A DNA stretch of 64,000 bases from Burkholderiales bacterium RIFCSPHIGHO2_01_FULL_63_240 (GTDB lineage: Bacteria > Pseudomonadota > Gammaproteobacteria > Burkholderiales > Burkholderiaceae_C), in assembly GCA_001770725.1 (NCBI GenBank), contig MERU01000010.1, forward strand, positions 62,001 through 126,000, written 5' to 3'. Position 1 is the first letter of the stretch. The number at the start of each line of letters is the position of its first letter. Position numbers and translations under genes: made by a program. This document shows positions 1 to 64,000 of this stretch, one piece after another. The notes below the pieces were generated by a model. The model ran no database searches, was not told the origin of the DNA, and saw only the letters and a program-made list of their open reading frames with translations.

Positions 1-620
1 GAGCGGTCACCGCCAATGGCACCGGTGTCGGCGGCCACGGCGCGAAAGCGCAGGCCCAGTCGCTCGAAGATGCGGGTGTAGGCCGCGTACATGGCGTCGT
101 AGGTCTTGCCAGCGCCGTCCACGTCGCGGTCGAAGGAGTAGGCGTCCTTCATCGTGAACTCGCGGCCACGCATCACGCCAAAGCGCGGGCGGCGCTCGTC
201 GCGGAACTTGGTCTGGATCTGGTAGAAGTTCTTGGGCAGCTGGCGGTAGCTGCGCAGCTCCTGGCGCGCGATGTCGGTGATGACTTCCTCGGCGGTCGGC
301 TGGATCACGAAGTCGCGGCCGTGGCGGTCCTTGAAGCGCAGCAGCTCGTCGCCCATCTTCTCGAAACGGCCCGTTTCTTGCCACAGCTCGGCAGGCTGCA
401 CCACGGGCATCACCAGCTCGACGCAACCGGCCTTGTTCAGCTCCTCGCGGATGATGTTCTCGACCTTGCGGATGCTGCGCAGGCCCATGGGCATGTAGTT
501 GTACAGACCCGCTCCCAGCTTCTTGATCAGGCCCGCGCGCATCATCAGCTTGTGGCTGACGATCTCGGCATCAGCCGGGGCTTCTTTCAGGGTGGAGATG
601 AAGAACTGAGAGGCTTTCAT
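1..620 (-). CDS. proS: Prolyl-tRNA synthetase, N-terminal part (cut by window edge)
   Basis: Charges tRNA-Pro with proline in the cytoplasm. The reading frame is open to the left edge, so only about the first 206 residues are here. It starts [15 protein letters not shown] and continues through the class II synthetase region, with a typical ProS stretch [11 protein letters not shown] (motif 1 area) and [10 protein letters not shown]; both are characteristic of the bacterial (long) ProS type, which carries an editing insertion further on. The ATG lies at 618-620 on the minus strand. The gene is divergent from rppH, a neighbour pairing common in betaproteobacteria. Identification is by strong family resemblance; the C-terminal anticodon-binding domain cannot be seen. 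Confidence 0.95.
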
Positions 621-634
621 GGCGGAAAAAAAGA

Positions 635-689
635 GCACCGCTCAGTTGAGGCCTTGACAAACGCCCTAGGCGTTTCGGCTCAGCGGTGC
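635..689. repeat. Nested inverted repeats between proS and rppH
   Basis: An inner palindrome with 7-bp arms (AAACGCC at 659-665, GGCGTTT at 669-675) sits inside an outer pair GCACCGC (635-641) and GCGGTGC (683-689). It fills most of the divergent proS-rppH spacer. It could be a transcription-blocking hairpin or a protein-binding site; a lone TTGACA at 654-659 overlaps it but has no good -10 partner at 17 bp. Confidence 0.5.
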
Positions 690-723
690 AATAATGAAAC
701 CAGTTGAAAATTCGGAGTTGATT

Positions 724-1386
724 ATGCTCGACCGTGAAGGCTTCCGGCCCAACGTCGGCATCATCCTGCTCAACCATCGGAACCAGGTATTTTGGGGCAA
801 ACGCATCCGCACCCATTCCTGGCAGTTCCCGCAGGGCGGCATCAAGCATGGTGAGTCGCCAGAGCAGGCGATGTTCCGCGAACTCCACGAGGAAGTGGGT
901 TTGCTGCCCGAGCACGTGCGCATCGTCGCGCGCACCCGGGACTGGCTCCGCTATGAGGTGCCACAGCACTTCATCCGCAAGGACGCGCGCGGCCACTACA
1001 AGGGCCAAAAGCAGATCTGGTTCCTGCTGCAACTCATGGGTCGCGACTGCGACATGAACCTGCGCGCCAGCACCCACCCCGAGTTCGACGCCTGGCGCTG
1101 GCACGAGTACTGGGTGCCCCTGGAGACGGTCATCGAGTTCAAGCGAGACGTCTACCAGCTCGCCTTGTCCGAACTCGCACGCTTTCTGCCCAAGCCGCAG
1201 AGCGGCGGCGGTGGTGCTGGCAACCGTTACCTGCGCGGCAACATGCGGGGCGCCCACGGTGGCCGGGTGGACGGCGAGGACGGAGGCGAGGGTGCCCAGG
1301 ACCCATGGCCGCATGCCGACAGCACCAGCGAAGCCGAGTCGCCGCACGCCTCGCTGGCGCGGCTGAGCCCGGTCGCAGCCAAGTAA
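724..1386 (+). CDS. rppH: RNA pyrophosphohydrolase RppH
   Basis: Removes pyrophosphate from the 5' end of mRNAs, which starts 5'-dependent decay. The 220-residue product begins [17 protein letters not shown], the usual RppH N-terminus, and holds a full Nudix box (about residues 40-62, [20 protein letters not shown] followed by VGL) with the catalytic glutamates of REXXEE. The core domain ends near residue 160; a low-complexity Gly/Ala-rich tail follows, as in other Burkholderiales. An upstream in-frame ATG at 694 would add 10 residues, but GGAG at 714-717 sits correctly for the 724 start, which also matches the family. A strong terminator follows at 1415. Confidence 0.95.
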
Positions 1387-1414
1387 GCCCGCCGCGGCAC
1401 TGCACCACCCGATC

Positions 1415-1446
1415 AAACAGGCCCCGGCAGCGGCCTGTTTGCTTTG
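1415..1446 (+). terminator. Rho-independent terminator after rppH
   Basis: A perfect 9-bp stem, AAACAGGCC (1415-1423) and GGCCTGTTT (1432-1440), encloses an 8-nt loop and runs into TTTGCTTT. The A-rich 5' arm means it could also work on the other strand, but only rppH ends here. Confidence 0.85.
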
Positions 1447-1553
1447 GTCAGCCAACCGCGCGCACCCCTGCATTACCCCAGCAAATCAGACGGACATTCA
1501 ACCTTTTGAACGAGTGACCGAAAAGCCAAGGACATTCCCAAAGGGGTTGCCCC

Positions 1554-2365
1554 ATGTCCAATGCTCACTTTCGCCTTGCCCAAACCTTGCTGACCACCGG
1601 CCTGCTGGCCATGTGCGCGTTCTCTGCCCGCGCCGAGGAAGAGCCCCTGGCCACCGACCGCCCGGACTTCGTGGAGTCCAGCGACGTGGTCGGCGCAGGC
1701 CGCTTCCAGATCGAAACCAGCGTGGCGTTCGAGCGCAGCAAGGTGGACGGCACCCGCGAGAAGCTCCGCGCCACACCCACCCTGCTGCGCATCGGCATCG
1801 GCGACACCCTGGAAGCCGCATCGAAACCGATGGCGCGCTGTACCTGCGCAGCACCGACGAAACCGGCCTGACCACGCGCGACCGGGGTCGCGCGGACATC
1901 GCGCTGGGCCTGAAATGGCACACACATGACGGCGACGAGGCCACCGGTCGCCCTGGCATCGGCTGGCTGCTGCACGTGGACACCGACAGCGGCTCGCGGG
2001 CATTCCGCGGCAAGGGCTGGCGCCCTTCCCTGCGCATGGTCGCCGAATGGGACCTGCCAGGCGGACACTCGCTGGGCGTGATGCCTGGCGTCTTCGTCGA
2101 ACATGACGAGGCCGGCCGGCGCTACACAGGCGGCATCGCGGCCGTGGTGGTGGGCAAGTCCTTCACCGAGCGGCTGCGTGGCTTTGCCGAGCTGTCCGGA
2201 CAACAACTGACCAGTCGACGCCATGGCGGCAACGTCGTCACCGGTGACATCGGTCTGGCCTACCTGCTGACCAATTCGGTGCAGATCGACACCGCCGCGG
2301 CCTGGGGCCTGAGCAAGGCCGCACCCGATTTCGGCTGGACGGTCGGTCTGTCCGTGCGCTTTTGA
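1554..2365 (+). pseudogene. Transporter of the phenol-degradation MetA-like family, interrupted by a frameshift
   Basis: The start codes for a signal peptide (MSNAHFRLAQTLLTTGLLAMCAFSARA) and then LATDRPDFVESSDVVGAGR, typical of small outer-membrane beta-barrel proteins annotated as Phenol_MetA_deg-type transporters. This frame stops at 1871, but the continuing protein (RIETDGALYLRSTDETGL to GWTVGLSVRF at 2365) is in another frame. The two join at about 1812-1820, where GAAGCCGCATC would read correctly as GAAGCCCGCATC, so one C appears lost from a short C run. The complete product would be about 270 residues. It may be a real inactivating mutation or a sequencing error; both halves look otherwise intact. 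The ATG is preceded by AAAGGGGTTG. Confidence 0.75.
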
Positions 2366-2383
2366 CCCGGAGGGCCCCGCACC

Positions 2384-3916
2384 ATGAAGCTGCGCACCCA
2401 GATCATCGCCTTCGGCCTGGCCGGGGCATCGGCCGCCGCGCTGGTGGGCGGCATCGGCCTGTTCGCCTCGACCCGCCTGGGCGGCGCCATCGACAGCGCG
2501 ATCCTGTCGAGCCAGGCCCTGCAAGCAAGCCAGGAGGCCGACATGATGCACGACGCCGTGCGCGGCGATGGGCAGCTGGCGCTGTTCGGGGCCCTGCAAA
2601 ACAGCCCCGAGCGCATCGAGGAAGCGGCCAAGGGCCTGAATGATCACGCCAAGACCTTCAACGACGCCCTGGCGCGGCTGGATGCCCTGCCGCTGGCCGA
2701 CGAAAGCCGCGCCGCGCTGCACAAGTCCAAGCCGCTGGTGCAGAAGTACCTCGAGACCGCGGACCGGCTGGTCAAGGCAGCGCGCACCGACCAGGCCTCG
2801 GCCGAGCAGATGGTGCCAGCGCTGCAAGCCGCCTTCAGCGAACTGGAAACGGAGATGGCCGCGCTGTCCGACACCATCGAGAAGCATGGCGACGCGCTCA
2901 ACGAGCAGGCCCAGTCGAGCGTGACCGCGACGCAGGCGGCCATCGGCATCGCACTGGCCCTGGCCACGGCGGCGATGGTGGTGCTGGCCCTGTGGCTGGC
3001 ACGTCGCATGACCGAGCCGATGGCGCACGCGGTGAGCGTGGCGGACCGGCTGGCGCAGGGCGACCTGACCGCGCGGGTGCACCCTGGCGGCAACGACGAG
3101 ACCATGCAACTGCTGCAGTCGATGCAGAGCATGCAGCGCAGCTTCTCGGGCATCGTGCGCGAGGTCAAGCACAACGCCGACGGCGTGGCCACGGCCAGCG
3201 CCGAGATCGCCCAGGGCAACAACGACCTGTCGGTGCGCACCGAGCAACAGGCCAGCTCGCTGGAGCAGACCGCTTCGTCCATGGAGGAGCTGGGGGCCAC
3301 CGTCCGGCAGAACGCCGACAACGCCCGTCAGGCCAACCAACTGGCCATGAGCGCCTCGAGCGTTGCCGTCCGCGGCGGCGAGGTGGTGGCCCAGGTGGTC
3401 GACACGATGAAGGGCATCAACGAGTCTTCGCGCAAGATCGCCGACATCATCAGCGTGATCGACGGCATCGCCTTCCAGACCAACATCCTGGCGCTGAACG
3501 CGGCCGTTGAAGCGGCACGCGCTGGTGAACAGGGTCGGGGCTTCGCGGTGGTGGCCAGCGAGGTGCGCAGCCTGGCAGGTCGCTCGGCCGGTGCGGCCAA
3601 GGAAATCAAGGAGCTGATCGGCACCAGCGTGGAACGCGTGGCCCAGGGCTCGGCCCTGGTGGATCAGGCTGGCACCACGATGAGCGAGGTGGTCAGCGCC
3701 ATCCAGCGCGTGACCGACATCGTCGGCGAGATCAGCTCGGCAAGCACCGAGCAGGCATCGGGCGTCGCCGCCGTGGGCGAAGCCGTCACCCAGATGGACC
3801 GGAGCACCCAACAGAACGCAGCGCTGGTCGAACAAAGTGCAGCGGCCGCCGAAAGCCTGCGCCAGCAGGCGGACACGCTGGTGCAGGCCGTGGCGGCCTT
3901 CAGGCTCGACGCTTGA
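2384..3916 (+). CDS. Methyl-accepting chemotaxis protein
   Basis: Inner-membrane chemoreceptor of 510 residues that signals through CheW and CheA to the flagellar motor. Layout: N-terminal membrane helix (about 8-30), periplasmic four-helix ligand domain (about 31-183), second membrane helix (about 184-206), HAMP linker (207-260) and a long coiled-coil signalling domain. The conserved hairpin tip is present at about residues 360-395 ([20 protein letters not shown], then [12 protein letters not shown]). Methylation-region glutamines and glutamates occur in the [20 protein letters not shown] block. There is no C-terminal pentapeptide for CheR/CheB tethering (ends AFRLDA). The ligand cannot be predicted. 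It starts 18 bp after the frameshifted transporter, so both may be one transcript. Confidence 0.95.
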
Positions 3917-3920
3917 AGCA

Positions 3921-3938
3921 GGGCGGCATCAGCCGCCC
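3921..3938. terminator. Hairpin between convergent genes
   Basis: GGGCGGC-ATCA-GCCGCCC forms a perfect 7-bp stem between the chemoreceptor stop and the convergent solute-binding protein stop. No run of T follows on either strand, so it may be a weak or Rho-assisted terminator. Confidence 0.45.
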
Positions 3939-3945
3939 CTTGGCA

Positions 3946-5013
3946 TCAATCGATCTCGGTCTTGGTCACGCACTCGGCGTCGCCAGGGTTGATGCCGCAA
4001 CGCACGCGCTTGATGATGTTCAGGCCTTGCTTGTTGTAGTGGCCGGCCTTGGCGATGTCGATGCGCGACTCGCGGAACATGATCACGTACTTCGGCACCG
4101 ACTCTGCGGGCAACTCGTCCCAGTACTGCGCCGGGATGCCGGCTTCGGCGGTCTTGATCAGCTTGAGGGCGTGGTCGAACTTGGTCAGCCAGTACTCGCG
4201 CGAGACCTGGCCGAAGCCTTCGGGGAACTTGCTGCGGTTGATGACCATCTGCACGGTCGGGATCATCAGGGGCAGCTTGCCGATGCCACCGGTCTTGCCC
4301 AGGCCCTTGTGCAATTCGAAGGGCTTGAAGGCCACGGCCGGCAAGGTCACCATGTCGACGTTGCCATTGTTGAACTTCGGACCGATGTTGGTCACGTCGA
4401 CCGACACGGGCTGAGCGCCGATGCGCTGGATCATCACGCTCTGGGCCTTGTCGTAGTCGAAGGCCGCGATCTTCTTGCCCGACAGGGCCTCGACCGAGTT
4501 GATCTTGCGGTCACGCACCATCGGGTAGGCGGCGCCCAGCGGGAAGATGCCGGCGACTTCGTAGTTGCCTTCGACCATCAGCTTGGCGGCCTTGGGGTCG
4601 GCAAAGACCTGGATGACCTTGCGCACGACCTCGTAGGAAGCGTCGATGTCGACCTTGCCTCCCTTGACGACGGTGGTCGAGCCGATGGAGTCGATCGAGG
4701 TCGAGACCTGGTTGAACTGACGCAGGCGCAGCGCCGTGGAGATGACCGCGTCGCACTGGCTGGCGCGGAAGTCTTCGACCGCCACGCGTTCGTCCACGTA
4801 GCTCTTGAGTTCGATGTCCACCTTCTGCTTTTGCATCGAGATGGCGTAGTCGGTGGCCTGGGCGTAGACATCACCGGTCTTGCCGGCGACGTCCCAGACG
4901 CAGACCAGGGTCTTGGCCTGTGCTGCCGGGGCGATGGCCAGGGCGGCGACGGTGGCAGATGCAGCCAGGGCCAGGGGCTTGAGATGCGAGAAAGCGCGAG
5001 AGAACAAAGACAT
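3946..5013 (-). CDS. Putative periplasmic solute-binding protein (AdeT/DUF6091 type)
   Basis: A 355-residue secreted protein with a clear Sec signal peptide (hydrophobic stretch LALAASATVAALAIAPAAQA, cleavage after residue 33). The mature part starts KTLVCVWDVAGKTGDVYAQA and resembles the group annotated as putative solute-binding proteins (some called AdeT) with a TRAP-receptor-like fold. Start choice: ATG at 5011-5013 has GGAG nine bases upstream and gives a proper signal peptide; longer frames upstream do not. No membrane permease lies next to it, so its transport partner is unknown. The substrate cannot be inferred. Confidence 0.8.
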   Translation of the reverse strand: MSLFSRAFSHLKPLALAASATVAALAIAPAAQAKTLVCVWDVAGKTGDVYAQATDYAISMQKQKVDIELKSYVDERVAVEDFRASQCDAVISTALRLRQFNQVSTSIDSIGSTTVVKGGKVDIDASYEVVRKVIQVFADPKAAKLMVEGNYEVAGIFPLGAAYPMVRDRKINSVEALSGKKIAAFDYDKAQSVMIQRIGAQPVSVDVTNIGPKFNNGNVDMVTLPAVAFKPFELHKGLGKTGGIGKLPLMIPTVQMVINRSKFPEGFGQVSREYWLTKFDHALKLIKTAEAGIPAQYWDELPAESVPKYVIMFRESRIDIAKAGHYNKQGLNIIKRVRCGINPGDAECVTKTEID

Positions 5014-5209
5014 GGAACAGGACTCCAAGGTGGGGTCGGAAACCGATCGGGTACAGCGTTGTAACGCCCCGCGTGGGGGTGTGTCCGACAGTGACAACCC
5101 TTGGTCCATCCTTCTGGGGGAACCGGGCGTCTCGTGCAGCACCCAAATATCATGCCGCCAATTCAACCCTGGATATGTCACAACACGAAAAGTGACCACC
5201 GCCTGGATC

Positions 5210-5234
5210 AAAAAGGGTGGCGCCCCCCTCACCC
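5210..5234 (-). terminator. Terminator after proB
   Basis: On the minus strand GGGTG and CACCC pair across a 10-nt G-rich loop and are followed by TTTTT. It lies about 40 bp beyond the proB stop and should end the rpmA/obg/proB transcript. The remaining spacer up to the solute-binding gene (5014-5209) holds no clear ORF. Confidence 0.6.
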
Positions 5235-5275
5235 ACAGGTTGGGGGTAACCCTGAATCCCGCCTGACGCGAGCGG

Positions 5276-6394
5276 TCAAGCCAGGACGAGGTTGTCCCGG
5301 TGGATGATTTCGGCCTCGTTGACGAAACCCAGGCGGGCCTCGATCTCGGCCGACGGCCGGCGCACCAGCAGGCGCGCTTCGGAGCTGGCGTAGTTGGCCA
5401 AGCCGCGGGCGATGTCCTCGCCTCGCAGGTTGCGCACGGCGATCACGTCGCCGCGGTGGAACTCGCCCAGCACCTCGACCATGCCGATGGGCAGCAGGCT
5501 GGCGCCGCCTTCGAGCAGGCGCGTGGCCGCGCCTTCGTCCACCACCACGGCGCCGCGCAGCTGCAGGTGGTCGGCCATCCATTGCTTGCGGGCGGTGATC
5601 TTCTGGGTGGCCGCCAGGAAGAGCGAGCCAATGGACTCACCCTGCGACAGGCGCAGGAGCACGTCCTTCTCCCGGCCCCAGGCGATGACGGTGGACGCAC
5701 CGCTGCGGGCGGCGCGCTTGGCCGCCAGCACCTTGGTGATCATGCCGCCGGTGCCCACGCTGGAGCCGGCACCACCGGCCATGCGCTCGAGCTCCGGGTC
5801 ACCCGCGGTGCAGACGTCGATGAAGCGGGCGGCCGGGTCCTTGCGCGGGTCGGCGCTGTACAGGCCCTTCTGGTCGGTGAGGATGACCAGGGCGTCGGCT
5901 TCGACCAGGTTGGCAACGAGGGCGCCCAGGGTGTCGTTGTCGCCGAACTTGATCTCGTCGGTGACGACGGTGTCGTTCTCGTTGATGACCGGCACCACCT
6001 GGTGCGACAGCAGCGTCAGCAGGGTGGTGCGCGCGTTGAGGTAGCGCTCGCGGTCGGCCAGGTCGGCGTGGGTGAGCAGCACCTGTGCGCTGCCCATGCC
6101 GTGCGATCGCAGCTGCGTCTCGTACATCTGGGCCAGGCCCATCTGGCCAACAGCGGCGGCGGCCTGCAGCTCGTGCAGCTCCTTCGGGCGGCTGGTCCAG
6201 CCCAGGCGCTTCATGCCTTCGGCGATGGCACCGCTGGAGACCATGATGACCTCGCGGCCGTCGGCGGCCAGCGCGGCCATCTGGCGGCACCAGTTGCCAA
6301 TGGCCTCGGCGTCGACGCCCTTGCCTTCGTTCGTGACCAGGCTGGAGCCCACCTTCACGACGATGCGGCGGGCGTGCTTCAGGATCTCGTTCAT
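5276..6394 (-). CDS. proB: Glutamate 5-kinase
   Basis: First enzyme of proline synthesis; phosphorylates glutamate using ATP. The 372-residue protein has the amino-acid kinase domain (about 8-265; [13 protein letters not shown] near the start, [11 protein letters not shown] in the middle, [14 protein letters not shown]) and a C-terminal PUA domain (about 280-372) as in full-length enterobacterial ProB. The PUA domain is often linked to proline feedback inhibition. Its ATG overlaps the obg stop codon (ATGA), so translation is coupled to obg, the usual betaproteobacterial order. Confidence 0.97.
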
Positions 6395-7827
6395 GCGCGC
6401 TTGGCCTTCTTCGCCGGTGCAGCCTTCTTCGCCGGTGCGGCCTTCTTCGCGGGCGCAGCCTTCTTCGCAGGCGCGGCCTTCTTCGCAGGTGCAGCCTTCT
6501 TAGCGGGCGCGGCCTTCTTCGCAGGTGCGGCCTTCTTCGCAGGTGCGGCCTTCTTCGCGGGCGCAGCCTTCTTCGCAGGCGCAGCCTTCTTCGCAGGCGC
6601 GGCCTTCTTCACAGGTGCGGCCTTCTTCGCCGGTGCAGCCCTCTTCGCAGGCGCGGCCTTCTTCGCAGGTGCGGCCTTCTTCTTGGCCACGGCCTTCGGC
6701 TTGACGAGGGCCTCGATGTCGGCGTCGTACTTCACGCCGTGCTGGGCCAGCAGGTCGGCACCGGTCGGCAGCGACGCCTCGACGTCAAAGCGCACGTCGG
6801 TCTCTTCGTGGTGCTCCTGCATGCTGGCAACGTGCTGGTAGATGGTCTGCACCAGCTTCTCGCAGCCTTCACGCGTGAGCGCCGAGATCTGGAAGACAGG
6901 GCCCTTCCAGCCATAGCGGCGCACGAAGTCCACCACGCGCCCGACGCGCTCCTCTTCGGGGATCATGTCCAGCTTGTTGAGCACCAGCCAGCGCGGCTTG
7001 TTGTAGAGCTCTTCGTCGTAGATCTTGAGTTCGTTGACGATGGCTCGGGCCTGCTTGACCGGGTCGACGTCGTCGTCGAACGGCGCCAGGTCGACCACGT
7101 GCAGCAGCACGCGGGTGCGCTGCAGGTGGCGCAGGAACAGGTGACCCAGGCCGGCGCCCTCCGATGCACCCTCGATCAGGCCAGGGATGTCGGCGACGAC
7201 GAAGCTCTTCTCAGGGCCGACGCGCACCACGCCCAGGTTGGGGTGCAGCGTGGTGAAGGGGTAGTCGGCGATCTTCGGGCGGGCATTCGAGATGGCCGTG
7301 ATCAGCGTGGACTTGCCGGCGTTGGGCATGCCCAAGAGGCCCACATCGGCCAGCACGCGCAACTCCAGCTTGAGCTTGAAGAGCTCGCCGGGCCAGCCCA
7401 GCGTCTTCTTGCGCGGGGCGCGGTTGGTCGCCGTCTTGTAGTGCAGGTTGCCGAAACCGCCGTCGCCACCCTTGGCCAGCAGGCGCTTTTCACCGTGCTC
7501 GAGCAGCTCCATCATGATGTCGCCGGTCTCGGCATTGCGGATGATGGTGCCCACCGGCATGCGCAGGGTGATGTCCGGGCCGGCCGCGCCGAACTGGTCG
7601 GAGCCACGCCCCTGCTCGCCGTTGCGCGCCTCGTGGCGGCGGGCGTAGCGGTAGTCGATCAGGGTGTTGATGTTGCGGTCGGCCTCGACGTAGACGTGGC
7701 CACCGCGCCCGCCGTTGCCCCCGTTGGGGCCGCCGAAGGGGATGAACTTTTCGCGACGGAAGCTGATGCAACCGCTGCCACCGTTGCCGGCGGCCACATC
7801 AATGGTGGCTTCATCGACGAATTTCAT
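6391..7827 (-). CDS. obg: GTPase Obg with a long Lys/Ala/Pro repeat tail
   Basis: Essential ribosome-associated GTPase for 50S assembly and stress control. Residues 1-158 form the glycine-rich OBG fold (starts [20 protein letters not shown]); the G domain carries G1 GMPNAGKST (about 166-174), G3 DIPGLIEGA and G4 NKLD. After about residue 384 the C-terminal domain is replaced or extended by about 15 copies of a six-residue AAPAKK unit ending AKKAKRA, so the protein is 478 residues instead of the roughly 365 usual for the family in related bacteria. The tail is strongly basic and resembles histone H1-like or AlgP-like domains, suggesting RNA or DNA binding. The ATG at 7825-7827 gives the standard N-terminus. 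Confidence 0.96.
6407..6676 (-). repeat. 15 tandem 18-bp units inside obg
   Basis: Fifteen imperfect, in-frame copies of an 18-bp unit (TTCTTCGCAGGCGCGGCC on the plus strand) code for the AAPAKK repeat. Units differ mainly at third codon positions; one unit each carries TTCTTAGCG, TTCTTCACA and CTCTTC variants. Such an array can expand or shrink by slippage without breaking the frame. Confidence 0.95.
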
Positions 7828-7885
7828 GGACGTGTCCTGATCGTTTCGGGTTGGGGTGCGATTATCAGCGCAGCCCGAGAATGAC

Positions 7886-7910
7886 AAAAGCCCCGGCGGA
7901 CCGGGGCTTC
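7886..7910 (-). terminator. Terminator between rpmA and obg
   Basis: On the minus strand GAAGCCCCGG-TCCG-CCGGGGCTTTT is a strong hairpin followed by TTTT. It lies downstream of rpmA and upstream of obg, so it probably attenuates ribosomal-protein transcripts before obg. Confidence 0.7.
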
Positions 7911-7957
7911 GGGGTGTCGCCCGTGCCGCGTGGGCACCAGGCGACAGGGACTGAACA

Positions 7958-8215
7958 TCAGACCGGGGTGACGACCACGGTCTTGCGGTTCAGCGGGCCC
8001 TTCACAGCGAAGGACACGGTGCCATCGACCAGCGCGAACAGGCTGTGGTCGCGGCCGGTGCCGACGTTGGGACCAGCGTGGAAGCGGGTGCCGCGTTGAC
8101 GAACGATGATCGAGCCAGCGGAGATCACTTGACCGCCGTAGACCTTCACACCCAGCATCTTCGGTTGGGAGTCACGGCCGTTCCGCGTGGAACCGCCGCC
8201 TTTTTTCTGTGCCAT
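7958..8215 (-). CDS. rpmA: Ribosomal protein bL27
   Basis: Component of the 50S subunit near the peptidyl transferase centre. The 85-residue protein begins [16 protein letters not shown], the standard L27 N-terminus with no cleavable extension, and contains [21 protein letters not shown] and [13 protein letters not shown]. It follows rplU by 32 bp in the conserved rplU-rpmA-obg order. Confidence 0.98.
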
Positions 8216-8247
8216 GGATCTGCTCCTTGGAAGTTAGGCGACCGTGA

Positions 8248-8559
8248 TCAGCCGTTGATCGAGCTGATTTCCAGCTCGGTGAAGTTCTGGCGATGGCCTT
8301 GGCGCTTTTGATAGTGCTTGCGGCGACGCATCTTGAAGATGCGAACCTTGTCGTGGCGACCGTGCGAAACGACGGTTGCCTTCACATTGGCGCCAGCCAC
8401 CAAGGGCGTGCCCACCTTGAGTTCTGCGCCGATGCCGACTGCCAGAACCTGGTCGATCACGATCTCTTGGCCAACGTCCGCAGCAATCTGTTCTACTTTG
8501 ATCTTTTCGCCAGCAGCAACTTTGTATTGCTTGCCGCCGGTTTTTATGACCGCGTACAT
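8248..8559 (-). CDS. rplU: Ribosomal protein bL21
   Basis: 50S subunit protein binding 23S rRNA. It has 103 residues, begins [14 protein letters not shown] and contains [20 protein letters not shown], the C-terminal basic signature of L21. The start has AAAGG a few bases upstream. It is the first gene of the rplU-rpmA block; its promoter should lie in 8560-8687 but no convincing -35/-10 pair was found there. Confidence 0.98.
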
Positions 8560-8647
8560 GTTGAGACCTTTCAGGAAAAGAGCTTGAAACTTCGCGCGAT
8601 GTGAAAACCACCTGACGAGTGGCTCACGGCATGCCCCAGCCCAGCGG

Positions 8648-8662
8648 TGACCCTCGAAGGGT
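8648..8662. terminator. Small hairpin upstream of rplU
   Basis: GACCCT-CGA-AGGGTC is a perfect 6-bp stem between the patatin-like gene stop and rplU. There is no T run, so its role as a terminator is uncertain. Confidence 0.35.
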
Positions 8663-8687
8663 CCATCAAAAGGCTTTGACGGGCAAA

Positions 8688-9986
8688 TTACGCGAAGCTC
8701 GCGACTCTACCCTGAGCAGGATCGGCTGTCAAGCCTGGCACATCCAGGTCGCCCCAGGCGCTGGGAGAGCCGTCCGAGCCGCCATCACCGGCGTCCACGC
8801 CCTGCCCCCAGCCGAAGAAGTTCACCACCTCTTCGCGCTTGGCCAGCGCATCGGTGAAGCCCAGGTGGATGAGCTCGCGGGTGAAGGACGACTCGAACAG
8901 CAGGTAGCTGGCCAGCGCCGTGCCCCGTGCGCTGCGGCCTGAGCCGTACACGCCGACCGCGCGCAGCATGGCGCGCACCGCGGGCGGCAGCGCCCACAGG
9001 TGGCGCGCGGCGATGTCGTCGATGCGCTGGCTGGGCGCGATCACGAGGATGTCGACCGGGCGCAGCTGCGTCTGCTCGCGCTGCTCCGGGGTGAGCAGCC
9101 TGAGCGTGCTGTTGACACGTTGCATGCGCTCGATGTCCACGGCCAGCGCGTCCAGGAAGATGCTGGACATGGCGTGACCGGCGATCTGCGCCAGGTTGGG
9201 GTACTCGGTGGCCATGGGCCGCGTTTCCTGCGGCTCGTGCAGGCGGCCCGCACCCACCACGAGGATGCGGTCGGCGCCCAGGTGGATGGCCGGCGAGATC
9301 GGTGCGGCCTGGCGCATGGAGCCGTCACCCAGGTAGTGGGGGCGGCCCTGCACGTCGAGCTTGACGGCCGGAAAGACAAAGGGGATGGCCGACGAGGCCA
9401 TGAGGTGGTCGAGCGTGAGCCGCTCGCGCACGGCCAGGCGCTGCGAACGGGTCCAGGGCTCGATGGGCTCGGCGCTGTCGTAGTAAGTGACGTGCTCGCC
9501 GCTGGTGTAGCTCGAACCCGTGACCGCCACCGCGTCGATGTGGCCCTTGGCCATCAGCTCGGGCAGGCGCTCCATGTCGAACAGGTGCGGCAGCAACTCG
9601 CGCAGGGGCTCGTTGTCGAGCAGCGAGCGCGGGCGGGCACGGCGCCAGCGGGCCACGGCCCAACCCAGCGAGAACAGGGTCAGCCACTTGGCGCCGCTCT
9701 GGATGACGCCGAAGGAGTCGGAGCGATAGACCTGCTCGGTGCGGAAGTCGCGCCAGACCTCGACCATGGCGCGCAGGGCCAGGTCGTAGTGGTCGGCCCG
9801 GCTGGCCAGGGCCATGGCGTTCAAGGCGCCGGCCGAGGTGCCGCAGATGATCCGAAAGGGGCTGGCGCGGCGCTTCTCGCCCGCGTCGCGCCGGATCAGT
9901 TGCAAAGCCTGGAGCACGCCGACCTGGTAGGCGGCGCGTGCGCCCCCACCGGTCAGGATCAGTGCGGTCTTGCCAGGCTTGCTCAT
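8688..9986 (-). CDS. Patatin-like phospholipase (RssA type)
   Basis: Predicted serine acyl hydrolase acting on membrane or storage lipids. The product (432 residues from the ATG at 9984-9986) starts [20 protein letters not shown], the glycine-rich oxyanion region, then has the nucleophile elbow GTSAG in [14 protein letters not shown], and the catalytic aspartate in LGDGSMRQ; Ser and Asp form the dyad. An ATG 72 bp upstream (10058) is possible but adds an unusual Pro/Ala-rich leader; neither start has a clear ribosome site. The C-terminal part is poorly characterised in the family. It is preceded by the LOG-family gene on the same strand. Confidence 0.88.
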
Positions 9987-10095
9987 GGTCGATGACGGAG
10001 TCGATGCACCTGCCTGCAAGTTAGCAGGATCGTGCGGGCGGGGTGCGCTTGTGGTCATCGTTGGGCACCAGAAAGCGGCAATCCTTGGCAGCGCC

Positions 10096-11001
10096 TCACC
10101 AGCCGCAGGCCGAGTCGGCCTCGGGTTGCCCCAGGCCGTAGAGCTGCTGCAGGGTGGACCAGGCTTCGTCGGCGGTCTCGACGAAGCGGAACAGGTGCAC
10201 GTCTTCCGGGCTGATCATGCCGGTCTCGACCAGGTGATCGAAGTCGATGAGCTTGGTCCAGAACTCGCGCCCGAACAGCAGCACGGGGCGCTTGCGGCAC
10301 TTGCCCGTCTGGATCAGGGTGAGCGTCTCGAAGAGCTCGTCAAGCGTGCCGAAGCCGCCGGGGAAGCACACCAGCGCCACCGAGCGCATCAGGAAGTGCA
10401 TCTTGCGCAGCGCGAAGTAGTGGAACTGGAAACACAGCTTCGGCGTGATGTAGGGGTTGGGCTCCTGCTCGTGCGGCAGCACGATGTTCAGGCCGATGCT
10501 CTTGCCCCCGACCTCGTGCGCACCGCGGTTGCCCGCCTCCATGATGCCCGGCCCCCCGCCGGTGACAACGTAGATGGGGTGGTCCAGCCGCGCCGAATGC
10601 TCGGTGACCAGGCTGGCGAAACGGCGGGCCTCTTCGTAAAAGCGCGACATGCCGAGCAGGCGCTTGGCCGCGCGGATGCCCTGCTCGCGGGCGCTGCCGG
10701 GCGGCAGGGCCTCGGCCTCGTCCAGGCGCTCGCGGGCCGCCTCGGCCGGCAGGATGCGGGCGCTGCCGAAGACGACGATGGTCGACTCGATGTTTTCTTC
10801 GCGCTGAACGAGTTCCGGCTTGAGCAGCTCCAGCTGCATGCGCACCGGTCGCATCTCCGGCCCCAGCAGGAAGTCGATGTCGGTGAAAGCCAGCGCATAG
10901 CTGCTGTCGGGGCCGCCATACAGCGGCGACTTCGATGCGGCCTCGGCGTCCTGGCCAGCGGTGGGGAAATTGCGTTCCCGCAGTTCCTTGGGGTTGTTCA
11001 T
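10096..11001 (-). CDS. LOG-family nucleotide 5'-monophosphate phosphoribohydrolase
   Basis: A TIGR00730/LOG-type Rossmann protein of 301 residues. The family splits nucleoside 5'-monophosphates into base and ribose 5-phosphate; plant members make active cytokinins, and bacterial members act mainly in purine salvage. Seen here are the two signature motifs GGGPGIMEAGNRGA and PGGFGTLDELFETLT that form the active site. The N-terminal 60-80 residues extend beyond the minimal domain, as in the longer PpnN-like group. A TTG nine bases upstream is in frame, but the ATG at 10999-11001 is preferred. Confidence 0.88.
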   Translation of the reverse strand: MNNPKELRERNFPTAGQDAEAASKSPLYGGPDSSYALAFTDIDFLLGPEMRPVRMQLELLKPELVQREENIESTIVVFGSARILPAEAARERLDEAEALPPGSAREQGIRAAKRLLGMSRFYEEARRFASLVTEHSARLDHPIYVVTGGGPGIMEAGNRGAHEVGGKSIGLNIVLPHEQEPNPYITPKLCFQFHYFALRKMHFLMRSVALVCFPGGFGTLDELFETLTLIQTGKCRKRPVLLFGREFWTKLIDFDHLVETGMISPEDVHLFRFVETADEAWSTLQQLYGLGQPEADSACGW

Positions 11002-11144
11002 GCTCGGCAATCCTGGTCTCGCCCCTTCACAGGGCCTGAAGGCCAGTATGGGCCGCGCCCTGGGCGATCAGGCGCGGAAAAGGGCGATCAAGCGGGCGGA
11101 GTTGCGGCGACGCGACTGTGCACGCTCGCGCGCGCTGCGACCGC

Positions 11145-11948
11145 TCAGGCCGATGCCTGCTGCGACGTCGGGTGATCGCCCCCGCAGACCGGGCAACCCG
11201 GCTGGCGCTTGACGCGCAGGCGGGTGACGCTGCCGTCGCGGCCATCGACCATCTGCAACACACCCGTGAGCGAGCGGTGGCCAGCGGCCGAGCCGGCAGG
11301 CCCCGTGAGGCCGGCCAGCAGGCGGATGGCCTCACCGGCCTGCATCACGCCCATCTGGCCCACCAGCGGCGCGAACACGCCCATGAGCGCGCAGCGCGTT
11401 TCCTCGGGCGCGGGCTCGGGCGGAAAGAGGCAGGCGTAGCAAGGGCTGGCCGCATCCCGCGGGTCGAAGACGCTGATCTGGCCATCCCAGCGCAGGGCCG
11501 AGGCCGACACCAATGGCACGCCGGCGGCCCAGGCCGCGCGGTTGATGCGCTGGCGCGTGGCGAAGGCATCGGTGCAATCGAGCACGACGTCGGCGCCTGG
11601 CAGGTGAGCGGCGAGCCAGGCCTCGTCGGCGGCCTGTGCAAAGGTGATCACGTGCGCGTCGGGGTTGAGCGCGGCCAGGGCCCTTGCGGCCGACTCGACC
11701 TTCGGCTGGCCGACGCTGGCCGTGGTGTGTGCGACCTGGCGCTGCAGGTTGCTGAGCTCGACGGTGTCGGGGTCGACCACGGTGATGCGGCCCACGCCTG
11801 CAGCGGCCAGGTACATCAGTGCCGGGGCACCCAGCCCGCCCGCGCCGATGACGACGGCGTGCGAACGCAACAGCCGCTCCTGGGCTGCTTCGGACCATTC
11901 GTCGAGCAGCAGGTGGCGGCTGTAGCGGAGTTCCTGTTCGTCCTGCAC
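11145..11948 (-). CDS. moeB: MoeB/ThiF-family sulfur-carrier adenylyltransferase
   Basis: Adenylates the C-terminal Gly-Gly of a small sulfur carrier (MoaD or ThiS) for molybdopterin or thiamine synthesis. The 267-residue protein has the ATP-binding GAGGLGAPALMYLAAAGVG, the LSNLQRQ motif with the catalytic arginine and conserved DCTD. Two zinc-binding CxxC pairs are visible (CYAC and CPVC). It lacks a rhodanese domain. The start is GTG at 11946-11948 (reads VQDEQELRYSRH). It follows the C-terminal protease by 46 bp on the same strand. MoeB fits the molybdenum hydroxylase at 30-33 kb, but ThiF cannot be excluded. Confidence 0.88.
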   Translation of the reverse strand: MQDEQELRYSRHLLLDEWSEAAQERLLRSHAVVIGAGGLGAPALMYLAAAGVGRITVVDPDTVELSNLQRQVAHTTASVGQPKVESAARALAALNPDAHVITFAQAADEAWLAAHLPGADVVLDCTDAFATRQRINRAAWAAGVPLVSASALRWDGQISVFDPRDAASPCYACLFPPEPAPEETRCALMGVFAPLVGQMGVMQAGEAIRLLAGLTGPAGSAAGHRSLTGVLQMVDGRDGSVTRLRVKRQPGCPVCGGDHPTSQQASA

Positions 11949-11994
11949 GGTGGGTGGGCCCGGCGCCCGACCGAGGTCGGGGCCCCTGGCCGGG

Positions 11995-13488
11995 TCAGGG
12001 GGCGCTGGCGGGGGCCGAGGCGGACCCGGTGGCCGAGGCGGCCGCGGCCGGGCCTTCGGCCTTGCGCTCGGTCATGGTCTTGGAGGCCACGACCGGCTTG
12101 CCCTGCAGCTTGTTGAGCGCCTGGCGCAGCGGGAAGTCCTCGGCGCTGCCGAACTCGGGCAGGGGCTTGGGCGCATCGGCCTTCTTGCCATTGCCGTTGC
12201 TGGCCTCTTCGAGCTTCTTGATGGCCTCCTCGCGGGCCTTCTCGCGGGCGGCGTCCTTTTCTTCCTTGCCCTGACCCGAGGTGATGTGCTTTTCGAGGTC
12301 GGCTTCGCGCACGCGCAGCGCGGCGTAGACGTTGCCGTCTTCGGTCTCGTCGATCATGACGTCGGGCACGATGCCGCGCGCCTGAATGGAGCGGCCGCTC
12401 GGGGTGTAGTAGCGCGCGGTGGTGATCTTCAGCGCGGTCTCGGCGGTGAGCTGGCGCACGGTCTGCACCGAGCCCTTGCCGAAGGTCTGGCCGCCCAGGA
12501 TGGTGGCGCGCTTGTGGTCCTGCAGGGCACCCGCGACGATCTCGGAGGCCGAAGCCGAGCCCTCGTTGACCAGCACCACCAGGGGCACGGTCTTGAGCGC
12601 GGCAGGCAGCTTGGCCAGGGGGTCGGAGCCGAAGCGGCGGGTGTAGTCCTCCGGACGGGCCTTGAAGATGGCCTTGGATTCGGGCAGCTGGCCGTTGGTC
12701 GAGACCACGGTCACGTCCTTGGGCAGGAAGGCCGCCGAGATGGCGATGGCGCCTTCGAGCAGGCCGCCCGGGTCGTTGCGCAGGTCGAGCACCAGGCCCT
12801 TGAGCTTGGGGTCTTCCTTGTAGAGGGCGTTGACCTTGGCAACGAAGTCCTCGACCGTGCGGTCCTGGAACTGGCTGACGCGGACCCAGCCATAACCCGG
12901 CTCGGCGATCTTGGCGCGCACCGACTGCACGCGGATTTCCTCGCGCACGATGGTGACGGGGAAGCTGCGGTTCTCGGACTTGCGGAACACCGTCAGCACG
13001 ACCTTGGTGCTGGGCTCGCCGCGCATGCGCTTGACGGCCTGGTCCATGGTCAGGCCCTTGACGAAGGTGTCGTCGATCTTGGTGATGAGGTCACCGGACT
13101 TCAGGCCGGCGCGAAAGGCAGGCGAGCCTTCGATCGGGGAGACGATCTTGACCAGGCCGTCTTCCATGCCGATCTCGATGCCCACGCCGACGAACTTGCC
13201 GGTGGTGCCCTCGCGGAATTCCTTGAAGGTGGTCTTGTCGAAGTAGACCGAGTGCGGATCCAGCCCCGAGACCATGCCGCCGATGGCGTCGCTGATGAGC
13301 TTTTTCTCGTCAACGGGCTCGACGTAGTCGGTCTTGACCATGCCGAAGACCGCCGCGAGCTGCTGCATCTCTTCCAGTGGCAGGGGCGACACCGTGTTGC
13401 GAGCGGTCGCGCCAAATTGCAGGGTGGTCAGGCCGCCGGCGAGCGCGCCCAGCGCAACCCAACCGGCAATCTTGAGTTTGGAAGTCAT
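11995..13488 (-). CDS. ctpA: C-terminal processing peptidase (S41 family)
   Basis: Periplasmic serine protease that trims or degrades envelope proteins, often with a lipoprotein adaptor. The 497-residue product has an N-terminal membrane anchor or signal (KIAGWVALGALAGGLTT), a PDZ domain (about 90-165; FRAGLKSGDLITKIDDT), and the peptidase domain with the Ser-Lys pair in EGSASASEI and GQTFGKGSVQ. The tail after residue 400 is charged and low-complexity (GKEEKDAAREKAREEAIKKL), ending in an Ala/Ser/Pro stretch. ATG at 13486-13488 matches the family N-terminus. A -10-like TATACT (minus strand, 13525-13530) lies upstream but its -35 is poor. Confidence 0.93.
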   Translation of the reverse strand: MTSKLKIAGWVALGALAGGLTTLQFGATARNTVSPLPLEEMQQLAAVFGMVKTDYVEPVDEKKLISDAIGGMVSGLDPHSVYFDKTTFKEFREGTTGKFVGVGIEIGMEDGLVKIVSPIEGSPAFRAGLKSGDLITKIDDTFVKGLTMDQAVKRMRGEPSTKVVLTVFRKSENRSFPVTIVREEIRVQSVRAKIAEPGYGWVRVSQFQDRTVEDFVAKVNALYKEDPKLKGLVLDLRNDPGGLLEGAIAISAAFLPKDVTVVSTNGQLPESKAIFKARPEDYTRRFGSDPLAKLPAALKTVPLVVLVNEGSASASEIVAGALQDHKRATILGGQTFGKGSVQTVRQLTAETALKITTARYYTPSGRSIQARGIVPDVMIDETEDGNVYAALRVREADLEKHITSGQGKEEKDAAREKAREEAIKKLEEASNGNGKKADAPKPLPEFGSAEDFPLRQALNKLQGKPVVASKTMTERKAEGPAAAASATGSASAPASAP

Positions 13489-13643
13489 GGCAGGAGTGAG
13501 GCCCACGTTCACAGTGTGGGAGTCAGTATAGGGTGTGGCAAGTGCCTTTCGCAGGCGATCAGGCCGCTTGTCACGGCCCATATGCCCGGATTGGCCCGGA
13601 TTGGCCCCGATTGAATCGAATCGGCGACAGGTTCTCAAGCGCG

Positions 13644-15506
13644 TCAGCGAGGGGCGTATTCGGGCACCAGCTGGTGCAGACGCGCGCGCAGCACCGCCGG
13701 GGTGCCGGCGGCCTCGTCCTGCGCCAGGGCCAGCAGGCGCTCGATCCAGTCGGCCGGCAGCTCGCCATTGAGGCGGGCCAGTCGCAGGCGCGGGTGGGGC
13801 GTCGGCAAGGTGGTGTCGGCGTCGGCCAGCAGCTCTTCAAAGAGCTTTTCGCCAGGTCGCAGGCCGCTGAAGACGATGGGGATCTCCGCTTCGGTGTGTC
13901 CGCTCAGGCGGATGAGTTCGCGCGCCAGGTCAGCGATCTTGACCGACTGGCCCATGTCCATGACGAAGACCTGGCCCGAATCGGCCAGCGCGGCGGCCTG
14001 CAGCACGAGCTGGGCGGCCTCGGGGATGGTCATGAAAAACCGCGTGATCTCGGGGTGGGTGACGGTGACCGGCCCGCCCCGGGCGATCTGCTCCTTGAAC
14101 TTGGGGATGACGCTGCCGCTCGAGCCCAGCACGTTGCCGAAGCGCACTGCCATGAAGCGGGTGCGCGGGGCCTGCGCCGCCCAGTGCGAGACGACCATCT
14201 CGGCGGCGCGCTTGGTGGCGCCCATGACGTTGGTCGGGTTGACGGCCTTGTCGGTGGAGATCAGCACGAAGCGCTGCACACCGGCCTCGGCCGCGGCCTG
14301 GGCGCACAGGTAGGTGCCCAGGGTGTTGTTGCGCAGCGCGACCCACGCGTTCTCGTCTTCCATTAAGGGCACGTGCTTGTAGGCCGCGGCGTGGAAGACC
14401 AGGTCGGGGCGGTGCTGGGCCATGGCGCGTCGCAGCGCCCCCAGGTCCTTGACGTCGCCGACCAGGCGCACCAGCGGCAGGTGCGGGAACTGCTCGCCCA
14501 GCTCCTGCTCGACCTGGTAGAGCGCGAACTCGCTGAGCTCGAACAGCACGATGCGGCTGGGGCCGAAGCGCGCGATCTGGCGGCACAGCTCGGAGCCGAT
14601 CGAGCCCCCTGCGCCGGTCACGAACACGGTCTGCCCGCTGATCAGGCCGGAGACAGCGCTTTCGTCGAGCTTGACAGGCTGGCGGCCCAGCAGGTCTTCG
14701 GGTTCGATGTCGCGCACGCGGTCGATGCGCGAGCGGCCCTCGCGCAACTCGTCGGCGGAGGGCACGGTGACCACAGGCAGGCCGGTGGCGGCGGCCAGGT
14801 CGAGCGCGCGCTTGCGCTGATCGTGCGTGGCCGATGGCATGGCCAGGATGAGGTGGGTGACGCCGTGCAGCGTGTCGGGCTCTTGCAGCAGCTCCAGCCC
14901 GCCCCAGACGTTGACGCCGGAGATGGTGCTGCCGTGCTTGCGGCGCTCGTCGTCGAGCAGGCCAACCACCGTCCAGCCTCGGTGCTGGATGCCGGCGATC
15001 AGCAGCTTGGCGGCGGCGCCGGCACCGAGCACCAGCGCGTGCTGGCCGTTGGGCGAGGCCCCGGCTCGGCGCGCGCGGGACGATTCGCTGAGCATGCGCA
15101 CGGCCATGCGACCGATCGCCAGCAGGGTCAGGGCCAGCAGCGGGTGCAGGGCCAGCACGGCGCGCGGCACCTCGACCAGTTGCGCCATGAGCACGATGAC
15201 GGCGCTGGTCAGGCCGGCCCCCAGGCAGACCCAGCCCAGGCGGCTGATGTCGTGGAAGCTGACGTAGCGCCAGGTGGCGCGGGGCACGCCAGCGGCCCAC
15301 GACAGCACGCTGTAGATGGCGATGACGCCCAGGACCACGGCCCAGTCGTAGGACGGGCGCTCGTGCAGCCAGCGCTCGACCCCCATGCGAAACAGGTAGG
15401 TGAGGTGCCAGGCCAGCAGGATCAGGCAGGCGTCCGCCAGCAGGACGACCGCCTGGCGCTGAGGGCGCAGGCGGTCGAGTTGGCGGTTGATGGAAGACCA
15501 GAGCAT
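13644..15506 (-). CDS. UDP-sugar 4,6-dehydratase/epimerase, membrane-anchored (CapD/WbpM type)
   Basis: Makes modified UDP-sugars such as UDP-QuiNAc precursors for O-antigen, capsule or glycoprotein. The 620-residue protein has four hydrophobic N-terminal helices (about 20-130), a first Rossmann-like region (LVLGAGAAAKLLI), then the catalytic short-chain dehydrogenase domain with TGAGGSIGSELCRQ. Long-form family members use Met instead of Tyr in the catalytic triad; here the segment is STDKAVNPTNVMGATKRAAE, agreeing with that. A TTG at 15519-15521 is in frame, but the ATG at 15504-15506 begins MLWSSINRQLDRLRPQRQ and is preferred. No other polysaccharide genes are nearby. Confidence 0.9.
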   Translation of the reverse strand: MLWSSINRQLDRLRPQRQAVVLLADACLILLAWHLTYLFRMGVERWLHERPSYDWAVVLGVIAIYSVLSWAAGVPRATWRYVSFHDISRLGWVCLGAGLTSAVIVLMAQLVEVPRAVLALHPLLALTLLAIGRMAVRMLSESSRARRAGASPNGQHALVLGAGAAAKLLIAGIQHRGWTVVGLLDDERRKHGSTISGVNVWGGLELLQEPDTLHGVTHLILAMPSATHDQRKRALDLAAATGLPVVTVPSADELREGRSRIDRVRDIEPEDLLGRQPVKLDESAVSGLISGQTVFVTGAGGSIGSELCRQIARFGPSRIVLFELSEFALYQVEQELGEQFPHLPLVRLVGDVKDLGALRRAMAQHRPDLVFHAAAYKHVPLMEDENAWVALRNNTLGTYLCAQAAAEAGVQRFVLISTDKAVNPTNVMGATKRAAEMVVSHWAAQAPRTRFMAVRFGNVLGSSGSVIPKFKEQIARGGPVTVTHPEITRFFMTIPEAAQLVLQAAALADSGQVFVMDMGQSVKIADLARELIRLSGHTEAEIPIVFSGLRPGEKLFEELLADADTTLPTPHPRLRLARLNGELPADWIERLLALAQDEAAGTPAVLRARLHQLVPEYAPR

Positions 15507-15610
15507 GGGCGCGGGCGACAAGGTCAGGCGAACACGTCAGCCGGGCGCTGCGGCGCGCGGCCAAAGCCTGTCATTGTGCCTGCGCCGCAGGCCCCGGACG
15601 GCTCAGTCGA

Positions 15611-15889
15611 TCACTTGGCGGCGGAAGCGGCCGAAGCGGCTTGGTGCGCGGCATGAGCGGCCTTGTGCTGCTCCTTGCGCTCGTGGCGGGCTTCGCGCTT
15701 TTCGCGGCGCTCTTCACGGACGTCGCGACGCTCCTTGCGCAACTCGTGGCCGGCCTTGTGGACGCCGGAAGCGGCCGAAGCGGCGGGGGCAGCGGGCGTG
15801 GCCGGGGTCGCCGGGGTGGCGGGCGCCTGGGCAAAGGCAGAAGCGGAAACGGCGGTGATCAGGGCAGCGGTCAGCAGGCGGATCTTCAT
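15611..15889 (-). CDS. Small secreted protein with charged Lys/Arg/Glu core
   Basis: A 92-residue product with a good signal peptide (MKIRLLTAALITAVSASAFA, cut before QAPATP), an Ala/Pro/Thr linker (PATPATPATPAAPAASAAS) and a highly charged helical segment (HELRKERRDVREERREKREA, then His/Lys-rich), ending AASAASAAK. AAGGA stands eight bases before the ATG. Similar short hypothetical proteins are common in Burkholderiales but I know no function. The charged segment suggests a periplasmic helix that binds acidic polymers or metals; this is inference. Confidence 0.7.
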   Translation of the reverse strand: MKIRLLTAALITAVSASAFAQAPATPATPATPAAPAASAASGVHKAGHELRKERRDVREERREKREARHERKEQHKAAHAAHQAASAASAAK

Positions 15890-16003
15890 GGTGGTGTCCT
15901 TCTTTCGGGGTTGGGTGGTCAGGGCGCGCGTCCTTGAGGTGTTCAACGCCGCCCTCACCGGGCCCGTGGACAATCGCCCAAGTAAGGCAACGTAAAGCCC
16001 CCC

Positions 16004-16261
16004 ATGCGCACCGACGACGACCTGACCCCTCTGCCCGACATCCCCACCGGCCTGTACACCCATTACAAAGGGGGCCACTACGAGGTGTTCGGCGTGGCCC
16101 GACACAGCGAAACGCACGAGGCCTTGGTGGTTTACCGACCGCTGTATGGCGAAGGCGCGCTGTGGGTGCGGCCCTTCGAGATGTTCACCGGCGAGGTGGT
16201 GATCGACGGCGTGCGCCAGCAGCGCTTCAGGTGGACGCCCGACGCGCCAGCGGCTGGCTGA
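16004..16261 (+). CDS. DUF1653 protein
   Basis: An 85-residue protein with the conserved family core GLYTHYKGGHYEVFGVARHS and VVYRPLYGEGALWVRPFEMF, matching DUF1653, a small beta-rich domain of unknown function. It runs convergent to the ferredoxin gene and overlaps its 3' end by 35 bp. The ATG at 16004 gives a short standard N-terminus. Confidence 0.88.
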   Translation: MRTDDDLTPLPDIPTGLYTHYKGGHYEVFGVARHSETHEALVVYRPLYGEGALWVRPFEMFTGEVVIDGVRQQRFRWTPDAPAAG

Positions 16262-16532
16262 GCACGACGTCGCCATCGGGCAGCGCCACGCAGGGCAGGA
16301 CCTCGCCGGCCTCGCGTTCATCGGGGCTCAGGCCCGGCCACTCGACGCGGTAGCGCACGCGCCCGGCCGTCATCCGGCAGCGGCAGGCGCGACAGGTGCC
16401 ATTGCGGCACGAACGGGGCAGGTCAAAGCCAGCCGCCAGCGCGGCCTCCAGCAGGCTCTGGCCAGCGTGAACTGGCACGCGCTCGCCTTGCGGCTGCAGG
16501 GTCAGCCAGGCGACCGGGTCAGACACCGCCAT
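16227..16532 (-). CDS. Plant-type [2Fe-2S] ferredoxin
   Basis: A 101-residue electron carrier. The cluster ligands are visible as C-x4-C-x2-C (CRNGTCRAC, about residues 42-50) with the fourth Cys in VLPCVAL about 30 residues later. The N-terminal beta-grasp (VAWLTLQPQGERVPVHAGQS) fits the fold. It is free-standing, not fused to a reductase. Partner enzyme is not obvious from the neighbours. The 3' end overlaps the convergent DUF1653 gene. Confidence 0.88.
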   Translation of the reverse strand: MAVSDPVAWLTLQPQGERVPVHAGQSLLEAALAAGFDLPRSCRNGTCRACRCRMTAGRVRYRVEWPGLSPDEREAGEVLPCVALPDGDVVLSQPLARRAST

Positions 16533-16545
16533 GCACCCAGCCAGG

Positions 16546-16899
16546 TCAGCGGTTGACGGGCCACTCGGGGGCCTGCCAGCTGCGCTGCGGCGCTTCCTGG
16601 GCGGGCTCCTGAGGCTGATCCGGGCCCGGCTTTTCTTCGGCCTTTTTATCTTCGACCTGCTTCGGGTCCTTGTCGTCGGCGGTGACGGCGCGCACCCCGG
16701 CGGCGGCCACGTCGACGGTCGTCTCGACCACGGTGGCGGTCACGCTGACGGCGGTCGCGGCCACCGTGACCGCCGCATCGGCCACGGCCAGCACGCTGCA
16801 ACCGGACACCGACACCAACAGGGCCACGGCGGCAGTCAGGCGGGTCAGCGCGCGGGCGGTGGCGCGAGCGCCGGGGCGGAACGAGGGGAGCAAGGACAT
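16546..16899 (-). CDS. Small predicted lipoprotein
   Basis: A 117-residue protein with a basic N-terminus, a hydrophobic stretch (LTRLTAAVALLVSVSG) and a lipobox VSGCS that would be cut before Cys34. After a hydrophobic Ala/Val/Thr-rich segment (AVTVAATAVSVTATVVETTV) it ends in a charged Lys/Glu/Pro/Gln tail. I do not recognise a family beyond similar NF-type Burkholderiales lipoproteins. Located 13 bp upstream of the ferredoxin gene on the same strand, so the two may be cotranscribed. Confidence 0.65.
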   Translation of the reverse strand: MSLLPSFRPGARATARALTRLTAAVALLVSVSGCSVLAVADAAVTVAATAVSVTATVVETTVDVAAAGVRAVTADDKDPKQVEDKKAEEKPGPDQPQEPAQEAPQRSWQAPEWPVNR

Positions 16900-16933
16900 G
16901 GTGTGAACGGCAAAAAAGGACCGGGGCCTGCGA

Positions 16934-18154
16934 TCAGGCGTGGCTGGTGTCGGTCAGGTCGAACAGCGGCAATGAGCTCAGCTCGGCATCGACCCGCGGC
17001 GGCTCACCGCCGTCACCGGGCACCAGGGACGCCATTTTCACGCCAATCAGGCGCAAACGCTGATCGAGGGGCACCGTCTTGAGGCAGCGCCCGGCCCACT
17101 GGCGGATGAGCGCCGCATCGCGGGTGGCGTGCGGCAGGGTCAGGCTGCGGGTGACGATGTGGAAGTCGTCGTAACGCAGCTTGACGCCCACGCTGCGGCC
17201 CGCGTACCCCTTGCGCTGCAGGTCGGCGGCGAGCTGCTCGCACAGGCGCGTGAAGATCGGCGTGAGCTGGGCGCGGTCCTCGCGCGGGTGCAGGTCGCGC
17301 TCGAAGGTGGTTTCGCGGCTGATGGACTTGGGCTCGCGCCAGGTGACGACGGGGCGTTCGTCGCGACCGTTGGCGGCCTCGTGCAGCCACTGGCCGTGGC
17401 TGCGCCCGAAGGCCTCGATCAGTTGCGCCGGATCGGCGGCGGCAAGCTCGCCGATGGTGTGGATGCCGCGTTCGGCCAGGCGGGCATTGGCTTTGGGGCC
17501 GATGCCATTGATGCGCGCGGCGGGCAGCGGCCACAGGCGCACGGGCACGTCGGCGTGGGTCAGCACCGTCAGGCCGTCGGGCTTGTCGAGGTCGGAGGCC
17601 AGCTTGCTGAGCAGCTTGTTGGGCGTGACACCGATGGAGCAGCTCAGGCCGGTGGCGGCGCGCACCGCCTGCTTGATGCGCCAGGCCAGCTCGCGCGCAC
17701 CGGCCAGCGGGTCTTGCGGGGTGGCATCGCGGGCGCCGGGCACCTCGCCCAGGTCGATGTAGATCTCGTCGATGCCCCGGTCTTCGATCACCGGTGCGAT
17801 GGAGGCCACCGCGGCCTTGAACAGGCGCGAGTAGCGGCGGTACTCGTCGAAATCGACCGGCAGCAGCACGGCGTCGGGCGCCAGCACAGCGGCCTTCATC
17901 AGGCCCATGCCCGAGTGCACGCCGAGGGCGCGGGCCGCGTAGGTGGCGGTGGTGATGACCCCTCGGCCGGCGTAGTCGCGCAAACGGGCGTAGCGCCGCC
18001 TGCCATCGGGCTGCACCTCGGGCTGGTGGCGCCGCCCTCCCCCGATGACCACGGGCTGGCCCTGCAGGTCGGGGTAGCGCAGCAACTCGACCGACGCGTA
18101 GAAGGCGTCCATGTCGAGGTGGGCGATGAGGCGGTCGGGTTGGGGGTCGGTCAC
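16934..18154 (-). CDS. dinB: DNA polymerase IV (Y family)
   Basis: Error-prone translesion polymerase. The 406-residue product starts (GTG, 18152-18154) VTDPQPDRLIAHLDMDAFYASVE with the first catalytic Asp; the second acidic pair is in RGIDEIYIDL. Helix-hairpin-helix elements (RINGIGPKANARLAERGIHT) and a little-finger domain follow. The end LSSLPLFDLT resembles a sliding-clamp-binding motif. No ATG is usable: the only nearby one (18168) is out of frame and stops at once. An insertion GGGRRHQPEVQPDGRRR near residue 38 is longer than in E. coli DinB, as in some betaproteobacteria. No obvious LexA box was found upstream. Confidence 0.93.
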   Translation of the reverse strand: MTDPQPDRLIAHLDMDAFYASVELLRYPDLQGQPVVIGGGRRHQPEVQPDGRRRYARLRDYAGRGVITTATYAARALGVHSGMGLMKAAVLAPDAVLLPVDFDEYRRYSRLFKAAVASIAPVIEDRGIDEIYIDLGEVPGARDATPQDPLAGARELAWRIKQAVRAATGLSCSIGVTPNKLLSKLASDLDKPDGLTVLTHADVPVRLWPLPAARINGIGPKANARLAERGIHTIGELAAADPAQLIEAFGRSHGQWLHEAANGRDERPVVTWREPKSISRETTFERDLHPREDRAQLTPIFTRLCEQLAADLQRKGYAGRSVGVKLRYDDFHIVTRSLTLPHATRDAALIRQWAGRCLKTVPLDQRLRLIGVKMASLVPGDGGEPPRVDAELSSLPLFDLTDTSHA

Positions 18155-18252
18155 GTCTGGGCGCCCATCCGCGCAGGAGGGTGAGCGCCACGCGATTGTC
18201 GCGCGAGCCGGCCCGGCGTGCGAACCCAGACCGAGACCGAGACTGGGGCCGA

Positions 18253-18549
18253 TCAGGCCTGGATGTCGAGCAGGCTGCCGGTCATGCGCTTTTCGGCCTC
18301 GATGGTGCGCAGGTTGGCGCGAAAGGCATAGGTGGCCTGCATCTGTTCGACCAGGTCGGCGGCCAGGTCGGGGCCGACTTCCTGGGCCTTGCCGACCACG
18401 GTGAGCACGCCTTCTTGCTCCTGCGTCTGCTGCATGACCTGATCGCGGCGAAAGCCCGGCGTCTGGCTGTTGGCGATGTTGTTGGCGGCGGCATCGAGGC
18501 GGGTGGATGCCGCCTGCACGCCGCTCAAGGCAATGGATGTGACGTTCAT
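18253..18549 (-). CDS. FlgC/FlgG-like flagellar rod protein, short and orphan
   Basis: A 98-residue protein beginning MNVTSIALSGVQAASTRLDAAANNIANSQTPGF, the N-terminal motif of flagellar rod proteins (ANN-IAN-xxTPGF), and ending in the C-terminal heptad helix (MQATYAFRANLRTIEAEKRM) typical of FlgC/FlgG. The middle domain is almost absent, so it is shorter than FlgC (about 135). GAGGAGG lies six bases before the ATG. It is not next to other flagellar genes; it may be a specialised rod-like part or a remnant. A chemoreceptor in the window indicates the cell is motile. Confidence 0.8.
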   Translation of the reverse strand: MNVTSIALSGVQAASTRLDAAANNIANSQTPGFRRDQVMQQTQEQEGVLTVVGKAQEVGPDLAADLVEQMQATYAFRANLRTIEAEKRMTGSLLDIQA

Positions 18550-18751
18550 GGCGCCCTCCTCGTGCCTGCAGTGTGACGCGCACTCGCCGCCAAGTCACCC
18601 GTTCGCTGTCACGCAAAAGCGGTGATCGTGCGGATTGCTCGGCATCGCCCCCCATGACGCCGCTTTGCCGCTGCGTTAGCATCGCTGCGGGTGATGGCAG
18701 ACCAGCACGTCATGGCGCCACCCAGCCGAAACCAGCTGTACGGATTTCACC

Positions 18752-19975
18752 ATGCACGATGTTGTCATCGTCGGCGCCCGCTGTGGCGGTGCCGCGACCG
18801 CCCTGCACCTGGCCCGCCAAGGCCACCGGGTGCTGCTCGTTGACCAGGCCCGTTTCCCATCCGACGTGCGCCTGTCGACCCACCTGATCTGGCACGCAGG
18901 CGTGGACCTGCTCGACGAGTGGGGCTTGCTGACCCGGCTGGTCGACAGCGGCTGCCCCCTGCTGCGCGACATGAAGCTGGACATGGGTGAGCTCACCGTG
19001 CGCGGCACGCCGCCCCACACCCGGGTCGGCGCTGCGATGGCGCCGCGCCGCGTGGTGCTCGACCAGGTGCTGCTGGACGCGGCGCGCGAAGCAGGCGCCG
19101 ATGTGCTCGAGGGCTTCACGCTGACCGGCGTGGTTCGCGATGCGGCGGGGCGCGTGACAGGAGTCCAGGGCCGACTGGCAGACGGCGGCGAGCGCGCCCT
19201 GCCCGCCCGCTTCGTGGTCGGGGCCGATGGCACGCATTCGCCACTGGCCCGCGCGGTGAACGCCGCCACGCTGGTGGCCCAGGACAAGGACGCCGGTTCA
19301 CACAACGTGTACGCCTACTTCGACGAGCTGCCGCTTGACGAGGTCGAGTTCCATTCGCGGCCCGAGCGCATGTTCTACGCCTGGCACACCCACCATGGGC
19401 AGACGCTGGTGGGCCTGATCCGACCGGGCCGCGCAGGCCGCGTGTCGCAGGCCGAAGCCGGCGCGGTGTTCTTGCGCGAGTGCGAAGCGCTGGCACCCAC
19501 GTTGGCGAGCAAGGTGAAACGCGCACGCCTGGCCAGCGACTGGACCGCCGTCAGCACCGGCACGCACCGTCGCCAGGCCAGTGGCGCGGGCTGGGCCCTG
19601 GTGGGCGACGCCGGCGCGACCATCGACCCGATCACCGCGGCAGGCATCACCGGCGCGCTGCGCGACGCACGGTTGCTGGCGGGCTTGTTGCACGAAGGCT
19701 TGTCAGGCCAACGCCCGATGGACGAGGCCATGGCCGACTATGGCCCCGAGCGCGACCGCATGGGCGAGCCCCTGCACCAGTTCGCACAGGACATGGCGCA
19801 ACTGCTGCCCCCGCCACCCGAGATGCTGCCCGTGTTCGCCGCGCTGGCGCAGCAGCCGCACCAGGCAGACCGCTACTTCGGCCTGTTCGGCCAGACGGTG
19901 ATGCCGGCGGACTTCTTCTCACCCGAGAACCTGAGCGCCATCTTGAGCGCTGGCGCGCCGAACGCCTCAGCCTGA
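18752..19975 (+). CDS. FAD-dependent monooxygenase/oxidoreductase
   Basis: A 407-residue flavoprotein of the PHBH or geranylgeranyl-reductase-like superfamily. Seen: N-terminal dinucleotide fold MHDVVIVGARCGGAATALHLARQGHRVLLVDQ, the middle DG motif VVGADGTHSPLAR, and the second FAD motif GDAGATIDPITAAGITGALRD. No membrane segment. The first glycine motif reads GARCGGAA rather than GAGPAG, usual in this subgroup. The substrate is unknown. Its end overlaps the convergent cyclase gene by 9 bp. A region of about 200 bp upstream holds no other gene and no clear promoter. Confidence 0.87.
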   Translation: MHDVVIVGARCGGAATALHLARQGHRVLLVDQARFPSDVRLSTHLIWHAGVDLLDEWGLLTRLVDSGCPLLRDMKLDMGELTVRGTPPHTRVGAAMAPRRVVLDQVLLDAAREAGADVLEGFTLTGVVRDAAGRVTGVQGRLADGGERALPARFVVGADGTHSPLARAVNAATLVAQDKDAGSHNVYAYFDELPLDEVEFHSRPERMFYAWHTHHGQTLVGLIRPGRAGRVSQAEAGAVFLRECEALAPTLASKVKRARLASDWTAVSTGTHRRQASGAGWALVGDAGATIDPITAAGITGALRDARLLAGLLHEGLSGQRPMDEAMADYGPERDRMGEPLHQFAQDMAQLLPPPPEMLPVFAALAQQPHQADRYFGLFGQTVMPADFFSPENLSAILSAGAPNASA

Positions 19976-22900
19976 GGCCGCGAGCAGTTGGGCACGCGTG
20001 GCCTGGCAATGCCGAACCCAGCGACCGGCCGATCGCGATTGCGCCAGCGCCTGGGCCTCGTCGAGCACGCGATGGGCTTCGGGCAAGCGACCGGGCAGCG
20101 TGGCCAGCAGGGCCGCGCGCACACGCAGCGATTCGGCCTGGTACCAGTGTTCACCGCCGGCCTCGCTCAGGCGCAGGGCTTCGTCGACGTGCCCGATGCC
20201 GGCTGCGGCCTGTCCGCACTCGGCCTGCGCCTCGGCCAGCAGCGTCAGGAAAAAGGGCACGACGATGCCGGCGCCGGTTTCCCGGAACAGGCCGATGGCG
20301 TCCTGCATGTCGACCAGCGCGGCCTCGGCCTCGGGGAGCTGCCCCGCCAGCAGCCGACCCTGGGCCCTCGCCCAGGCCTGCATCACATGCGCCATCGCGC
20401 AGGCGTAGGCATGGCCGTTCTCTCGGGCCAGGGCTTCGGCCTGCCTGGCGCAGGCCTCGACGCGTTCCGGCTCTCGCCGGTGCACGTGGATCATGGCGCC
20501 CCAGCTCAGCGCCCAGGCCAGCGAATAGGGATGGTGCAGCTCGTTGGCACGGGCCAGCACCTGCGCCCACGCCGCATCGTGCACAGGGCCTGCGGTCCCT
20601 GGATCGTCCACACCCGTGAGCCAGGCCGCGTGCATCGCATGCACCCGGGCCACCAGCAGCAGATCGGTCGAGTAAAGCGCGATCAGTGACCGGTCGGCCG
20701 GGTCCTGGAAGCGGTGCTCGACCCGCTCGGCCCATGTCGGCACCTCGGCCACCTGGCCGCTGTAGAAGGCCAGTTGCAAGTGAAGCATGTCGTGCACCAG
20801 CCAGGCCAGGCGGCTGTCGGCCTGGCGGGCCACCGTGGTGATGCGCTGCCCGATGCCCTGGGCCAGGCGAACGTCACCACGCACGAGGTGAAAGACGCAG
20901 TTGCCCCACAGCGGCCAGATGGCCTCGGCCACGTGGTCGCCCCGGTCGGCCAGGGCCTGTGCGCGAGCGTAGGCCTGCTCGACCTCCGGCGCGGCCCAGC
21001 CACGGCTGAGCATGTGCGCGGTGCCGAGCATGGCGCGCAGCTCCATCTCGCAGCGGTCCCGCTCGGGCCCGGCGGGCAGTCGCTCGGCGCTGTGCAGGCC
21101 GGCTTGCAAGTGCGTCATGGCTTCTTCGATCGACCTGCGCGTCAGGGCGCGCTCGGCGGCCTGACGCCACCAGCGTGCGGCCCACTCATCGAGGCCGGCG
21201 CCATCGGCATGGCGGGCCACTTCGGCTGGGTCGACTTCTTCGCTGCGGCGGGCCGCATGCGCCACCAGGGCGCGCGCAACCTGTTCATGCCAGGACCGGC
21301 GACGCGGCGCCAGCAAGGACTGCAAGGCGGCGTCCTGCAGCAGGGCGTGACGGAATGCGTAGCGGCGCCCGTGTGGCGCGGCGTCTTCATGGAGCACGGC
21401 GGCGGCGGCCAGCGCGGCCAGGTCGGGCGCCACCGACGCCTGCGGGCGGTTCATCACGGTCGCCACGAATTCGGCGTCCACCTCGCGGCCGATGACCGCC
21501 ATCAGCTGGGCCAGCTCGCGCGCACGAGGCAGGCGATCCAGCCGCGCCATCAGCGAGTCCTGCAAGGTCGCCGGGATGGCGGACGCGTCTGCCTGCGCGC
21601 CGGCCGCCGCTCGCGCCAGTTCTTCGGCATACAGCGGCATGCCGTCGGCGCGCTCGACGATCGAGCGCCAGCCATCGGGCACCGAGGACGCGCCGACCAG
21701 CGACTGCACCAGTTGCTGGACCTCGTGGCGTTGCAAGGTCGGCACCTTCAACGCAGCCACGGCGCGCTGCCCGTCGAACGGCGCCTGGAAGCCCGGCCGG
21801 TGGGTGACGAGCAGCAGCATCGGCCAGCCGGCCAGGCGCTCGACCAGGGCCTGCATGAAGCGCACGGTGCCGGCATCGGCCCAGTGGGCGTCTTCGATCA
21901 CGAGCAGCAGGGGCAGGCGCCAGGCGCGCCGCTCGACCAACGCGACCAGCGCGTCGATGAGGGCGTCTTCGCGTTCGCGCGGGCTGCCCGACCACGGCTG
22001 GGCGCCCTCGTCGACAAACAGCAAGGTCGCCAGGGCCTGTGTCTGGGCCGCGCTCAGGCCCTGCCCTGCGGCCAGGGCCATCAACTGAGCGCGTTGGCTG
22101 GCAGCGTCCTGCTCGGCGCGGAACCCGAGGCGGCGACGCAAGCCCTCGCGCAAGGGATGCAGCGGCGCATGCACATGCCAGGGCGAGCACTGCAGCATCG
22201 GCGCCTGCACCCCGGCCAGGCCCAGTCGGGCGCGCAACTCGCGCACCATGCGCGACTTGCCGATGCCCGCTTCGCCGGACAGCAGCACCGCCTGGCCCTG
22301 ACCTTTGAGCGCGCCCTGCCACAGCGATTGCAGCCAGGCCAGCTCGTGCTGGCGACCGACCAGGGGGCTGCGCGGCCCCACCCCCGCGTCCTCGAAACGC
22401 AATCCGCTGCCCGACAGCCCCTTGACACGCCAGACCCTTCTGGGTTCGCGAACGCCCTTGAGCGGGTGCACCCCCAAGTCCTCGCAAACCACCTGCCCTC
22501 CCACCAGGGCTCGGGTGGTGTCACCGATGCAGACCGCCTGCTCGGGCGCCAGCGCCTGCAGGCGCGCCGCGATGTGAGGCACGTCGCCCAGGGCCAGGTG
22601 CTCGCGGCGCCCGCCCTCGCCCACGGCCCCGACGGCGCTCATCACCACCAGGCCGGTTTCGATGCCCACGCGCACGCCCAGCTGGGTTCGCCCATCCAAG
22701 GCCTGTGGCACGGGCAGGCGTTCCATGGCGTCGGCCAGCGCCAGCCCCGCATGCACGGCGCGCGTGGCAGCGTCTTCGCGGGCCTGCGGGTAACCGAAGT
22801 AGGCCAGGACGCCGTCACCGAGGTACTGCGCCACGACACCGCCATGGCGCTGCAACACGTCGACGGCCGCGCGCTGGAAACCCAGCACCAGCTCGCGCCA

Positions 22901-23212
22901 GGCTTCGGGTGAGAGGGCCTGGCACCAGGCGGTGGAGTCGGCCAGGTCGGCGAAGACGATGGTGAGCTGGCGGCGCTGGCCTTCGGCATCGGCTGGTGGC
23001 TGCCAAGGCCCTTGGGCCCAGGCCTGCAGCAGGCGCTTGCGGTCGCCCAGAGGCAGGCCGATGTGAACCAGGTCGGCTTCGCTCAGGCTGCCCAGCACGT
23101 CGACATCGATCGCGTGGGCGCGCAGCAAGGGCGCGAGGTGCAGCAGGCCCGCACCGCTGAGCCAGCCCACCAGCGGCGATTCATCCGGGGGGGCGGGCGC
23201 GTCGTGGTTCAT
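19967..23212 (-). CDS. SAM domain-class III cyclase-AAA ATPase-TPR signalling protein
   Basis: A 1081-residue multidomain protein. Residues about 8-65 form a SAM-like domain (VGWLSGAGLLHLAPLLRAH); about 83-265 a class III nucleotide cyclase domain with both metal-binding aspartates (FADLADSTAW and YLGDGVLAYFG); then an ATPase with Walker A GEAGIGKSRMVRE and a Walker-B-like LLLVIEDAHWAD; the last 400 residues are TPR-like helices. These proteins are annotated as adenylate/guanylate cyclases; whether this one makes cAMP is unproven. Its ATG overlaps the stop of the upstream regulator by 4 bp (ATGA), so the two are made together. Confidence 0.88.
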   Translation of the reverse strand: MNHDAPAPPDESPLVGWLSGAGLLHLAPLLRAHAIDVDVLGSLSEADLVHIGLPLGDRKRLLQAWAQGPWQPPADAEGQRRQLTIVFADLADSTAWCQALSPEAWRELVLGFQRAAVDVLQRHGGVVAQYLGDGVLAYFGYPQAREDAATRAVHAGLALADAMERLPVPQALDGRTQLGVRVGIETGLVVMSAVGAVGEGGRREHLALGDVPHIAARLQALAPEQAVCIGDTTRALVGGQVVCEDLGVHPLKGVREPRRVWRVKGLSGSGLRFEDAGVGPRSPLVGRQHELAWLQSLWQGALKGQGQAVLLSGEAGIGKSRMVRELRARLGLAGVQAPMLQCSPWHVHAPLHPLREGLRRRLGFRAEQDAASQRAQLMALAAGQGLSAAQTQALATLLFVDEGAQPWSGSPREREDALIDALVALVERRAWRLPLLLVIEDAHWADAGTVRFMQALVERLAGWPMLLLVTHRPGFQAPFDGQRAVAALKVPTLQRHEVQQLVQSLVGASSVPDGWRSIVERADGMPLYAEELARAAAGAQADASAIPATLQDSLMARLDRLPRARELAQLMAVIGREVDAEFVATVMNRPQASVAPDLAALAAAAVLHEDAAPHGRRYAFRHALLQDAALQSLLAPRRRSWHEQVARALVAHAARRSEEVDPAEVARHADGAGLDEWAARWWRQAAERALTRRSIEEAMTHLQAGLHSAERLPAGPERDRCEMELRAMLGTAHMLSRGWAAPEVEQAYARAQALADRGDHVAEAIWPLWGNCVFHLVRGDVRLAQGIGQRITTVARQADSRLAWLVHDMLHLQLAFYSGQVAEVPTWAERVEHRFQDPADRSLIALYSTDLLLVARVHAMHAAWLTGVDDPGTAGPVHDAAWAQVLARANELHHPYSLAWALSWGAMIHVHRREPERVEACARQAEALARENGHAYACAMAHVMQAWARAQGRLLAGQLPEAEAALVDMQDAIGLFRETGAGIVVPFFLTLLAEAQAECGQAAAGIGHVDEALRLSEAGGEHWYQAESLRVRAALLATLPGRLPEAHRVLDEAQALAQSRSAGRWVRHCQATRAQLLAASG

Positions 23213-25773
23213 GCCGGCGGGGCTTCGAAAGCCCAGGCACAGACCGCATCCGGCTCGAGCTGCCCGCCCAGGTCCAGCAGGCGGCGCAGGACCGAGGGCT
23301 CGAGCGCGTCGTCCACCGCGGCGCGCGCCCGGGTGCGGGCGTACACCCCCAGCACGTCTCGCGAGCCAAGCTGCGTCTGCTGCCGGTCGACGTAGCCCAG
23401 CAGCCGAGCCGCCGCTTCCAGGCGACCTTCCTGCACGGCCAGCAGGGCCAGCAGGCCCGAGTACAAGCCCAGCCATTCCCAGCTGCGGCTGCGCGAGGCC
23501 GCGACGAAGTCGAGCAGGGACGCACGGGCCTGCGCCAGGTCACCCCGCACGAACGCCACGCAAGCCACGATGGCCAGCGCATGGACGACAAAGTTGTCGC
23601 GCCGGTGGCGGCTTCGCGCGAGGATCTGCTGGCTCACGCGCAAGGCGCCGTCGGTGTCCCCCAGGGCCAGGCAGATGGCGGCCAGGTCGCTCAACGCGGC
23701 CGAGAGCACGCCGTCGAGCCCGGCGGCCTGGGCCTGCACGATGAGCCCCTGGCAGGTGCGGCGCGCATCGGCCATGCGTTCCTGGCCACGCAGCACGCTG
23801 ACCTCGGCCAGCAGGCGCTGGGTGAGCAGGCGAGCAGGCCAGGCCGATGACTCCAGGCGGGCCATCTCGCGCAGTGCTTCGCGGGCCTGCCCGGTGTTGA
23901 GCAGGCCGCTGCCCGCCTGGCAGCGCAGGCCCAGGAAGACACCGCGGGCGTCGCTCGCCAGGCGCGCGCCATCGATGGCGCGCTGCGACCAGGCCAGCAT
24001 GCGCGCGTTGTCCACGCCCCAATGCAGTCGGCTGCCCTCGAGCCAGTAGCGCGTGGCCTCGGGGGCGACGCCCAGGCCCGAGGCGGTGGCCAAGAGCGGC
24101 TCGCCCCGGCGGCGCGCTTCCGGCGCCAGCCCCAGCAACAGGAACAGCGGCCCGGCCGCGCCCAGGATGCGCACGCCCAACGCCGGCTCGTGCGCCGTCG
24201 CCCAGTCGAGCGCCAGGCGCACGTTGTCGATGTCTGCGGCATGGCGGCTCAGCCAGTCGGCGTCGGAAGATGACCAGTACGTGTCGTAAGCGACGTCCAG
24301 CAGGTCGGCCACCGCCTGGGCGTGGTGATGCTGCAGGCGGGCCTGTTCACCACTGGCTTCCAGTTTGAGCTGGGCGTACTCACGCACGCTGTCGAGCAGC
24401 CGGTAACGAGGCTGCTCGCCACCTTCGACCACCACCAGCGACCGATCGGCCAGGGCACCCAGGGTGTCGAGCACGCGCCATTCATCCAGGGCTTCACACC
24501 CTGGGCCGGCCTGACCCAGGATCGGCACCAGCGCCAGCGGGAAGCTGCCCGAGAACACCGCCATGCGGCGGAACATCGCCTGCTCGGGTGGCTCCAGCAA
24601 GGCATGGCTCCAGTCGAGCGCGGCCTGCAGGGTCTGGTGGCGATCGGGCACGCCCACCTGCTCGCGGGCCAGCAACTGGAAGCGCTCGTCGAGCCGCCTG
24701 AGCACGCCGCTCAGGCCCAGCAGCGGCACCCGAGCGGCCGCCAGCTTGATGGCCAGCGGCAGGCCGTCAAGGCGCCGGCAGAGTTGCGCGACCTCGGGCA
24801 CCTGGGCCGGCTGCAACTCGAAATGCCGATCGAGTGCACGCACCTGGTCGACGAACAGCTCGACCGCCCCATGGGCCAGGGCATCGCGCAGGCTCGCATC
24901 GGGCGCGGGCACGGCCAGGGGACCGAGGCGGAACACGCGCTCGCCCGCCACCTTCAGTGGCACCTGGCTGGTCACCAGCAGGCGCACGCCGGGGGCATTG
25001 GCCAGAAGGGCCATGGCCAGTTCGGCCACGGCGGGCAACACCTGCTCGGCGTTGTCCAGCACGATGAGCACCTGCATGGCACGCAAGGCGTCGACGAGCG
25101 TGGCGCAGGCCCGCTCGGGACTCAGCGTCAGCGTCAGCGCCAGCCCCAGGCACTGGGCCACCGCCGTCACGACCTGGGAGGGGTCGTGCAAGGCGGACAG
25201 GTCGACCCAGGCCGAACCGTCGGCCCGATCCGCCTGCCAGCGGTGGGCGGCGGCCAGGGCCAGCGCGGTCTTGCCCATGCCGGACGGGCCGACCACCGTG
25301 ATCAGGGAAGCGGGCAGCCACTCATCCAGGGCAGCGAGGTCGCGGTCGCGGCCCAGCAGGCGGCTGGTCTGCGCCGGCAACACCGACAGGGCCTCGGCCG
25401 CGGCGTGGGTGTGCCAGGCGCGAGCCGGCCGGCTGGCGCGACCCACCACCTGGGCGGCAGCGGCCTGGGGAGGATCGGATTGCACGGCCTGCACGAAGCG
25501 GTAACCCCGCCCGGGCACGGTGACGATCATGTGGGCGCCCAACACCTTGCGCAGGGCCGAGACCTGCACCTGCAGGTTGTTTTCTTCGACCACCAGGCCT
25601 GGCCAGACCCGGTCCAGCAGCTCGACCTTGGTCACCAGCCGACCCGGTCGTGCGAGCAGGGCCGTCAGCAGGGCGATGGCCCGCGCGCCCAGGCCGACCG
25701 GCTGCCCGTCTCGGTAAAGCAGTCTCTCCGATGTGTCGAGCTCGAAGGCATCGAACCGGTAACGTTGGGCCAA
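23209..25773 (-). CDS. Winged-helix regulator fused to a STAND-type ATPase and helical repeats
   Basis: An 854-residue protein. The first 100 residues are an OmpR-type winged helix (FDAFELDTSERLLYRDGQPV, VEENNLQVQVSALRKVLGA, GRGYRFV), which should bind DNA. A P-loop ATPase follows (Walker A VGPSGMGKTALALA, Walker B-like LIVLDNAEQVL), then TPR-like repeats. No receiver domain is present, so activity is likely switched by ligand and ATP. The only in-frame initiation codon fitting the winged helix is TTG at 25771-25773, with GAGGA four to eight bases upstream. It is translationally coupled to the cyclase-ATPase gene. Confidence 0.86.
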   Translation of the reverse strand: MAQRYRFDAFELDTSERLLYRDGQPVGLGARAIALLTALLARPGRLVTKVELLDRVWPGLVVEENNLQVQVSALRKVLGAHMIVTVPGRGYRFVQAVQSDPPQAAAAQVVGRASRPARAWHTHAAAEALSVLPAQTSRLLGRDRDLAALDEWLPASLITVVGPSGMGKTALALAAAHRWQADRADGSAWVDLSALHDPSQVVTAVAQCLGLALTLTLSPERACATLVDALRAMQVLIVLDNAEQVLPAVAELAMALLANAPGVRLLVTSQVPLKVAGERVFRLGPLAVPAPDASLRDALAHGAVELFVDQVRALDRHFELQPAQVPEVAQLCRRLDGLPLAIKLAAARVPLLGLSGVLRRLDERFQLLAREQVGVPDRHQTLQAALDWSHALLEPPEQAMFRRMAVFSGSFPLALVPILGQAGPGCEALDEWRVLDTLGALADRSLVVVEGGEQPRYRLLDSVREYAQLKLEASGEQARLQHHHAQAVADLLDVAYDTYWSSSDADWLSRHAADIDNVRLALDWATAHEPALGVRILGAAGPLFLLLGLAPEARRRGEPLLATASGLGVAPEATRYWLEGSRLHWGVDNARMLAWSQRAIDGARLASDARGVFLGLRCQAGSGLLNTGQAREALREMARLESSAWPARLLTQRLLAEVSVLRGQERMADARRTCQGLIVQAQAAGLDGVLSAALSDLAAICLALGDTDGALRVSQQILARSRHRRDNFVVHALAIVACVAFVRGDLAQARASLLDFVAASRSRSWEWLGLYSGLLALLAVQEGRLEAAARLLGYVDRQQTQLGSRDVLGVYARTRARAAVDDALEPSVLRRLLDLGGQLEPDAVCAWAFEAPPA

Positions 25774-26112
25774 GGGGTCCTCGGGCGTGCCTCGATCGGC
25801 GGCAACACCGGCTTCCTGCCGGCAGGGATGAAACGGGCGGGTGCGCTTCAGGAGTTTTTCAGACTCTCTTCAGGACGGCGCGGTGCATCAACCCGACAAT
25901 CTGTTTCATTCTAAAGAAATTCAGTACACAGCCTCCAGGGCAACCGGGCGCCAGCGCCGGTCACTGGGCCTGTGTTTTGGCGCTGTCACCGATCCAACCC
26001 CCGCGAAAAGGTTTGGATTCAAAAGGGTTTACCCGCTGTCCTGGTCACCAGGCAGCGGGTTTTCCGTTTCTGAGCCGGGTCTGGCAGGCGAGCCTGCCGC
26101 CCGAAGCGCGTT
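25774..26112. other. Gene-free stretch upstream of the winged-helix ATPase gene
   Basis: About 340 bp without a credible ORF. On the minus strand it holds a -10-like TAGAAT (25908-25913) that could serve the regulator gene, but no matching -35 was found. It is distinctly more AT-rich around 25895-25930 than the surroundings, which fits a promoter region. The hairpin at 26031 is listed separately. Confidence 0.5.
26031..26063. terminator. Hairpin terminator downstream of the DUF748 gene
   Basis: Outer arms ACCCGCTG (26031-26038) and CAGCGGGT (26053-26060) with inner CCTGG/CCAGG around TCA; GGTTTTCC follows on the plus strand, and on the minus strand TAAACCCTTTTG follows. It lies about 50 bp beyond the DUF748 stop and is probably that operon's terminator. 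Confidence 0.7.
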
Positions 26113-29100
26113 TCACCGCAGCTCGAACCGCACGCTGCTGCCGCCCGACTTCTCGTCGACCTTGCCCTCGGCGCCCACGCGCGAGGCCGTCAGGCGCACC
26201 CGCTCGGGCGCCAGCCGGTCGCTGAGGTAGGCCTTGACCTCGTTCGCCCGGTCGTCGGCCAAGGCCTTGAGCGCGGCCTCGTCGACCACGGCGCTGGCCT
26301 TGAGCAGGGCCGTCATCTGCTCGTCGGGCAGGCTCTGGGCCATGCCGATGAGGTTGCGCGGCTTCTTGATGTCGGCCCCCTGGTAGGCGGCCTTCAGCCA
26401 GGTGCTGCGCTCGCCCGGCTCGATGACCACCTCCTCCACGTCCACCCCTTTGGCCTTGGCCTTGGCGCGGCGCATGAGTTGCTCCACGTGGGCCTGGCGC
26501 AGCCCTTCGCGGTCGTGGTCGGCGTCGGCCCAGCCGGTGGCTTCGAGCTTGAGCGAGGGGCGGTCCTTGAGCTTGTCGGCGAGTTTGTCCAGGCGCGCTC
26601 GGGCTTCGTCGCCCAGCTCGGCCACCCCGGGCTGGAAAGGCACGCTGCCCAGTTCACCCCCGTCGTCGCCGGCCAGCAGCGAAAACGGCGCGAGCACCGC
26701 CTTGCTCAGCAGGTTGACGATGACGCGCCAGATGATGCCGCCGACCGAGAACTGCGGGTCGTCGAGCGAGCCGGAGATGGGCAGGTTGACGTCGATCTCG
26801 CCACGCGCGTTCTTGAGCAGCGACACCGCCAGCAGCACGGGCAGTTTGGTGGCTTCGGGGCTCTCGACGCGTTCGCCGAAGGTGAGCTGGTCGAGGAAGA
26901 CCTGGTTGTCGGCCTGCAACTTGCCCCCGTCGACCCGGTAGTGCACGTTGACCGACAGCGTGCCCTTCTCGATGGGGTAGCCGGCGTAGCGCGCGGAATA
27001 AGGCGTCAGCCGCGTGAGCTCGATGCCCTTGGCCACGCCCTGGATGTCCGTGAAGAGCTTGGGGCCCAGCGGGTGCAACTGGCCGCTGATGCGCACGGGC
27101 GCGCTGTCGTCGAGCGTGGCGTTGACCTCGACCTTGGCGGGCTCGGGCTGCGCCGATGACACAGCGGAGATGTCGCCCGCCAGGCGCGTAAGGTGGGCCG
27201 AGTAATTGGGCTGGATGAATGTGTCGGTGAAATCGACCTCGCCCTTTTCAAGGTGGATGCCTTGCCAGCGCAGGCGGGGGGACGTGGCGGTGGTGGATGC
27301 CGTGGTGGCGGCCGGTGCGGCAGGCTGAGGCGCCGATGCCGACGACGACGCCACCGCGACCGCCTTGCCCGTGTCCTGTGGTGTGGTCACCGAGGTCGCC
27401 TGCGCATCGCCCGGGCGGCGCACGACGCTTGCCAGGTTCAGGCTGCCGTCGCGGTTGACGATGACCCGGCCGTAGAAGTCCTTGAGCGCGATGAAGCCGA
27501 GGTCGGCGTCGATGGCACCGTCGCGCCAGGCCAGGTCGGTGCGATCGAGCGTGAAGCTGGCCCAGCGCAGCAGCAGCGCGTCGTTGACCCGGTCGCGCAG
27601 GCGCAGGTCCTGCAGGCCGAGCCGGCCCTGGTAACGCACGTTGAGCACGTCGCCGCCGCGCTGACGCACCGTGTCGACGTTGAGCCGGCCCTGGGCCAGC
27701 GCGGCAGCACCAGCCAGGGTCACGTTGGCATGTGGCTCCAGGTAGGGCTGCAGGGCGCGCAGATCGAGCGCGGCCACCGACACCTGCCCCTTGAGCTGCA
27801 AGGGCTCGGGGCGCACCTCGCCCTGAAAGCCCAGCTGCCCGCGGCCCTGGGCACGGGTGCGCAGGTCGATCTTCAAAACCTGGTCGAGCCGTTGCGACAC
27901 GCCCTGCACGCTGAGGTCGGTCTGCTGCAGCGCAAAGCGGGCTGCGGGCTTGACGCTGCGGTCGGTCAAACGCACGGCGCAACCGCGGCACTGAACCAGG
28001 TCGATCGCGATGGCGGGCGGGGCGGCATCGGTGGTGGAGCGCGGTGGTGTGGCGGCCGACGGGGGAGCGCTCAAGCCAGCGAGCAAGCGCCCCTGGGCAT
28101 CGCGCGAAATCGCCGCATCCAGCGCATCCAGGGTGACGGCGGCCACCTTCAGGCGCTGCAGGCCGGTGGCCGCTTCGGCCAGGCCCACATCGGCCTCCAG
28201 GCCATCGAGGGTCAGCGTCTGCCACCTGGCCTGGTCGGCATCGGGGTTCGATGTCGGCGCGGCCTTGGCACCCGGCGCCATCCCGAGCAGGACCTGAGCG
28301 CCATCCACTTGCACCTTCGTGCCTTCGATGCGCAGCGCGGGCGGCTGGCCTGTGGCGGTGGGCAGGGCGTTCAGGCGCACGCGGGTGTGCAGGCTCAACA
28401 GGCCCTGGCTCACCGTCACCGGCAGCAGGCCGCTTTGCTGAACCGGCGTCAGCCAGCGGGGCAGGCTCCACTTGTCGACCTGCAGGTCCAGCTCGGCGGC
28501 CTGGCGTGCCACCTGCACCTGCCCTTGTGCGGACACCTGGCCCTCGTGCTCGTCGCGCAGCGACAGCGTCCACTTCGCGGGTTGCGCGCGCTCGCCGCCG
28601 TCCAGGCCCTGCACCTCGATGAGGCCCTGCGTCAGGCGCGGCCAGGGCGCAGCGAAGGTCTGCACATCGATGTCCCGCAGACCGATGCGAACCTGGCCCA
28701 CCGACCAGCGCCAAGGGGCCTCAGGCTTGGAGGCCACCGGGGGCGGCGTGGATGCCCCCTGGCTGGGCGCGATGGCTTTCGCCGACGCCATGGGCGCCTG
28801 GCTCGCAGCGCCCCCCGATGCACCCGCGTCCAAGGGACGCAGCTTGACGTCGACCCCGTCGATCGTCACCTTTGCCAGCGTGGCCTGGCGAGCCAGCGGC
28901 TGCAGGTCGATCCCGCTGAGCTCCAGCTGCTGCCAGCCCGCGTCCAGCGCCCCTGCACCCGGCACCGCCGGCAGCGACAGGTCCAGCGCTTTCACCCCCA
29001 GCCGGCCCTGCACCGCCAGCAAAGGCACGGCCGGCGACGGGCGCTGCTCGAACACCACCTTCAGGTCGGTGTCGAGGCGGCCGCCACGCACCAGCGGGCG

Positions 29101-29874
29101 CCACGGCTCGGGCAGCAAAGGCCTGGCCACCTCCAGCCAGTGGGCCAGGTCGACGTCCTGCCAGCGCACGTCCACCTCGCTTTGCAGGCCCGACCGGAAG
29201 GGGTGGGTGCGGCCGGCCACGCGCAGCGCGCTGCCATCGATGTGGGCCTCGAGCAGCGGCTGCACCGTCACGTCGACGTGGCTGGGCAGGCTGCTGACAA
29301 AAGGCACCTCCAGCCGGATGCGGTCGACCCGGTGCGTCTGGTCGAGCACGCGGTCGGCGTAGCGCACCACCCCGTCGCGCAGGCGGATGTTGAGGACCGC
29401 GAAACGCGCAGGGCCGGAGTCGGACTTCGGCTCGGGCGAGGGCTGCTGCAGCTTGTCGAGCAGCGGCGAGAAGTTGAAACGGTCAGCGCTGACGCGCTCG
29501 ATGTCGAGCTCGGGGGCCAGCAGGTCGACCCGCTTGATGACCGAGGCAAAGCGCCACAGCGACTCCAGCGACACCCCGAGGTCGGCCTGCTTGAGCTTGA
29601 GCCAGGGCCGCCCGGTGGGGCCAACGGCCAGGTCGGAGGCGGTCACCTCCAGGCGCCAGGGGGCGATGGCCAGGCCACCCAGGTGCACCGGCGTGCCCAG
29701 GGCCTCGGTCGCGGCGGCTTCGACGCGGGGACGCAGCCAGCCGGGCAGCCAATGCCCCACCAGGCCCGTCCACGTGACCGCGACCAGCGCCGCGCCGATG
29801 ACCAGGCGGGTGGCGGTGCGCAGGCGGCTGCGGGGGGCGGGGTTCGTCGAGGTGGAGCGATCGGCGTCGGACAT
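26113..29874 (-). CDS. DUF748 (AsmA-like) envelope protein
   Basis: A 1253-residue protein with one N-terminal membrane helix (LVIGAALVAVTWTGLVGHW, about 26-45) and a very long, mostly beta-structured periplasmic part, as in AsmA/TamB-like proteins proposed to bridge the periplasm for lipid transport. Family signs: HLGGLAIAPWRLEVTASDL near the start, three DUF748 blocks, and the C-terminal OmpA-like segment VPFQPGVAELGDEARARLDK with LKLEATGWAD. Low-complexity Ala/Ser/Pro linkers separate the blocks. It is the last gene of the run beginning with the molybdenum hydroxylase, 44 bp after the cytidylyltransferase, though a functional link is not evident. Confidence 0.85.
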   Translation of the reverse strand: MSDADRSTSTNPAPRSRLRTATRLVIGAALVAVTWTGLVGHWLPGWLRPRVEAAATEALGTPVHLGGLAIAPWRLEVTASDLAVGPTGRPWLKLKQADLGVSLESLWRFASVIKRVDLLAPELDIERVSADRFNFSPLLDKLQQPSPEPKSDSGPARFAVLNIRLRDGVVRYADRVLDQTHRVDRIRLEVPFVSSLPSHVDVTVQPLLEAHIDGSALRVAGRTHPFRSGLQSEVDVRWQDVDLAHWLEVARPLLPEPWRPLVRGGRLDTDLKVVFEQRPSPAVPLLAVQGRLGVKALDLSLPAVPGAGALDAGWQQLELSGIDLQPLARQATLAKVTIDGVDVKLRPLDAGASGGAASQAPMASAKAIAPSQGASTPPPVASKPEAPWRWSVGQVRIGLRDIDVQTFAAPWPRLTQGLIEVQGLDGGERAQPAKWTLSLRDEHEGQVSAQGQVQVARQAAELDLQVDKWSLPRWLTPVQQSGLLPVTVSQGLLSLHTRVRLNALPTATGQPPALRIEGTKVQVDGAQVLLGMAPGAKAAPTSNPDADQARWQTLTLDGLEADVGLAEAATGLQRLKVAAVTLDALDAAISRDAQGRLLAGLSAPPSAATPPRSTTDAAPPAIAIDLVQCRGCAVRLTDRSVKPAARFALQQTDLSVQGVSQRLDQVLKIDLRTRAQGRGQLGFQGEVRPEPLQLKGQVSVAALDLRALQPYLEPHANVTLAGAAALAQGRLNVDTVRQRGGDVLNVRYQGRLGLQDLRLRDRVNDALLLRWASFTLDRTDLAWRDGAIDADLGFIALKDFYGRVIVNRDGSLNLASVVRRPGDAQATSVTTPQDTGKAVAVASSSASAPQPAAPAATTASTTATSPRLRWQGIHLEKGEVDFTDTFIQPNYSAHLTRLAGDISAVSSAQPEPAKVEVNATLDDSAPVRISGQLHPLGPKLFTDIQGVAKGIELTRLTPYSARYAGYPIEKGTLSVNVHYRVDGGKLQADNQVFLDQLTFGERVESPEATKLPVLLAVSLLKNARGEIDVNLPISGSLDDPQFSVGGIIWRVIVNLLSKAVLAPFSLLAGDDGGELGSVPFQPGVAELGDEARARLDKLADKLKDRPSLKLEATGWADADHDREGLRQAHVEQLMRRAKAKAKGVDVEEVVIEPGERSTWLKAAYQGADIKKPRNLIGMAQSLPDEQMTALLKASAVVDEAALKALADDRANEVKAYLSDRLAPERVRLTASRVGAEGKVDEKSGGSSVRFELR

Positions 29875-29918
29875 GGTTTGGCGGGGGATGGCCTCGAGGC
29901 GAGGCGGCTCAGGGGATG

Positions 29919-30542
29919 TTAGCTGCCCAGGTCGGCTGGTGTGTCGATGTCGATGAGGATGCCCCCATCGTCCACGTCGACCCGGGTGGCCTGGGACCAG
30001 TCCACCCGGTGGCGCGCGCCCTCGTCGCCGGACAGGTCGAACAAGGCGGGCCAGTTCGTGCGGGGCAACAGGCGGGGGTGCCCCGGCTGGCCGGCGTGCC
30101 AGGGCCAGGCGGGCCGACCCTCGCGGCGGAAGGCCTCGATCAGGGCGCGCACGGTCTGCGGCTGCACGGCGGGCATGTCGGCCAGCACCACGAGGGCGGC
30201 GTCGAAGCGGGGCAGGCCTTCATCGGCCACGAGCGAGCGCAGGCCGACGGCCAGCGTGCGGCCCAGCCCCAGGTCGGCATCGGCCACCTCCAGCCACTCA
30301 ACGCCCGTTTCGGCACACAGGGCCTGGCCCCAGGCGTCGCCCTCGCGCAGCAGCACGAGCACGCCGTCACAGGCCTGGCGCTGGGTCTGCAGCACCGCCT
30401 CAAGCAGGCTGCGGCCATCGGGCAGGCAGGCCTGACGCTTGTCGGAGCCAAAGCGGCGGGCGCGGCCGGCGGCCAGCACCAGGGCCACGACCCGAGGAGG
30501 ACGCGAGGGGGGCCCGTGTGGCGAAGTAGGAGGTTCGGACAT
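29919..30542 (-). CDS. MobA-like nucleotidyltransferase (molybdenum cofactor cytidylyltransferase type)
   Basis: A 207-residue enzyme with the N-terminal NTP-binding motif VVALVLAAGRARRFGSDKRQ and the metal-binding LADMPAV. Family members (MocA) transfer CMP to molybdopterin, giving the MCD cofactor used by xanthine-oxidase-family enzymes. The gene follows the molybdenum subunit by 68 bp on the same strand, which supports that role over MobA (GMP transfer). Domain length fits MocA. Confidence 0.85.
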   Translation of the reverse strand: MSEPPTSPHGPPSRPPRVVALVLAAGRARRFGSDKRQACLPDGRSLLEAVLQTQRQACDGVLVLLREGDAWGQALCAETGVEWLEVADADLGLGRTLAVGLRSLVADEGLPRFDAALVVLADMPAVQPQTVRALIEAFRREGRPAWPWHAGQPGHPRLLPRTNWPALFDLSGDEGARHRVDWSQATRVDVDDGGILIDIDTPADLGS

Positions 30543-30610
30543 GCCCCGATCTTGCCTTGCCTGGCGAGCGATGTCAGCCGCCCACCGGCTCCGCGATCAG
30601 CGACCAGCGA

Positions 30611-32950
30611 TCAGGACACCGCCGTGGCTTCGGCCACCACCTTTGGTCGCAAAGGCAGGCTGCGCAGGCGCTCGCCCGTGAGCCCGAACAGTGCATTGGC
30701 CAGGGCCGGCGCCAGCGGCGGCACACCGGGCTCGCCCACGCCACCGGGCGGGTGGGCGCTGGGCACGAGGTGCACGTCGATGCGCGGCGTGCGCGCCAGC
30801 GGCAGCAGCGGCTGGTCGGGAAAGCTGCTTTGCTGCACGCGCCCCTCGGCCACGGTGATCTCGCCATGCAAGGCCGCCGTCAGCGCGAACACGATGCTGC
30901 CCTGCATCTGCGCGACCACGGTGTCGGGGTGCACCACCACGCCGCAGTCGATCACGCAGGTGACGCGGTGCACGCGCACCTCGCCGCCCTCGAACGAGGC
31001 CTCGACCACCTGCGCGCAGATGGAGCCGAAGCTGCCCTGCAGGGCCACGCCCCGCGCGTGCCCGGCCGGCAAGGGCGTGCCCCAGCCCGCGCGGCGCGCG
31101 ACCTCGTCCAGCACCGCGCGGTGCCGGGGCTGCGCGCCCAACCGCGCCAGGCGCCAGGCCACTGGGTCGGCGCCCTCGGCATGGGCCAGCTCGTCGGCAA
31201 AACATTCGGTGAAAAAGGCGTTGTACGAGTGGCCCACGCTGCGCCAGAAACCCACCGGCACGGGCGATTCGAGTTGCAGCTGCTGCACCTTCATGTGCTC
31301 GATGGCATAGGGCACGTCGAAGGCGCCCTCGATCTGGCTCTTGTCGGGCAGCTTGCTCGAGGCCCAGGGCAGCAGGCGCACCGTGGCCATGTTGGTCGGC
31401 GGCTGAGCGGCCACGCGGTTGTGCCAGGCGATGGCCCGCCCCCGCTCGTCCAACGCAGCGCGGAAATCGGCCCAGGCGGCCGGTCGGTAGAAATCGTGCT
31501 GCGTGTCTTCTTCGCGGGTCCACACCATCTTCACCGGGCGCCCATCGGCCTGCATGGCCAGGCGCACGGCCTGCTCGACCATGTCGACCTCCAGCCGGCG
31601 CCCGAAGCCGCCACCCACCAGCGGCAGGTGCAAGGTGACCTGATCGGTCTCGACACCGGCGACCTGCGCTGCCCGCCAGCGCGCCAGCGAGGCCACCTGG
31701 GTGGAGACCCAGAGCTCGACCCGGCCCTCGTGCACACGCGCCGTGCAGTTGATGGGCTCGAGCGCGCCGTGCGACAGGTGCGGCGCGTGGTAACGCGCTT
31801 CGAGCACACGGGGGCCCGGGTCCTCCGCGGCCTGGCTGCTGGCCTGGCTGCCCTTTCGGGCCTGCTCGATGCGACCTTCTGCGTCGCCACGCATGAGGTA
31901 AGGCATGCCGAAGCCATCGCGCAAGGCCTCGTCGGCCGCGCGGGCCAGGTCCTGCGAGGTGTAGGCGTCGTTCGGCGTCGCGGTCCATTGCACCTTCACG
32001 AGTGCACGCGCCTGCTTGGCTCGCCACCAGCTGTCGGCGATCACGGCCACCGCATGCGGGATGCGCACCACCTTCAGGATGCCGCGCTGCTTGAGCGCCT
32101 CGCTGCCATCGAAGGCGGCGACGTCGGCGCCGAACACCGGGGCCTGGATCAAGGACGCGAACACCATGCCGGGCACGCGCACGTCGATGCCGAACACCGC
32201 CGAGCCGTTGACCTTCGCGGGGATGTCCTGGCGCGGCGCTGCACGGCCGATCAAGCGGAACTGCTTGGGGTCTTTGAGGCGCACGTGCTCGGGCGGAGCG
32301 AGCTTGGCGGCGTCCGAGGCGAGTTCGCCATAGCCCAGCTTGCGCTGCCCATCGGGGTGGATGACGCGGCCCGCTTCGGTGCGGCAGGCGCTGGCATCGA
32401 CCTGCCACCGCTGGGCCGCCACCTGCACCAGCATGGCGCGCGCGGTGGCACCGGCCACGCGCAAGGGGCCCCAGGCGTCGCGGATGCTGCTGGAGCCGCC
32501 CGTGGCCTGCAGCGACAGCACGCTGCCCAGGCGTTCCAGCGCGGCCGAGCCGGCGCGCACCAGCCAGCCGTCTTCTTCGACACCAAAGGGCAAGGCGTTG
32601 AGCATCATGGCCTGGTTGGCGTAGATGCGGTCGACCGGTGCGGGCTCGGCGCGCACATCGTCCCAATCGGCGTCGAGCTCTTCGGCCAGCAGCAGGGGCA
32701 AGGCGGTGAACACGCCCTGCCCCATCTCGGCACGGGGCACGGCCACGGTCACGGTGCCGTCGGTGGCGATGCGCACCCAGCCGTTGAGGGCGACGTGACC
32801 TTCGCGAACGGGCAGCACATCGGGGCTGCCCAGGCGGTCTTCGGGCGTGGGGGCGCTGCAGCCGACCAGCAAGCCACCGCCCAGCGCGGCACCGGCCAGC
32901 AGGAAGCGGCGACGGCCAGGGTCCGCCACAACGTGTTGGGCACCCATCAT
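30611..32950 (-). CDS. Molybdenum-binding subunit of an aldehyde/isoquinoline-type dehydrogenase (IorB-like)
   Basis: Catalytic subunit of a xanthine-oxidase-family hydroxylase, 779 residues. It begins [25 protein letters not shown], a Tat-type or twin-Arg-like leader, then VGCSAPTP resembling a lipobox, so it is probably exported or membrane-attached. Signs of the family: [36 protein letters not shown] and, near the end, [20 protein letters not shown] with the catalytic-type Glu. The architecture (no separate FAD subunit, Tat leader) fits IorB/isoquinoline 1-oxidoreductase-like enzymes rather than XdhB; the substrate is unknown. Its ATG overlaps the small-subunit stop by 4 bp (ATGA). Confidence 0.9.
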
Positions 32951-33420
32951 GCGACCTCCGTCTTCGGTGGCGCGGGCGTCTCGGCCGCGGTGTGGATGGC
33001 GGCGCGCACGCGCACGTAGGTGCCGCAGCGGCACAGGTTGGTCATGGCCGCGTCGATGTCGGCGTCAGTCGGGTGCGGGTTCTGGCGCAGCAGCGACGCC
33101 GCGGCCATCAGCATGCCGCTCTGGCAGTAGCCGCATTGGGGCACCTGGTGCTTGACCCAGGCGGCCTGCAGGCGCTCGAGCACCGCATCGCCTTCGGCCT
33201 CGATGGTCTGCACCGACTGGCCGGCCACCGCCACCACCGGCATCACGCACGAGCGGATGGCCGAGCCCTGCAGGTGCACCGTGCAGGCGCCGCAAGCGCC
33301 CACACCGCAGCCGAACTTCGTGCCGGTGTGGCCAAGTTCATCGCGCAGCACCCACAGCAGGGGCATGTCGGGTTCGACGTCGGCCTGCACGGGGCGGCCA
33401 TTGAGCTGGAACTGGATCAT
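32947..33420 (-). CDS. [2Fe-2S] subunit of the molybdenum hydroxylase (IorA-like)
   Basis: Electron-transfer subunit of 157 residues. The plant-type cluster motif is [15 protein letters not shown] with a fourth Cys near IRSCVMPV; the second cluster is in the helical C-terminal domain ([12 protein letters not shown] and [15 protein letters not shown]). The start ATG (33418-33420) has no ribosome site; a candidate promoter puts the transcript start at or next to it (see the regulatory entry). First gene of the operon, divergent from a TetR regulator. Confidence 0.93.
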
Positions 33421-33427
33421 GGTGGAC

Positions 33428-33457
33428 AGCGTACACTTTGCAAGCCGTCGCCGTCAA
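33428..33457 (-). promoter_or_regulatory. Candidate promoter for the molybdenum hydroxylase operon
   Basis: On the minus strand TTGACG (33452-33457) and TACGCT (33428-33433) are 18 bp apart. The transcript would start near 33421, immediately before the ATG at 33420, with no ribosome site, so the mRNA might be leaderless. Inference from consensus matching only. Confidence 0.45.
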
Positions 33458-33463
33458 CCCGGG

Positions 33464-33469
33464 TACATT
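33464..33469 (+). promoter_or_regulatory. -10-like box directly before the TetR start
   Basis: TACATT stands 7 bp before the TetR ATG at 33477 and has no good -35 at 17 bp. GTACA also occurs at 33431 and 33463, 32 bp apart, possibly half-sites for the regulator. No ribosome site precedes the ATG. Confidence 0.3.
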
Positions 33470-33476
33470 CGCCCCC

Positions 33477-34046
33477 ATGTCCTACCCCCGCAAGCTCAGC
33501 CAAGAAGCCATCCTGGAGGTGGCCCTGGCCGTGCTCGAGCGCGAGGGGCCGCAGGCCCTGTCGATGCGCGCGGTAGCCGCCGAGCTGCAGGTCGCGCCCA
33601 ACGCGCTGTACCGCTACTTTCCTGGCAAGGCCGAGCTGGTGGCGGCCCTGGCCGAGGCCGGCAGCCGCATCCTGCTCGATGCGCTGCGCCAGGCCAGCGT
33701 CGGGCAGCCCCCCCTGCTCGCCTTGCGCTCGCTGGCCAAGGCCTACCTCGACTTCGCCCGCTCGCGCCCGGCCCTCTACCAGGTCAAGATGACCGAGGTG
33801 CGCTGCGGCGAACACCCGCCCCCCAGCCACGACACCATCTGGGCCTTCGTGCTGGAGCTGGCGGCCGCCCTGCCCCTGTCCCATGACCCGCGCGACGTGG
33901 GCACGGCACTGTGGGCCAGCCTGCATGGTCTGGTGGAACTCGACCGGCTCAAGCTGCTGGAAGGCCGCGACCCGCAGCACACGCTGGATGTGATGCTGGA
34001 CCTGACCGTCGCCGGACTGGCCGCCAGGGTTCAGACCGGCGCCTGA
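33477..34046 (+). CDS. TetR-family regulator
   Basis: A 189-residue repressor. The N-terminal helix-turn-helix is clear (about 9-55: LSQEAILEVALAVLEREG, LSMRAVAAELQVAPNALYRY, FPGKAELV). The C-terminal ligand domain is variable. It is divergent from, and only 56 bp away from, the molybdenum hydroxylase operon, the usual arrangement for a local repressor. An upstream TTG at 33438 is in frame, but the ATG at 33477 gives the family-typical short N-terminus (MSYPRKL). The last 16 bp overlap the convergent kinase gene. Confidence 0.9.
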   Translation: MSYPRKLSQEAILEVALAVLEREGPQALSMRAVAAELQVAPNALYRYFPGKAELVAALAEAGSRILLDALRQASVGQPPLLALRSLAKAYLDFARSRPALYQVKMTEVRCGEHPPPSHDTIWAFVLELAAALPLSHDPRDVGTALWASLHGLVELDRLKLLEGRDPQHTLDVMLDLTVAGLAARVQTGA

Positions 34047-35599
34047 TCGGGCTGAGGCGGCGACAGCCCCAGCAGGCGCCACAGCGGCAGCCACGACGCC
34101 GGCGCGTCCCAGTGCGACAGCGGCAAGGTGGTGCTCACGTGCATGAGACGAGGCTGCTCGTCTTCGCCAAACGGTTTGGGAAAGGCCGCCAGCTGCTGCA
34201 TCAGCACCCGGCCATCGGCCTCGGAGGCATCGCCCTGGCGAGCGGCCAGGCGCGCCAGCATGACCTCGACCGGCGCCTCACACTGCACCCAGGCCCAGGG
34301 CACCTGCAGGCGCTCGGCCAGCTCACGCACCCGCTCGCGCTGGTCGAGGTGCAAAAAGGTGGCGTCGAGCACGACGCGGTGCCCGGCCCGCAGCAGGCCC
34401 TCCGCCCGATCGAACAGGGCGTCGTAGACCACGTCCCGCGCCTCGGTCGAATAGCCATTCGGCTCGTTGACGTTGTGCAGGCGGTGTCGCTCGACATCCG
34501 AGCGCAGGCGGATGGCGCCCAGCCAGGCCAGCAGGCGCTGCGACACAGCAGACTTGCCGCTGCCCGAGACCCCTTGCATCGCGACCAACACCGGCTGACG
34601 CGGCGACAGCAGCCGGATGGCGCCAGACAGGTAACGCTCGGCCCAGGCATCGCCCTCGGGGCCGCCCGTCAGCCGCGCCACCTTGAGGCGCACCAGCGCG
34701 CGCCAGGCCATGGCCGATGCCAGCAGCGGCACACCCGCGTGGTCGCCCGTGGCGTCGAGGTAGCGCGACAGCGCACGCCAGGCCAGTTGCGGCTGATCGC
34801 GCACCAGCAGGTCCATCAGCACGAAAGCGAGGTCGTTCATGACATCCAGCGTGCGCAAGGGCTCGCAAAAGTCGATGGCATCGAACACCGTCACCTGCCC
34901 TTCGAAGACGCAGACGTTGCCCAGGTGCAGGTCGCCATGGCATTCGCGCACGAAGCCGTCGCTGCGGCGCTGGCGGCACTGGCCGTCCAGCGCCTGCTCG
35001 CGTTCGGCGATGGCGTGCAGCACGCTGTCGACCCGGTCCCATTGCTCGGGGCCATCGCACACCGCGCGCCAGGAGGCGTGGGTTTCGTGCGTGGCGCGAC
35101 GCAGGTCGTCGATCAGGCCGCCGTGCGTGACGTGGCGGGCCTGCGCGTGCATGGCCACGACCTGGTCCACCAATTGGTCGACCCAAGCCTCGGCGACCTT
35201 GGCACCCACGCCCCCACCTGGCGCCAGCAGCCGGTCGAGCGTGGCGGCCGGATCGAAGCGGCGCATGTGCACGGCATGGTCCACGGCCTGACGGTCATCG
35301 GGCAGCACCCACTGGCCGCTGGCGTCAATGCCACGCACGCCCAGGTACAGCGAAGGCGCCGTGCGGCGGTTGAGCCTGACCTCGGTCTCGCAGGCCTGGC
35401 GGCGCGCCTCGCGCCCGCGCTGGTCGACAAAGCCCAGGTCCACCGCCTTCTTGACCTTGAAGGCCTCGGTGGGCGTGACCAGCACCCAGCTCAGGTGGGT
35501 CTCGATGCGCTCGACCCCATGCCCGTGGGCCTGCTCCAGCAGGCGCTGATGCAGGCGCTCGACGAGGCGACGCTGGGCGTCCGGCACGGCCACGCTCAC
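34031..35599 (-). CDS. Fused aminoglycoside-phosphotransferase-like and P-loop kinase protein
   Basis: A 522-residue protein with two parts. The first (about 1-300) resembles APH-type kinases, with ECHGDLHLGNVCVFEGQV (Brenner motif) and VFDAIDFCEP as metal ligand. The second (about 340-510) is a P-loop kinase domain (Walker A GVSGSGKSAVSQ) like zeta-toxin/gluconate-kinase relatives. Bacterial proteins with this pair are annotated as bifunctional aminoglycoside phosphotransferase/ATP-binding proteins; real substrates are unknown and resistance should not be assumed. The start is GTG (35597-35599), overlapping the upstream desaturase stop (GTGA). Confidence 0.85.
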   Translation of the reverse strand: MSVAVPDAQRRLVERLHQRLLEQAHGHGVERIETHLSWVLVTPTEAFKVKKAVDLGFVDQRGREARRQACETEVRLNRRTAPSLYLGVRGIDASGQWVLPDDRQAVDHAVHMRRFDPAATLDRLLAPGGGVGAKVAEAWVDQLVDQVVAMHAQARHVTHGGLIDDLRRATHETHASWRAVCDGPEQWDRVDSVLHAIAEREQALDGQCRQRRSDGFVRECHGDLHLGNVCVFEGQVTVFDAIDFCEPLRTLDVMNDLAFVLMDLLVRDQPQLAWRALSRYLDATGDHAGVPLLASAMAWRALVRLKVARLTGGPEGDAWAERYLSGAIRLLSPRQPVLVAMQGVSGSGKSAVSQRLLAWLGAIRLRSDVERHRLHNVNEPNGYSTEARDVVYDALFDRAEGLLRAGHRVVLDATFLHLDQRERVRELAERLQVPWAWVQCEAPVEVMLARLAARQGDASEADGRVLMQQLAAFPKPFGEDEQPRLMHVSTTLPLSHWDAPASWLPLWRLLGLSPPQPDQAPV

Positions 35600-36498
35600 G
35601 GCTGGGGCACCTCCGTGGCATCGCGATCGGCGAGGCGATCGCCTCGGGGAAGAGGCTGGCCCGGACGCCAGCCGGGCGGCAGCACGATGTAGCCCAGCGC
35701 CTCGCGCAGGCTGCGTGCAGAAGCCAGGTCACGCAGAAGCTCGAACCAGCCCGTGAACCACACCTTCAGCGGGTTGTTGCTCAGGATGGGCTTGACCAGG
35801 CCGTAGCGCGGCTTGATGTCGTCGCGCTCGGGCACGTAGGTGCCGAACAGGCGGTCGAAGATCAGCAGCACGCCGCCGTAGTTGGCGTCGATGTACTGCG
35901 GGTTGGACGCATGGTGCACCCGGTGCGCCGACGGCGTGTTGAGGATGCCCTCCAGCCAGCCCAGCCTGGGCAGCCAGGTGGCGTGGATCCAGAACTGGTA
36001 GAGCAGGTTCACCGTCAGGGCCAGGCCCACGAGCTTGGCGTCAAAGCCCAGCCACACCAGGGGCACGAAGAACACGAAGGTGCCCGTGACCTTGCCGAAG
36101 ATGCCGATGCGCACGGCCGCCGCCAGGTTGAGCTGGTTGGGCGAGTGGTGGATGGAGTGGTTGACCCAGAACCAGCGCATGCGGTGCGAAGCGCGGTGGA
36201 ACCAGTAGTAGCAGAACTCCAGACCAAAAAAGAGCAGCACGAAGGCCTGCCAGCCATCGAGCTGCAGATCGGCCAGGCGGTGCTCCCGCGCCCAGCTGGT
36301 CACCGGCGTGGACAGCGCAAAGGGCACAAACAGGTTGACCAGCAGGCGGGTGACCAGGTCAAGCACCGACATGCCGGTGGCGCCCCAGTCATAGGCACCG
36401 GGGCCATCGCGCCTGGGCAAATACCAGCCTTCCAGCACCGTGATGAGGGCAACGAGGGGGACGACCCCGAAGAGGAGGAATCGATCGACAGCGGTCAT
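35596..36498 (-). CDS. Sterol-desaturase/fatty-acid hydroxylase family membrane protein
   Basis: A 300-residue di-iron membrane enzyme. Hydrophobic segments surround the three His motifs HRASH (about 117), HSIHH (about 130) and HRVHH (about 210), which bind the iron pair. The family hydroxylates or desaturates lipids; members near C-terminal FxxLFGTY (here FDRLFGTY) are often of unknown substrate. ATG at 36496-36498 gives MTAVDRFLLFG with the first helix; an upstream TTG is less likely. Coupled to the kinase gene by a 4-bp overlap. Confidence 0.9.
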   Translation of the reverse strand: MTAVDRFLLFGVVPLVALITVLEGWYLPRRDGPGAYDWGATGMSVLDLVTRLLVNLFVPFALSTPVTSWAREHRLADLQLDGWQAFVLLFFGLEFCYYWFHRASHRMRWFWVNHSIHHSPNQLNLAAAVRIGIFGKVTGTFVFFVPLVWLGFDAKLVGLALTVNLLYQFWIHATWLPRLGWLEGILNTPSAHRVHHASNPQYIDANYGGVLLIFDRLFGTYVPERDDIKPRYGLVKPILSNNPLKVWFTGWFELLRDLASARSLREALGYIVLPPGWRPGQPLPRGDRLADRDATEVPQP

Positions 36499-36588
36499 GA
36501 GGGTTCGGCCGAAAGTGACGTGGGCCCGAACAGCAGCCCGCAAACGGCGCAGTGTGTCACAGCGCTTGCCACCATGTGGGAGCCGCCC

Positions 36589-37518
36589 TCAGTTCGGCGC
36601 GTAGCCCGTCTGCACGGCCAGGCCGACCGTGTCCTGCACGAACCGACGGATGAGCGCGTGGTCAGGCTGCGGCAGCAGGTCCATCGGCGAGCCGAAGGCC
36701 CCTGTGGGTTCGGCGATGAGCGAGCGATGCCCTGCGCCAGCGGCAGCCACCAGCCGATGCTGGGCACCGCAGACGGGGCAATGCAGGTGTTCGCCGGCGT
36801 GGTGCTCGCGCCGCTGCACCATGGTCGGACCGCAGGTGGCGCAAGGCTGCAGCGGCCTGCCCTCGTCGCTGTGACCGATGATGCCCTGGAAGGCACCTTC
36901 ACGCGCCAGGGCCAGGAAATGCCGCCCCAGGAAATCATCGAACTGGCGCCCCAATTGCACCTCGATCGCAGACAGGGCCTCGTCGACACTCATGGCCTCG
37001 CGCCAGGGGCGGCGGGAGGTCATGGCGTCGAAGGCGTCGCACAAGCCCACGATGCGCGCCCCTGTGGGAATGGTCGGGCCACTCAGGCCACGGGGGTAGC
37101 CACGGCCATCCGGGGTCTCGTGGTGCAGCAGCACGATGTCGTGAACCAGCGGCCCGTAGGGGTGACCGGCCAGCAAGCGAGCGCCCATTTCGGGGTGGGT
37201 GCGCATGACCGCATGAGCGGCTTCGCTCAAGGGCTCGCGCTGGCGCAGGATGGCCTCGGGCACAGCCAGCTTGCCCAGGTCGTGCACGAAAGCGGCCAGG
37301 GCCACCTGAGCCCGCTCTTGTGGGGCCATGCCAGCGCGTTCGGCCAGCAACTCGGTGTAGCGGGCCACGCGCCAGAGGTGCCCGCCCGTCCAGGGATCAC
37401 GGGCCTCCACGGCCCAGGCCCATGCCAGCAGGCTGGCGACGATGGCCTCGCGCTGGGTTTCCGGGCGCATGGCCAACGCCGCCGAATCCCGGCGGGTGAA
37501 GAAAGCCATCATGCCCAT
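36589..37518 (-). CDS. HD-GYP phosphodiesterase with C-terminal zinc ribbon
   Basis: Probable cyclic-di-GMP phosphodiesterase of 309 residues. The HD motif VHDLGKL (about 79) and the signature HHETPDGRGYPRGL (HHExxDGxGYP) are complete. C-terminally, CATCG and CPVCG separated by about 20 residues form a probable zinc ribbon, rare in HD-GYP proteins I know. There is no N-terminal receiver domain. AAGGAGGG lies before the ATG at 37516-37518, so it is well expressed. It may lower c-di-GMP to regulate motility. Confidence 0.88.
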   Translation of the reverse strand: MGMMAFFTRRDSAALAMRPETQREAIVASLLAWAWAVEARDPWTGGHLWRVARYTELLAERAGMAPQERAQVALAAFVHDLGKLAVPEAILRQREPLSEAAHAVMRTHPEMGARLLAGHPYGPLVHDIVLLHHETPDGRGYPRGLSGPTIPTGARIVGLCDAFDAMTSRRPWREAMSVDEALSAIEVQLGRQFDDFLGRHFLALAREGAFQGIIGHSDEGRPLQPCATCGPTMVQRREHHAGEHLHCPVCGAQHRLVAAAGAGHRSLIAEPTGAFGSPMDLLPQPDHALIRRFVQDTVGLAVQTGYAPN

Positions 37519-37624
37519 GAACCCTCCTTGTGCACAAAAAGCCGGCGACAGGCTGGGAAACCCACAGCCTACCCCTGCGACGGGCTATCGACAAGCTTCT
37601 CGTGAAACTTGAGGTCGCGCGGCC

Positions 37625-37894
37625 TCAATAGTGCGGCGGAAGCTCGTCGCGCAGGCTGCGGAAAGCCGGTTGCGCCGAATCGGCCTGATCGCGCAGTTGC
37701 AGCAGCTCGCGCACCAGCAGGTCGATCTGCTGCTGCTGGCGCACGATGGTGCGGTTGAGCTCCTCGACCAGGTCTTCGGTGAAGGCGGCCTTGATCTCCA
37801 GCTCGGTCAGGCGCTGATCGACCTGCGCGTCCAGGGACACCGCGGGCGCGGAATGGGGCGGAACTGGGGTGAGGCTCATGGCTGGATTGGACAT
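37625..37894 (-). CDS. slyX: SlyX-family protein
   Basis: A small 89-residue coiled-coil protein, with [33 protein letters not shown] and ending [10 protein letters not shown], both SlyX hallmarks. Its function is unknown. Two ATGs are possible: 37894 (MSNPAMSLT, with GGA just upstream) and 37879. Divergent from the CreA-family gene. Confidence 0.9.
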
Positions 37895-37951
37895 CAAATC
37901 CGGCCGACCGCAACCCGAGGCATGATCTGCCACATCAGGAGGACTCACACC

Positions 37952-38425
37952 ATGGTCACCATGCTGCGCATCACCGCTTGCGCCCTGCTTGTGGGGCTGG
38001 CGGGCCACGCCCACGCCGACCCGATTGGCGAGGTCGACACCGTCTTCAAGTTCGTGGGGCCCGATCACAAGATCGTCGTCGATGCCCACGATGACCCGAA
38101 GGTCCAGGGCGTGACGTGCTACGTCTCGCGGGCCAAGACGGGCGGCATCAAGGGCGCGCTCGGCCTGGCCGAGGACCGCTCCGAGGCCTCGATCGCTTGC
38201 CGGCAGACGGGGCCGCTGGTGGTCAAGGGCAAGCTGCCCCAGCAGGAAGAGGTGTTCACCGAGCGCACCTCGCTGGTCTTCAAACGGCTGCGCATCGTGC
38301 GCATGCTCGATGCGCAGCGCCAGACCCTGGTCTACCTGAGCTACTCCGACCGCCTCATCGAGGGCTCGCCCGACAACAGCATCTCGGTGGTGCCGGCGCC
38401 CGGCGTGCCCATGGCCAAGGACTGA
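37952..38425 (+). CDS. creA: CreA-family periplasmic protein
   Basis: A 157-residue secreted protein with a signal peptide ([22 protein letters not shown], cut before DPIGEV). The mature part [46 protein letters not shown] and ending region [19 protein letters not shown] are the CreA family signature. Function unknown. AGGAGG at 37938 is nine bases before the ATG. Confidence 0.93.
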
Positions 38426-38568
38426 GCCCCACCCGACGCCGTTGCGCAAACGGTAACAATTTGCCCCGGATGGGGGGAAAAGGCCTGGCTCGGGGCCCGC
38501 GTACAGTCGCGCCTGCACGGGCAACGCACCCGCGCGCCACACGAATCACCCAGAGAGCACCCGACCCC

Positions 38569-38838
38569 ATGTCCCGGCCCTTCATCGTCATCGGCGACCG
38601 CACCGACCACGGCGGCGTCGTCGTCGGCTCGTCGCAGACCACCGACACCCACGGCAAGCGCATCGCCCGCGTGGGCGACCAGGTCACCTGCCCGAAAAAG
38701 GGCCACGGCGGCACCACCGTCATCGTCTCGGGCGACCCGACGATGATCATCGACGGCCAGCCCGCTGCCCGGCATGGCGACAAATGCGCGTGCGGGGCGA
38801 CGTTGATTTCGGGGCAGGCCGTCAGCTCAACGAGCTGA
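38569..38838 (+). CDS. PAAR-domain protein
   Basis: An 89-residue protein of repeating beta/Gly-rich motifs (IGDRTDHGGVVVGSSQT, ARVGDQVTCPKKGHGGTTVI, ARHGDKCACGATLISGQ) typical of PAAR tips that sharpen the type VI secretion spike. It has no fused effector domain and no adjacent type VI genes, so it is an orphan tip. The His/Cys residues fit zinc binding. Confidence 0.9.
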   Translation: MSRPFIVIGDRTDHGGVVVGSSQTTDTHGKRIARVGDQVTCPKKGHGGTTVIVSGDPTMIIDGQPAARHGDKCACGATLISGQAVSSTS

Positions 38839-38844
38839 GCCGGC

Positions 38845-39813
38845 TCAGGCCAGTTGACCGTCCAGGTCCTGCAGAACCTGCCGCAAACGCGGTGTGGCGT
38901 GGCCCAGGAAGGCGCTGACCTTGGCGGTTGCCGCTCGCGCCTCGGCGTGCACCAGGTGCACCGGTGAAGCCGGTGGCTCCCATTCGGCCATGACGATGCG
39001 CAAACGCCCGTCGGCCACCGCCTGGGCCACCTGGTAGGACTGCAAGCGAGCCAGGCCGGCACCCGCTTCGGCGGCATCGCGCACCACCTCGTTGTGGTTG
39101 ACCATCAGGCGCACGGGGGGCATGGCCACCGCTCGCAGCGACACGTCGGCGTTCTGAGGCGCCTCGGCGCTGGCGCCGCGCCCCACCCGAGGCTCGCTCC
39201 TGAGCACCCACGGCTGGAACGGGTGCCCGGCCCGGTCCAGCCCGATGACCTGGTGGCGCTCGATGTCGTGCGGGCTGCGCGGCACCCCGTGGCGGCGCAG
39301 GTAGGCCGGCGAGGCCACGATCACCGGTCGCACGGCCCCCAGGGGGACGGCGCGCAGGCTGGAATCGGGCAGGCGCCCGATGCGCAAGGCCACGTCCAGC
39401 CCTTCGTCGATCAGGTGGGTGACGTGGTCCACGAAGTGGGTCTGCACCGACACCCGGGCATGGGCTTTCAGGAAGGACAGCACCACGGGCAGCAGGTGCA
39501 GGCGGCCAAAGACCACGGGCGCCGTCACGCGCAGCGTGCCGACGGGCTCGATGTGCGCCCCGCGCGCCAGCGCATCGGCGTCCGACAGCGCCTGCAGGAT
39601 GCCGCGGGCATCGGCCAGGTAGCGCTGCCCCGCGTCCGTCAGCCGAAGGCTGCGCGTGGTGCGGATCAACAGGCGCGCGCCAAGGTGCTGCTCCAACGCG
39701 GCCACCTGCCGGGTCACGGTGGCGGTGGACACCCCGATCTGGCGCGCCGCCCCCGCGAAACCCGAGGCATCGACAACGGCCAGGAAGGCCTTCATGGCTT
39801 CGATCTGATCCAT
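38845..39813 (-). CDS. LysR-family regulator
   Basis: A 322-residue regulator with an N-terminal helix-turn-helix (DASGFAGAARQIGVSTATVTRQVAALEQHLGARLLIRTTRSLRLTD type) and a substrate-binding domain. It is divergent from the GST/PNPOx operon, so it probably controls it. ATG at 39811-39813; longer frames upstream begin with non-family sequence. A palindromic site lies about 10 bp upstream of its start. Confidence 0.92.
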   Translation of the reverse strand: MDQIEAMKAFLAVVDASGFAGAARQIGVSTATVTRQVAALEQHLGARLLIRTTRSLRLTDAGQRYLADARGILQALSDADALARGAHIEPVGTLRVTAPVVFGRLHLLPVVLSFLKAHARVSVQTHFVDHVTHLIDEGLDVALRIGRLPDSSLRAVPLGAVRPVIVASPAYLRRHGVPRSPHDIERHQVIGLDRAGHPFQPWVLRSEPRVGRGASAEAPQNADVSLRAVAMPPVRLMVNHNEVVRDAAEAGAGLARLQSYQVAQAVADGRLRIVMAEWEPPASPVHLVHAEARAATAKVSAFLGHATPRLRQVLQDLDGQLA

Positions 39814-39821
39814 GCCCCATT

Positions 39822-39838
39822 GTTGCAGTTTCTGCAAC
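39822..39838. promoter_or_regulatory. Probable LysR operator
   Basis: GTTGCAG-TTT-CTGCAAC, with 7-bp arms, contains the LysR T-N11-A motif (39824 to 39836). A further half-site-like CTGCAAA lies at 39840. It is adjacent to the LysR start, suiting autoregulation and control of the divergent genes. Confidence 0.65.
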
Positions 39839-39860
39839 GCTGCAAACCGACCCCAGGTGA

Positions 39861-39889
39861 TTCTCAAGGCAGGCGTGGCCGCCTATTGT
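39861..39889 (+). promoter_or_regulatory. Candidate promoter of the GST/PNPOx operon
   Basis: TTCTCA (39861-39866) and TATTGT (39884-39889) are 17 bp apart, each matching four of six consensus bases. It faces the GST gene at 39922 and lies 30-50 bp from the LysR site. Confidence 0.4.
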
Positions 39890-39921
39890 TCGGACATCCC
39901 CACTCCGATCAGGCCGCTGCC

Positions 39922-40539
39922 ATGACCCCCATCCGCATCCACGACTTCACCTTGTCCGGCCACGCCCACCGCGTCCGCCTGTTCTGCAGCCTGCTGGGGC
40001 TGCCGGTCGAGCTCCACCCCGTTGACCTGCGAGGTGGCGAGCACAAGTCGCCGGCGTTCCTGGCCATGAACCCTTTCGGGCAGGTCCCTGTGATCGAGGA
40101 CGGCGACGTGACCCTGGCCGACAGCAACGCCATCTTGCTGTACCTGGCGCTCCAGCACGACCCACATCGCACCTGGTGGCCCCAGTCTGCGCTGGCGCAG
40201 GCGCGCGTGCAGCAATGGCTGAGCGCCGCGGCCGGGCCCCTGGCCAACGGCCCGGCCCGCCTGCGCGTGCTCAAGCTGTTCGGCGGGCCGCATGAGGCAC
40301 GGGCGGCCGACCTGTCGCAACAGCTGTTCAACGGCATGGAACGCCAGCTGGCCCACAGCCGCTACCTGGCTGGCACCGAGCACCCCACCATCGCCGACAT
40401 CGCCCTGTACAGCTACACCGCGCGCGCAGGCGACGGTGGCCTCAGCCTGGACAACTGGCCTGCTGTGCGCCGTTGGCTGGGCGACATCGAACAGCTGCCC
40501 GGCTTCGTGCCCATGCCTGAGATGCCCCAAGCCGCCTGA
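39922..40539 (+). CDS. Glutathione S-transferase
   Basis: Conjugates or handles glutathione-linked compounds; 205 residues. The thioredoxin-like N-terminal domain (PIRIHDFTLSGHAHRVRLFC, and NPFGQVPVIEDGD with the cis-Pro) and DSNAILLYLA, which binds the gamma-glutamyl part, are present; the C-terminal domain is helical. The active residue is probably Ser12 in the TLSGHAHR turn. It overlaps none and starts the PNPOx operon. Confidence 0.93.
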   Translation: MTPIRIHDFTLSGHAHRVRLFCSLLGLPVELHPVDLRGGEHKSPAFLAMNPFGQVPVIEDGDVTLADSNAILLYLALQHDPHRTWWPQSALAQARVQQWLSAAAGPLANGPARLRVLKLFGGPHEARAADLSQQLFNGMERQLAHSRYLAGTEHPTIADIALYSYTARAGDGGLSLDNWPAVRRWLGDIEQLPGFVPMPEMPQAA

Positions 40540-40551
40540 CAGGAGCCTTGC

Positions 40552-41523
40552 ATGACCGAAGCCCATGACCCCAGCTCGCCCTTCCATGCCGGAGAACGCC
40601 ATTGGCAGGCCGCCATCGGGCAACGCGATGCCGTGGAGGCCATGGGCCGACGCATGATCCGCGACCACATGCCCGAGCAGCACCAGGCCTTCTTTGCGCT
40701 GCTGCCTGCCGTGGTGATCGGCCTGCTGGACGAGCAGGGTCACCCCTGGGCCACCGCGCTGTGCGGGCCGCCCGGTTTTGCCTGGGCGCCCGATGCGCAC
40801 ACGCTGCAACTCGATGCCCACCTGAGCGAAGGTGACCCGGCCGCAAGCGGCTGGCGCGACGGCGTGCAGGCCGGCTTGCTGGGGCTACAGCACCACACGC
40901 GCAGGCGCAACCGGCTCAACGGCACCCTGGTGCTGGACGAGGCAGGCAGGGCCACCATCGGCGTGCGCCAGAGCTTCGGCAACTGCCCGCGCTACATCGA
41001 GCCCAGGGAGTGCACCGTCGATCCGCTTTGGCGCGCCGAGAACGCGCCCGTGGCAAGCGCCTGGCAAGCGGGCGAACTCGCGCCCGTGGCTCGGGAGGTC
41101 ATCCGGCGGTCGGACACCTTCTTCATCGCCTCCAGCAGCCCGGCGGCCACGTCGGAGGACCTCGCGACCCTCGCGAACAGCGAAGGCCTCGATGTCTCCC
41201 ACCGGGGCGGGCCGGCGGGATTCGTGCAAGTGGCGCAAGACCAGCAGGGGCAAGCAACGCTGAGCTGGCCCGACTTCCCCGGCAACCGGATGTTCAACAC
41301 CCTGGGCAACATCCAGGTGCAACCGCGCGTCGGCTTGCTGTTCCTGGACGTGCCCACGGGCGGCTGGCTCTGGCTGCAGGGCCAGGCGCGCATCGCCACA
41401 TCGGGCCAAGGCGAGGCAGCACAGCGCCGTGTCGAGGTGCGCATCACCCAGGCCTGGTGGCGTCCTGGCGGGCCGCTGCGCTGGCGTGCGCACGAGGCTG
41501 GCGACGCGGGCGAGGCCGTCTGA
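40552..41523 (+). CDS. Pyridoxamine 5'-phosphate oxidase-like flavoprotein
   Basis: A 323-residue FMN-binding split-barrel protein (ALLPAVVIGLLDEQGHPWATALCG near the start; PDFPGNRMFNTLGNIQVQPRVGLLFLDVPTG near the end, which is the usual FMN pocket). It belongs to the long PNPOx-like group whose function is unclear. AGGAG precedes the ATG, 12 bp after the GST gene, so they form one operon divergent from LysR. Confidence 0.82.
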   Translation: MTEAHDPSSPFHAGERHWQAAIGQRDAVEAMGRRMIRDHMPEQHQAFFALLPAVVIGLLDEQGHPWATALCGPPGFAWAPDAHTLQLDAHLSEGDPAASGWRDGVQAGLLGLQHHTRRRNRLNGTLVLDEAGRATIGVRQSFGNCPRYIEPRECTVDPLWRAENAPVASAWQAGELAPVAREVIRRSDTFFIASSSPAATSEDLATLANSEGLDVSHRGGPAGFVQVAQDQQGQATLSWPDFPGNRMFNTLGNIQVQPRVGLLFLDVPTGGWLWLQGQARIATSGQGEAAQRRVEVRITQAWWRPGGPLRWRAHEAGDAGEAV

Positions 41524-41539
41524 GCCTCGCCACCCGGCT

Positions 41540-44440
41540 TCACTGCACGGCCGCGATGCGACGGCCGGACCCTGGCGGCGTGCAGGTGTAGGTCACCTCC
41601 TGGCCGGCCACGTTGGCCAGGCTGCGCAGGGCCGAATCGGTGCGACGGCTGCCGTCGCTGCCCACGAAGGCGTTGGCAGCCGCGTCGAACCAGAAGCCGC
41701 GGCGAAGGCCGTTCTCCACCGTGTGCGCCACCAGGTCGCACTCGGTCACCTGCCCGCCCAGCAGCTTGGACACGAAGGGGGTCTTCGCGCGCTGGATCAA
41801 CAGGTCGATGCGTGGCCAGGCGGCCAGGCGCTGACCGGCGTCGGCGCTGAGCGTGACCTGCTGGCCCACGACAGGTGCCAGGTCGCTGTCCATCGCGTGC
41901 ATGAAGTCCGAGACGTCGCGGCGGGTCTGGTTAGGGTTGATCAGCGGGAAGCCAGAATTGAGCGTGGGCTGGAACACGCGCACCGTGAAGAAGTGCGCCA
42001 GCAGGTCCACGGTGCCATCGTGCACGAAGCCGAAGCCACGCACCTGGTCGCCCTGGTGGCCCGTGTCGGGCGCGGTCGCAAAAGGCACGGCGGCACCGCC
42101 GAAGCGGCCGACCTTGGCGTACATGTTGCGCAAATGGGGCACCTTCACGATCTGCGAGATGCCCTCGAAGCTCTGCATCTTGCCCGTGCCGTAGAGGCCT
42201 TGCGCCGCGTCCACCGTGTGGCAGCCGTTGCAGTTGTGGCTCTTGACGAAGTTGCGCAGGTTGCCAATCTCGGGCACCAGTATGCCGTCGGAAGGCCGGT
42301 CACCAAAGTAGAAGTCGAAGCCGCGTTTTTGCGCTGCCGTCAGCGAGTTGTCGAGGTTGCGGATCGGGTTGGGCGGCAGTTGCACCTGCAGCATGAAATC
42401 GGCAAAGGCCTGCATGCCGCCTTCGCTCATGGGCTCGGGGTTGCCCAGCAGCCCCTCGAAGGCCGGCGCGAAGTTCTTGAACGACAGCACCGGGTCGTCG
42501 GCATGCACGCCGAAGACGCCGTTGGAGCGGTCCCCGCGCCAGTGCATCGCGCCGGAGTTGGCCATGCCCTTGAGCGTTTGCGTGGTCATCGGCCCCTTCA
42601 TGGGGTGGAAGTCCTTGGGGTCGTCGCTGCCGTTGATCTTGTTCTTCGGGTTCGACTGGAACAGGAACTTGGCCACCTGGAACTCGGTCTCGCGCGTGAA
42701 CTCCTGCTTCATCGGGCTTTTGGTGACCACGTCGTCGGGGTTGCCCAGGTCCCAGGCCAGGTCGTCCATGTCGCCGAAGGTGTGGCAGCTCGCGCATGAG
42801 GCCTCGCCATTGGCCGACGAGAGGTTGGCGTCGTACAGGAAGGGCCGGCCCGCGATCACGGCCGCCGGCTCGGGGTTGGGCAGCGCGGCCTTGGCCACTT
42901 CATTGCGGCCCGACAGGCTCAACACCTTGACCGCGTTGTCGAAGCGGGTCATGACGTAGAGGCGGTCGCGCGACTCGTCGAGCACCAAGCCGCTGGGGCC
43001 GCCGCCGCTGACGGTGATGTAGCGGGCGCTGGCCGTGCGCGGGTTGAAGGTGTCGTTCTCGATCTCGGTGGTGTCGAACACGCCGATGCGGCTGGAGCCG
43101 TTCGCGGCCACGAACAGCGTGCGCCCATCGCGGCTGACGGCCATCTCCATCGGGCTGGCCAGGCTGTGCTGCTTGGCCGTGGTGTCAAAGCCGGGGTCGT
43201 TGACCAGCTTGCTGTAGTCGATGTGCTTGTTGAGGTGGCGCGGCAGCACCTGCCCGTTGCCCACCACCGTGATGCGCGACAGCGCGATCTTGCCCTGCAC
43301 CGTCGAGCCACCGTGCTTGCCGGGGCCTTCGAAACGCGTGAGGTTGTTGGCTTCGGTGTTGGTGACGTAGAGCTTGCCGGTCACCGGGTTGGTGGCCATG
43401 TTGAACAGGGTCGTGCCCACGTGGGCAAAGATGGCTTTTTCGCTCAGCGCGTTGGCATCGACCGCGAAGACGTCCTTGTCGGGCAGGTTGAAGCGCATGG
43501 CCGGCGTCCAGTTGCGGCCGATCACGTCCTGCCATTGCCCCTTGGTGCGGTTGAACTTGACGATCAGGCCCGTCTTGGGCGCGGGCTTGCCTTCGGCGTT
43601 GGTGGGTGGCCCCAGCCGGCCGCCGGGTGACTTCGTGCCCTTGATGTCGCAAGGCGTGTTGAGCTCGAAGCTCTCGCAGACCAGCTCTTCGTTGATCGAC
43701 GCGGTCTGGTTGCCCGACTTGAACGCCGCCACGTAGACCGTGTTGCGATCCGGGCTGACGGCCAGCGCGCGCGGTGTGTCGGCGAAGAAGTTCATGATGC
43801 GCACCGGCACCCCACCAACTTGCGGCGAGAGGTTGTCCGGGTTGAAAACCCAGACGTCGGCGCGCGGCACGCCAGGGGTGGTGAGCTGCGGATCGCCCGC
43901 GCCAGGCACGCCCTTGAGCGAGACGTGGGTGAGCTGCTGGCCCCGGTGGGCCGCCGTGATGAAGGCCTTGGCGGGCGAGCCGGCGAAGACGATGTCACGC
44001 GGCTCGTCCCCCACCAGCAAGGTGCGCACCACGCGCGGCGTGCCTTGCAGGCTGACGACGCTCACGCTGTCGGAGAGGTGGTTGACCACCCAGACCTCGC
44101 TGGCGTTGCGCACCGCCACCGCCACCGGCTCCAGGCCCACGGGCACGCGCGCTGCCAGTTGCAGCCCGGCCGGGGTGACGTTGAAGACCTCCAGCGTGTT
44201 GTTGGGCGTGTTGACCGCGAACAGTTTCGTGCCGTCGGCCGACAGGGCCAGCGGGCGGACGTGGCCGCTCTCGAAGGCGATGAAGTCGGGGGCCGCGGCG
44301 CGAGCGGGCGTGGGGGCCTGGGTGGCGATCAGGCCGGCGCACGAGAGCGTCAGGAACGCGGAGGCGAACGCCGAGGTCAACGTGGGCCGCGGAGGACGGC
44401 CCGGGCCGCTGGACAGGCGGCGCAGGAAAGTGGGGGTCAT
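41540..44440 (-). CDS. Di-haem cytochrome c fused to a YncE-like beta-propeller, secreted
   Basis: A 966-residue exported protein. After a signal peptide (hydrophobic LTSAFASAFLTLSCAGLIAT, ending ARA), about 550 residues form beta-propeller repeats (GHVRPLALSADGTKLFAVN, EPVAVAVRNASEVWVVNH, ARYITVSGGGPSGLVLDES). The last 400 residues resemble a cytochrome c peroxidase-like part with two CxxCH haem sites (CASCH and CNGCH). The family includes secreted electron-transfer proteins with a nearby redox role; the substrate is unknown. AGGAG lies eight bases before the ATG (44438-44440). The promoter region carries overlapping palindromes. Confidence 0.85.
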   Translation of the reverse strand: MTPTFLRRLSSGPGRPPRPTLTSAFASAFLTLSCAGLIATQAPTPARAAAPDFIAFESGHVRPLALSADGTKLFAVNTPNNTLEVFNVTPAGLQLAARVPVGLEPVAVAVRNASEVWVVNHLSDSVSVVSLQGTPRVVRTLLVGDEPRDIVFAGSPAKAFITAAHRGQQLTHVSLKGVPGAGDPQLTTPGVPRADVWVFNPDNLSPQVGGVPVRIMNFFADTPRALAVSPDRNTVYVAAFKSGNQTASINEELVCESFELNTPCDIKGTKSPGGRLGPPTNAEGKPAPKTGLIVKFNRTKGQWQDVIGRNWTPAMRFNLPDKDVFAVDANALSEKAIFAHVGTTLFNMATNPVTGKLYVTNTEANNLTRFEGPGKHGGSTVQGKIALSRITVVGNGQVLPRHLNKHIDYSKLVNDPGFDTTAKQHSLASPMEMAVSRDGRTLFVAANGSSRIGVFDTTEIENDTFNPRTASARYITVSGGGPSGLVLDESRDRLYVMTRFDNAVKVLSLSGRNEVAKAALPNPEPAAVIAGRPFLYDANLSSANGEASCASCHTFGDMDDLAWDLGNPDDVVTKSPMKQEFTRETEFQVAKFLFQSNPKNKINGSDDPKDFHPMKGPMTTQTLKGMANSGAMHWRGDRSNGVFGVHADDPVLSFKNFAPAFEGLLGNPEPMSEGGMQAFADFMLQVQLPPNPIRNLDNSLTAAQKRGFDFYFGDRPSDGILVPEIGNLRNFVKSHNCNGCHTVDAAQGLYGTGKMQSFEGISQIVKVPHLRNMYAKVGRFGGAAVPFATAPDTGHQGDQVRGFGFVHDGTVDLLAHFFTVRVFQPTLNSGFPLINPNQTRRDVSDFMHAMDSDLAPVVGQQVTLSADAGQRLAAWPRIDLLIQRAKTPFVSKLLGGQVTECDLVAHTVENGLRRGFWFDAAANAFVGSDGSRRTDSALRSLANVAGQEVTYTCTPPGSGRRIAAVQ

Positions 44441-44456
44441 GCGATGTCTCCTGATT

Positions 44457-44497
44457 GAACAGTGTTCGTTTATCGGAACATCGGCATTCACTTACAA
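44457..44497 (-). promoter_or_regulatory. Promoter with overlapping palindromic operator
   Basis: On the minus strand TTGTAA (44492-44497) and GATAAA (44469-44474) are 17 bp apart. GAACA-G-TGTTC (44457-44467) and TGTTC-N8-GAACA (44463-44480) are overlapping inverted repeats covering the -10 and start region, as for a TetR-like repressor. No regulator gene adjoins. Confidence 0.5.
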
Positions 44498-44582
44498 AAG
44501 CACACGAACGCTGAACCGGGCAAACCCCGGAGCGCGGGTGTCTCTGGCGGCAAAAGGCGTCAGACCAGGGCCGCAGCCAGGG

Positions 44583-45305
44583 TCAACCCTGGAGCCACTT
44601 CATCAGCGCGGGCAGCACCAGGGCGGTGAGCAGGCCGTTGAGCCCCATCGACAGGGCGGCGAAGGCGCCGCAGGCCTCGCTGAGCTGGATCGCCCGCGAG
44701 GTGCCGATGGCGTGCGCACAGGTGCCCAGGGCGGTGCCCAGGGCCGCGTCGTCGCCCGGGCGCAGGCGGGCGAACAGCCAGGGGCCGACCACGGCGCCCA
44801 GCAGGCCCGTGACCAGCACGATGGTCGCCGCGATGGCCGGGTTGGCGCCGATCTCCTGCGCCAGCACGGTCGCCAGCGCGGTGGTGACCGACTTGGTGGT
44901 CAGCGCCAGCAGCAGTCCGTGGCTGCCGCCCAGCGCCCAGGCCACCAGCACGGCCGAGCCGCTGGCCACCACGCTGCCCACCAGCAGCGCCGCCAGCGTG
45001 CTGCGCCAGCGGGCCTTGAGTTGCGTGAGTTCGCCGTACAGCGGGATGGCCAGCGCCACGATGGCCGGCCCCAGCATCCAGTGCAGAAAGCGCGTGCCCT
45101 CGAAGTAAGTGGCGTAGGGCATGCCGATGGCCTTGAGCGCCACGATGACGATGGCCACGGCCAGGATCAGCGGATGAAAGAAGGGCGACTGCCCGGCGCG
45201 GCGATGCAGCCAGGTGCCCGCCGCGTAGGCCGCCAACGTCAGCCCCAGCGGGAAGATCGGATGAGCCAGGATGGCCTGGGCTGCGGCGTTCAGGGCCTCA
45301 CTCAT
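44583..45305 (-). CDS. LrgB-family membrane protein
   Basis: A 240-residue integral membrane protein (several hydrophobic helices) with ATTYFEGTRFLHWMLGPAIVALAIPLY-like LrgB sequence and TTKSVTTALA and ALGTCAHAIGTSRA motifs. LrgAB/CidAB proteins relate to holin-like control of autolysis and to pyruvate or organic acid uptake. ATG at 45303-45305, overlapping the LrgA-type gene by 8 bp. Confidence 0.92.
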   Translation of the reverse strand: MSEALNAAAQAILAHPIFPLGLTLAAYAAGTWLHRRAGQSPFFHPLILAVAIVIVALKAIGMPYATYFEGTRFLHWMLGPAIVALAIPLYGELTQLKARWRSTLAALLVGSVVASGSAVLVAWALGGSHGLLLALTTKSVTTALATVLAQEIGANPAIAATIVLVTGLLGAVVGPWLFARLRPGDDAALGTALGTCAHAIGTSRAIQLSEACGAFAALSMGLNGLLTALVLPALMKWLQG

Positions 45306-45693
45306 CGCGCGCCTCGCCACCGCCTGGTCGATCCGTCACGGTGTGTGCGCCCGGCCCATCGAATCGGCTGAACCAGCGAACGGCCAGACCGGTGGCCGCC
45401 ATGCCCAGCACGATGCTCACGCACAGCGCGGCAGTCAGAGGCCAGGCGTCGGCGCGCAGGGCATCGAACTGCTCCATGATGCCCACGCTGACCGGCACCA
45501 GGAACAGCGGCACCAGCATCAGCAAGGTGTGCCCGGCGCGTCGCACCTCGGGCATCTGCCCTTTGCGCGCCAGCAGCGCGGCCAGCACGAACACCATGCC
45601 CACCACGGCCGAAGGCACGGGCAGGCCGGTCACGGTGACCACGGCCTCGCCGACCAGCTGGCCAGCGACCAACAGCACCAGGCCCTGGATCAT
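45298..45693 (-). CDS. LrgA/CidA-family membrane protein
   Basis: A 131-residue membrane protein with four helices, starting MIQGLVLLVAGQLVGEAVVT and including LPVPSAVVGMVFVLAALLA, PLFLVPVSVGIM, the conserved LrgA core. It pairs with LrgB. The start is uncertain: ATG at 45691-45693 is the best fit to family length, without a ribosome site. The pair is followed closely by an overlap, so it is one operon. Confidence 0.87.
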   Translation of the reverse strand: MIQGLVLLVAGQLVGEAVVTVTGLPVPSAVVGMVFVLAALLARKGQMPEVRRAGHTLLMLVPLFLVPVSVGIMEQFDALRADAWPLTAALCVSIVLGMAATGLAVRWFSRFDGPGAHTVTDRPGGGEARDE

Positions 45694-45793
45694 GATGAGA
45701 ATGAAAAAGAGGACGTCATCGGGATCGGATTGTCGCCGACGACGCCCCTTGCATCGGGCATGCGGGCAGCACCCAGGCCACCCTGCCCCGCGA

Positions 45794-47149
45794 TCAGGCC
45801 TGCGAGCGCCCCGCCGAAGCAGCGGGCTCACCCAGGTGCTCGGCGTGGTTGCCGACGTTCTGGGCTGCGGCAACCGATGCCACCGCGCCAGCCAGGCTGC
45901 CACCGCTGAGCTCACGGTCCAGGGCCTCGCGGTCAAGCTGGCCCTCCCAACGCGCCACGACGATGGTGGCCACGCTGTTGCCGATGAAGTTGGTCAGCGC
46001 ACGGGCTTCCGACATGAAGCGGTCCACGCCCAGGATGAGGGCCAGGCCGGCCACCGGCACCTCGGGCACCACGGCCAGCGTGGCGGCCAGGGTGATGAAG
46101 CCCGCACCCGTCACGCCTGAAGCCCCCTTGGACGTCAGCATGGCCACGCCCAAGATGGACAGCTGCTGCGTCAGCGAGAGGTCGATGTTCAGGGCCTGGG
46201 CCACGAACAGCGCCGCCATCGTCAGGTAGATGTTGGTGCCGTCCAGGTTGAACGAGTAACCCGCGGGCACCACCAGGCCCACCACCGGCTTGGCGCAGCC
46301 CAGGCGCTCGAGCTTGTGCATCAGCGGCACCAGGGCCGACTCCGACGACGAGGTGCCCAGCACGGTCAGCAGCTCTTCCTTGAGGTAGGCGATCAGCTTG
46401 AAGATGTTGAAGCCCGTCAGCGCCGCGATGGAGCCCAGCACGCCGACCACGAACAGCACGCAGCACAGGTAGAAGCTGGCCATCAGGAACATCAGCGGCT
46501 TGAGCGAGTCGACGCCGTACTTGCCCAGGGTGAAGGCCATGGCGCCACCGGCACCGATGGGCGCCAGCTTCATGATGACGTTCATCATCGCGAAGAAGAT
46601 GTGCGAGCACTCTTCGATGAAGGTGTGCACCGCCTTCGCGCGGGTTCCCATGCGCTGCATGGCGTAGCCGAACAGCAGCGCCAGCAGCAGCACCTGCAGC
46701 AGGTCGCCCGAGCCCGTGAAGGCGTCGGTGAAGGTCTTGGGGATGATGTGCAGCACGAAGTCCACCGTGCTTTGCTCGCCGGCCTTCTTGGCGTAGGCGG
46801 CCACGGCCTTGCTGTCGAGCGTGTGCGGGTCGGCGTTGAAACCAGCGCCCGGCTGCAGCAGGTTGACCACCACCAGGCCGATGGCCAGCGCCAGCGTCGA
46901 CACCACCTCGAAGTAGGTGAAGGCCTTGACGCCCACGCGACCGACCTGCTTCATGTCGCTGCCGTTGGCGATGCCCAGCACCACCGTGCAGAAGATGATC
47001 GGCGCGATCAGCATCTTGACCAGCGAGATGAAGCCATCGCCCAGCGGCTTGAGCTGCACACCGAGTTGCGGGTTGACGATGCCGATGCAGACGCCAGCGA
47101 CGATGGCGAGCACGACCCAGAAGTAGAGGCTGGAGGCGATGCGTTTCAT
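45794..47149 (-). CDS. dctA: C4-dicarboxylate/cation symporter (DAACS family)
   Basis: Inner-membrane importer of succinate, fumarate and malate driven by protons or sodium; 451 residues. The N-terminus [20 protein letters not shown], the serine-rich loop [37 protein letters not shown] and [14 protein letters not shown] are DctA signatures. The tail is Ala-rich. ATG at 47147-47149. It follows a terminator-like hairpin (47183). No DctBD two-component system is near. Confidence 0.93.
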
Positions 47150-47182
47150 GGGGAGTCCGGGAGGGCGGAGCCGACAAGACAA

Positions 47183-47201
47183 ACCGGCCACGCGGGCCGG
47201 T
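47183..47201 (-). terminator. Hairpin between the anti-sigma gene and dctA
   Basis: On the minus strand ACCGGCC-CGCGT-GGCCGGT (7-bp stem) is followed by TTGTCTTGTC. It lies about 90 bp beyond the anti-sigma stop and 34 bp before dctA; it may end the sigma operon or attenuate dctA. Confidence 0.5.
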
Positions 47202-47289
47202 GCACATGAAACGAAGGTTATCGAGCGGGGATCAAAAAGAAATTGTGGGCGTCCACATGCGAGCCACCGGCCCCCACATGCGCGCGGCT

Positions 47290-47556
47290 TCAGTCGGTGC
47301 CGCGACGGCCATCGTCATCGCCTGGTGGCTCGCCCTGCTGAACGTCCGCCTGAGCGCCCTCATCACCGCGATCCGGCTGCAGCCAGCGCTCGCGCTGCGC
47401 CCGCACGATGTCATCGAGCCTCTGGTCGTTGGCCGCGAAGGCGCGGCAGTGGCGGCAGACCAACCGGTGATGGCCTGCCTGCAGTCGCGTCAGCCAGCCC
47501 GACTCGTCCAGCTCGCCCGAAGTCAGCAGGAACACGAAGCGTTGACAGCTGATCAC
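47290..47556 (-). CDS. Zinc-finger anti-sigma factor
   Basis: An 88-residue cytoplasmic protein with the ZAS motif H-x3-C-x2-C (HRLVCRHC, about residues 30-37), which binds zinc and holds the sigma factor. It lacks a membrane helix, so it acts in the cytoplasm. The tail is Gln/Asp/Gly-rich. The start is GTG (47554-47556), overlapping the sigma stop (GTGA). Not on the usual HC2 length but the cysteines fit. Confidence 0.8.
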
Positions 47557-48155
47557 GCCGCGCCTCCTTCGAACCAGTTCTGCGTCAGGCAGACCTGAAG
47601 CTGCTTGCGGGCGCGGCTCATGCACTGCCAGTAGTCGGCCTTGCTCAGGCCCAGCGTGGCGCAGATCTCCTCGGCCTCGCACTCCAGCATCTCCTTCATG
47701 CTGAACACCCGAGCCGGTTTGGCCGGCAGCTTGTGCACGCAGGCATCGACCACGGCGAAGAACTGGTCCGAGGCCAGCGTGCCCTCAGGCGATTGCCACA
47801 GCGCCGGGGCCACGCCTGGGTGCCAATGCCCGCCCTGGTCGAACAGCGCTTCCTCGAAATCCGCATCGTTGCGATCGCCCGCGAGTTCGCTGACCGGTTG
47901 CTCGCGGCGGTAGCGCTGGCGCAGCCGGTCGGTGATCTTGTGCTTGAGGATGCCGAACAGGTAGTTGCGCGGGTCGTTGACCTGTGCCGCATCGGCGCGT
48001 GCGGCCAGGGCGGCGATGAGCGCCTCCTGCACGGCGTCTTCGGCGTCTTCACGCGGCTGGATGTGCAGCTGGGCAAAACGCAGCATGGGCGTGCGCCACC
48101 GGTGCGCCCAGTCGGCCACGGTGTCGCTGCGTCCCTGCGTGCTGGTCTGCTCCAT
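47553..48155 (-). CDS. ECF-type RNA polymerase sigma factor
   Basis: A 200-residue sigma-70 family factor. Region 2 (MLRFAQLHIQPREDAEDAVQEALIAALAA) and region 4 (AEEICATLGLSKADYWQCMSRARKQLQVCL) are clear; the length and the linked ZAS anti-sigma fit an ECF group. ATG at 48153-48155; an in-frame TTG at 48167 is less likely. It is coupled to the anti-sigma gene; the regulon is unknown. Confidence 0.9.
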   Translation of the reverse strand: MEQTSTQGRSDTVADWAHRWRTPMLRFAQLHIQPREDAEDAVQEALIAALAARADAAQVNDPRNYLFGILKHKITDRLRQRYRREQPVSELAGDRNDADFEEALFDQGGHWHPGVAPALWQSPEGTLASDQFFAVVDACVHKLPAKPARVFSMKEMLECEAEEICATLGLSKADYWQCMSRARKQLQVCLTQNWFEGGAA

Positions 48156-48224
48156 GGGCGAATTCAACCACGATCAAGGGCCCTGGCGACCCCATCGGTC
48201 GCGGCGGGCCCACAATCGCCGCCC

Positions 48225-49154
48225 ATGCCCCAAGCCCTGCCCTTCATCGTGCTCTGGGTGGCCGGCCTGGCCCTGTGGTGCCAGCCGACCGCCGCATCGG
48301 CCCTGCCCGGCCCGCACCGGTGGGGCCGTCGGCGGCCGCCAGCCTGGGCACTGGCCTGGTTGCTGGCATGGGGCCTGGCCTGGTCCGGCGGCCTGCTCGA
48401 TGCCCGTGGGGCCCTGGCCATCCTCGGCTGCATCGGCCTGACCACCTGGTGGCACGCCGCGGCGCGCAGGCACCAGGGCACCTGGGTCGGCGCGCTGGTG
48501 CCTTGGCTGATCGGCGCCCTGTCCCTGGCGCTGGCCCTGCACGCGGTGCCGGGCGTCCACAACCCGCTGGTGCTCGATGGCGTCCAGTGGCGCCCGGGTG
48601 ACCCCGCCTTCAGCCTGCGCGCCTCCTTCGACAAGGCTTGCGCCGGGCTGATGCTGCTGGCCACCGTGGTGCCACGCGCCATGGCGCCGGGTGCCAACCC
48701 GCGCTGGGCCCGACCCACGGCCTTGGCGGCCTGCCTGACCACCGCCGCGGCCTTGGGCCTGGCCTGGGCCTGGGGGCTGACCGAGCCCGCACGCACCTGG
48801 CCTCAAGTGCCGGGGCGCCCCGACGCCCTGCCCCTGTTCCTGCTGCTCAACCTCTTCGTGACCTGCGTGGCCGAAGAGGCCTTCTTCCGCGGGCTGCTGC
48901 AGTCGGCGCTGGCCAGGCGCTGCGCTCCGTGGGGCGCCCCGGGCCTGGCCGCGGCCATCGCCCTGCCCGCCGTCCTGTTCGGGCTGGCCCACCTCGGCGG
49001 CGGCCCCCTGATGGCCGCCCTGGCCACCTGGGTCGGGCTGGGCAGCGGCTGGGCGCTGGCGCGGACCTCGCGCATCGAGGCCGCCGTGATCGTGCACTTC
49101 GCGGTCAACGCGACCCACCTGCTGGCCTTCACCTACCCGGCGCGAATGGCTTGA
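48225..49154 (+). CDS. CPBP-family intramembrane metalloprotease
   Basis: A 309-residue membrane protein with about eight hydrophobic segments. The family motifs are present: EEAFFRGLLQ (EExxxR), FGLAHL (FxxxH) and HFAVNATH (HxxxN-type). CPBP proteases process lipid-modified or signalling peptides and may act in protein maturation; the substrate is unknown. ATG at 48225, divergent from the sigma gene. Confidence 0.87.
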   Translation: MPQALPFIVLWVAGLALWCQPTAASALPGPHRWGRRRPPAWALAWLLAWGLAWSGGLLDARGALAILGCIGLTTWWHAAARRHQGTWVGALVPWLIGALSLALALHAVPGVHNPLVLDGVQWRPGDPAFSLRASFDKACAGLMLLATVVPRAMAPGANPRWARPTALAACLTTAAALGLAWAWGLTEPARTWPQVPGRPDALPLFLLLNLFVTCVAEEAFFRGLLQSALARRCAPWGAPGLAAAIALPAVLFGLAHLGGGPLMAALATWVGLGSGWALARTSRIEAAVIVHFAVNATHLLAFTYPARMA

Positions 49155-49259
49155 GGCGCCCCGGGGCTCACCGCCCTCGTTAAACTGGCGGTTTGGCGAG
49201 AAATCGCCCACCCGCCTTCCCCGCAACGCTTGCATGCCGCCTTCCAGGCGCAACGCCCC

Positions 49260-49505
49260 ATGAGCCAGACCGAACGCCCCGAACTGCCCGACCGCCTCTC
49301 GATCGACCCGCGCAGCCCGCACCACGTCGCCGCCGTGTTCCAGCACGACATCGGCATCCGCTTCAACGACAAGGAGCGCAACGACGTCGAGGAATACTGC
49401 GTCAGCGAAGGCTGGGTCAAGGTGCCGGCCGGCAAGACGCTGGACCGCAAGGGCCGCCCCATGTGCATCAAGCTCAAGGGCAAGGTCGAGGCCTTCTACC
49501 GTTGA
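49260..49505 (+). CDS. DUF3297 protein
   Basis: An 81-residue protein with the family core LSIDPRSPHHVAAVFQHDIG, IRFNDKERNDVEEYCVSEGW and GRPMCIKLKGKVEAFYR. Function unknown, widespread in proteobacteria. ATG at 49260. Its stop overlaps the next gene's likely TTG start. Confidence 0.9.
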   Translation: MSQTERPELPDRLSIDPRSPHHVAAVFQHDIGIRFNDKERNDVEEYCVSEGWVKVPAGKTLDRKGRPMCIKLKGKVEAFYR

Positions 49506-49744
49506 AGCCCGACACCCAGCTGGACCTGGCCCCCGCCCCCAGCGGGGTGCCCAGCCCATGCCGCAGCCTGTGCCGCCTCGACGAGGCCGACCTGTGCACC
49601 GGCTGCGGCCGCAGCCGCGACGACATCCGCCGCTGGAAAACCATGGCCGACGACGAGCGACTGGCCTGCCTGGCCCGCGCCGCTCGCCAACGCCAGGCCT
49701 GGGACAGCCTTGCGGCGCCCCGCCTCGGCGCCGACCCGGCTTGA
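49502..49744 (+). CDS. DUF1289 cysteine-rich protein
   Basis: An 80-residue protein with SPCRSLCRLDEADLCTGCGRS and IRRWKTMADDERLACLARA, the DUF1289 core; the four Cys suggest metal or cluster binding. The start is probably TTG at 49502-49504, overlapping the DUF3297 stop (TTGA); GTG at 49547 would give about 65 residues, close to the usual length. Confidence 0.82.
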   Translation: MKPDTQLDLAPAPSGVPSPCRSLCRLDEADLCTGCGRSRDDIRRWKTMADDERLACLARAARQRQAWDSLAAPRLGADPA

Positions 49745-49745
49745 T

Positions 49746-49760
49746 GCACCTCAAGCGTGC
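49746..49760 (+). promoter_or_regulatory. Weaker NtrC-like site
   Basis: GCACCTCAAGCGTGC matches nine of the ten outer bases of GCACC-N5-GGTGC. It centres 45 bp upstream of the stronger site, about 119 bp before the predicted start. Confidence 0.4.
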
Positions 49761-49790
49761 CCGGCCGCCTCGCAGGCGGGCTGGCGCACA

Positions 49791-49805
49791 GCACCAATGT
49801 GGTGC
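49791..49805 (+). promoter_or_regulatory. NtrC binding site upstream of nirB
   Basis: GCACCA-ATG-TGGTGC is a perfect inverted repeat that matches the NtrC site core (GCACCA-N3-TGGTGC, as in enterobacterial glnA). Its centre is about 74 bp before the predicted start of the sigma-54 promoter. Confidence 0.75.
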
Positions 49806-49845
49806 AATCGACTTTTCAAGCCCATGCCCCCCGGGGAAACCAACC

Positions 49846-49861
49846 CGGCACGGCGCTTGCA
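49846..49861 (+). promoter_or_regulatory. Sigma-54 promoter of nirBD
   Basis: CGGCACGGCGCTTGCA matches the -24/-12 consensus TGGCACG-N4-TTGCA at all but the first base, with GG and GC 12 bp apart. Transcription should start near 49872, leaving a leader of about 124 nt. Confidence 0.75.
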
Positions 49862-49940
49862 TGAGATGACGCATCCGACCCGGTGGTGAAGTCGCCCCGG
49901 TCATGCACGACTCCCGCTGACGACGGCGGACTCAGTCGGC

Positions 49941-49959
49941 ACTGGCGCCTGGCGCCGGT
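49941..49959 (+). promoter_or_regulatory. Strong hairpin in the nirB leader
   Basis: ACTGGCGC-CTG-GCGCCGGT folds into an 8-bp stem (one G-U pair). It lies in the transcribed leader and is a candidate part of the antiterminator target; no immediate U run follows. A smaller stem (GTC-ATGCAC-GAC, six-base loop, near 49900) lies upstream. Confidence 0.45.
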
Positions 49960-49995
49960 CCCCACCTGCACGTCCTCGTCTTCTCTGGAGCAATC

Positions 49996-52521
49996 ATGAA
50001 AATCGTCGTTGTTGGCCACGGCATGGTCGGCCACAAATTCCTGGAAAGCCTCGCCGAAACCGGCTTGACTGGCGCCCAGGTGACCGTGCTCTGTGAAGAG
50101 CCCCGCCCCGCCTACGACCGCGTCCACCTGTCGTCCTACTTCTCGGGCACGAGCGCCGAAGAACTCTCCGTGGTCGAGCCCGGCTTCTTCGACCGCACCG
50201 GCTTCGATCTGCGCCTGGCCGCCCGCGCCGCCAAGATCGAGCGCCGCACCAACACCGTCACCACCGTCGATGGCGAAGAAATCGCCTACGACAAGCTGGT
50301 GCTGGCCACCGGCTCCAACCCGTTCGTGCCGCCCATCCCGGGCCGCGACCGCGAGCACTGCTTCGTCTACCGCACCATCGAAGACCTCGACAAGATGAAG
50401 GCCTCGGGTGCCAAGTCCAAGGTCGGTGTCGTGGTCGGTGGCGGCCTGCTGGGCCTGGAATGCGCCAAGGCCCTGCGCGACATGGGCCTGGACACCCACG
50501 TCGTCGAGTTCGCCCCGCGCCTGATGGCCGTGCAGGTCGATGACGGCGGCGGCCGCATCCTGCGCAGCAAGATCGAAGACCTGGGCGTGCACGTGCACAC
50601 CAGCCACAGCACGGTCAAGATCGTCGACGGCGCCGAGCACCGCCACCGCATGGTGTTCGAAGACGGCAGCCACCTCGAGACCGACATGATCGTGTTCTCG
50701 GCCGGCATCCGCCCGCGCGACGAACTGGCCCGCCAGAGCGTGCTGGCCGTGGGCGCGCGCGGTGGCGTCGCCATCGACGACCACTGCCGCACCAGCGACC
50801 ACCACATCTACGCCGTGGGCGAATGCGCCGCCTGGCACGACCAGACCTTCGGCCTCGTGGCCCCCGGCTACGACATGGCCCGCGTGGCCGCCAAGCACAT
50901 CGCCGGCGACGCCAGCGCCGCCTTCACCGGCGCCGACATGAGCACCAAGCTCAAGCTGATGGGCGTGGACGTGGCCTCCATCGGCGACGCACAGGGCAAG
51001 ACCCCGGGCTGCCGCTCCTTCCAGTACGTCGACGAGGTCAAGCAGGTCTACAAGAAGATCGTCGTCAGCGCCGACGGCAGCAAGCTGCTGGGCGCCGTGC
51101 TGGTGGGCAACGCCGATGAATACGGCACCCTGCTGCAGATGGCGCTCAACGGCATCGCCCTGCCGGCCGAGCCCGAGTTTCTGATCCTGCCCAGCAGCGA
51201 CGGCAAGGCCAAGCCGGGCCTGGGCGTCGAAGCCCTGCCCGACAGCGCCCAGATCTGCTCGTGCAACAGCGTCACCAAGGGCCAGATCTGCGCGGCCGTG
51301 GGCGAAGGCGCCACCGACATCGCCAAGCTCAAGGCCTGCACCAAGGCCGGCGCCACCTGCGGCGGCTGCGTGCCGCTCGTCACGCAGGTGATGAAGTTCG
51401 AGATGAAGCGCCAGGGCATGGAGGTCAACAACCACCTGTGCGAGCACTTCGCCTACTCGCGCCAGGAGCTGTATCACCTCATCCGCGTCGGCCAGATCAA
51501 GACCTTCGACGAGCTGCTGGCCAAGCACGGCAAGGGCCTGGGCTGCGACGTCTGCAAGCCCACCGCCGCCAGCGTGCTGGCCTCGGTCTGGAACGACTTC
51601 GTGCTCAAGCCCGAGCTGGCCAAGCTGCAAGACAGCAACGACTACTTCCTGGGCAACATCCAGAAGGACGGCACCTACTCGGTCGTGCCGCGCATGCCCG
51701 GTGGCGAGGTCACCCCTGACGGCCTGATCGCCGTCGGCCAGGTGGCCAAGAAGTACGGCCTGTACACCAAGGTGACGGGCGGTGCGCGCGTGGACATGTT
51801 CGGCGCCCGCCTGGAGCAGCTGCCCCTGATCTGGGAAGAGCTGATCGCCGCCGGCTTCGAGTCGGGCCACGCGTACGGCAAGTCGCTGCGCACGGTCAAA
51901 TCCTGCGTGGGCTCGACCTGGTGCCGCTATGGCGTCGACGATTCGGTCGGCCTGGCGGTGGAACTGGAGAACCGCTACAAGGGCCTGCGCGCCCCGCACA
52001 AGATCAAGTTCGGCGTCTCGGGCTGCACCCGTGAATGCGCCGAAGCCCAGGGCAAGGACGTGGGCGTGATCGCCACCGAGAAGGGCTGGAACCTCTATGT
52101 GTGCGGCAACGGCGGCATGAAGCCCCGCCACGCCGAGCTGATCGCCTCCGACCTCACCAAGCCGCAGCTGATCGCCATGATCGACCGCTTCCTGATGTTC
52201 TACGTCAAGACGGCCGATCGCCTGCAGCGCACCAGCACCTGGCGCGACAACCTCGAAGGCGGCCTGGACTACCTCAAGTCCGTGCTGATCGACGACTCGC
52301 TGGGCCTGGGCGCCGAGCTGGAAGCGCAGATGCAGCACGTGGTCAACACCTACCAGTGCGAATGGAAGACGGCGGTGACCAACCCCGAGGTGCGCAAGCG
52401 CTTCCGCTCCTTCGTCAACAGCGAAGCCAAGGACGAACGCATCCTGTTCGTGAAGGAACGCGGCCAGATCCGGCCCGCGCGCCCTGAAGAGCGCGACGCA
52501 GCCACGACCGAAACCGCCTGA
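49996..52521 (+). CDS. nirB: Assimilatory nitrite reductase (NADH), large subunit
   Basis: Reduces nitrite to ammonium in the cytoplasm; 841 residues. Layout: FAD/NADH domain (start IVVVGHGMVGHKFLE; second GVVVGGGLLGLECAKAL); BFD-like [2Fe-2S] part (CSCNSVTKGQIC at about 421, ATCGGC); then the sirohaem/[4Fe-4S] domain with CVGSTWC (about 636) and CTREC (about 676). All ligands are intact. GGAG precedes the ATG. With nirD it makes the full enzyme. Expression is likely by NtrC-sigma-54 and antitermination. Confidence 0.98.
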   Translation: MKIVVVGHGMVGHKFLESLAETGLTGAQVTVLCEEPRPAYDRVHLSSYFSGTSAEELSVVEPGFFDRTGFDLRLAARAAKIERRTNTVTTVDGEEIAYDKLVLATGSNPFVPPIPGRDREHCFVYRTIEDLDKMKASGAKSKVGVVVGGGLLGLECAKALRDMGLDTHVVEFAPRLMAVQVDDGGGRILRSKIEDLGVHVHTSHSTVKIVDGAEHRHRMVFEDGSHLETDMIVFSAGIRPRDELARQSVLAVGARGGVAIDDHCRTSDHHIYAVGECAAWHDQTFGLVAPGYDMARVAAKHIAGDASAAFTGADMSTKLKLMGVDVASIGDAQGKTPGCRSFQYVDEVKQVYKKIVVSADGSKLLGAVLVGNADEYGTLLQMALNGIALPAEPEFLILPSSDGKAKPGLGVEALPDSAQICSCNSVTKGQICAAVGEGATDIAKLKACTKAGATCGGCVPLVTQVMKFEMKRQGMEVNNHLCEHFAYSRQELYHLIRVGQIKTFDELLAKHGKGLGCDVCKPTAASVLASVWNDFVLKPELAKLQDSNDYFLGNIQKDGTYSVVPRMPGGEVTPDGLIAVGQVAKKYGLYTKVTGGARVDMFGARLEQLPLIWEELIAAGFESGHAYGKSLRTVKSCVGSTWCRYGVDDSVGLAVELENRYKGLRAPHKIKFGVSGCTRECAEAQGKDVGVIATEKGWNLYVCGNGGMKPRHAELIASDLTKPQLIAMIDRFLMFYVKTADRLQRTSTWRDNLEGGLDYLKSVLIDDSLGLGAELEAQMQHVVNTYQCEWKTAVTNPEVRKRFRSFVNSEAKDERILFVKERGQIRPARPEERDAATTETA

Positions 52522-52538
52522 GCAGGAGGAGCCCGACC

Positions 52539-52910
52539 ATGAGCGCCGTCCTCACCCCCACCATGACTTCCGCCACCACCACCACCGCCTCCTGGACCAA
52601 CGTCTGCCCGGCCGACGACATCCTGCCCGACACCGGCGTCTGCGCCCTGGTCGAGGGCCGCCACGTCGCGGTCTTCCGCGTCGGCCCAGACCGCTTCTTC
52701 GCCATCGACAACGTCGACCCCAAGTCCGGCGCCAGCGTGCTCTCGCGCGGGCTGGTGGGCAGCCTGGGTGATCGCATCGTCGTGGCCTCGCCGCTGTACA
52801 AGCAGCACATCGACCTGCAAAGCGGCGAGTGCATCGAGCAGCCCGAACTCTCGGTGAGCGCCCACGCGGTGCGCATCGAGGGCGGCCTCGTGCAGGTCAG
52901 CCTGCGCTGA
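52539..52910 (+). CDS. nirD: Nitrite reductase small subunit
   Basis: A 123-residue Rieske-fold protein (NVCPADDILPDTGVCALVEGRHVAVFRVG; YKQHIDLQSGECIE). Like other NirD proteins it lacks the Cys/His cluster ligands, so it is structural or regulatory in the complex. The N-terminal 15 residues are Thr/Ser/Ala-rich. Follows nirB by 17 bp with AGGAGG upstream of the ATG. Confidence 0.95.
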   Translation: MSAVLTPTMTSATTTTASWTNVCPADDILPDTGVCALVEGRHVAVFRVGPDRFFAIDNVDPKSGASVLSRGLVGSLGDRIVVASPLYKQHIDLQSGECIEQPELSVSAHAVRIEGGLVQVSLR

Positions 52911-52959
52911 CCGCCCCCTGATCCAGACCGTACCGAAGAGACACCCCCGAGAAAGCAGA

Positions 52960-52975
52960 GGGCGGACCACCGCCC
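52960..52975 (+). terminator. Hairpin after nirD
   Basis: GGGCGG-ACCA-CCGCCC forms a 6-bp stem about 50 bp beyond the nirD stop, without a T run. It may separate nirBD from nasR transcription. Confidence 0.35.
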
Positions 52976-53129
52976 CGCTCGCCTGACAACGACCCATCAG
53001 AGGCTCGCAGGCCCACTCCCCCGCTGATCCAGAAAACGACCACCACATGACCACCCCTGTCTCCGTCCGCCCCGACCCGGGGTAGTGCCCCCTCGTTGCG
53101 ATGTCGCCCGGAACCCAGAAAACCGCCAC

Positions 53130-53145
53130 TGGCACGGCCAAAGCA
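53130..53145 (+). promoter_or_regulatory. Candidate sigma-54 promoter of the NIT-ANTAR gene
   Basis: TGGCACG-GCCA-AAGCA has a perfect -24 element and the -12 GC at correct spacing, but AA replaces TT before it. It could start transcription near 53156, about 30 nt before the ATG at 53185. No clear NtrC site lies upstream. Confidence 0.4.
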
Positions 53146-53174
53146 GGGACAATCAGGCTTGTCCGACGCCCTGC
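53143..53174 (+). promoter_or_regulatory. Hairpin directly upstream of the NIT-ANTAR gene
   Basis: GGACAA-TCAGGC-TTGTCC is a 6-bp stem with a six-base loop, and GCAGGG/CCCTGC around it can extend the pairing. A six-base loop is typical of ANTAR RNA targets, though the expected A at loop position 1 is absent. Confidence 0.35.
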
Positions 53175-53184
53175 TGCCCCCGCC

Positions 53185-54495
53185 ATGTCCCTGTCCGTTT
53201 CCAGCCTCGTTTTGCGCGCCAAGCAACTGGAGCTCGAGGGCATCCGGCACCTCGCGGGCCGCATCGAGCTGGTCGATGTCATCGGGCAGCTGATCCACGC
53301 CTTGCAGCGCGAGCGCGGGGCCACCAGCATCTTCCTGGCGTCCAGCGGTCAGCGCTTTGCCAGCGAACGCCAGGCCACGGTCGAGTCGGTCACGCCCATC
53401 GAGGCCCGCCTGCGCGAGCTGTTCGAGGCGCAGCTGGCCCCCGAGGCCGGTGCGTCGGCGCGCATGCTCTCGCTGATGGCCTGGGTGGTGCTGGACCTCG
53501 ACGCCCTGGCCGGCCTGCGTGCCCAGACCGTTGGGCACACGGTCACCGCGCACGTCGCGGTGACGGCATACAGTCGCCTGATCGCCGGCCTGGTCGAGCT
53601 CATCTTCCATGTGGCCGACGCCACCCTGCACCCCGGCATCTCGCGCCTGCTGGTGGCCTTCGTGCACCTGGTCCAGGGCAAGGAAGCCGCCGGCCAGGAG
53701 CGGGCCGTGGGCGCCCAGCTCTTCGCATCGGGGCGCTGCAGCGAGGCCGAGCAGCAGCGCGTCATCCACCTCATCGACGCGCAAGAGCGCAGCCTGCACG
53801 TCTTCGAGGAATTCACCGACCCGACCCTGCGCGGCCGCTGGCTGCAGATGCAGCTGACGCCCAACATGGCCCAGCTCGAGCGACTGCGCCGCAGCGTGTG
53901 CACGGCCCGCGCCGGCGCCAAGCTCGATGCCGCGCTCAGCGAAAGCTGGTTCGAGGTGACGAGTGCGCGCATCGGCGAGATGGAAGACATGCTCGTGGCC
54001 TTGGTGCACGCCCTGCGCCACGACTGCGACGCGCAGATCCGCGCCACCGAGCAGGACCTGCAGGATTCCGAAGGCCTGCTGCAGCGCCTGCGCCAGAACC
54101 CGCCTCGCCACAGCCACGCGGTCGACCGCTTCTTCAACGACGCCGAGCAGTCCGAAGCCCCGGTGCTGTCGAGCCTGCCCGATGGCCTCAAGGACGCACC
54201 CGGCACCGGCGCGGGCTCGGCCCTGGTCGAGCTGCTGCAGGACCAGTCCGCCCGCCTCAGCCGCATGGAGTCCGAGCTCGACACCGCGCGCCGCGCGCTG
54301 CACGAGCGCAAGGTCATCGAACGCGCCAAGGGTGCGCTGATGTCGCGCCTGGGCCTGAGCGAAGAAGAGGCCTTCCGCGCGCTGCAGAAGGCCTCGATGG
54401 ACCACAACAAACGGCTGCTCGACGTGGCCGAGGCCACCCTGGCCCTGCCGGATTTCGCTTTCGCTTCGCAGGTGCGCGCGAGCACCGAGCACTGA
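53185..54495 (+). CDS. nasR: NIT-ANTAR nitrate-responsive antiterminator (NasR type)
   Basis: A 436-residue RNA-binding regulator. The NIT domain (about 10-330, helical; VDVIGQLIHALQRERGATSIFLAS with the conserved RERG) senses nitrate or nitrite. The C-terminal ANTAR domain (about 370-430: ERKVIERAKGALMSRLGLSE, EEAFRALQKASMDHNKRL) is linked by a coiled coil. In Klebsiella NasR such a protein prevents terminator formation in the leader of the nitrate-assimilation operon. The nirB leader here is the probable target. ATG at 53185 is preferred because the NIT domain begins just after it; ATG at 53101 would add 28 residues. Confidence 0.88.
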   Translation: MSLSVSSLVLRAKQLELEGIRHLAGRIELVDVIGQLIHALQRERGATSIFLASSGQRFASERQATVESVTPIEARLRELFEAQLAPEAGASARMLSLMAWVVLDLDALAGLRAQTVGHTVTAHVAVTAYSRLIAGLVELIFHVADATLHPGISRLLVAFVHLVQGKEAAGQERAVGAQLFASGRCSEAEQQRVIHLIDAQERSLHVFEEFTDPTLRGRWLQMQLTPNMAQLERLRRSVCTARAGAKLDAALSESWFEVTSARIGEMEDMLVALVHALRHDCDAQIRATEQDLQDSEGLLQRLRQNPPRHSHAVDRFFNDAEQSEAPVLSSLPDGLKDAPGTGAGSALVELLQDQSARLSRMESELDTARRALHERKVIERAKGALMSRLGLSEEEAFRALQKASMDHNKRLLDVAEATLALPDFAFASQVRASTEH

Positions 54496-54535
54496 GCACC
54501 GGGGTCAGCCAGGCTCGCAAGCCCTGCAGGTCGAT

Positions 54536-55264
54536 TCAGCCACCACCGCTGTTGCGGCCATCGCGCTCGACCAGGAAGCGCGCCTGGGCGCGCATGGCCC
54601 GCTCTTGCAGCGGCGCATCGACTTGGGTGTCCTGCGTCATCAGCTCGATGAGCCGGGCCGTCACGGCCTCCTGATCCCCGAACAACTGCAGCGCCGCCTG
54701 TGCGCCGAAGTGGTCGTGCCGCATCACCTGCAGCGCCTGCAGGTCGCGGGCCATGTCGTCCACCGTGGTGGGCGACTGCGCCGACTGGATGCGCTGGCGC
54801 ACCGCCTCCTGGTAGCGATCGAAACGCTGGGCCAGGTCCAGCGCCTGGACCTGAGCGGGGGGCGGCAGGTTGGCGGCGGCTTCGCGGGCCAGGGCGTTGA
54901 ACTGCTCGGGCGTGCTGAAGGCCACCAGCTGCTCCAGCGTCACCACCGTGTCGGCGTCCAGCGCCAGGGCACCCGAGGCATCGGTGCGGAAAGGTTTGAC
55001 GGTGCCGATGCGCACGGGGCCGTCCTCGCCCAGGCCTTGAAGGCCGGTGCCCATGGCGTCCTGAGCGGGCGTCGGCACGCCCGGCTGGATCCAGCGGTCC
55101 GCTGCAGCGGGCTGGGCCACGGGCGCGTTCGCCGCAGGTGGCGAGCCGCCCGAGTCTGGCCCCAGCCAGCGCACCAGCACCAGGGTCAGCAAGCCCACCA
55201 CCGCCAACAGCGCAAGGGCCCACCGAGTCCAGGGCCGACGGCGCGACGTGATCGAGATGACCAT
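54536..55264 (-). CDS. Membrane-anchored protein resembling a lipase-specific foldase (Lif)
   Basis: A 242-residue protein with an N-terminal membrane helix (WALALLAVVGLLTLVLVRW, about 14-32), a Pro/Ala linker and a helical periplasmic domain. Segments LPPPAQVQALDLAQRFDRYQEA and ALQVMRHDHFGAQAALQLFGDQEAV recall lipase chaperones of the LifO group, which are membrane-anchored foldases. The family hallmark RxxFDYxLSAxGE is not found and the length is short (Lif about 340). So it is a divergent or reduced member, or an unrelated helical protein. GGAGG stands before the ATG. It is 13 bp downstream of the polyester hydrolase gene, so both are one transcript. Confidence 0.55.
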   Translation of the reverse strand: MVISITSRRRPWTRWALALLAVVGLLTLVLVRWLGPDSGGSPPAANAPVAQPAAADRWIQPGVPTPAQDAMGTGLQGLGEDGPVRIGTVKPFRTDASGALALDADTVVTLEQLVAFSTPEQFNALAREAAANLPPPAQVQALDLAQRFDRYQEAVRQRIQSAQSPTTVDDMARDLQALQVMRHDHFGAQAALQLFGDQEAVTARLIELMTQDTQVDAPLQERAMRAQARFLVERDGRNSGGG

Positions 55265-55277
55265 GGCGCGCCTCCGC

Positions 55278-56129
55278 TCAGTAAGGGCAGTTCTGGTTGT
55301 AGCGGTCGAAGACCAGCGCCGTCGCGTAGCGCGTGTGCTCGGCGCCGCACAGGAAAGTCGAGTAGCGGGTGTCGCCATCGACGAAGCGCTTCATCCAGGC
55401 CACGCCATAGCGCCCGATGGGCGTGTTGGTCGAGTTCGGCGAGAAGTGCGTGCCGCCGTTGAGCTCGCCATAGGCCTTCGTGGTGGAGCCTGGCAGTGAC
55501 GCATAGAACGGACGCGCGTGCGCGGCCACCGATGCAATGGTGTCGCCATCGGCGCCGATGATCATCGTCGGCACACGCACCGTCGAGAAGGACGTGCTCG
55601 AGTTCCACGGCGTCAACGGGTAGGAGGCCTTGAGCGTCGGGTTGTCGCGAGCGGCGATCAGTGCGCCCCCACCGCCCATCGAGTGGCCAGCCACGGCCAG
55701 GCGGGTCGTGTCGATGCGCGCCTTGACCGCCGAGGTCGACGAATTCACGACATAGCTCAGCGCGGCCATCAACTGGTTGGCGCGGCTGGCCGGCTGGTCA
55801 AGCGTGGTCAGGGTGTTGAGCGTGATGACCACGAAGCCGTGCGTGGCGATGCGCCGGCCCAGCCAAGCGATGCTGGTTTCCGTGGCGGTGAAACCGGGGC
55901 TGATGGCGATGACGCCGTAACGTGCCTGCGTGGTCGGGTAGTAGATGGTGCCGCCGCCAAAGCCACGTGGCAGCGACACAGAAGCCGTGCTCACGCTGAG
56001 CGGGCCGGCGGTGGCGTTGAGAGACGCCGAGGTGGGTGCGGTGGTCTGTGCGAAGCCGCTGACGGCGGTGGTGACGAGGGATGCGACCAGGGCGGTGCGC
56101 AAGGCAGAGCGGATGGGTGCGTTCTTCAT
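55278..56129 (-). CDS. Secreted polyester hydrolase (cutinase/PETase-like)
   Basis: A 283-residue secreted alpha/beta hydrolase, close in sequence to Ideonella sakaiensis PETase as I recall it. Signal peptide ends FAQ at residue 28. Shared blocks include [27 protein letters not shown] and DTRYSTF. Catalytic triad: Ser150 in GHSMGGGG, Asp196 in ADGDT, His228 in GGTHF. It has His at the PETase Trp159 position and Phe at Ser238, as in ordinary cutinases, and Phe80 where PETase has Tyr87. The extra PETase disulfide is missing (Ala193, Ser230), but the C-terminal one (Cys261-Cys281) is kept. It may act on aliphatic polyesters or cutin; PET activity is unproven. Confidence 0.88.
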
Positions 56130-56277
56130 GTGTCCTCTTCGTTGTCGGTTGGATGCATCGGTGAACGGGGCCCGCCGCTCCGGCTGAAGCCGGCTCGAGG
56201 GGCCTACGCACTGTGCTTGCCGAGGAGAGGCACGTGAAGAAACGTCACGGACAAAAAGCAGACCCGAAGGGACAGCT

Positions 56278-57402
56278 TCACTGCAGGTGCAGGCGCGCGC
56301 CGTCCTGCGCCATGCGGTACTCGCGTGGCGTCAGGCCTGTCCAGCGCTTGAAGGCATGGCGAAAGCTCACCACGTCGCTGAAGCCCAGCGCCTCGGCGAT
56401 GTCCTCGGTGCTCAAGCGCGTGCCCACCAGGTAATCGATGGCCAACCGTTTGCGCACCGCGGCCAGCAGCTCCGAGAAACCAGCGCCTTCGGCCTCCAGC
56501 CTGCGGCGCAGCGTGCGCGACGTCATGCACAGCCGGCTGGCCACCTCTTCGATCGACGGGAACTGGCCGCCGTGGCGGGTGAGTTCTTCGTACACGCGAC
56601 GGGTCATGCCCGCGCCCCAGCTCGCTTCCTCGAGCAGGCGCGCGCACTGCACCGACAGGTGCGAGGCCGTGATGGGGTTGGCCAGTTGGGGCGCACGCGT
56701 CAGCAAGGTGGCATCGAAGCGCAGGGTGTTGGCCGACTGCTCGAAGAGCACCGGCGCGTGCAGCATGCGCGACCACGCCCCGGTGTCCGCCGGTGCAGGC
56801 CCCATGTAGCCGGCCTGCTTCGGACAGAAGGACTCGCCCATCACGTCCTGACCGATGCGCACATGGGCGGCCAACTGCAGGTCGATCATGAAGCGGTAGA
56901 GCGCCTCGTCGACATCGGGCCAGGGGAAGGCCGCGCGCTCCGGGAAGGTCCACACCGCCTCGTCGCCCGCCACCTCCCAGCGCAGCGGCAGCATGCCGCC
57001 TGAGAGCGGGTGGTAGCGGATGGCGCGCTCCCACACCTGGCGCAAAGACTCCGAGCACAACAGGGCATAGCCATACATGCCGTAGTGCGTCACGCCCAGC
57101 CGCTCGCCCACGCGCAGCCCCAGGTCGGGCATCGGCAGCAGGCGCACCGCGTTGCGGCTGGCACGCAGGAACTGCGCGCACGAGGTCATCGTGAACGGGT
57201 TGCTGACGCTCTCGGGCAGCAGGCCGGTGCCGGCCAGCACCTCGTGGGGGTCGGCACCCAGCTCGGTCATCACGCCCAGCAGCACCGAGAGCTTGGACGG
57301 AGGGAAGCGCCGGTCGCCTGCCCGCGCAAGCAACATGGCGGTGCCGCGCCCTTCGGTGGAGGCGCGCAGCGGCTGCGCCAGATCGGGGTCGATGAGCTGC
57401 AT
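56278..57402 (-). CDS. AraC-family regulator
   Basis: A 374-residue regulator with an Arabinose_bd-like N-terminal domain ([20 protein letters not shown]) and a C-terminal double helix-turn-helix ([53 protein letters not shown]). AGGAGG precedes the ATG at 57400-57402. It lies 148 bp upstream of the hydrolase-foldase pair on the same strand and probably controls it; the effector is unknown. This group of AraC proteins often regulates lipid or alkane genes. Confidence 0.92.
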
Positions 57403-57538
57403 GGTGAGAACCTCCTGATGGCCTGATCGCGGAGATTCTGTCAGCGGCCTGAAACCTTGCCTCTCCGGGACGCCCCGAAGCCTCGCAGTTCCAGTGCGGC
57501 CACGGTGTCCGATCCGATCACCCCCTTGACCGCTCCGA

Positions 57539-58270
57539 TCACCCGTGGGCCAGCAACACGCGAGCGGCTTCGATGCGCAGGGCCAACTCCACGCCCGGGT
57601 CGTTCATCACGGACAGCAGGAAGGCTCGGGGGTCGCCCTGCGGCACCGCGCCGGCCGACACCGCAGGGGCTTCGCCGTCGCCGGCAGACTGCAGGGCCCG
57701 GCCCGATGCGCCCTGTGCCGACGCGGCGAGCAAACGCTCCCAGTCGGCCGCCGGGATGGGCTGCAGCTTGTTCAGCAAGGCCGCCTGGCCTTCTTCCCCC
57801 GGCGCGCAGTCGAGCCAGGGCGACTCGGCGAACACCGGCACCAGGTCCGGGGCCACGAACGCAGACCATCGGTCCGGCCCGACCTGCCGCGGCACGGGCA
57901 CGCCATCGGCGGGCGCCTCGTTCGGCCAGCACGTGAAGCGCCAGGCCGCCGCGTCCTTGTCGGAAACGCCCGCCCCACCCTGGTTCAGCCAGGTCCGGAT
58001 CAGCTCGCGCAGCACTGCCACGGCCTCGGCTGGCGGTCGAGCCGATGGCGCACATGGCAAGGCGAAGCACACCCACCAGCCCTCGCGGCCATCGACGGCG
58101 ATGGCCGGCGCGTGCAGCCCCGAGTCGTTCTGCGCGCCCAGCCACACCCGGCTCACCCAATCGCTGTCGGCGGCGCGCACATGCCAGGCCACGACGCGCG
58201 CGCCCCTTGCCTCGTCGCCTGTTGCCTCACCCAGCAAACGTGCCCACTGGCTAGAAAGCGCTGCACCCAT
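57539..58270 (-). CDS. Hypothetical protein, unrecognised
   Basis: A 243-residue soluble protein with no signal peptide or membrane helix. Features: many Trp (WWVCFALP, WLGAQNDSG, WSAFVAPDLV, WERLLAAS), a middle with Pro/Asp-rich loops (APDLVPVFAESPWLDCAPGE) and a helical Ala/Gly-rich end (VMNDPGVELALRIEAARVLLAHG). ATG at 58268-58270. It lies 14 bp after ridA on the same strand and likely shares its operon. I do not recognise a family. Confidence 0.75.
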   Translation of the reverse strand: MGAALSSQWARLLGEATGDEARGARVVAWHVRAADSDWVSRVWLGAQNDSGLHAPAIAVDGREGWWVCFALPCAPSARPPAEAVAVLRELIRTWLNQGGAGVSDKDAAAWRFTCWPNEAPADGVPVPRQVGPDRWSAFVAPDLVPVFAESPWLDCAPGEEGQAALLNKLQPIPAADWERLLAASAQGASGRALQSAGDGEAPAVSAGAVPQGDPRAFLLSVMNDPGVELALRIEAARVLLAHG

Positions 58271-58284
58271 GCGGCCTCCGTGCT

Positions 58285-58641
58285 TCAGTTCAAGGCCGCG
58301 GTCACGATGACCTCGATGCGCCAGGCGGGGTTGACCAGCGGCGCCTGGAAGGTGGCGCGCGGCGGGGCGGTCACACCGTCGAACCAGGCCTCCCAGACCT
58401 GGTTCATGGCCGGCACGTCGGCGATGTCGCGCACGATGACCTGGGCCATCAGGATGCGGCCACGCGAGCTGCCGGCTTCGGCCAGCAAGGCGTCGATCTG
58501 CTCGAGCACCTGGCGGGTCTGGCCCGCCATGTCGGCGCTGGGGTCGGTGGGCACCTGCCCGGCCAGCCAGACCACGTTGCCGTGGATGGCGGCGTCGGAG
58601 TAACGGCGCTCGGGGTTGAGGTAGCGGACGGGTTGGCTCAT
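58285..58641 (-). CDS. RidA-family protein
   Basis: A 118-residue enamine/imine deaminase-like protein (DUF-Rid). It begins MSQPVRYLNPERRYSDAA, and has GNVVWLAGQVPTDP, IDALLAEAGSS, VRDIADVPAMNQVWEAWF and PPRATFQAPLVNPAWRIEV, with the active-site Arg in RATFQ. RidA proteins hydrolyse reactive enamines. Upstream of the unknown protein, downstream of the bestrophin. Confidence 0.93.
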   Translation of the reverse strand: MSQPVRYLNPERRYSDAAIHGNVVWLAGQVPTDPSADMAGQTRQVLEQIDALLAEAGSSRGRILMAQVIVRDIADVPAMNQVWEAWFDGVTAPPRATFQAPLVNPAWRIEVIVTAALN

Positions 58642-58651
58642 GGTGGTCTCG

Positions 58652-59566
58652 TCAAGTCAGGACGTGGTCGATCGGCCGTGGCACGGCCGGCAGCTCGCGC
58701 TCGCCCAGCAACTCCAGCAGCCCCGATTCGATGCCGATGGCCATCGCATCGAGCGCCAGGTCATTGGGCATGGTGCCGAAGGGCTCTTCGATCTCGTCGC
58801 TCAGGGCCTCGATGGCGAAGAAGGTGTAGGCCACGAAGGTGACCATGATCGGCGTCATCACGCCGATGGCGTCGAGCAAGCCGAAGGGCAGCATCAGGCA
58901 ATACAGGTAGACCGTGCGGTGCAGGATCACCGAGTAGGTGAAGGGCAAGGGCGTGGAGGCGATGCGCTCGCAGCCGCCATGCGCGTCGTTGAGGCCAGCC
59001 AGCGAACGGTCGAGCTCGCCCGCCAGGAAGGGAGAAAGCCCCTCTCGCTCGCGCCGGGCCTGCACCTGAGCGGCCAGCCACAGCAGGATGCGCTGGGCCG
59101 GCACGCGGCGGCCACGCAGGTCGGCCACCACCTCGGCGGGCAGCAGGCGTTGCAGGTCGGCGCCGGGGTCACCACCACGCAGTTGGTGGCGCACGGCGTG
59201 CACGAAGGCCGCCAGGCCGAGCACGAAGGGGCGTGCCGACGGGGCATCGCCCGGGCCGAAGCTCAGCCACTGGCGCGAGGCATCGCGGGTGCAGATCAGC
59301 AGGCGGCCCCAGAGCTTGCGGGCCTCCCAGTAGCGGTCGTAGCTGGCGCTGTTGCGAAAGCCCAGGAAGATGGCCAGGGCCACGCCCACCAGCGAGAAGG
59401 GCACGGCCGTCAGCGTGACCTTGTGGTTGAGCAGCTGCCCATGGAAGATGACCACCAGGATGGAAACGGCGGCCACCACCCCGAGTTGCGGCGTGATCTT
59501 CTGGAGGACCGAGCCTCGCCAGACAAACAGCATCCGCAGCCAGTTGGGGCGGGGTCGAACGATCAC
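58652..59566 (-). CDS. Bestrophin-family ion channel
   Basis: A 304-residue inner-membrane protein (PF01062-like/YneE), with VGVALAIFLGFRNSASYDRYWEARKLWG, the neck region, and IMVTFVAYTFFAIEALSDEIEEPFGTMPNDLALDAM as family signatures. Bacterial bestrophins form pentameric anion or cation channels. The start is GTG (59564-59566). Ends 10 bp before ridA. Confidence 0.92.
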   Translation of the reverse strand: MIVRPRPNWLRMLFVWRGSVLQKITPQLGVVAAVSILVVIFHGQLLNHKVTLTAVPFSLVGVALAIFLGFRNSASYDRYWEARKLWGRLLICTRDASRQWLSFGPGDAPSARPFVLGLAAFVHAVRHQLRGGDPGADLQRLLPAEVVADLRGRRVPAQRILLWLAAQVQARREREGLSPFLAGELDRSLAGLNDAHGGCERIASTPLPFTYSVILHRTVYLYCLMLPFGLLDAIGVMTPIMVTFVAYTFFAIEALSDEIEEPFGTMPNDLALDAMAIGIESGLLELLGERELPAVPRPIDHVLT

Positions 59567-59623
59567 GGCGGGCCTTTCAAAGCGATGTCAGGGGCAGCAC
59601 AAACCCCGATCATCGCCTGAACT

Positions 59624-60115
59624 TCACTCCATGCGCGTCCAGACCTGGGTGCGACCGAAGGCCGGCATGCCCCGGTAGCCCCGCACCTTGAGCTGCTGCC
59701 CATGTTCGAGCACGGTCACCTCGACCTTGTAGACCTTGCCCGATCCCGGATCGAGCACCTGGCCACCGGCCCACTTGTCGACGTTGTCGGGGTCGGCCTT
59801 GAGGTTGCTGAGGATCTCCAGCCCGGCCAGCGGGGCGCCCTTGCGCTCGTCATCGCAGAGGTCGCAGCGCAGGTCCCTGGCCGAGCGGCCGTCAAGCAGG
59901 CGCACGATGCGGCCCGAGAGCACGCCGTCGCGCTCGGTGATGACGATCTCGGCCTTGCGCTGCTTGCCGCTGTCGTCGAAGCTCCACCAGGTGCCCACCG
60001 GGCTGCCGTCGGCATGGGCCAGGCTGGCCCAGGTCAGCAGGGGCAGGCAGATCAGGCCCAGGCGGGCGGCGGTCAGGGGCTTCAAGCGGCTCTCCAGGTC
60101 GAGTGGGTTTGTCAC
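59624..60115 (-). CDS. DUF2147 secreted protein
   Basis: A 163-residue periplasmic protein with signal peptide (LGLICLPLLTWASLAHA, cut before DGSPVG) and the DUF2147 core VGTWWSFDDSGKQRKAEIVI, CDLCDDERKGAPLAGLEIL and DPGSGKVYKVEVTVLEHGQQLKVRGY. Lipocalin-like fold, function unknown. GTG start (60113-60115) with AGGGG upstream. Confidence 0.9.
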   Translation of the reverse strand: MTNPLDLESRLKPLTAARLGLICLPLLTWASLAHADGSPVGTWWSFDDSGKQRKAEIVITERDGVLSGRIVRLLDGRSARDLRCDLCDDERKGAPLAGLEILSNLKADPDNVDKWAGGQVLDPGSGKVYKVEVTVLEHGQQLKVRGYRGMPAFGRTQVWTRME

Positions 60116-60219
60116 GAAAAACCCCTTACTCTTTCACCGCAGCTGTTGCGAGTCAAGGTAATTTGCCAACATCACCCCTGAAATCGTCAAGTTGACGTCA
60201 ATTGACCGACGTTGATCAC

Positions 60220-61272
60220 TCATGTTTTCAGAATGAGGCGCGCCTGCCGACGGAAATGGTCGAGGGCGCCGAGCGGGCCCGGCAGGCTGGCCGTGGGCAG
60301 GCCCCACTCGCGGTAGAGCGTGCAGGCGGAGGTGAACAGGCGCTCGGGTGCCAGCCAGTTGGCAAAGGGCTGGCTGCGGAAGCCGTCCCCGTCGAGCAGG
60401 CGTTGGCAGGCCTGCTCGGGCGGCAGGCCCTGGCGCGCCAGGGGCTCCAGGCTTGCCAGCACCCACGTCCAGTAGCCGATCTGGGCCTGCACGTCGTGGG
60501 CATCGGCCAGCGGGCCGTGACCCGGCACGATGACCCGCGGCGCCAGCGCCAGCACCCGCCCGAGGGCCTCGACGATGCGCGACACCGGCCCGGCCCAGGC
60601 CACCGGGGTCACGCCCACGAAGAGGATGTCTCCGGTGAAGACAACGCCGCGCTGCGGCAGGTGCACGATGCAATCGCCATCGGTGTGGCCGGGGCCCACC
60701 TCCACCAGGTGCAGCACCGTGTCGCCGATCTCCAGCGTGGTCTCGCCCGTGAACGTCTCGCGCGCCGGGGTCACCTGCACGCCGCCGAAGCGATAGGGGC
60801 GCAGCATGTCGCCCATGTAGCGCCCCAGGCCATCGACGCCGGCGGCGGGCACGCAGCGAAACAGCTTCGAGCCCCACTGCAGCGCGCGCAACTGGCCGGG
60901 TGGGTGGTGGTGCATCTGATCGACGCAGGCGCGCGTGGCCACGATGGGCAGGTCGGCGAAGAGCTGGTTGCCCCAGCAGTGGTCGCCATCGGCATGGGTG
61001 TTGACGACCCGCGTGATGGGCGCCTCGCGCAGCACCGGCTCGGCGTGGCGCAGCATCTCGCGCGTGAAGTGCAGGTCCCAGCAGGTGTCGATGAGCACGG
61101 TCTGATCGCCGCAGCGCACCAGCCCCAGGTTGGTCTCGCCCCAGCTGCCATTGGGCACGAGCCAGGCGTGCGTGTCGGGTGCGACCTCGTAGAGACCTTC
61201 CGCATACAGCGGCGCTTCGCCCATGCGCGTGACCGTGCGGCCCGTGCCCGCGATCAGGCGCGCGCCCTTCAT
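60220..61272 (-). CDS. MBL-fold metallo-hydrolase
   Basis: A 350-residue binuclear metal hydrolase. Metal ligands: NTHADGDHCWG (HxxxDH), VGPGHTDGD, FTGDILF, VPGHGPLAD. The family cleaves various esters, thioesters or lactones. It lies downstream of the FAH-family gene with a 4-bp overlap (ATGA). The substrate is unknown but likely a ring-cleavage or lactone intermediate handled with the FAH partner. Confidence 0.9.
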   Translation of the reverse strand: MKGARLIAGTGRTVTRMGEAPLYAEGLYEVAPDTHAWLVPNGSWGETNLGLVRCGDQTVLIDTCWDLHFTREMLRHAEPVLREAPITRVVNTHADGDHCWGNQLFADLPIVATRACVDQMHHHPPGQLRALQWGSKLFRCVPAAGVDGLGRYMGDMLRPYRFGGVQVTPARETFTGETTLEIGDTVLHLVEVGPGHTDGDCIVHLPQRGVVFTGDILFVGVTPVAWAGPVSRIVEALGRVLALAPRVIVPGHGPLADAHDVQAQIGYWTWVLASLEPLARQGLPPEQACQRLLDGDGFRSQPFANWLAPERLFTSACTLYREWGLPTASLPGPLGALDHFRRQARLILKT

Positions 61273-62183
61273 GCGCGCACCTGGTGTTCGATCTGGCCGA
61301 CGCCCTCGATGTGCAGCCGCAGGCGGTCGCCCGGCTGGGGCCAGTGGCCGTTCTCCATCGCCGAGCCATCGGGCAAGGTGCCCGAGGCGATGAGCTCGCC
61401 GGGCAGCAGCGTCTCGTCGCGCGACAAGGCCGACAGCGTCTGGCCCCAGCGGTGCAGCATGCCGGCCGTGCTGGTGCGCGCCACGACACGGCCATTGACC
61501 TCCACGACGGCCGCCAGCGACTCGATGCGGCCCAGCACATCAGCCGCGTCCACGCATTCGGCCGACATCGAGCTGCAGAAGTGCTTGCTCTTCTGGGGCC
61601 CCAGTCCGGTCGCCATCTCGGCGCGCTGGACGTCGCGGGCGCTCCAGTCGTTGACCACCACGAAGCCACCGATGGCGGCGAGCGCCTCGTCGGGCGTGGC
61701 GTTGCGCAGCGGCGAGCGCAGCACCAGGCCCAGCTCAAGCTCGTAATCGAGTGCGCGCGTGAAGGCTGGCGCGCACACGGGCGTGCCGCTGGGCACAAAG
61801 CTCAGGTGGTTGCCGAAGTAGTAGACCGGCTGGCTGAGCGCCAGCGGATGCGGCCTGAAGGCCGGAAAAGGCCGGCGCAGCACGGCCTCGAACACGTCGG
61901 TGAACACCGCCACCGCGGGCATGAAGCGGTGCACGTAGCCGCGCGACGACTGCACCCAATGCCGCTCGTACAGGCTGCAGTCGCGGAAGGACCGCGGTTG
62001 CAGCGGCAAGGTCAGCGCGCCGGGCTGCCAGGCATCGGCCAGCACGCCTTCCTTGTCGGGCGCGGGCGCCCACAGCCGCTCGCTCACCTCGGCGGGCGTC
62101 GCCGCGCGCCAGGTGCCGCCGTCCTCGACCTGCAACACCAGGTCGCCTCCCGGCTGCGGTGCGATCATCCTTCTCCAACGCAT
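61269..62183 (-). CDS. Fumarylacetoacetate hydrolase-family protein
   Basis: A 304-residue hydrolase or decarboxylase of the FAH superfamily. Metal-binding D-x-E-x-E is in DYELELGLVL; VVNDWSARDVQRAEM, the conserved GPQKSKHFCSSMS and DETLLPGELIASGTLPDGS follow. Family members open C-C bonds or hydrate diketoacids in aromatic catabolism. The start ATG (62181-62183) is close to the divergent TetR gene, in whose operator region the promoter probably lies. Confidence 0.9.
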   Translation of the reverse strand: MRWRRMIAPQPGGDLVLQVEDGGTWRAATPAEVSERLWAPAPDKEGVLADAWQPGALTLPLQPRSFRDCSLYERHWVQSSRGYVHRFMPAVAVFTDVFEAVLRRPFPAFRPHPLALSQPVYYFGNHLSFVPSGTPVCAPAFTRALDYELELGLVLRSPLRNATPDEALAAIGGFVVVNDWSARDVQRAEMATGLGPQKSKHFCSSMSAECVDAADVLGRIESLAAVVEVNGRVVARTSTAGMLHRWGQTLSALSRDETLLPGELIASGTLPDGSAMENGHWPQPGDRLRLHIEGVGQIEHQVRA

Positions 62184-62195
62184 GCGTCCCCCTTG

Positions 62196-62211
62196 GTAGC
62201 CAAATGGCTAC
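62196..62211. promoter_or_regulatory. TetR operator 1
   Basis: GTAGCCA-AA-TGGCTAC, a perfect palindrome with 7-bp arms, between the FAH gene and the TetR gene. A -10-like TACAAT (62209-62214) overlaps its end, pointing to the plus strand. Confidence 0.8.
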
Positions 62212-62214
62212 AAT

Positions 62215-62230
62215 GTATCCAAATGGCTAC
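62215..62230. promoter_or_regulatory. TetR operator 2, covering the TetR start codon
   Basis: GTATCCA-AA-TGGCTAC repeats operator 1 with one arm mismatch, 19 bp away. The TetR ATG (62223-62225) lies inside it, so the repressor should block its own expression directly. Confidence 0.75.
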
Positions 62231-62885
62231 TTCCTTGTCAACGCCGTCGACCATGGCCGCTCCCGCCCCTGCCTCACCCGCCGCCGAATCGCCCCGCATG
62301 GCCGCGGGCAAACGACAGCTCATGGACGCGGCCGTGCGCCTGCTTGCTCGCCAGCAAGGCGCCGAGGCGCTCTCGCTGCGCGAGCTGGCGCGCGAGGCGG
62401 GCCTGAACCACAACACCTTCTACCGGCACTTCGAGAACCTGACGGCGCTGGAGACGGCGCTGATGGACGAGTTCACGCAGCGCTTGCGAGAAGGCACCAG
62501 CCGCGCGCGCGCCGACGTGTCCGCGCACCCGTCCGTGGTCCACCGGGTGGTTGGCTGGCTGTTCGACTTCGCGGCGGCGCACCGCGAGCCCTTCCTCGTG
62601 GCTTACCGCACGCTGCACGGCCCGCCCAGCGAAGGCCGCGAGCGGCTCAACGCCTGCCTGGACGAGCTTCGCCGCGACATGCTGCGCGAGCAGCGCGAGA
62701 TGGGCCTGCTGCCCCCCGGGCCCGACGAGGTATGGCTGCGCGTGCTCGGCGTCTACGGACGGGCGGTCTACGGCCTGGTCGTGCGCTTTCTGGAAGACCC
62801 CCGGCAGCGCGAAGCCCTGCTGGCCGAATCGGCCGAGTTGCTGGCGATCATCGTCACCGGTACGCGCGCCATTCACCCCACGTGA
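62223..62885 (+). CDS. TetR-family regulator
   Basis: A 220-residue regulator. After a Ser/Ala/Pro-rich extension of about 28 residues, the helix-turn-helix follows (GKRQLMDAAVRLLARQQGAE, LSLRELAREAGLNHNTFYRHFENL). The C-terminal ligand pocket is helical. Divergent from the FAH/MBL operon. ATG at 62223 lies inside an operator, and a -10 box stands 8 bp upstream, so its mRNA may be leaderless; no ribosome site is present. ATG at 62253 (MAAPAP) is an alternative. Confidence 0.9.
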   Translation: MATSLSTPSTMAAPAPASPAAESPRMAAGKRQLMDAAVRLLARQQGAEALSLRELAREAGLNHNTFYRHFENLTALETALMDEFTQRLREGTSRARADVSAHPSVVHRVVGWLFDFAAAHREPFLVAYRTLHGPPSEGRERLNACLDELRRDMLREQREMGLLPPGPDEVWLRVLGVYGRAVYGLVVRFLEDPRQREALLAESAELLAIIVTGTRAIHPT

Positions 62886-63005
62886 TGTGGCGTGCTTCAC
62901 ACGGGCGCGCCTGACCAGGGCCCCAGGCGTGCTGCCACGGGAACTTCTGTAGACTGGGGACGTCCCATCAGGACACCTTCTGGATCACCCTTGCAGCAGT
63001 CCACG

Positions 63006-64000
63006 ATGATTCGACGCCTGTGCTGGTTGGTGCTGCTGTGCAGCCAGCTTTTCTGCGTCGGCGCCCTGGCCGAGGTGCTGCGCATCGTCCCCGGGCAGGC
63101 CGTCATCAACGTGCACACGGCCGCCGAGGTGCTCGAAGACGCGCCGGGGCGCCTGAGCCTGCAGGACCTGCTCGCGGGGGGTGCCGCCGAAGGCTTCAAG
63201 CCCGCGCATTCGGCCCTCTCCAGTTTCGGCTTCACCCGCTCGGCCTACTGGTACCGCTTCACGCTGGACAACCCCGGCACGACCCCGCAGCGCAGGCTGC
63301 TGGTGCTGCGCACGCCCTGGCTGGACACGGTGCACCTCTACGCGGCCGACTCGCGAGGCGACTTCCACGAGCGGCTGGTGGGCGACGACTTCCCCTTTTC
63401 TGCGCGCGAACACCCCACCCCGGCCTTCGTGCTCGACCTGGACGTGCCGCCCGGTCGCCACACCCACTACCTGCGCGTGAGCAGCCGCCAGGCCTTCATG
63501 ACCCCGATCGAGCTGTGGCAGCCCGAGGCCTTCCAGGTCGAAGAGCAGCGCTGGGCCGCCTACTACGGCATGTTCTACGGCATCCTGCTGGTGATGGTGC
63601 TCTACAACGGGCTCATCTGGCTGTGGACGCGCGAGGCCAATTACGCCTGGTACTGCCTGTACCTGCTGGCCTTCAGCGCGATGAACGCGTCCTACAGCGG
63701 CTTCGCCTTCCAGTTCTTCTGGCCCGACTCGCCGCGCTGGAGCAACTGGGGGCACACCGTCTTCATCTTCGCCTTCCAGGTCACGGCCACGCTGTTCTCG
63801 ATGACCTTCCTGGAGTCCAAGACCCGGCTGCCGCGCCTGCACCGGGTGCTGCAGGGCTTCCTGGCGCTGCTGCTGGCCTGCTGGCTGGGCGTGACCCTGT
63901 GGGGTGACGCGGTGGCCTACAACGCCGCGCCGGTGCACTTCATCTTCCTGGGCACGCCGCTGATCCTGGCCGCCGGCTTGAGTGCCTGGCGCTGCGGCTA
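63006..64000 (+). CDS. 7TMR-DISM sensor protein, N-terminal part (cut by window edge)
   Basis: The frame is open to the right edge (about 331 residues visible). It has a signal peptide (LCWLVLLCSQLFCVGALAE), a 7TMR-DISM extracellular domain (about 25-180; SAYWYRFTLDNPG, LDTVHLYA) and the start of a seven-helix membrane region (AAYYGMFYGILLVMVLYNGLIWLW onward). Such proteins often end in a histidine kinase or GGDEF domain, which cannot be seen. It should sense carbohydrate-like or envelope signals; the ligand is unknown. Confidence 0.85.
   Translation, partial: MIRRLCWLVLLCSQLFCVGALAEVLRIVPGQAVINVHTAAEVLEDAPGRLSLQDLLAGGAAEGFKPAHSALSSFGFTRSAYWYRFTLDNPGTTPQRRLLVLRTPWLDTVHLYAADSRGDFHERLVGDDFPFSAREHPTPAFVLDLDVPPGRHTHYLRVSSRQAFMTPIELWQPEAFQVEEQRWAAYYGMFYGILLVMVLYNGLIWLWTREANYAWYCLYLLAFSAMNASYSGFAFQFFWPDSPRWSNWGHTVFIFAFQVTATLFSMTFLESKTRLPRLHRVLQGFLALLLACWLGVTLWGDAVAYNAAPVHFIFLGTPLILAAGLSAWRCG

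Follow-up and report, generated by a model that had tools for sequence, protein, structure and literature searches.

We identified three co-directional genes on the minus strand of the window (the whole stretch of DNA that was analysed, 64,000 nucleotides). They encode an AraC-family regulator, a secreted hydrolase of the PETase family and a 242-residue half-length relative, by profile and predicted fold, of the lipase-specific foldases (Lifs), here called a mini-Lif. The regulator (374 residues, positions 56278..57402; Arabinose_bd, Pfam accession PF12625, and HTH_18, Pfam accession PF12833) lies upstream of the hydrolase (283 residues, 55278..56129), which is followed by the mini-Lif (54536..55264). 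By ORF coordinates, 13 bp separate the hydrolase stop from the mini-Lif ATG (55265..55277), and a Shine-Dalgarno-like GGAGG, seen by eye on the coding strand at 55271-55275, stands six bases before that ATG. This single-strand order and short gap had been given in a preliminary description of the locus, and the ORFs bear it out. A NIT-ANTAR gene (nitrate-sensing antiterminator type; 53101-54495, plus strand), located downstream of ORFs that by eye resemble nitrite reductase subunits, is convergent with the mini-Lif gene and ends 40 bases away.

The hydrolase matches PF12740 with 353 bits (cut-off 28). It carries a GHSMG elbow and, by eye, a signal peptide at about residues 1-27; its triad (Ser150, Asp196 and His228) is invariant in an alignment of 19 sequences, own hydrolase included. 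Against the NCBIfam model for bis(hydroxyethyl) terephthalate hydrolase (NF051441) it scores 350.6 bits, below the curated cut-off of 520; the Ideonella-type PETase itself scores 311.9 bits. By profile and Ser-Asp-His triad the window hydrolase is a member of the PETase family, in line with its earlier description as a secreted enzyme of the cutinase/PETase type, and its hydrolysis of polyesters is putative. A class-wide search (E<=1e-30) found the hydrolase in 3 of 369 genomes, own genome included; PETases are therefore rare, and their taxonomic spread is thinly sampled.

A half-length relative of lipase-specific foldases

The 242-residue partner scores 25.6 bits against the Lif family (Pfam accession PF03280; E 1.4e-5, curated cut-off 25.7), and a longer open frame of the same gene passes the cut-off in the genome search with 25.7 bits. 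All 20 aligned members of the partner family match PF03280 at E<=0.01, and the family profile aligns with a profile of 13 full-length Lifs at E 1.5e-20 (hhalign). In a VIA-align comparison, the best PDB rows for the predicted partner model were three Lif structures (2es4, 9g8u and 6gsf). Two of the Lif chains, 285 and 278 residues long, align with the model over their residues 65-232 and 53-219 (entry numbering), and the alignment with 6gsf spans model residues 82-157. A phmmer search of the partner against PDB sequences gave no match up to E 10; the structural likeness to Lif therefore rests on fold. The partner is thus a Lif relative by profile homology and by its predicted fold. A PF03280 profile search and a structure prediction were the checks that the preliminary description had proposed for its Lif-like protein, and both led to the chaperone family.

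The model also agrees with the earlier picture of a membrane-anchored helical protein. Residues 12-33 (55166..55231; this and the following coordinates are on the minus strand) form a predicted helix, a likely inner-membrane anchor judging from the model (low pLDDT) and the hydrophobic sequence. Residues 35-83 (55016..55162) appear to be a linker that is partly Pro/Ala-rich and predicted to be unstructured (pLDDT <50). The Lif folding domain has been divided into MD1, EHD and MD2, with a foldase motif, RxxFDY(F/C)L(S/T)A, in MD1 (excerpts of PMC7046727). In the window protein, residues 90-130 (54875..54997) are MD1-like with a degenerate foldase motif, LEQ standing at the position of FDY in many Lifs, and residues 135-239 (54548..54862) match the initial portion of the extended helical domain (EHD); the rest of EHD and MD2 are absent.

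The match to PF03280 covers positions 3-80 of 192 in the window partner and 1-100 in the neighbour of the Ideonella-type PETase, compared with 1-192 in a full-length Lif (L115). Beyond the shared core, 57 distinct mini-Lifs (duplicates and matches spanning <150 profile positions left out) have 0-19 further residues, whereas 16 full-length Lifs have 49-116. Mini-Lifs keep MD1 and part of EHD and are without MD2, so that the folding domain MD1-EHD-MD2 is incomplete. According to a 2026 LipH paper, stable contacts with the client are made by MD2, and MD1 makes transient ones; since mini-Lifs are without MD2, any client binding must therefore use the other half.

The foldase-motif tyrosine is present in none of the 57 mini-Lifs and in 8 of the 16 full-length Lifs in the set. 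Six of the eight full-length Lifs that are without it have a GHSxGG ORF in the same stretch. The missing Lif hallmark had been raised as a caution against a helper role. Its absence is confirmed, but it weighs less than was thought, given the full-length Lifs that share it, and motif loss as proof of no chaperone role was rejected on the same count. The window partner is no canonical Lif: its sequence ends roughly midway along the folding domain and has no FDY tyrosine, and its neighbour is a PF12740 protein.

Recurrence and evolution of the gene pair

When 100 relatives were searched for the partner, 21 genomes (own included), in one of 59 genera, had matches; the nearest partner found, 77% identical, is in a same-genus genome. 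A PETase-family ORF lies beside the partner in 19 of 20 fetched rows (own included; 20 fetched of 27 match rows). With a hydrolase profile (E<=1e-40), at least 22 places were detected in 11 of 399 genomes of the family, and 19 of the 22 hydrolase places among the matches listed have a mini-Lif within ~1.5 kb. Two of the three misses among those matches are second genes of tandem pairs whose first gene has a mini-Lif; the third (L149) has none within ~1.5 kb, nor within ~4 kb on either side (L224). Another family in the class, represented by 21 genomes, includes six with a PETase, and all six have a mini-Lif downstream, with weak profile scores (32-48 bits). The hydrolase-partner order, whose recurrence in other Burkholderiales the preliminary description had left to be checked, does recur, and the pair is conserved in relatives.

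Among the best 80 of at least 504 confirmed named loci, six have a mini-Lif (two Aquabacterium, one Hydrogenophaga MAG, two Steroidobacter and one MAG named Syntrophaceae), and none was found in the fetched stretches of the 74 loci that are actinobacterial by name. We also assembled 105 distinct non-actinobacterial PETase-family genes (duplicates, scores <170 bits and cores <200 residues left out), of which 56 have a mini-Lif within 1.3 kb, 44 do not and 5 are undecidable; this set is no census, being enriched in Aquabacterium and Piscinibacter, found in part via the partner and searched with a hydrolase profile from partnered genes. That every proteobacterial PETase has a mini-Lif, as the 19/22 family count suggested, is contradicted by the 44 genes without one. 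The 56 mini-Lifs are co-directional and downstream in 35 cases, divergent in 18 and otherwise placed in 3. An AraC relative is present in the fetched stretch, often only ~1.5 kb long, of at least 15 of the 56 PETases with a mini-Lif and at least 1 of the 44 without.

On a quick PETase tree, for which 8 of the 74 actinobacterial loci supplied an outgroup of 9 rows, the mini-Lif label changes 12 times, compared with 38.5 in shuffles. One Aquabacterium paralogue clade (loci among L214-L243) has 30 of 31 rows without a mini-Lif, the 31st being undecidable. The other 14 of the 44 are scattered on the tree, and six of these are further genes of mini-Lif-holding clusters (L139, L145, L168, L169, L182 and the second gene of L035).

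Several loci have unusual features. Some rows of the Aquabacterium clade have GNSMG or no G.SMG elbow. A single mini-Lif sits between two same-direction PETase genes at L104, L136 and L143. L035, with two PETase genes and a mini-Lif, is on a 182-kb contig of the MAG named Syntrophaceae, either by far transfer or by a binning error. The two tandem PETase genes of one genome (L177 and L182, G846) each appear split into two reading frames that overlap, the pattern that a frameshift (genuine or an assembly error) would leave.

The pair also occurs at what we take to be the locus of the Ideonella sakaiensis PETase, recognised by sequence. There (L141; genome G133, contig C74) a 290-residue ORF matches PDB poly(ethylene terephthalate) hydrolase entries over residues 1-290 (best E 2e-190), and its divergent neighbour, 216 bp away, is a 251-residue mini-Lif with 60.1 bits to PF03280. 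A near copy is found on the Piscinibacter gummiphilus plasmid NZ_CP136337.1 (hydrolase 282/290 and mini-Lif 251/251 residues identical; DNA 99.3% identical over 3489 bases), where the genes are annotated as ‘poly(ethylene terephthalate) hydrolase’ and ‘lipase secretion chaperone’ and a second such chaperone is named nearby. On this plasmid (~157000-170000; L153 and L188) the PETase near copy and two mini-Lifs lie between IS1071 and IS91-like transposase genes.

Both genes of the pair are under purifying selection, with dN/dS (NG86, 10 chosen pairs) ranging from 0.17 to 0.35 in the partner and from 0.09 to 0.23 in the hydrolase. Over the 10 pairs, the partner has diverged faster, with identities of 68-85% against 83-95% for the hydrolase. 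Because of these dN/dS values and the order recurring in relatives, the gene pair is not a chance arrangement, and the reading of the partner as a spurious ORF in GC-rich DNA is ruled out. Across 19 pairs, the distances between partners track those between hydrolases (Mantel r 0.89, p 0.0001; 0.88 and 0.88 within the two groups), in part because whole loci descend together.

A quick Lif tree, which carries a long-branch warning, places mini-Lifs apart from full-length Lifs, with the exception of one full-length row (L108) among the mini-Lifs. At L215 a mini-Lif and a full-length Lif lie side by side, each adjoining its own hydrolase type. Apart from the mini-Lif, the genome of the window encodes a longer Lif (309 residues, 54.3 bits), in whose stretch there is also a GHSHGG ORF. 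A GspD gene (591.6 bits) is present too. A mini-Lif is directly downstream of an esterase ORF at L111 (Pfam accession PF10503, PHB depolymerase type, 100.3 bits) and, by eye, at L114; at both loci the opposite side has an ORF that resembles AraC by eye. An orphan mini-Lif of 253 residues (L019, 1486-2244) has no adjoining hydrolase and is flanked by ABC-F-like and PTS enzyme I-like ORFs (by eye).

A proposed chaperone role and its alternatives

We consider it likely that the 242-residue protein is a truncated chaperone of the Lif type whose dedicated client is the PETase-family hydrolase encoded next to it. The hydrolase would cross the inner membrane by Sec and be met in the periplasm by the anchored mini-Lif, whose MD1-like and half-EHD helices would make the contact. 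There it may help the hydrolase reach or keep an export-competent fold, or guard it against aggregation, and could then hand it to a type II secretion system (T2SS), of which the GspD gene is a component candidate in this genome. The AraC regulator may control both genes. PETases are active when made in foreign hosts, and the mini-Lif is therefore probably an aid to yield and export, not a strict need. A Lif-type N-terminal inner-membrane anchor leaves the remainder of the protein in the periplasm. On this topology the earlier suggestion that the partner keeps the hydrolase at the cell surface is not supported and was dropped. That description's central proposal, that a PETase-type enzyme has a Lif-like helper as its partner, stands up to the comparisons of profile, fold and pair conservation that it had set for its own refutation, with the helping role itself a suggestion. 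It did not include the truncation compared with Lif, the occurrence of the pairing at the Ideonella-type PETase or its absence from many PETase paralogues.

The main alternative to a dedicated foldase, in our view an unlikely one, is a holdase or escort that binds the nascent or folded hydrolase, blocks its aggregation or its periplasmic activity and passes it on to the secretion machinery, leaving the folding path unchanged. The missing MD2 and motif tyrosine would fit such a protein, as would the activity of PETases produced in other hosts and the Y99A variant of Pseudomonas aeruginosa Lif, reported in excerpts of PMC7046727 to bind LipA without activating it. However, the MD1-like and half-EHD fold is retained under purifying selection, and the tyrosine is equally missing from 8 of the 16 full-length Lifs.

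Two other readings would detach the mini-Lif from the hydrolase. It seems improbable that the client is a lipase or esterase encoded at another place in the genome and that shared regulation alone puts the mini-Lif beside the hydrolase: mini-Lifs after the esterase ORFs of L111 and L114 and the orphan of L019 point that way, but PETase pairing is seen in several genera and in both orientations, the partner and hydrolase distances are correlated (r 0.89), and a full-length Lif, separate from the mini-Lif and with a GHSHGG ORF in its stretch, is encoded in the genome of the window. That it is a decayed Lif, the now functionless relic of a lipase operon, is hardly credible. Truncation and fast divergence would be expected of a relic; the dN/dS values of 0.17-0.35, the position of mini-Lifs on one side of the Lif tree (L108 among them) and their persistence in distant genera argue against it.

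Extending the dedicated-chaperone reading beyond this locus, we lean slightly towards the view that many proteobacterial PETases, that of Ideonella sakaiensis included, have a dedicated half-length Lif foldase that works without MD2 and the foldase tyrosine. This would be the first client-specific chaperone for polyester hydrolases of the PETase family; proteobacterial PETases may have had it from their origin, with later loss from some clades of paralogues. The Lif kind of chaperone is already known, as is the RefSeq label ‘lipase secretion chaperone’ on two such proteins. The half-length form, its recurrence beside PETases and its place beside the Ideonella enzyme were not found in the literature searched. 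The preliminary description had called the pairing unfamiliar, and it was likewise not found in the titles and abstract starts listed, although earlier studies of Acidovorax and Roseateles polyester depolymerases may describe a gene of this sort. Neither PMC9350882 (Ple628/Ple629) nor PMC12442448 (HaloPETase) contains the word chaperone or the word operon.

The Ideonella sakaiensis PETase is widely studied, and the pairing points to a candidate helper protein for it. According to a 2025 review, whose main text does not use the word foldase, production of this enzyme is difficult: it misfolds and forms inclusion bodies, and co-expressing GroEL/ES brings an improvement. If the proposed role is correct, the native partner adjoining a PETase gene would be a direct candidate for co-expression. 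Mini-Lifs would also show which part of a Lif suffices for a client, as they are without the domain to which the 2026 paper assigns stable client contact.

Relation to known systems

The L141 locus and its plasmid copy resemble the window locus in that a PETase adjoins a mini-Lif (251 residues). They differ in being divergent and in having a hydrolase of another tree clade, with a GWSMG elbow and two more cysteines (by eye). Actinobacterial PF12740-type hydrolases (Thermobifida, Streptomyces and others) share family and triad with the window enzyme but, unlike it, have no mini-Lif in the fetched stretch (74/74 loci, from the best 80 of at least 504).

Canonical Lifs (Lif/LipB/LipH; Pfam accession PF03280; 2es4, 9g8u and 6gsf) share with mini-Lifs an N-terminal anchor, a linker, MD1-like and EHD helices and a gene that adjoins one for a secreted alpha/beta hydrolase. 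Unlike canonical Lifs, mini-Lifs retain just roughly the first half of the folding domain and have neither MD2 nor the FDY tyrosine (the latter missing in 57/57), and their neighbour is a PF12740 protein where the canonical client is a family I.1/I.2 lipase. The Lip1-LipO system of Burkholderia vietnamiensis is described, in excerpts of PMC13101487, as a triacylglycerol lipase with a lipase chaperone, and not as a PETase. It nevertheless resembles the proposed system in that genes for a Lif-type chaperone and T2SS were hit in a screen for lost extracellular degradation of a polyester, mcl-PHA (PMC13101487, same excerpts).
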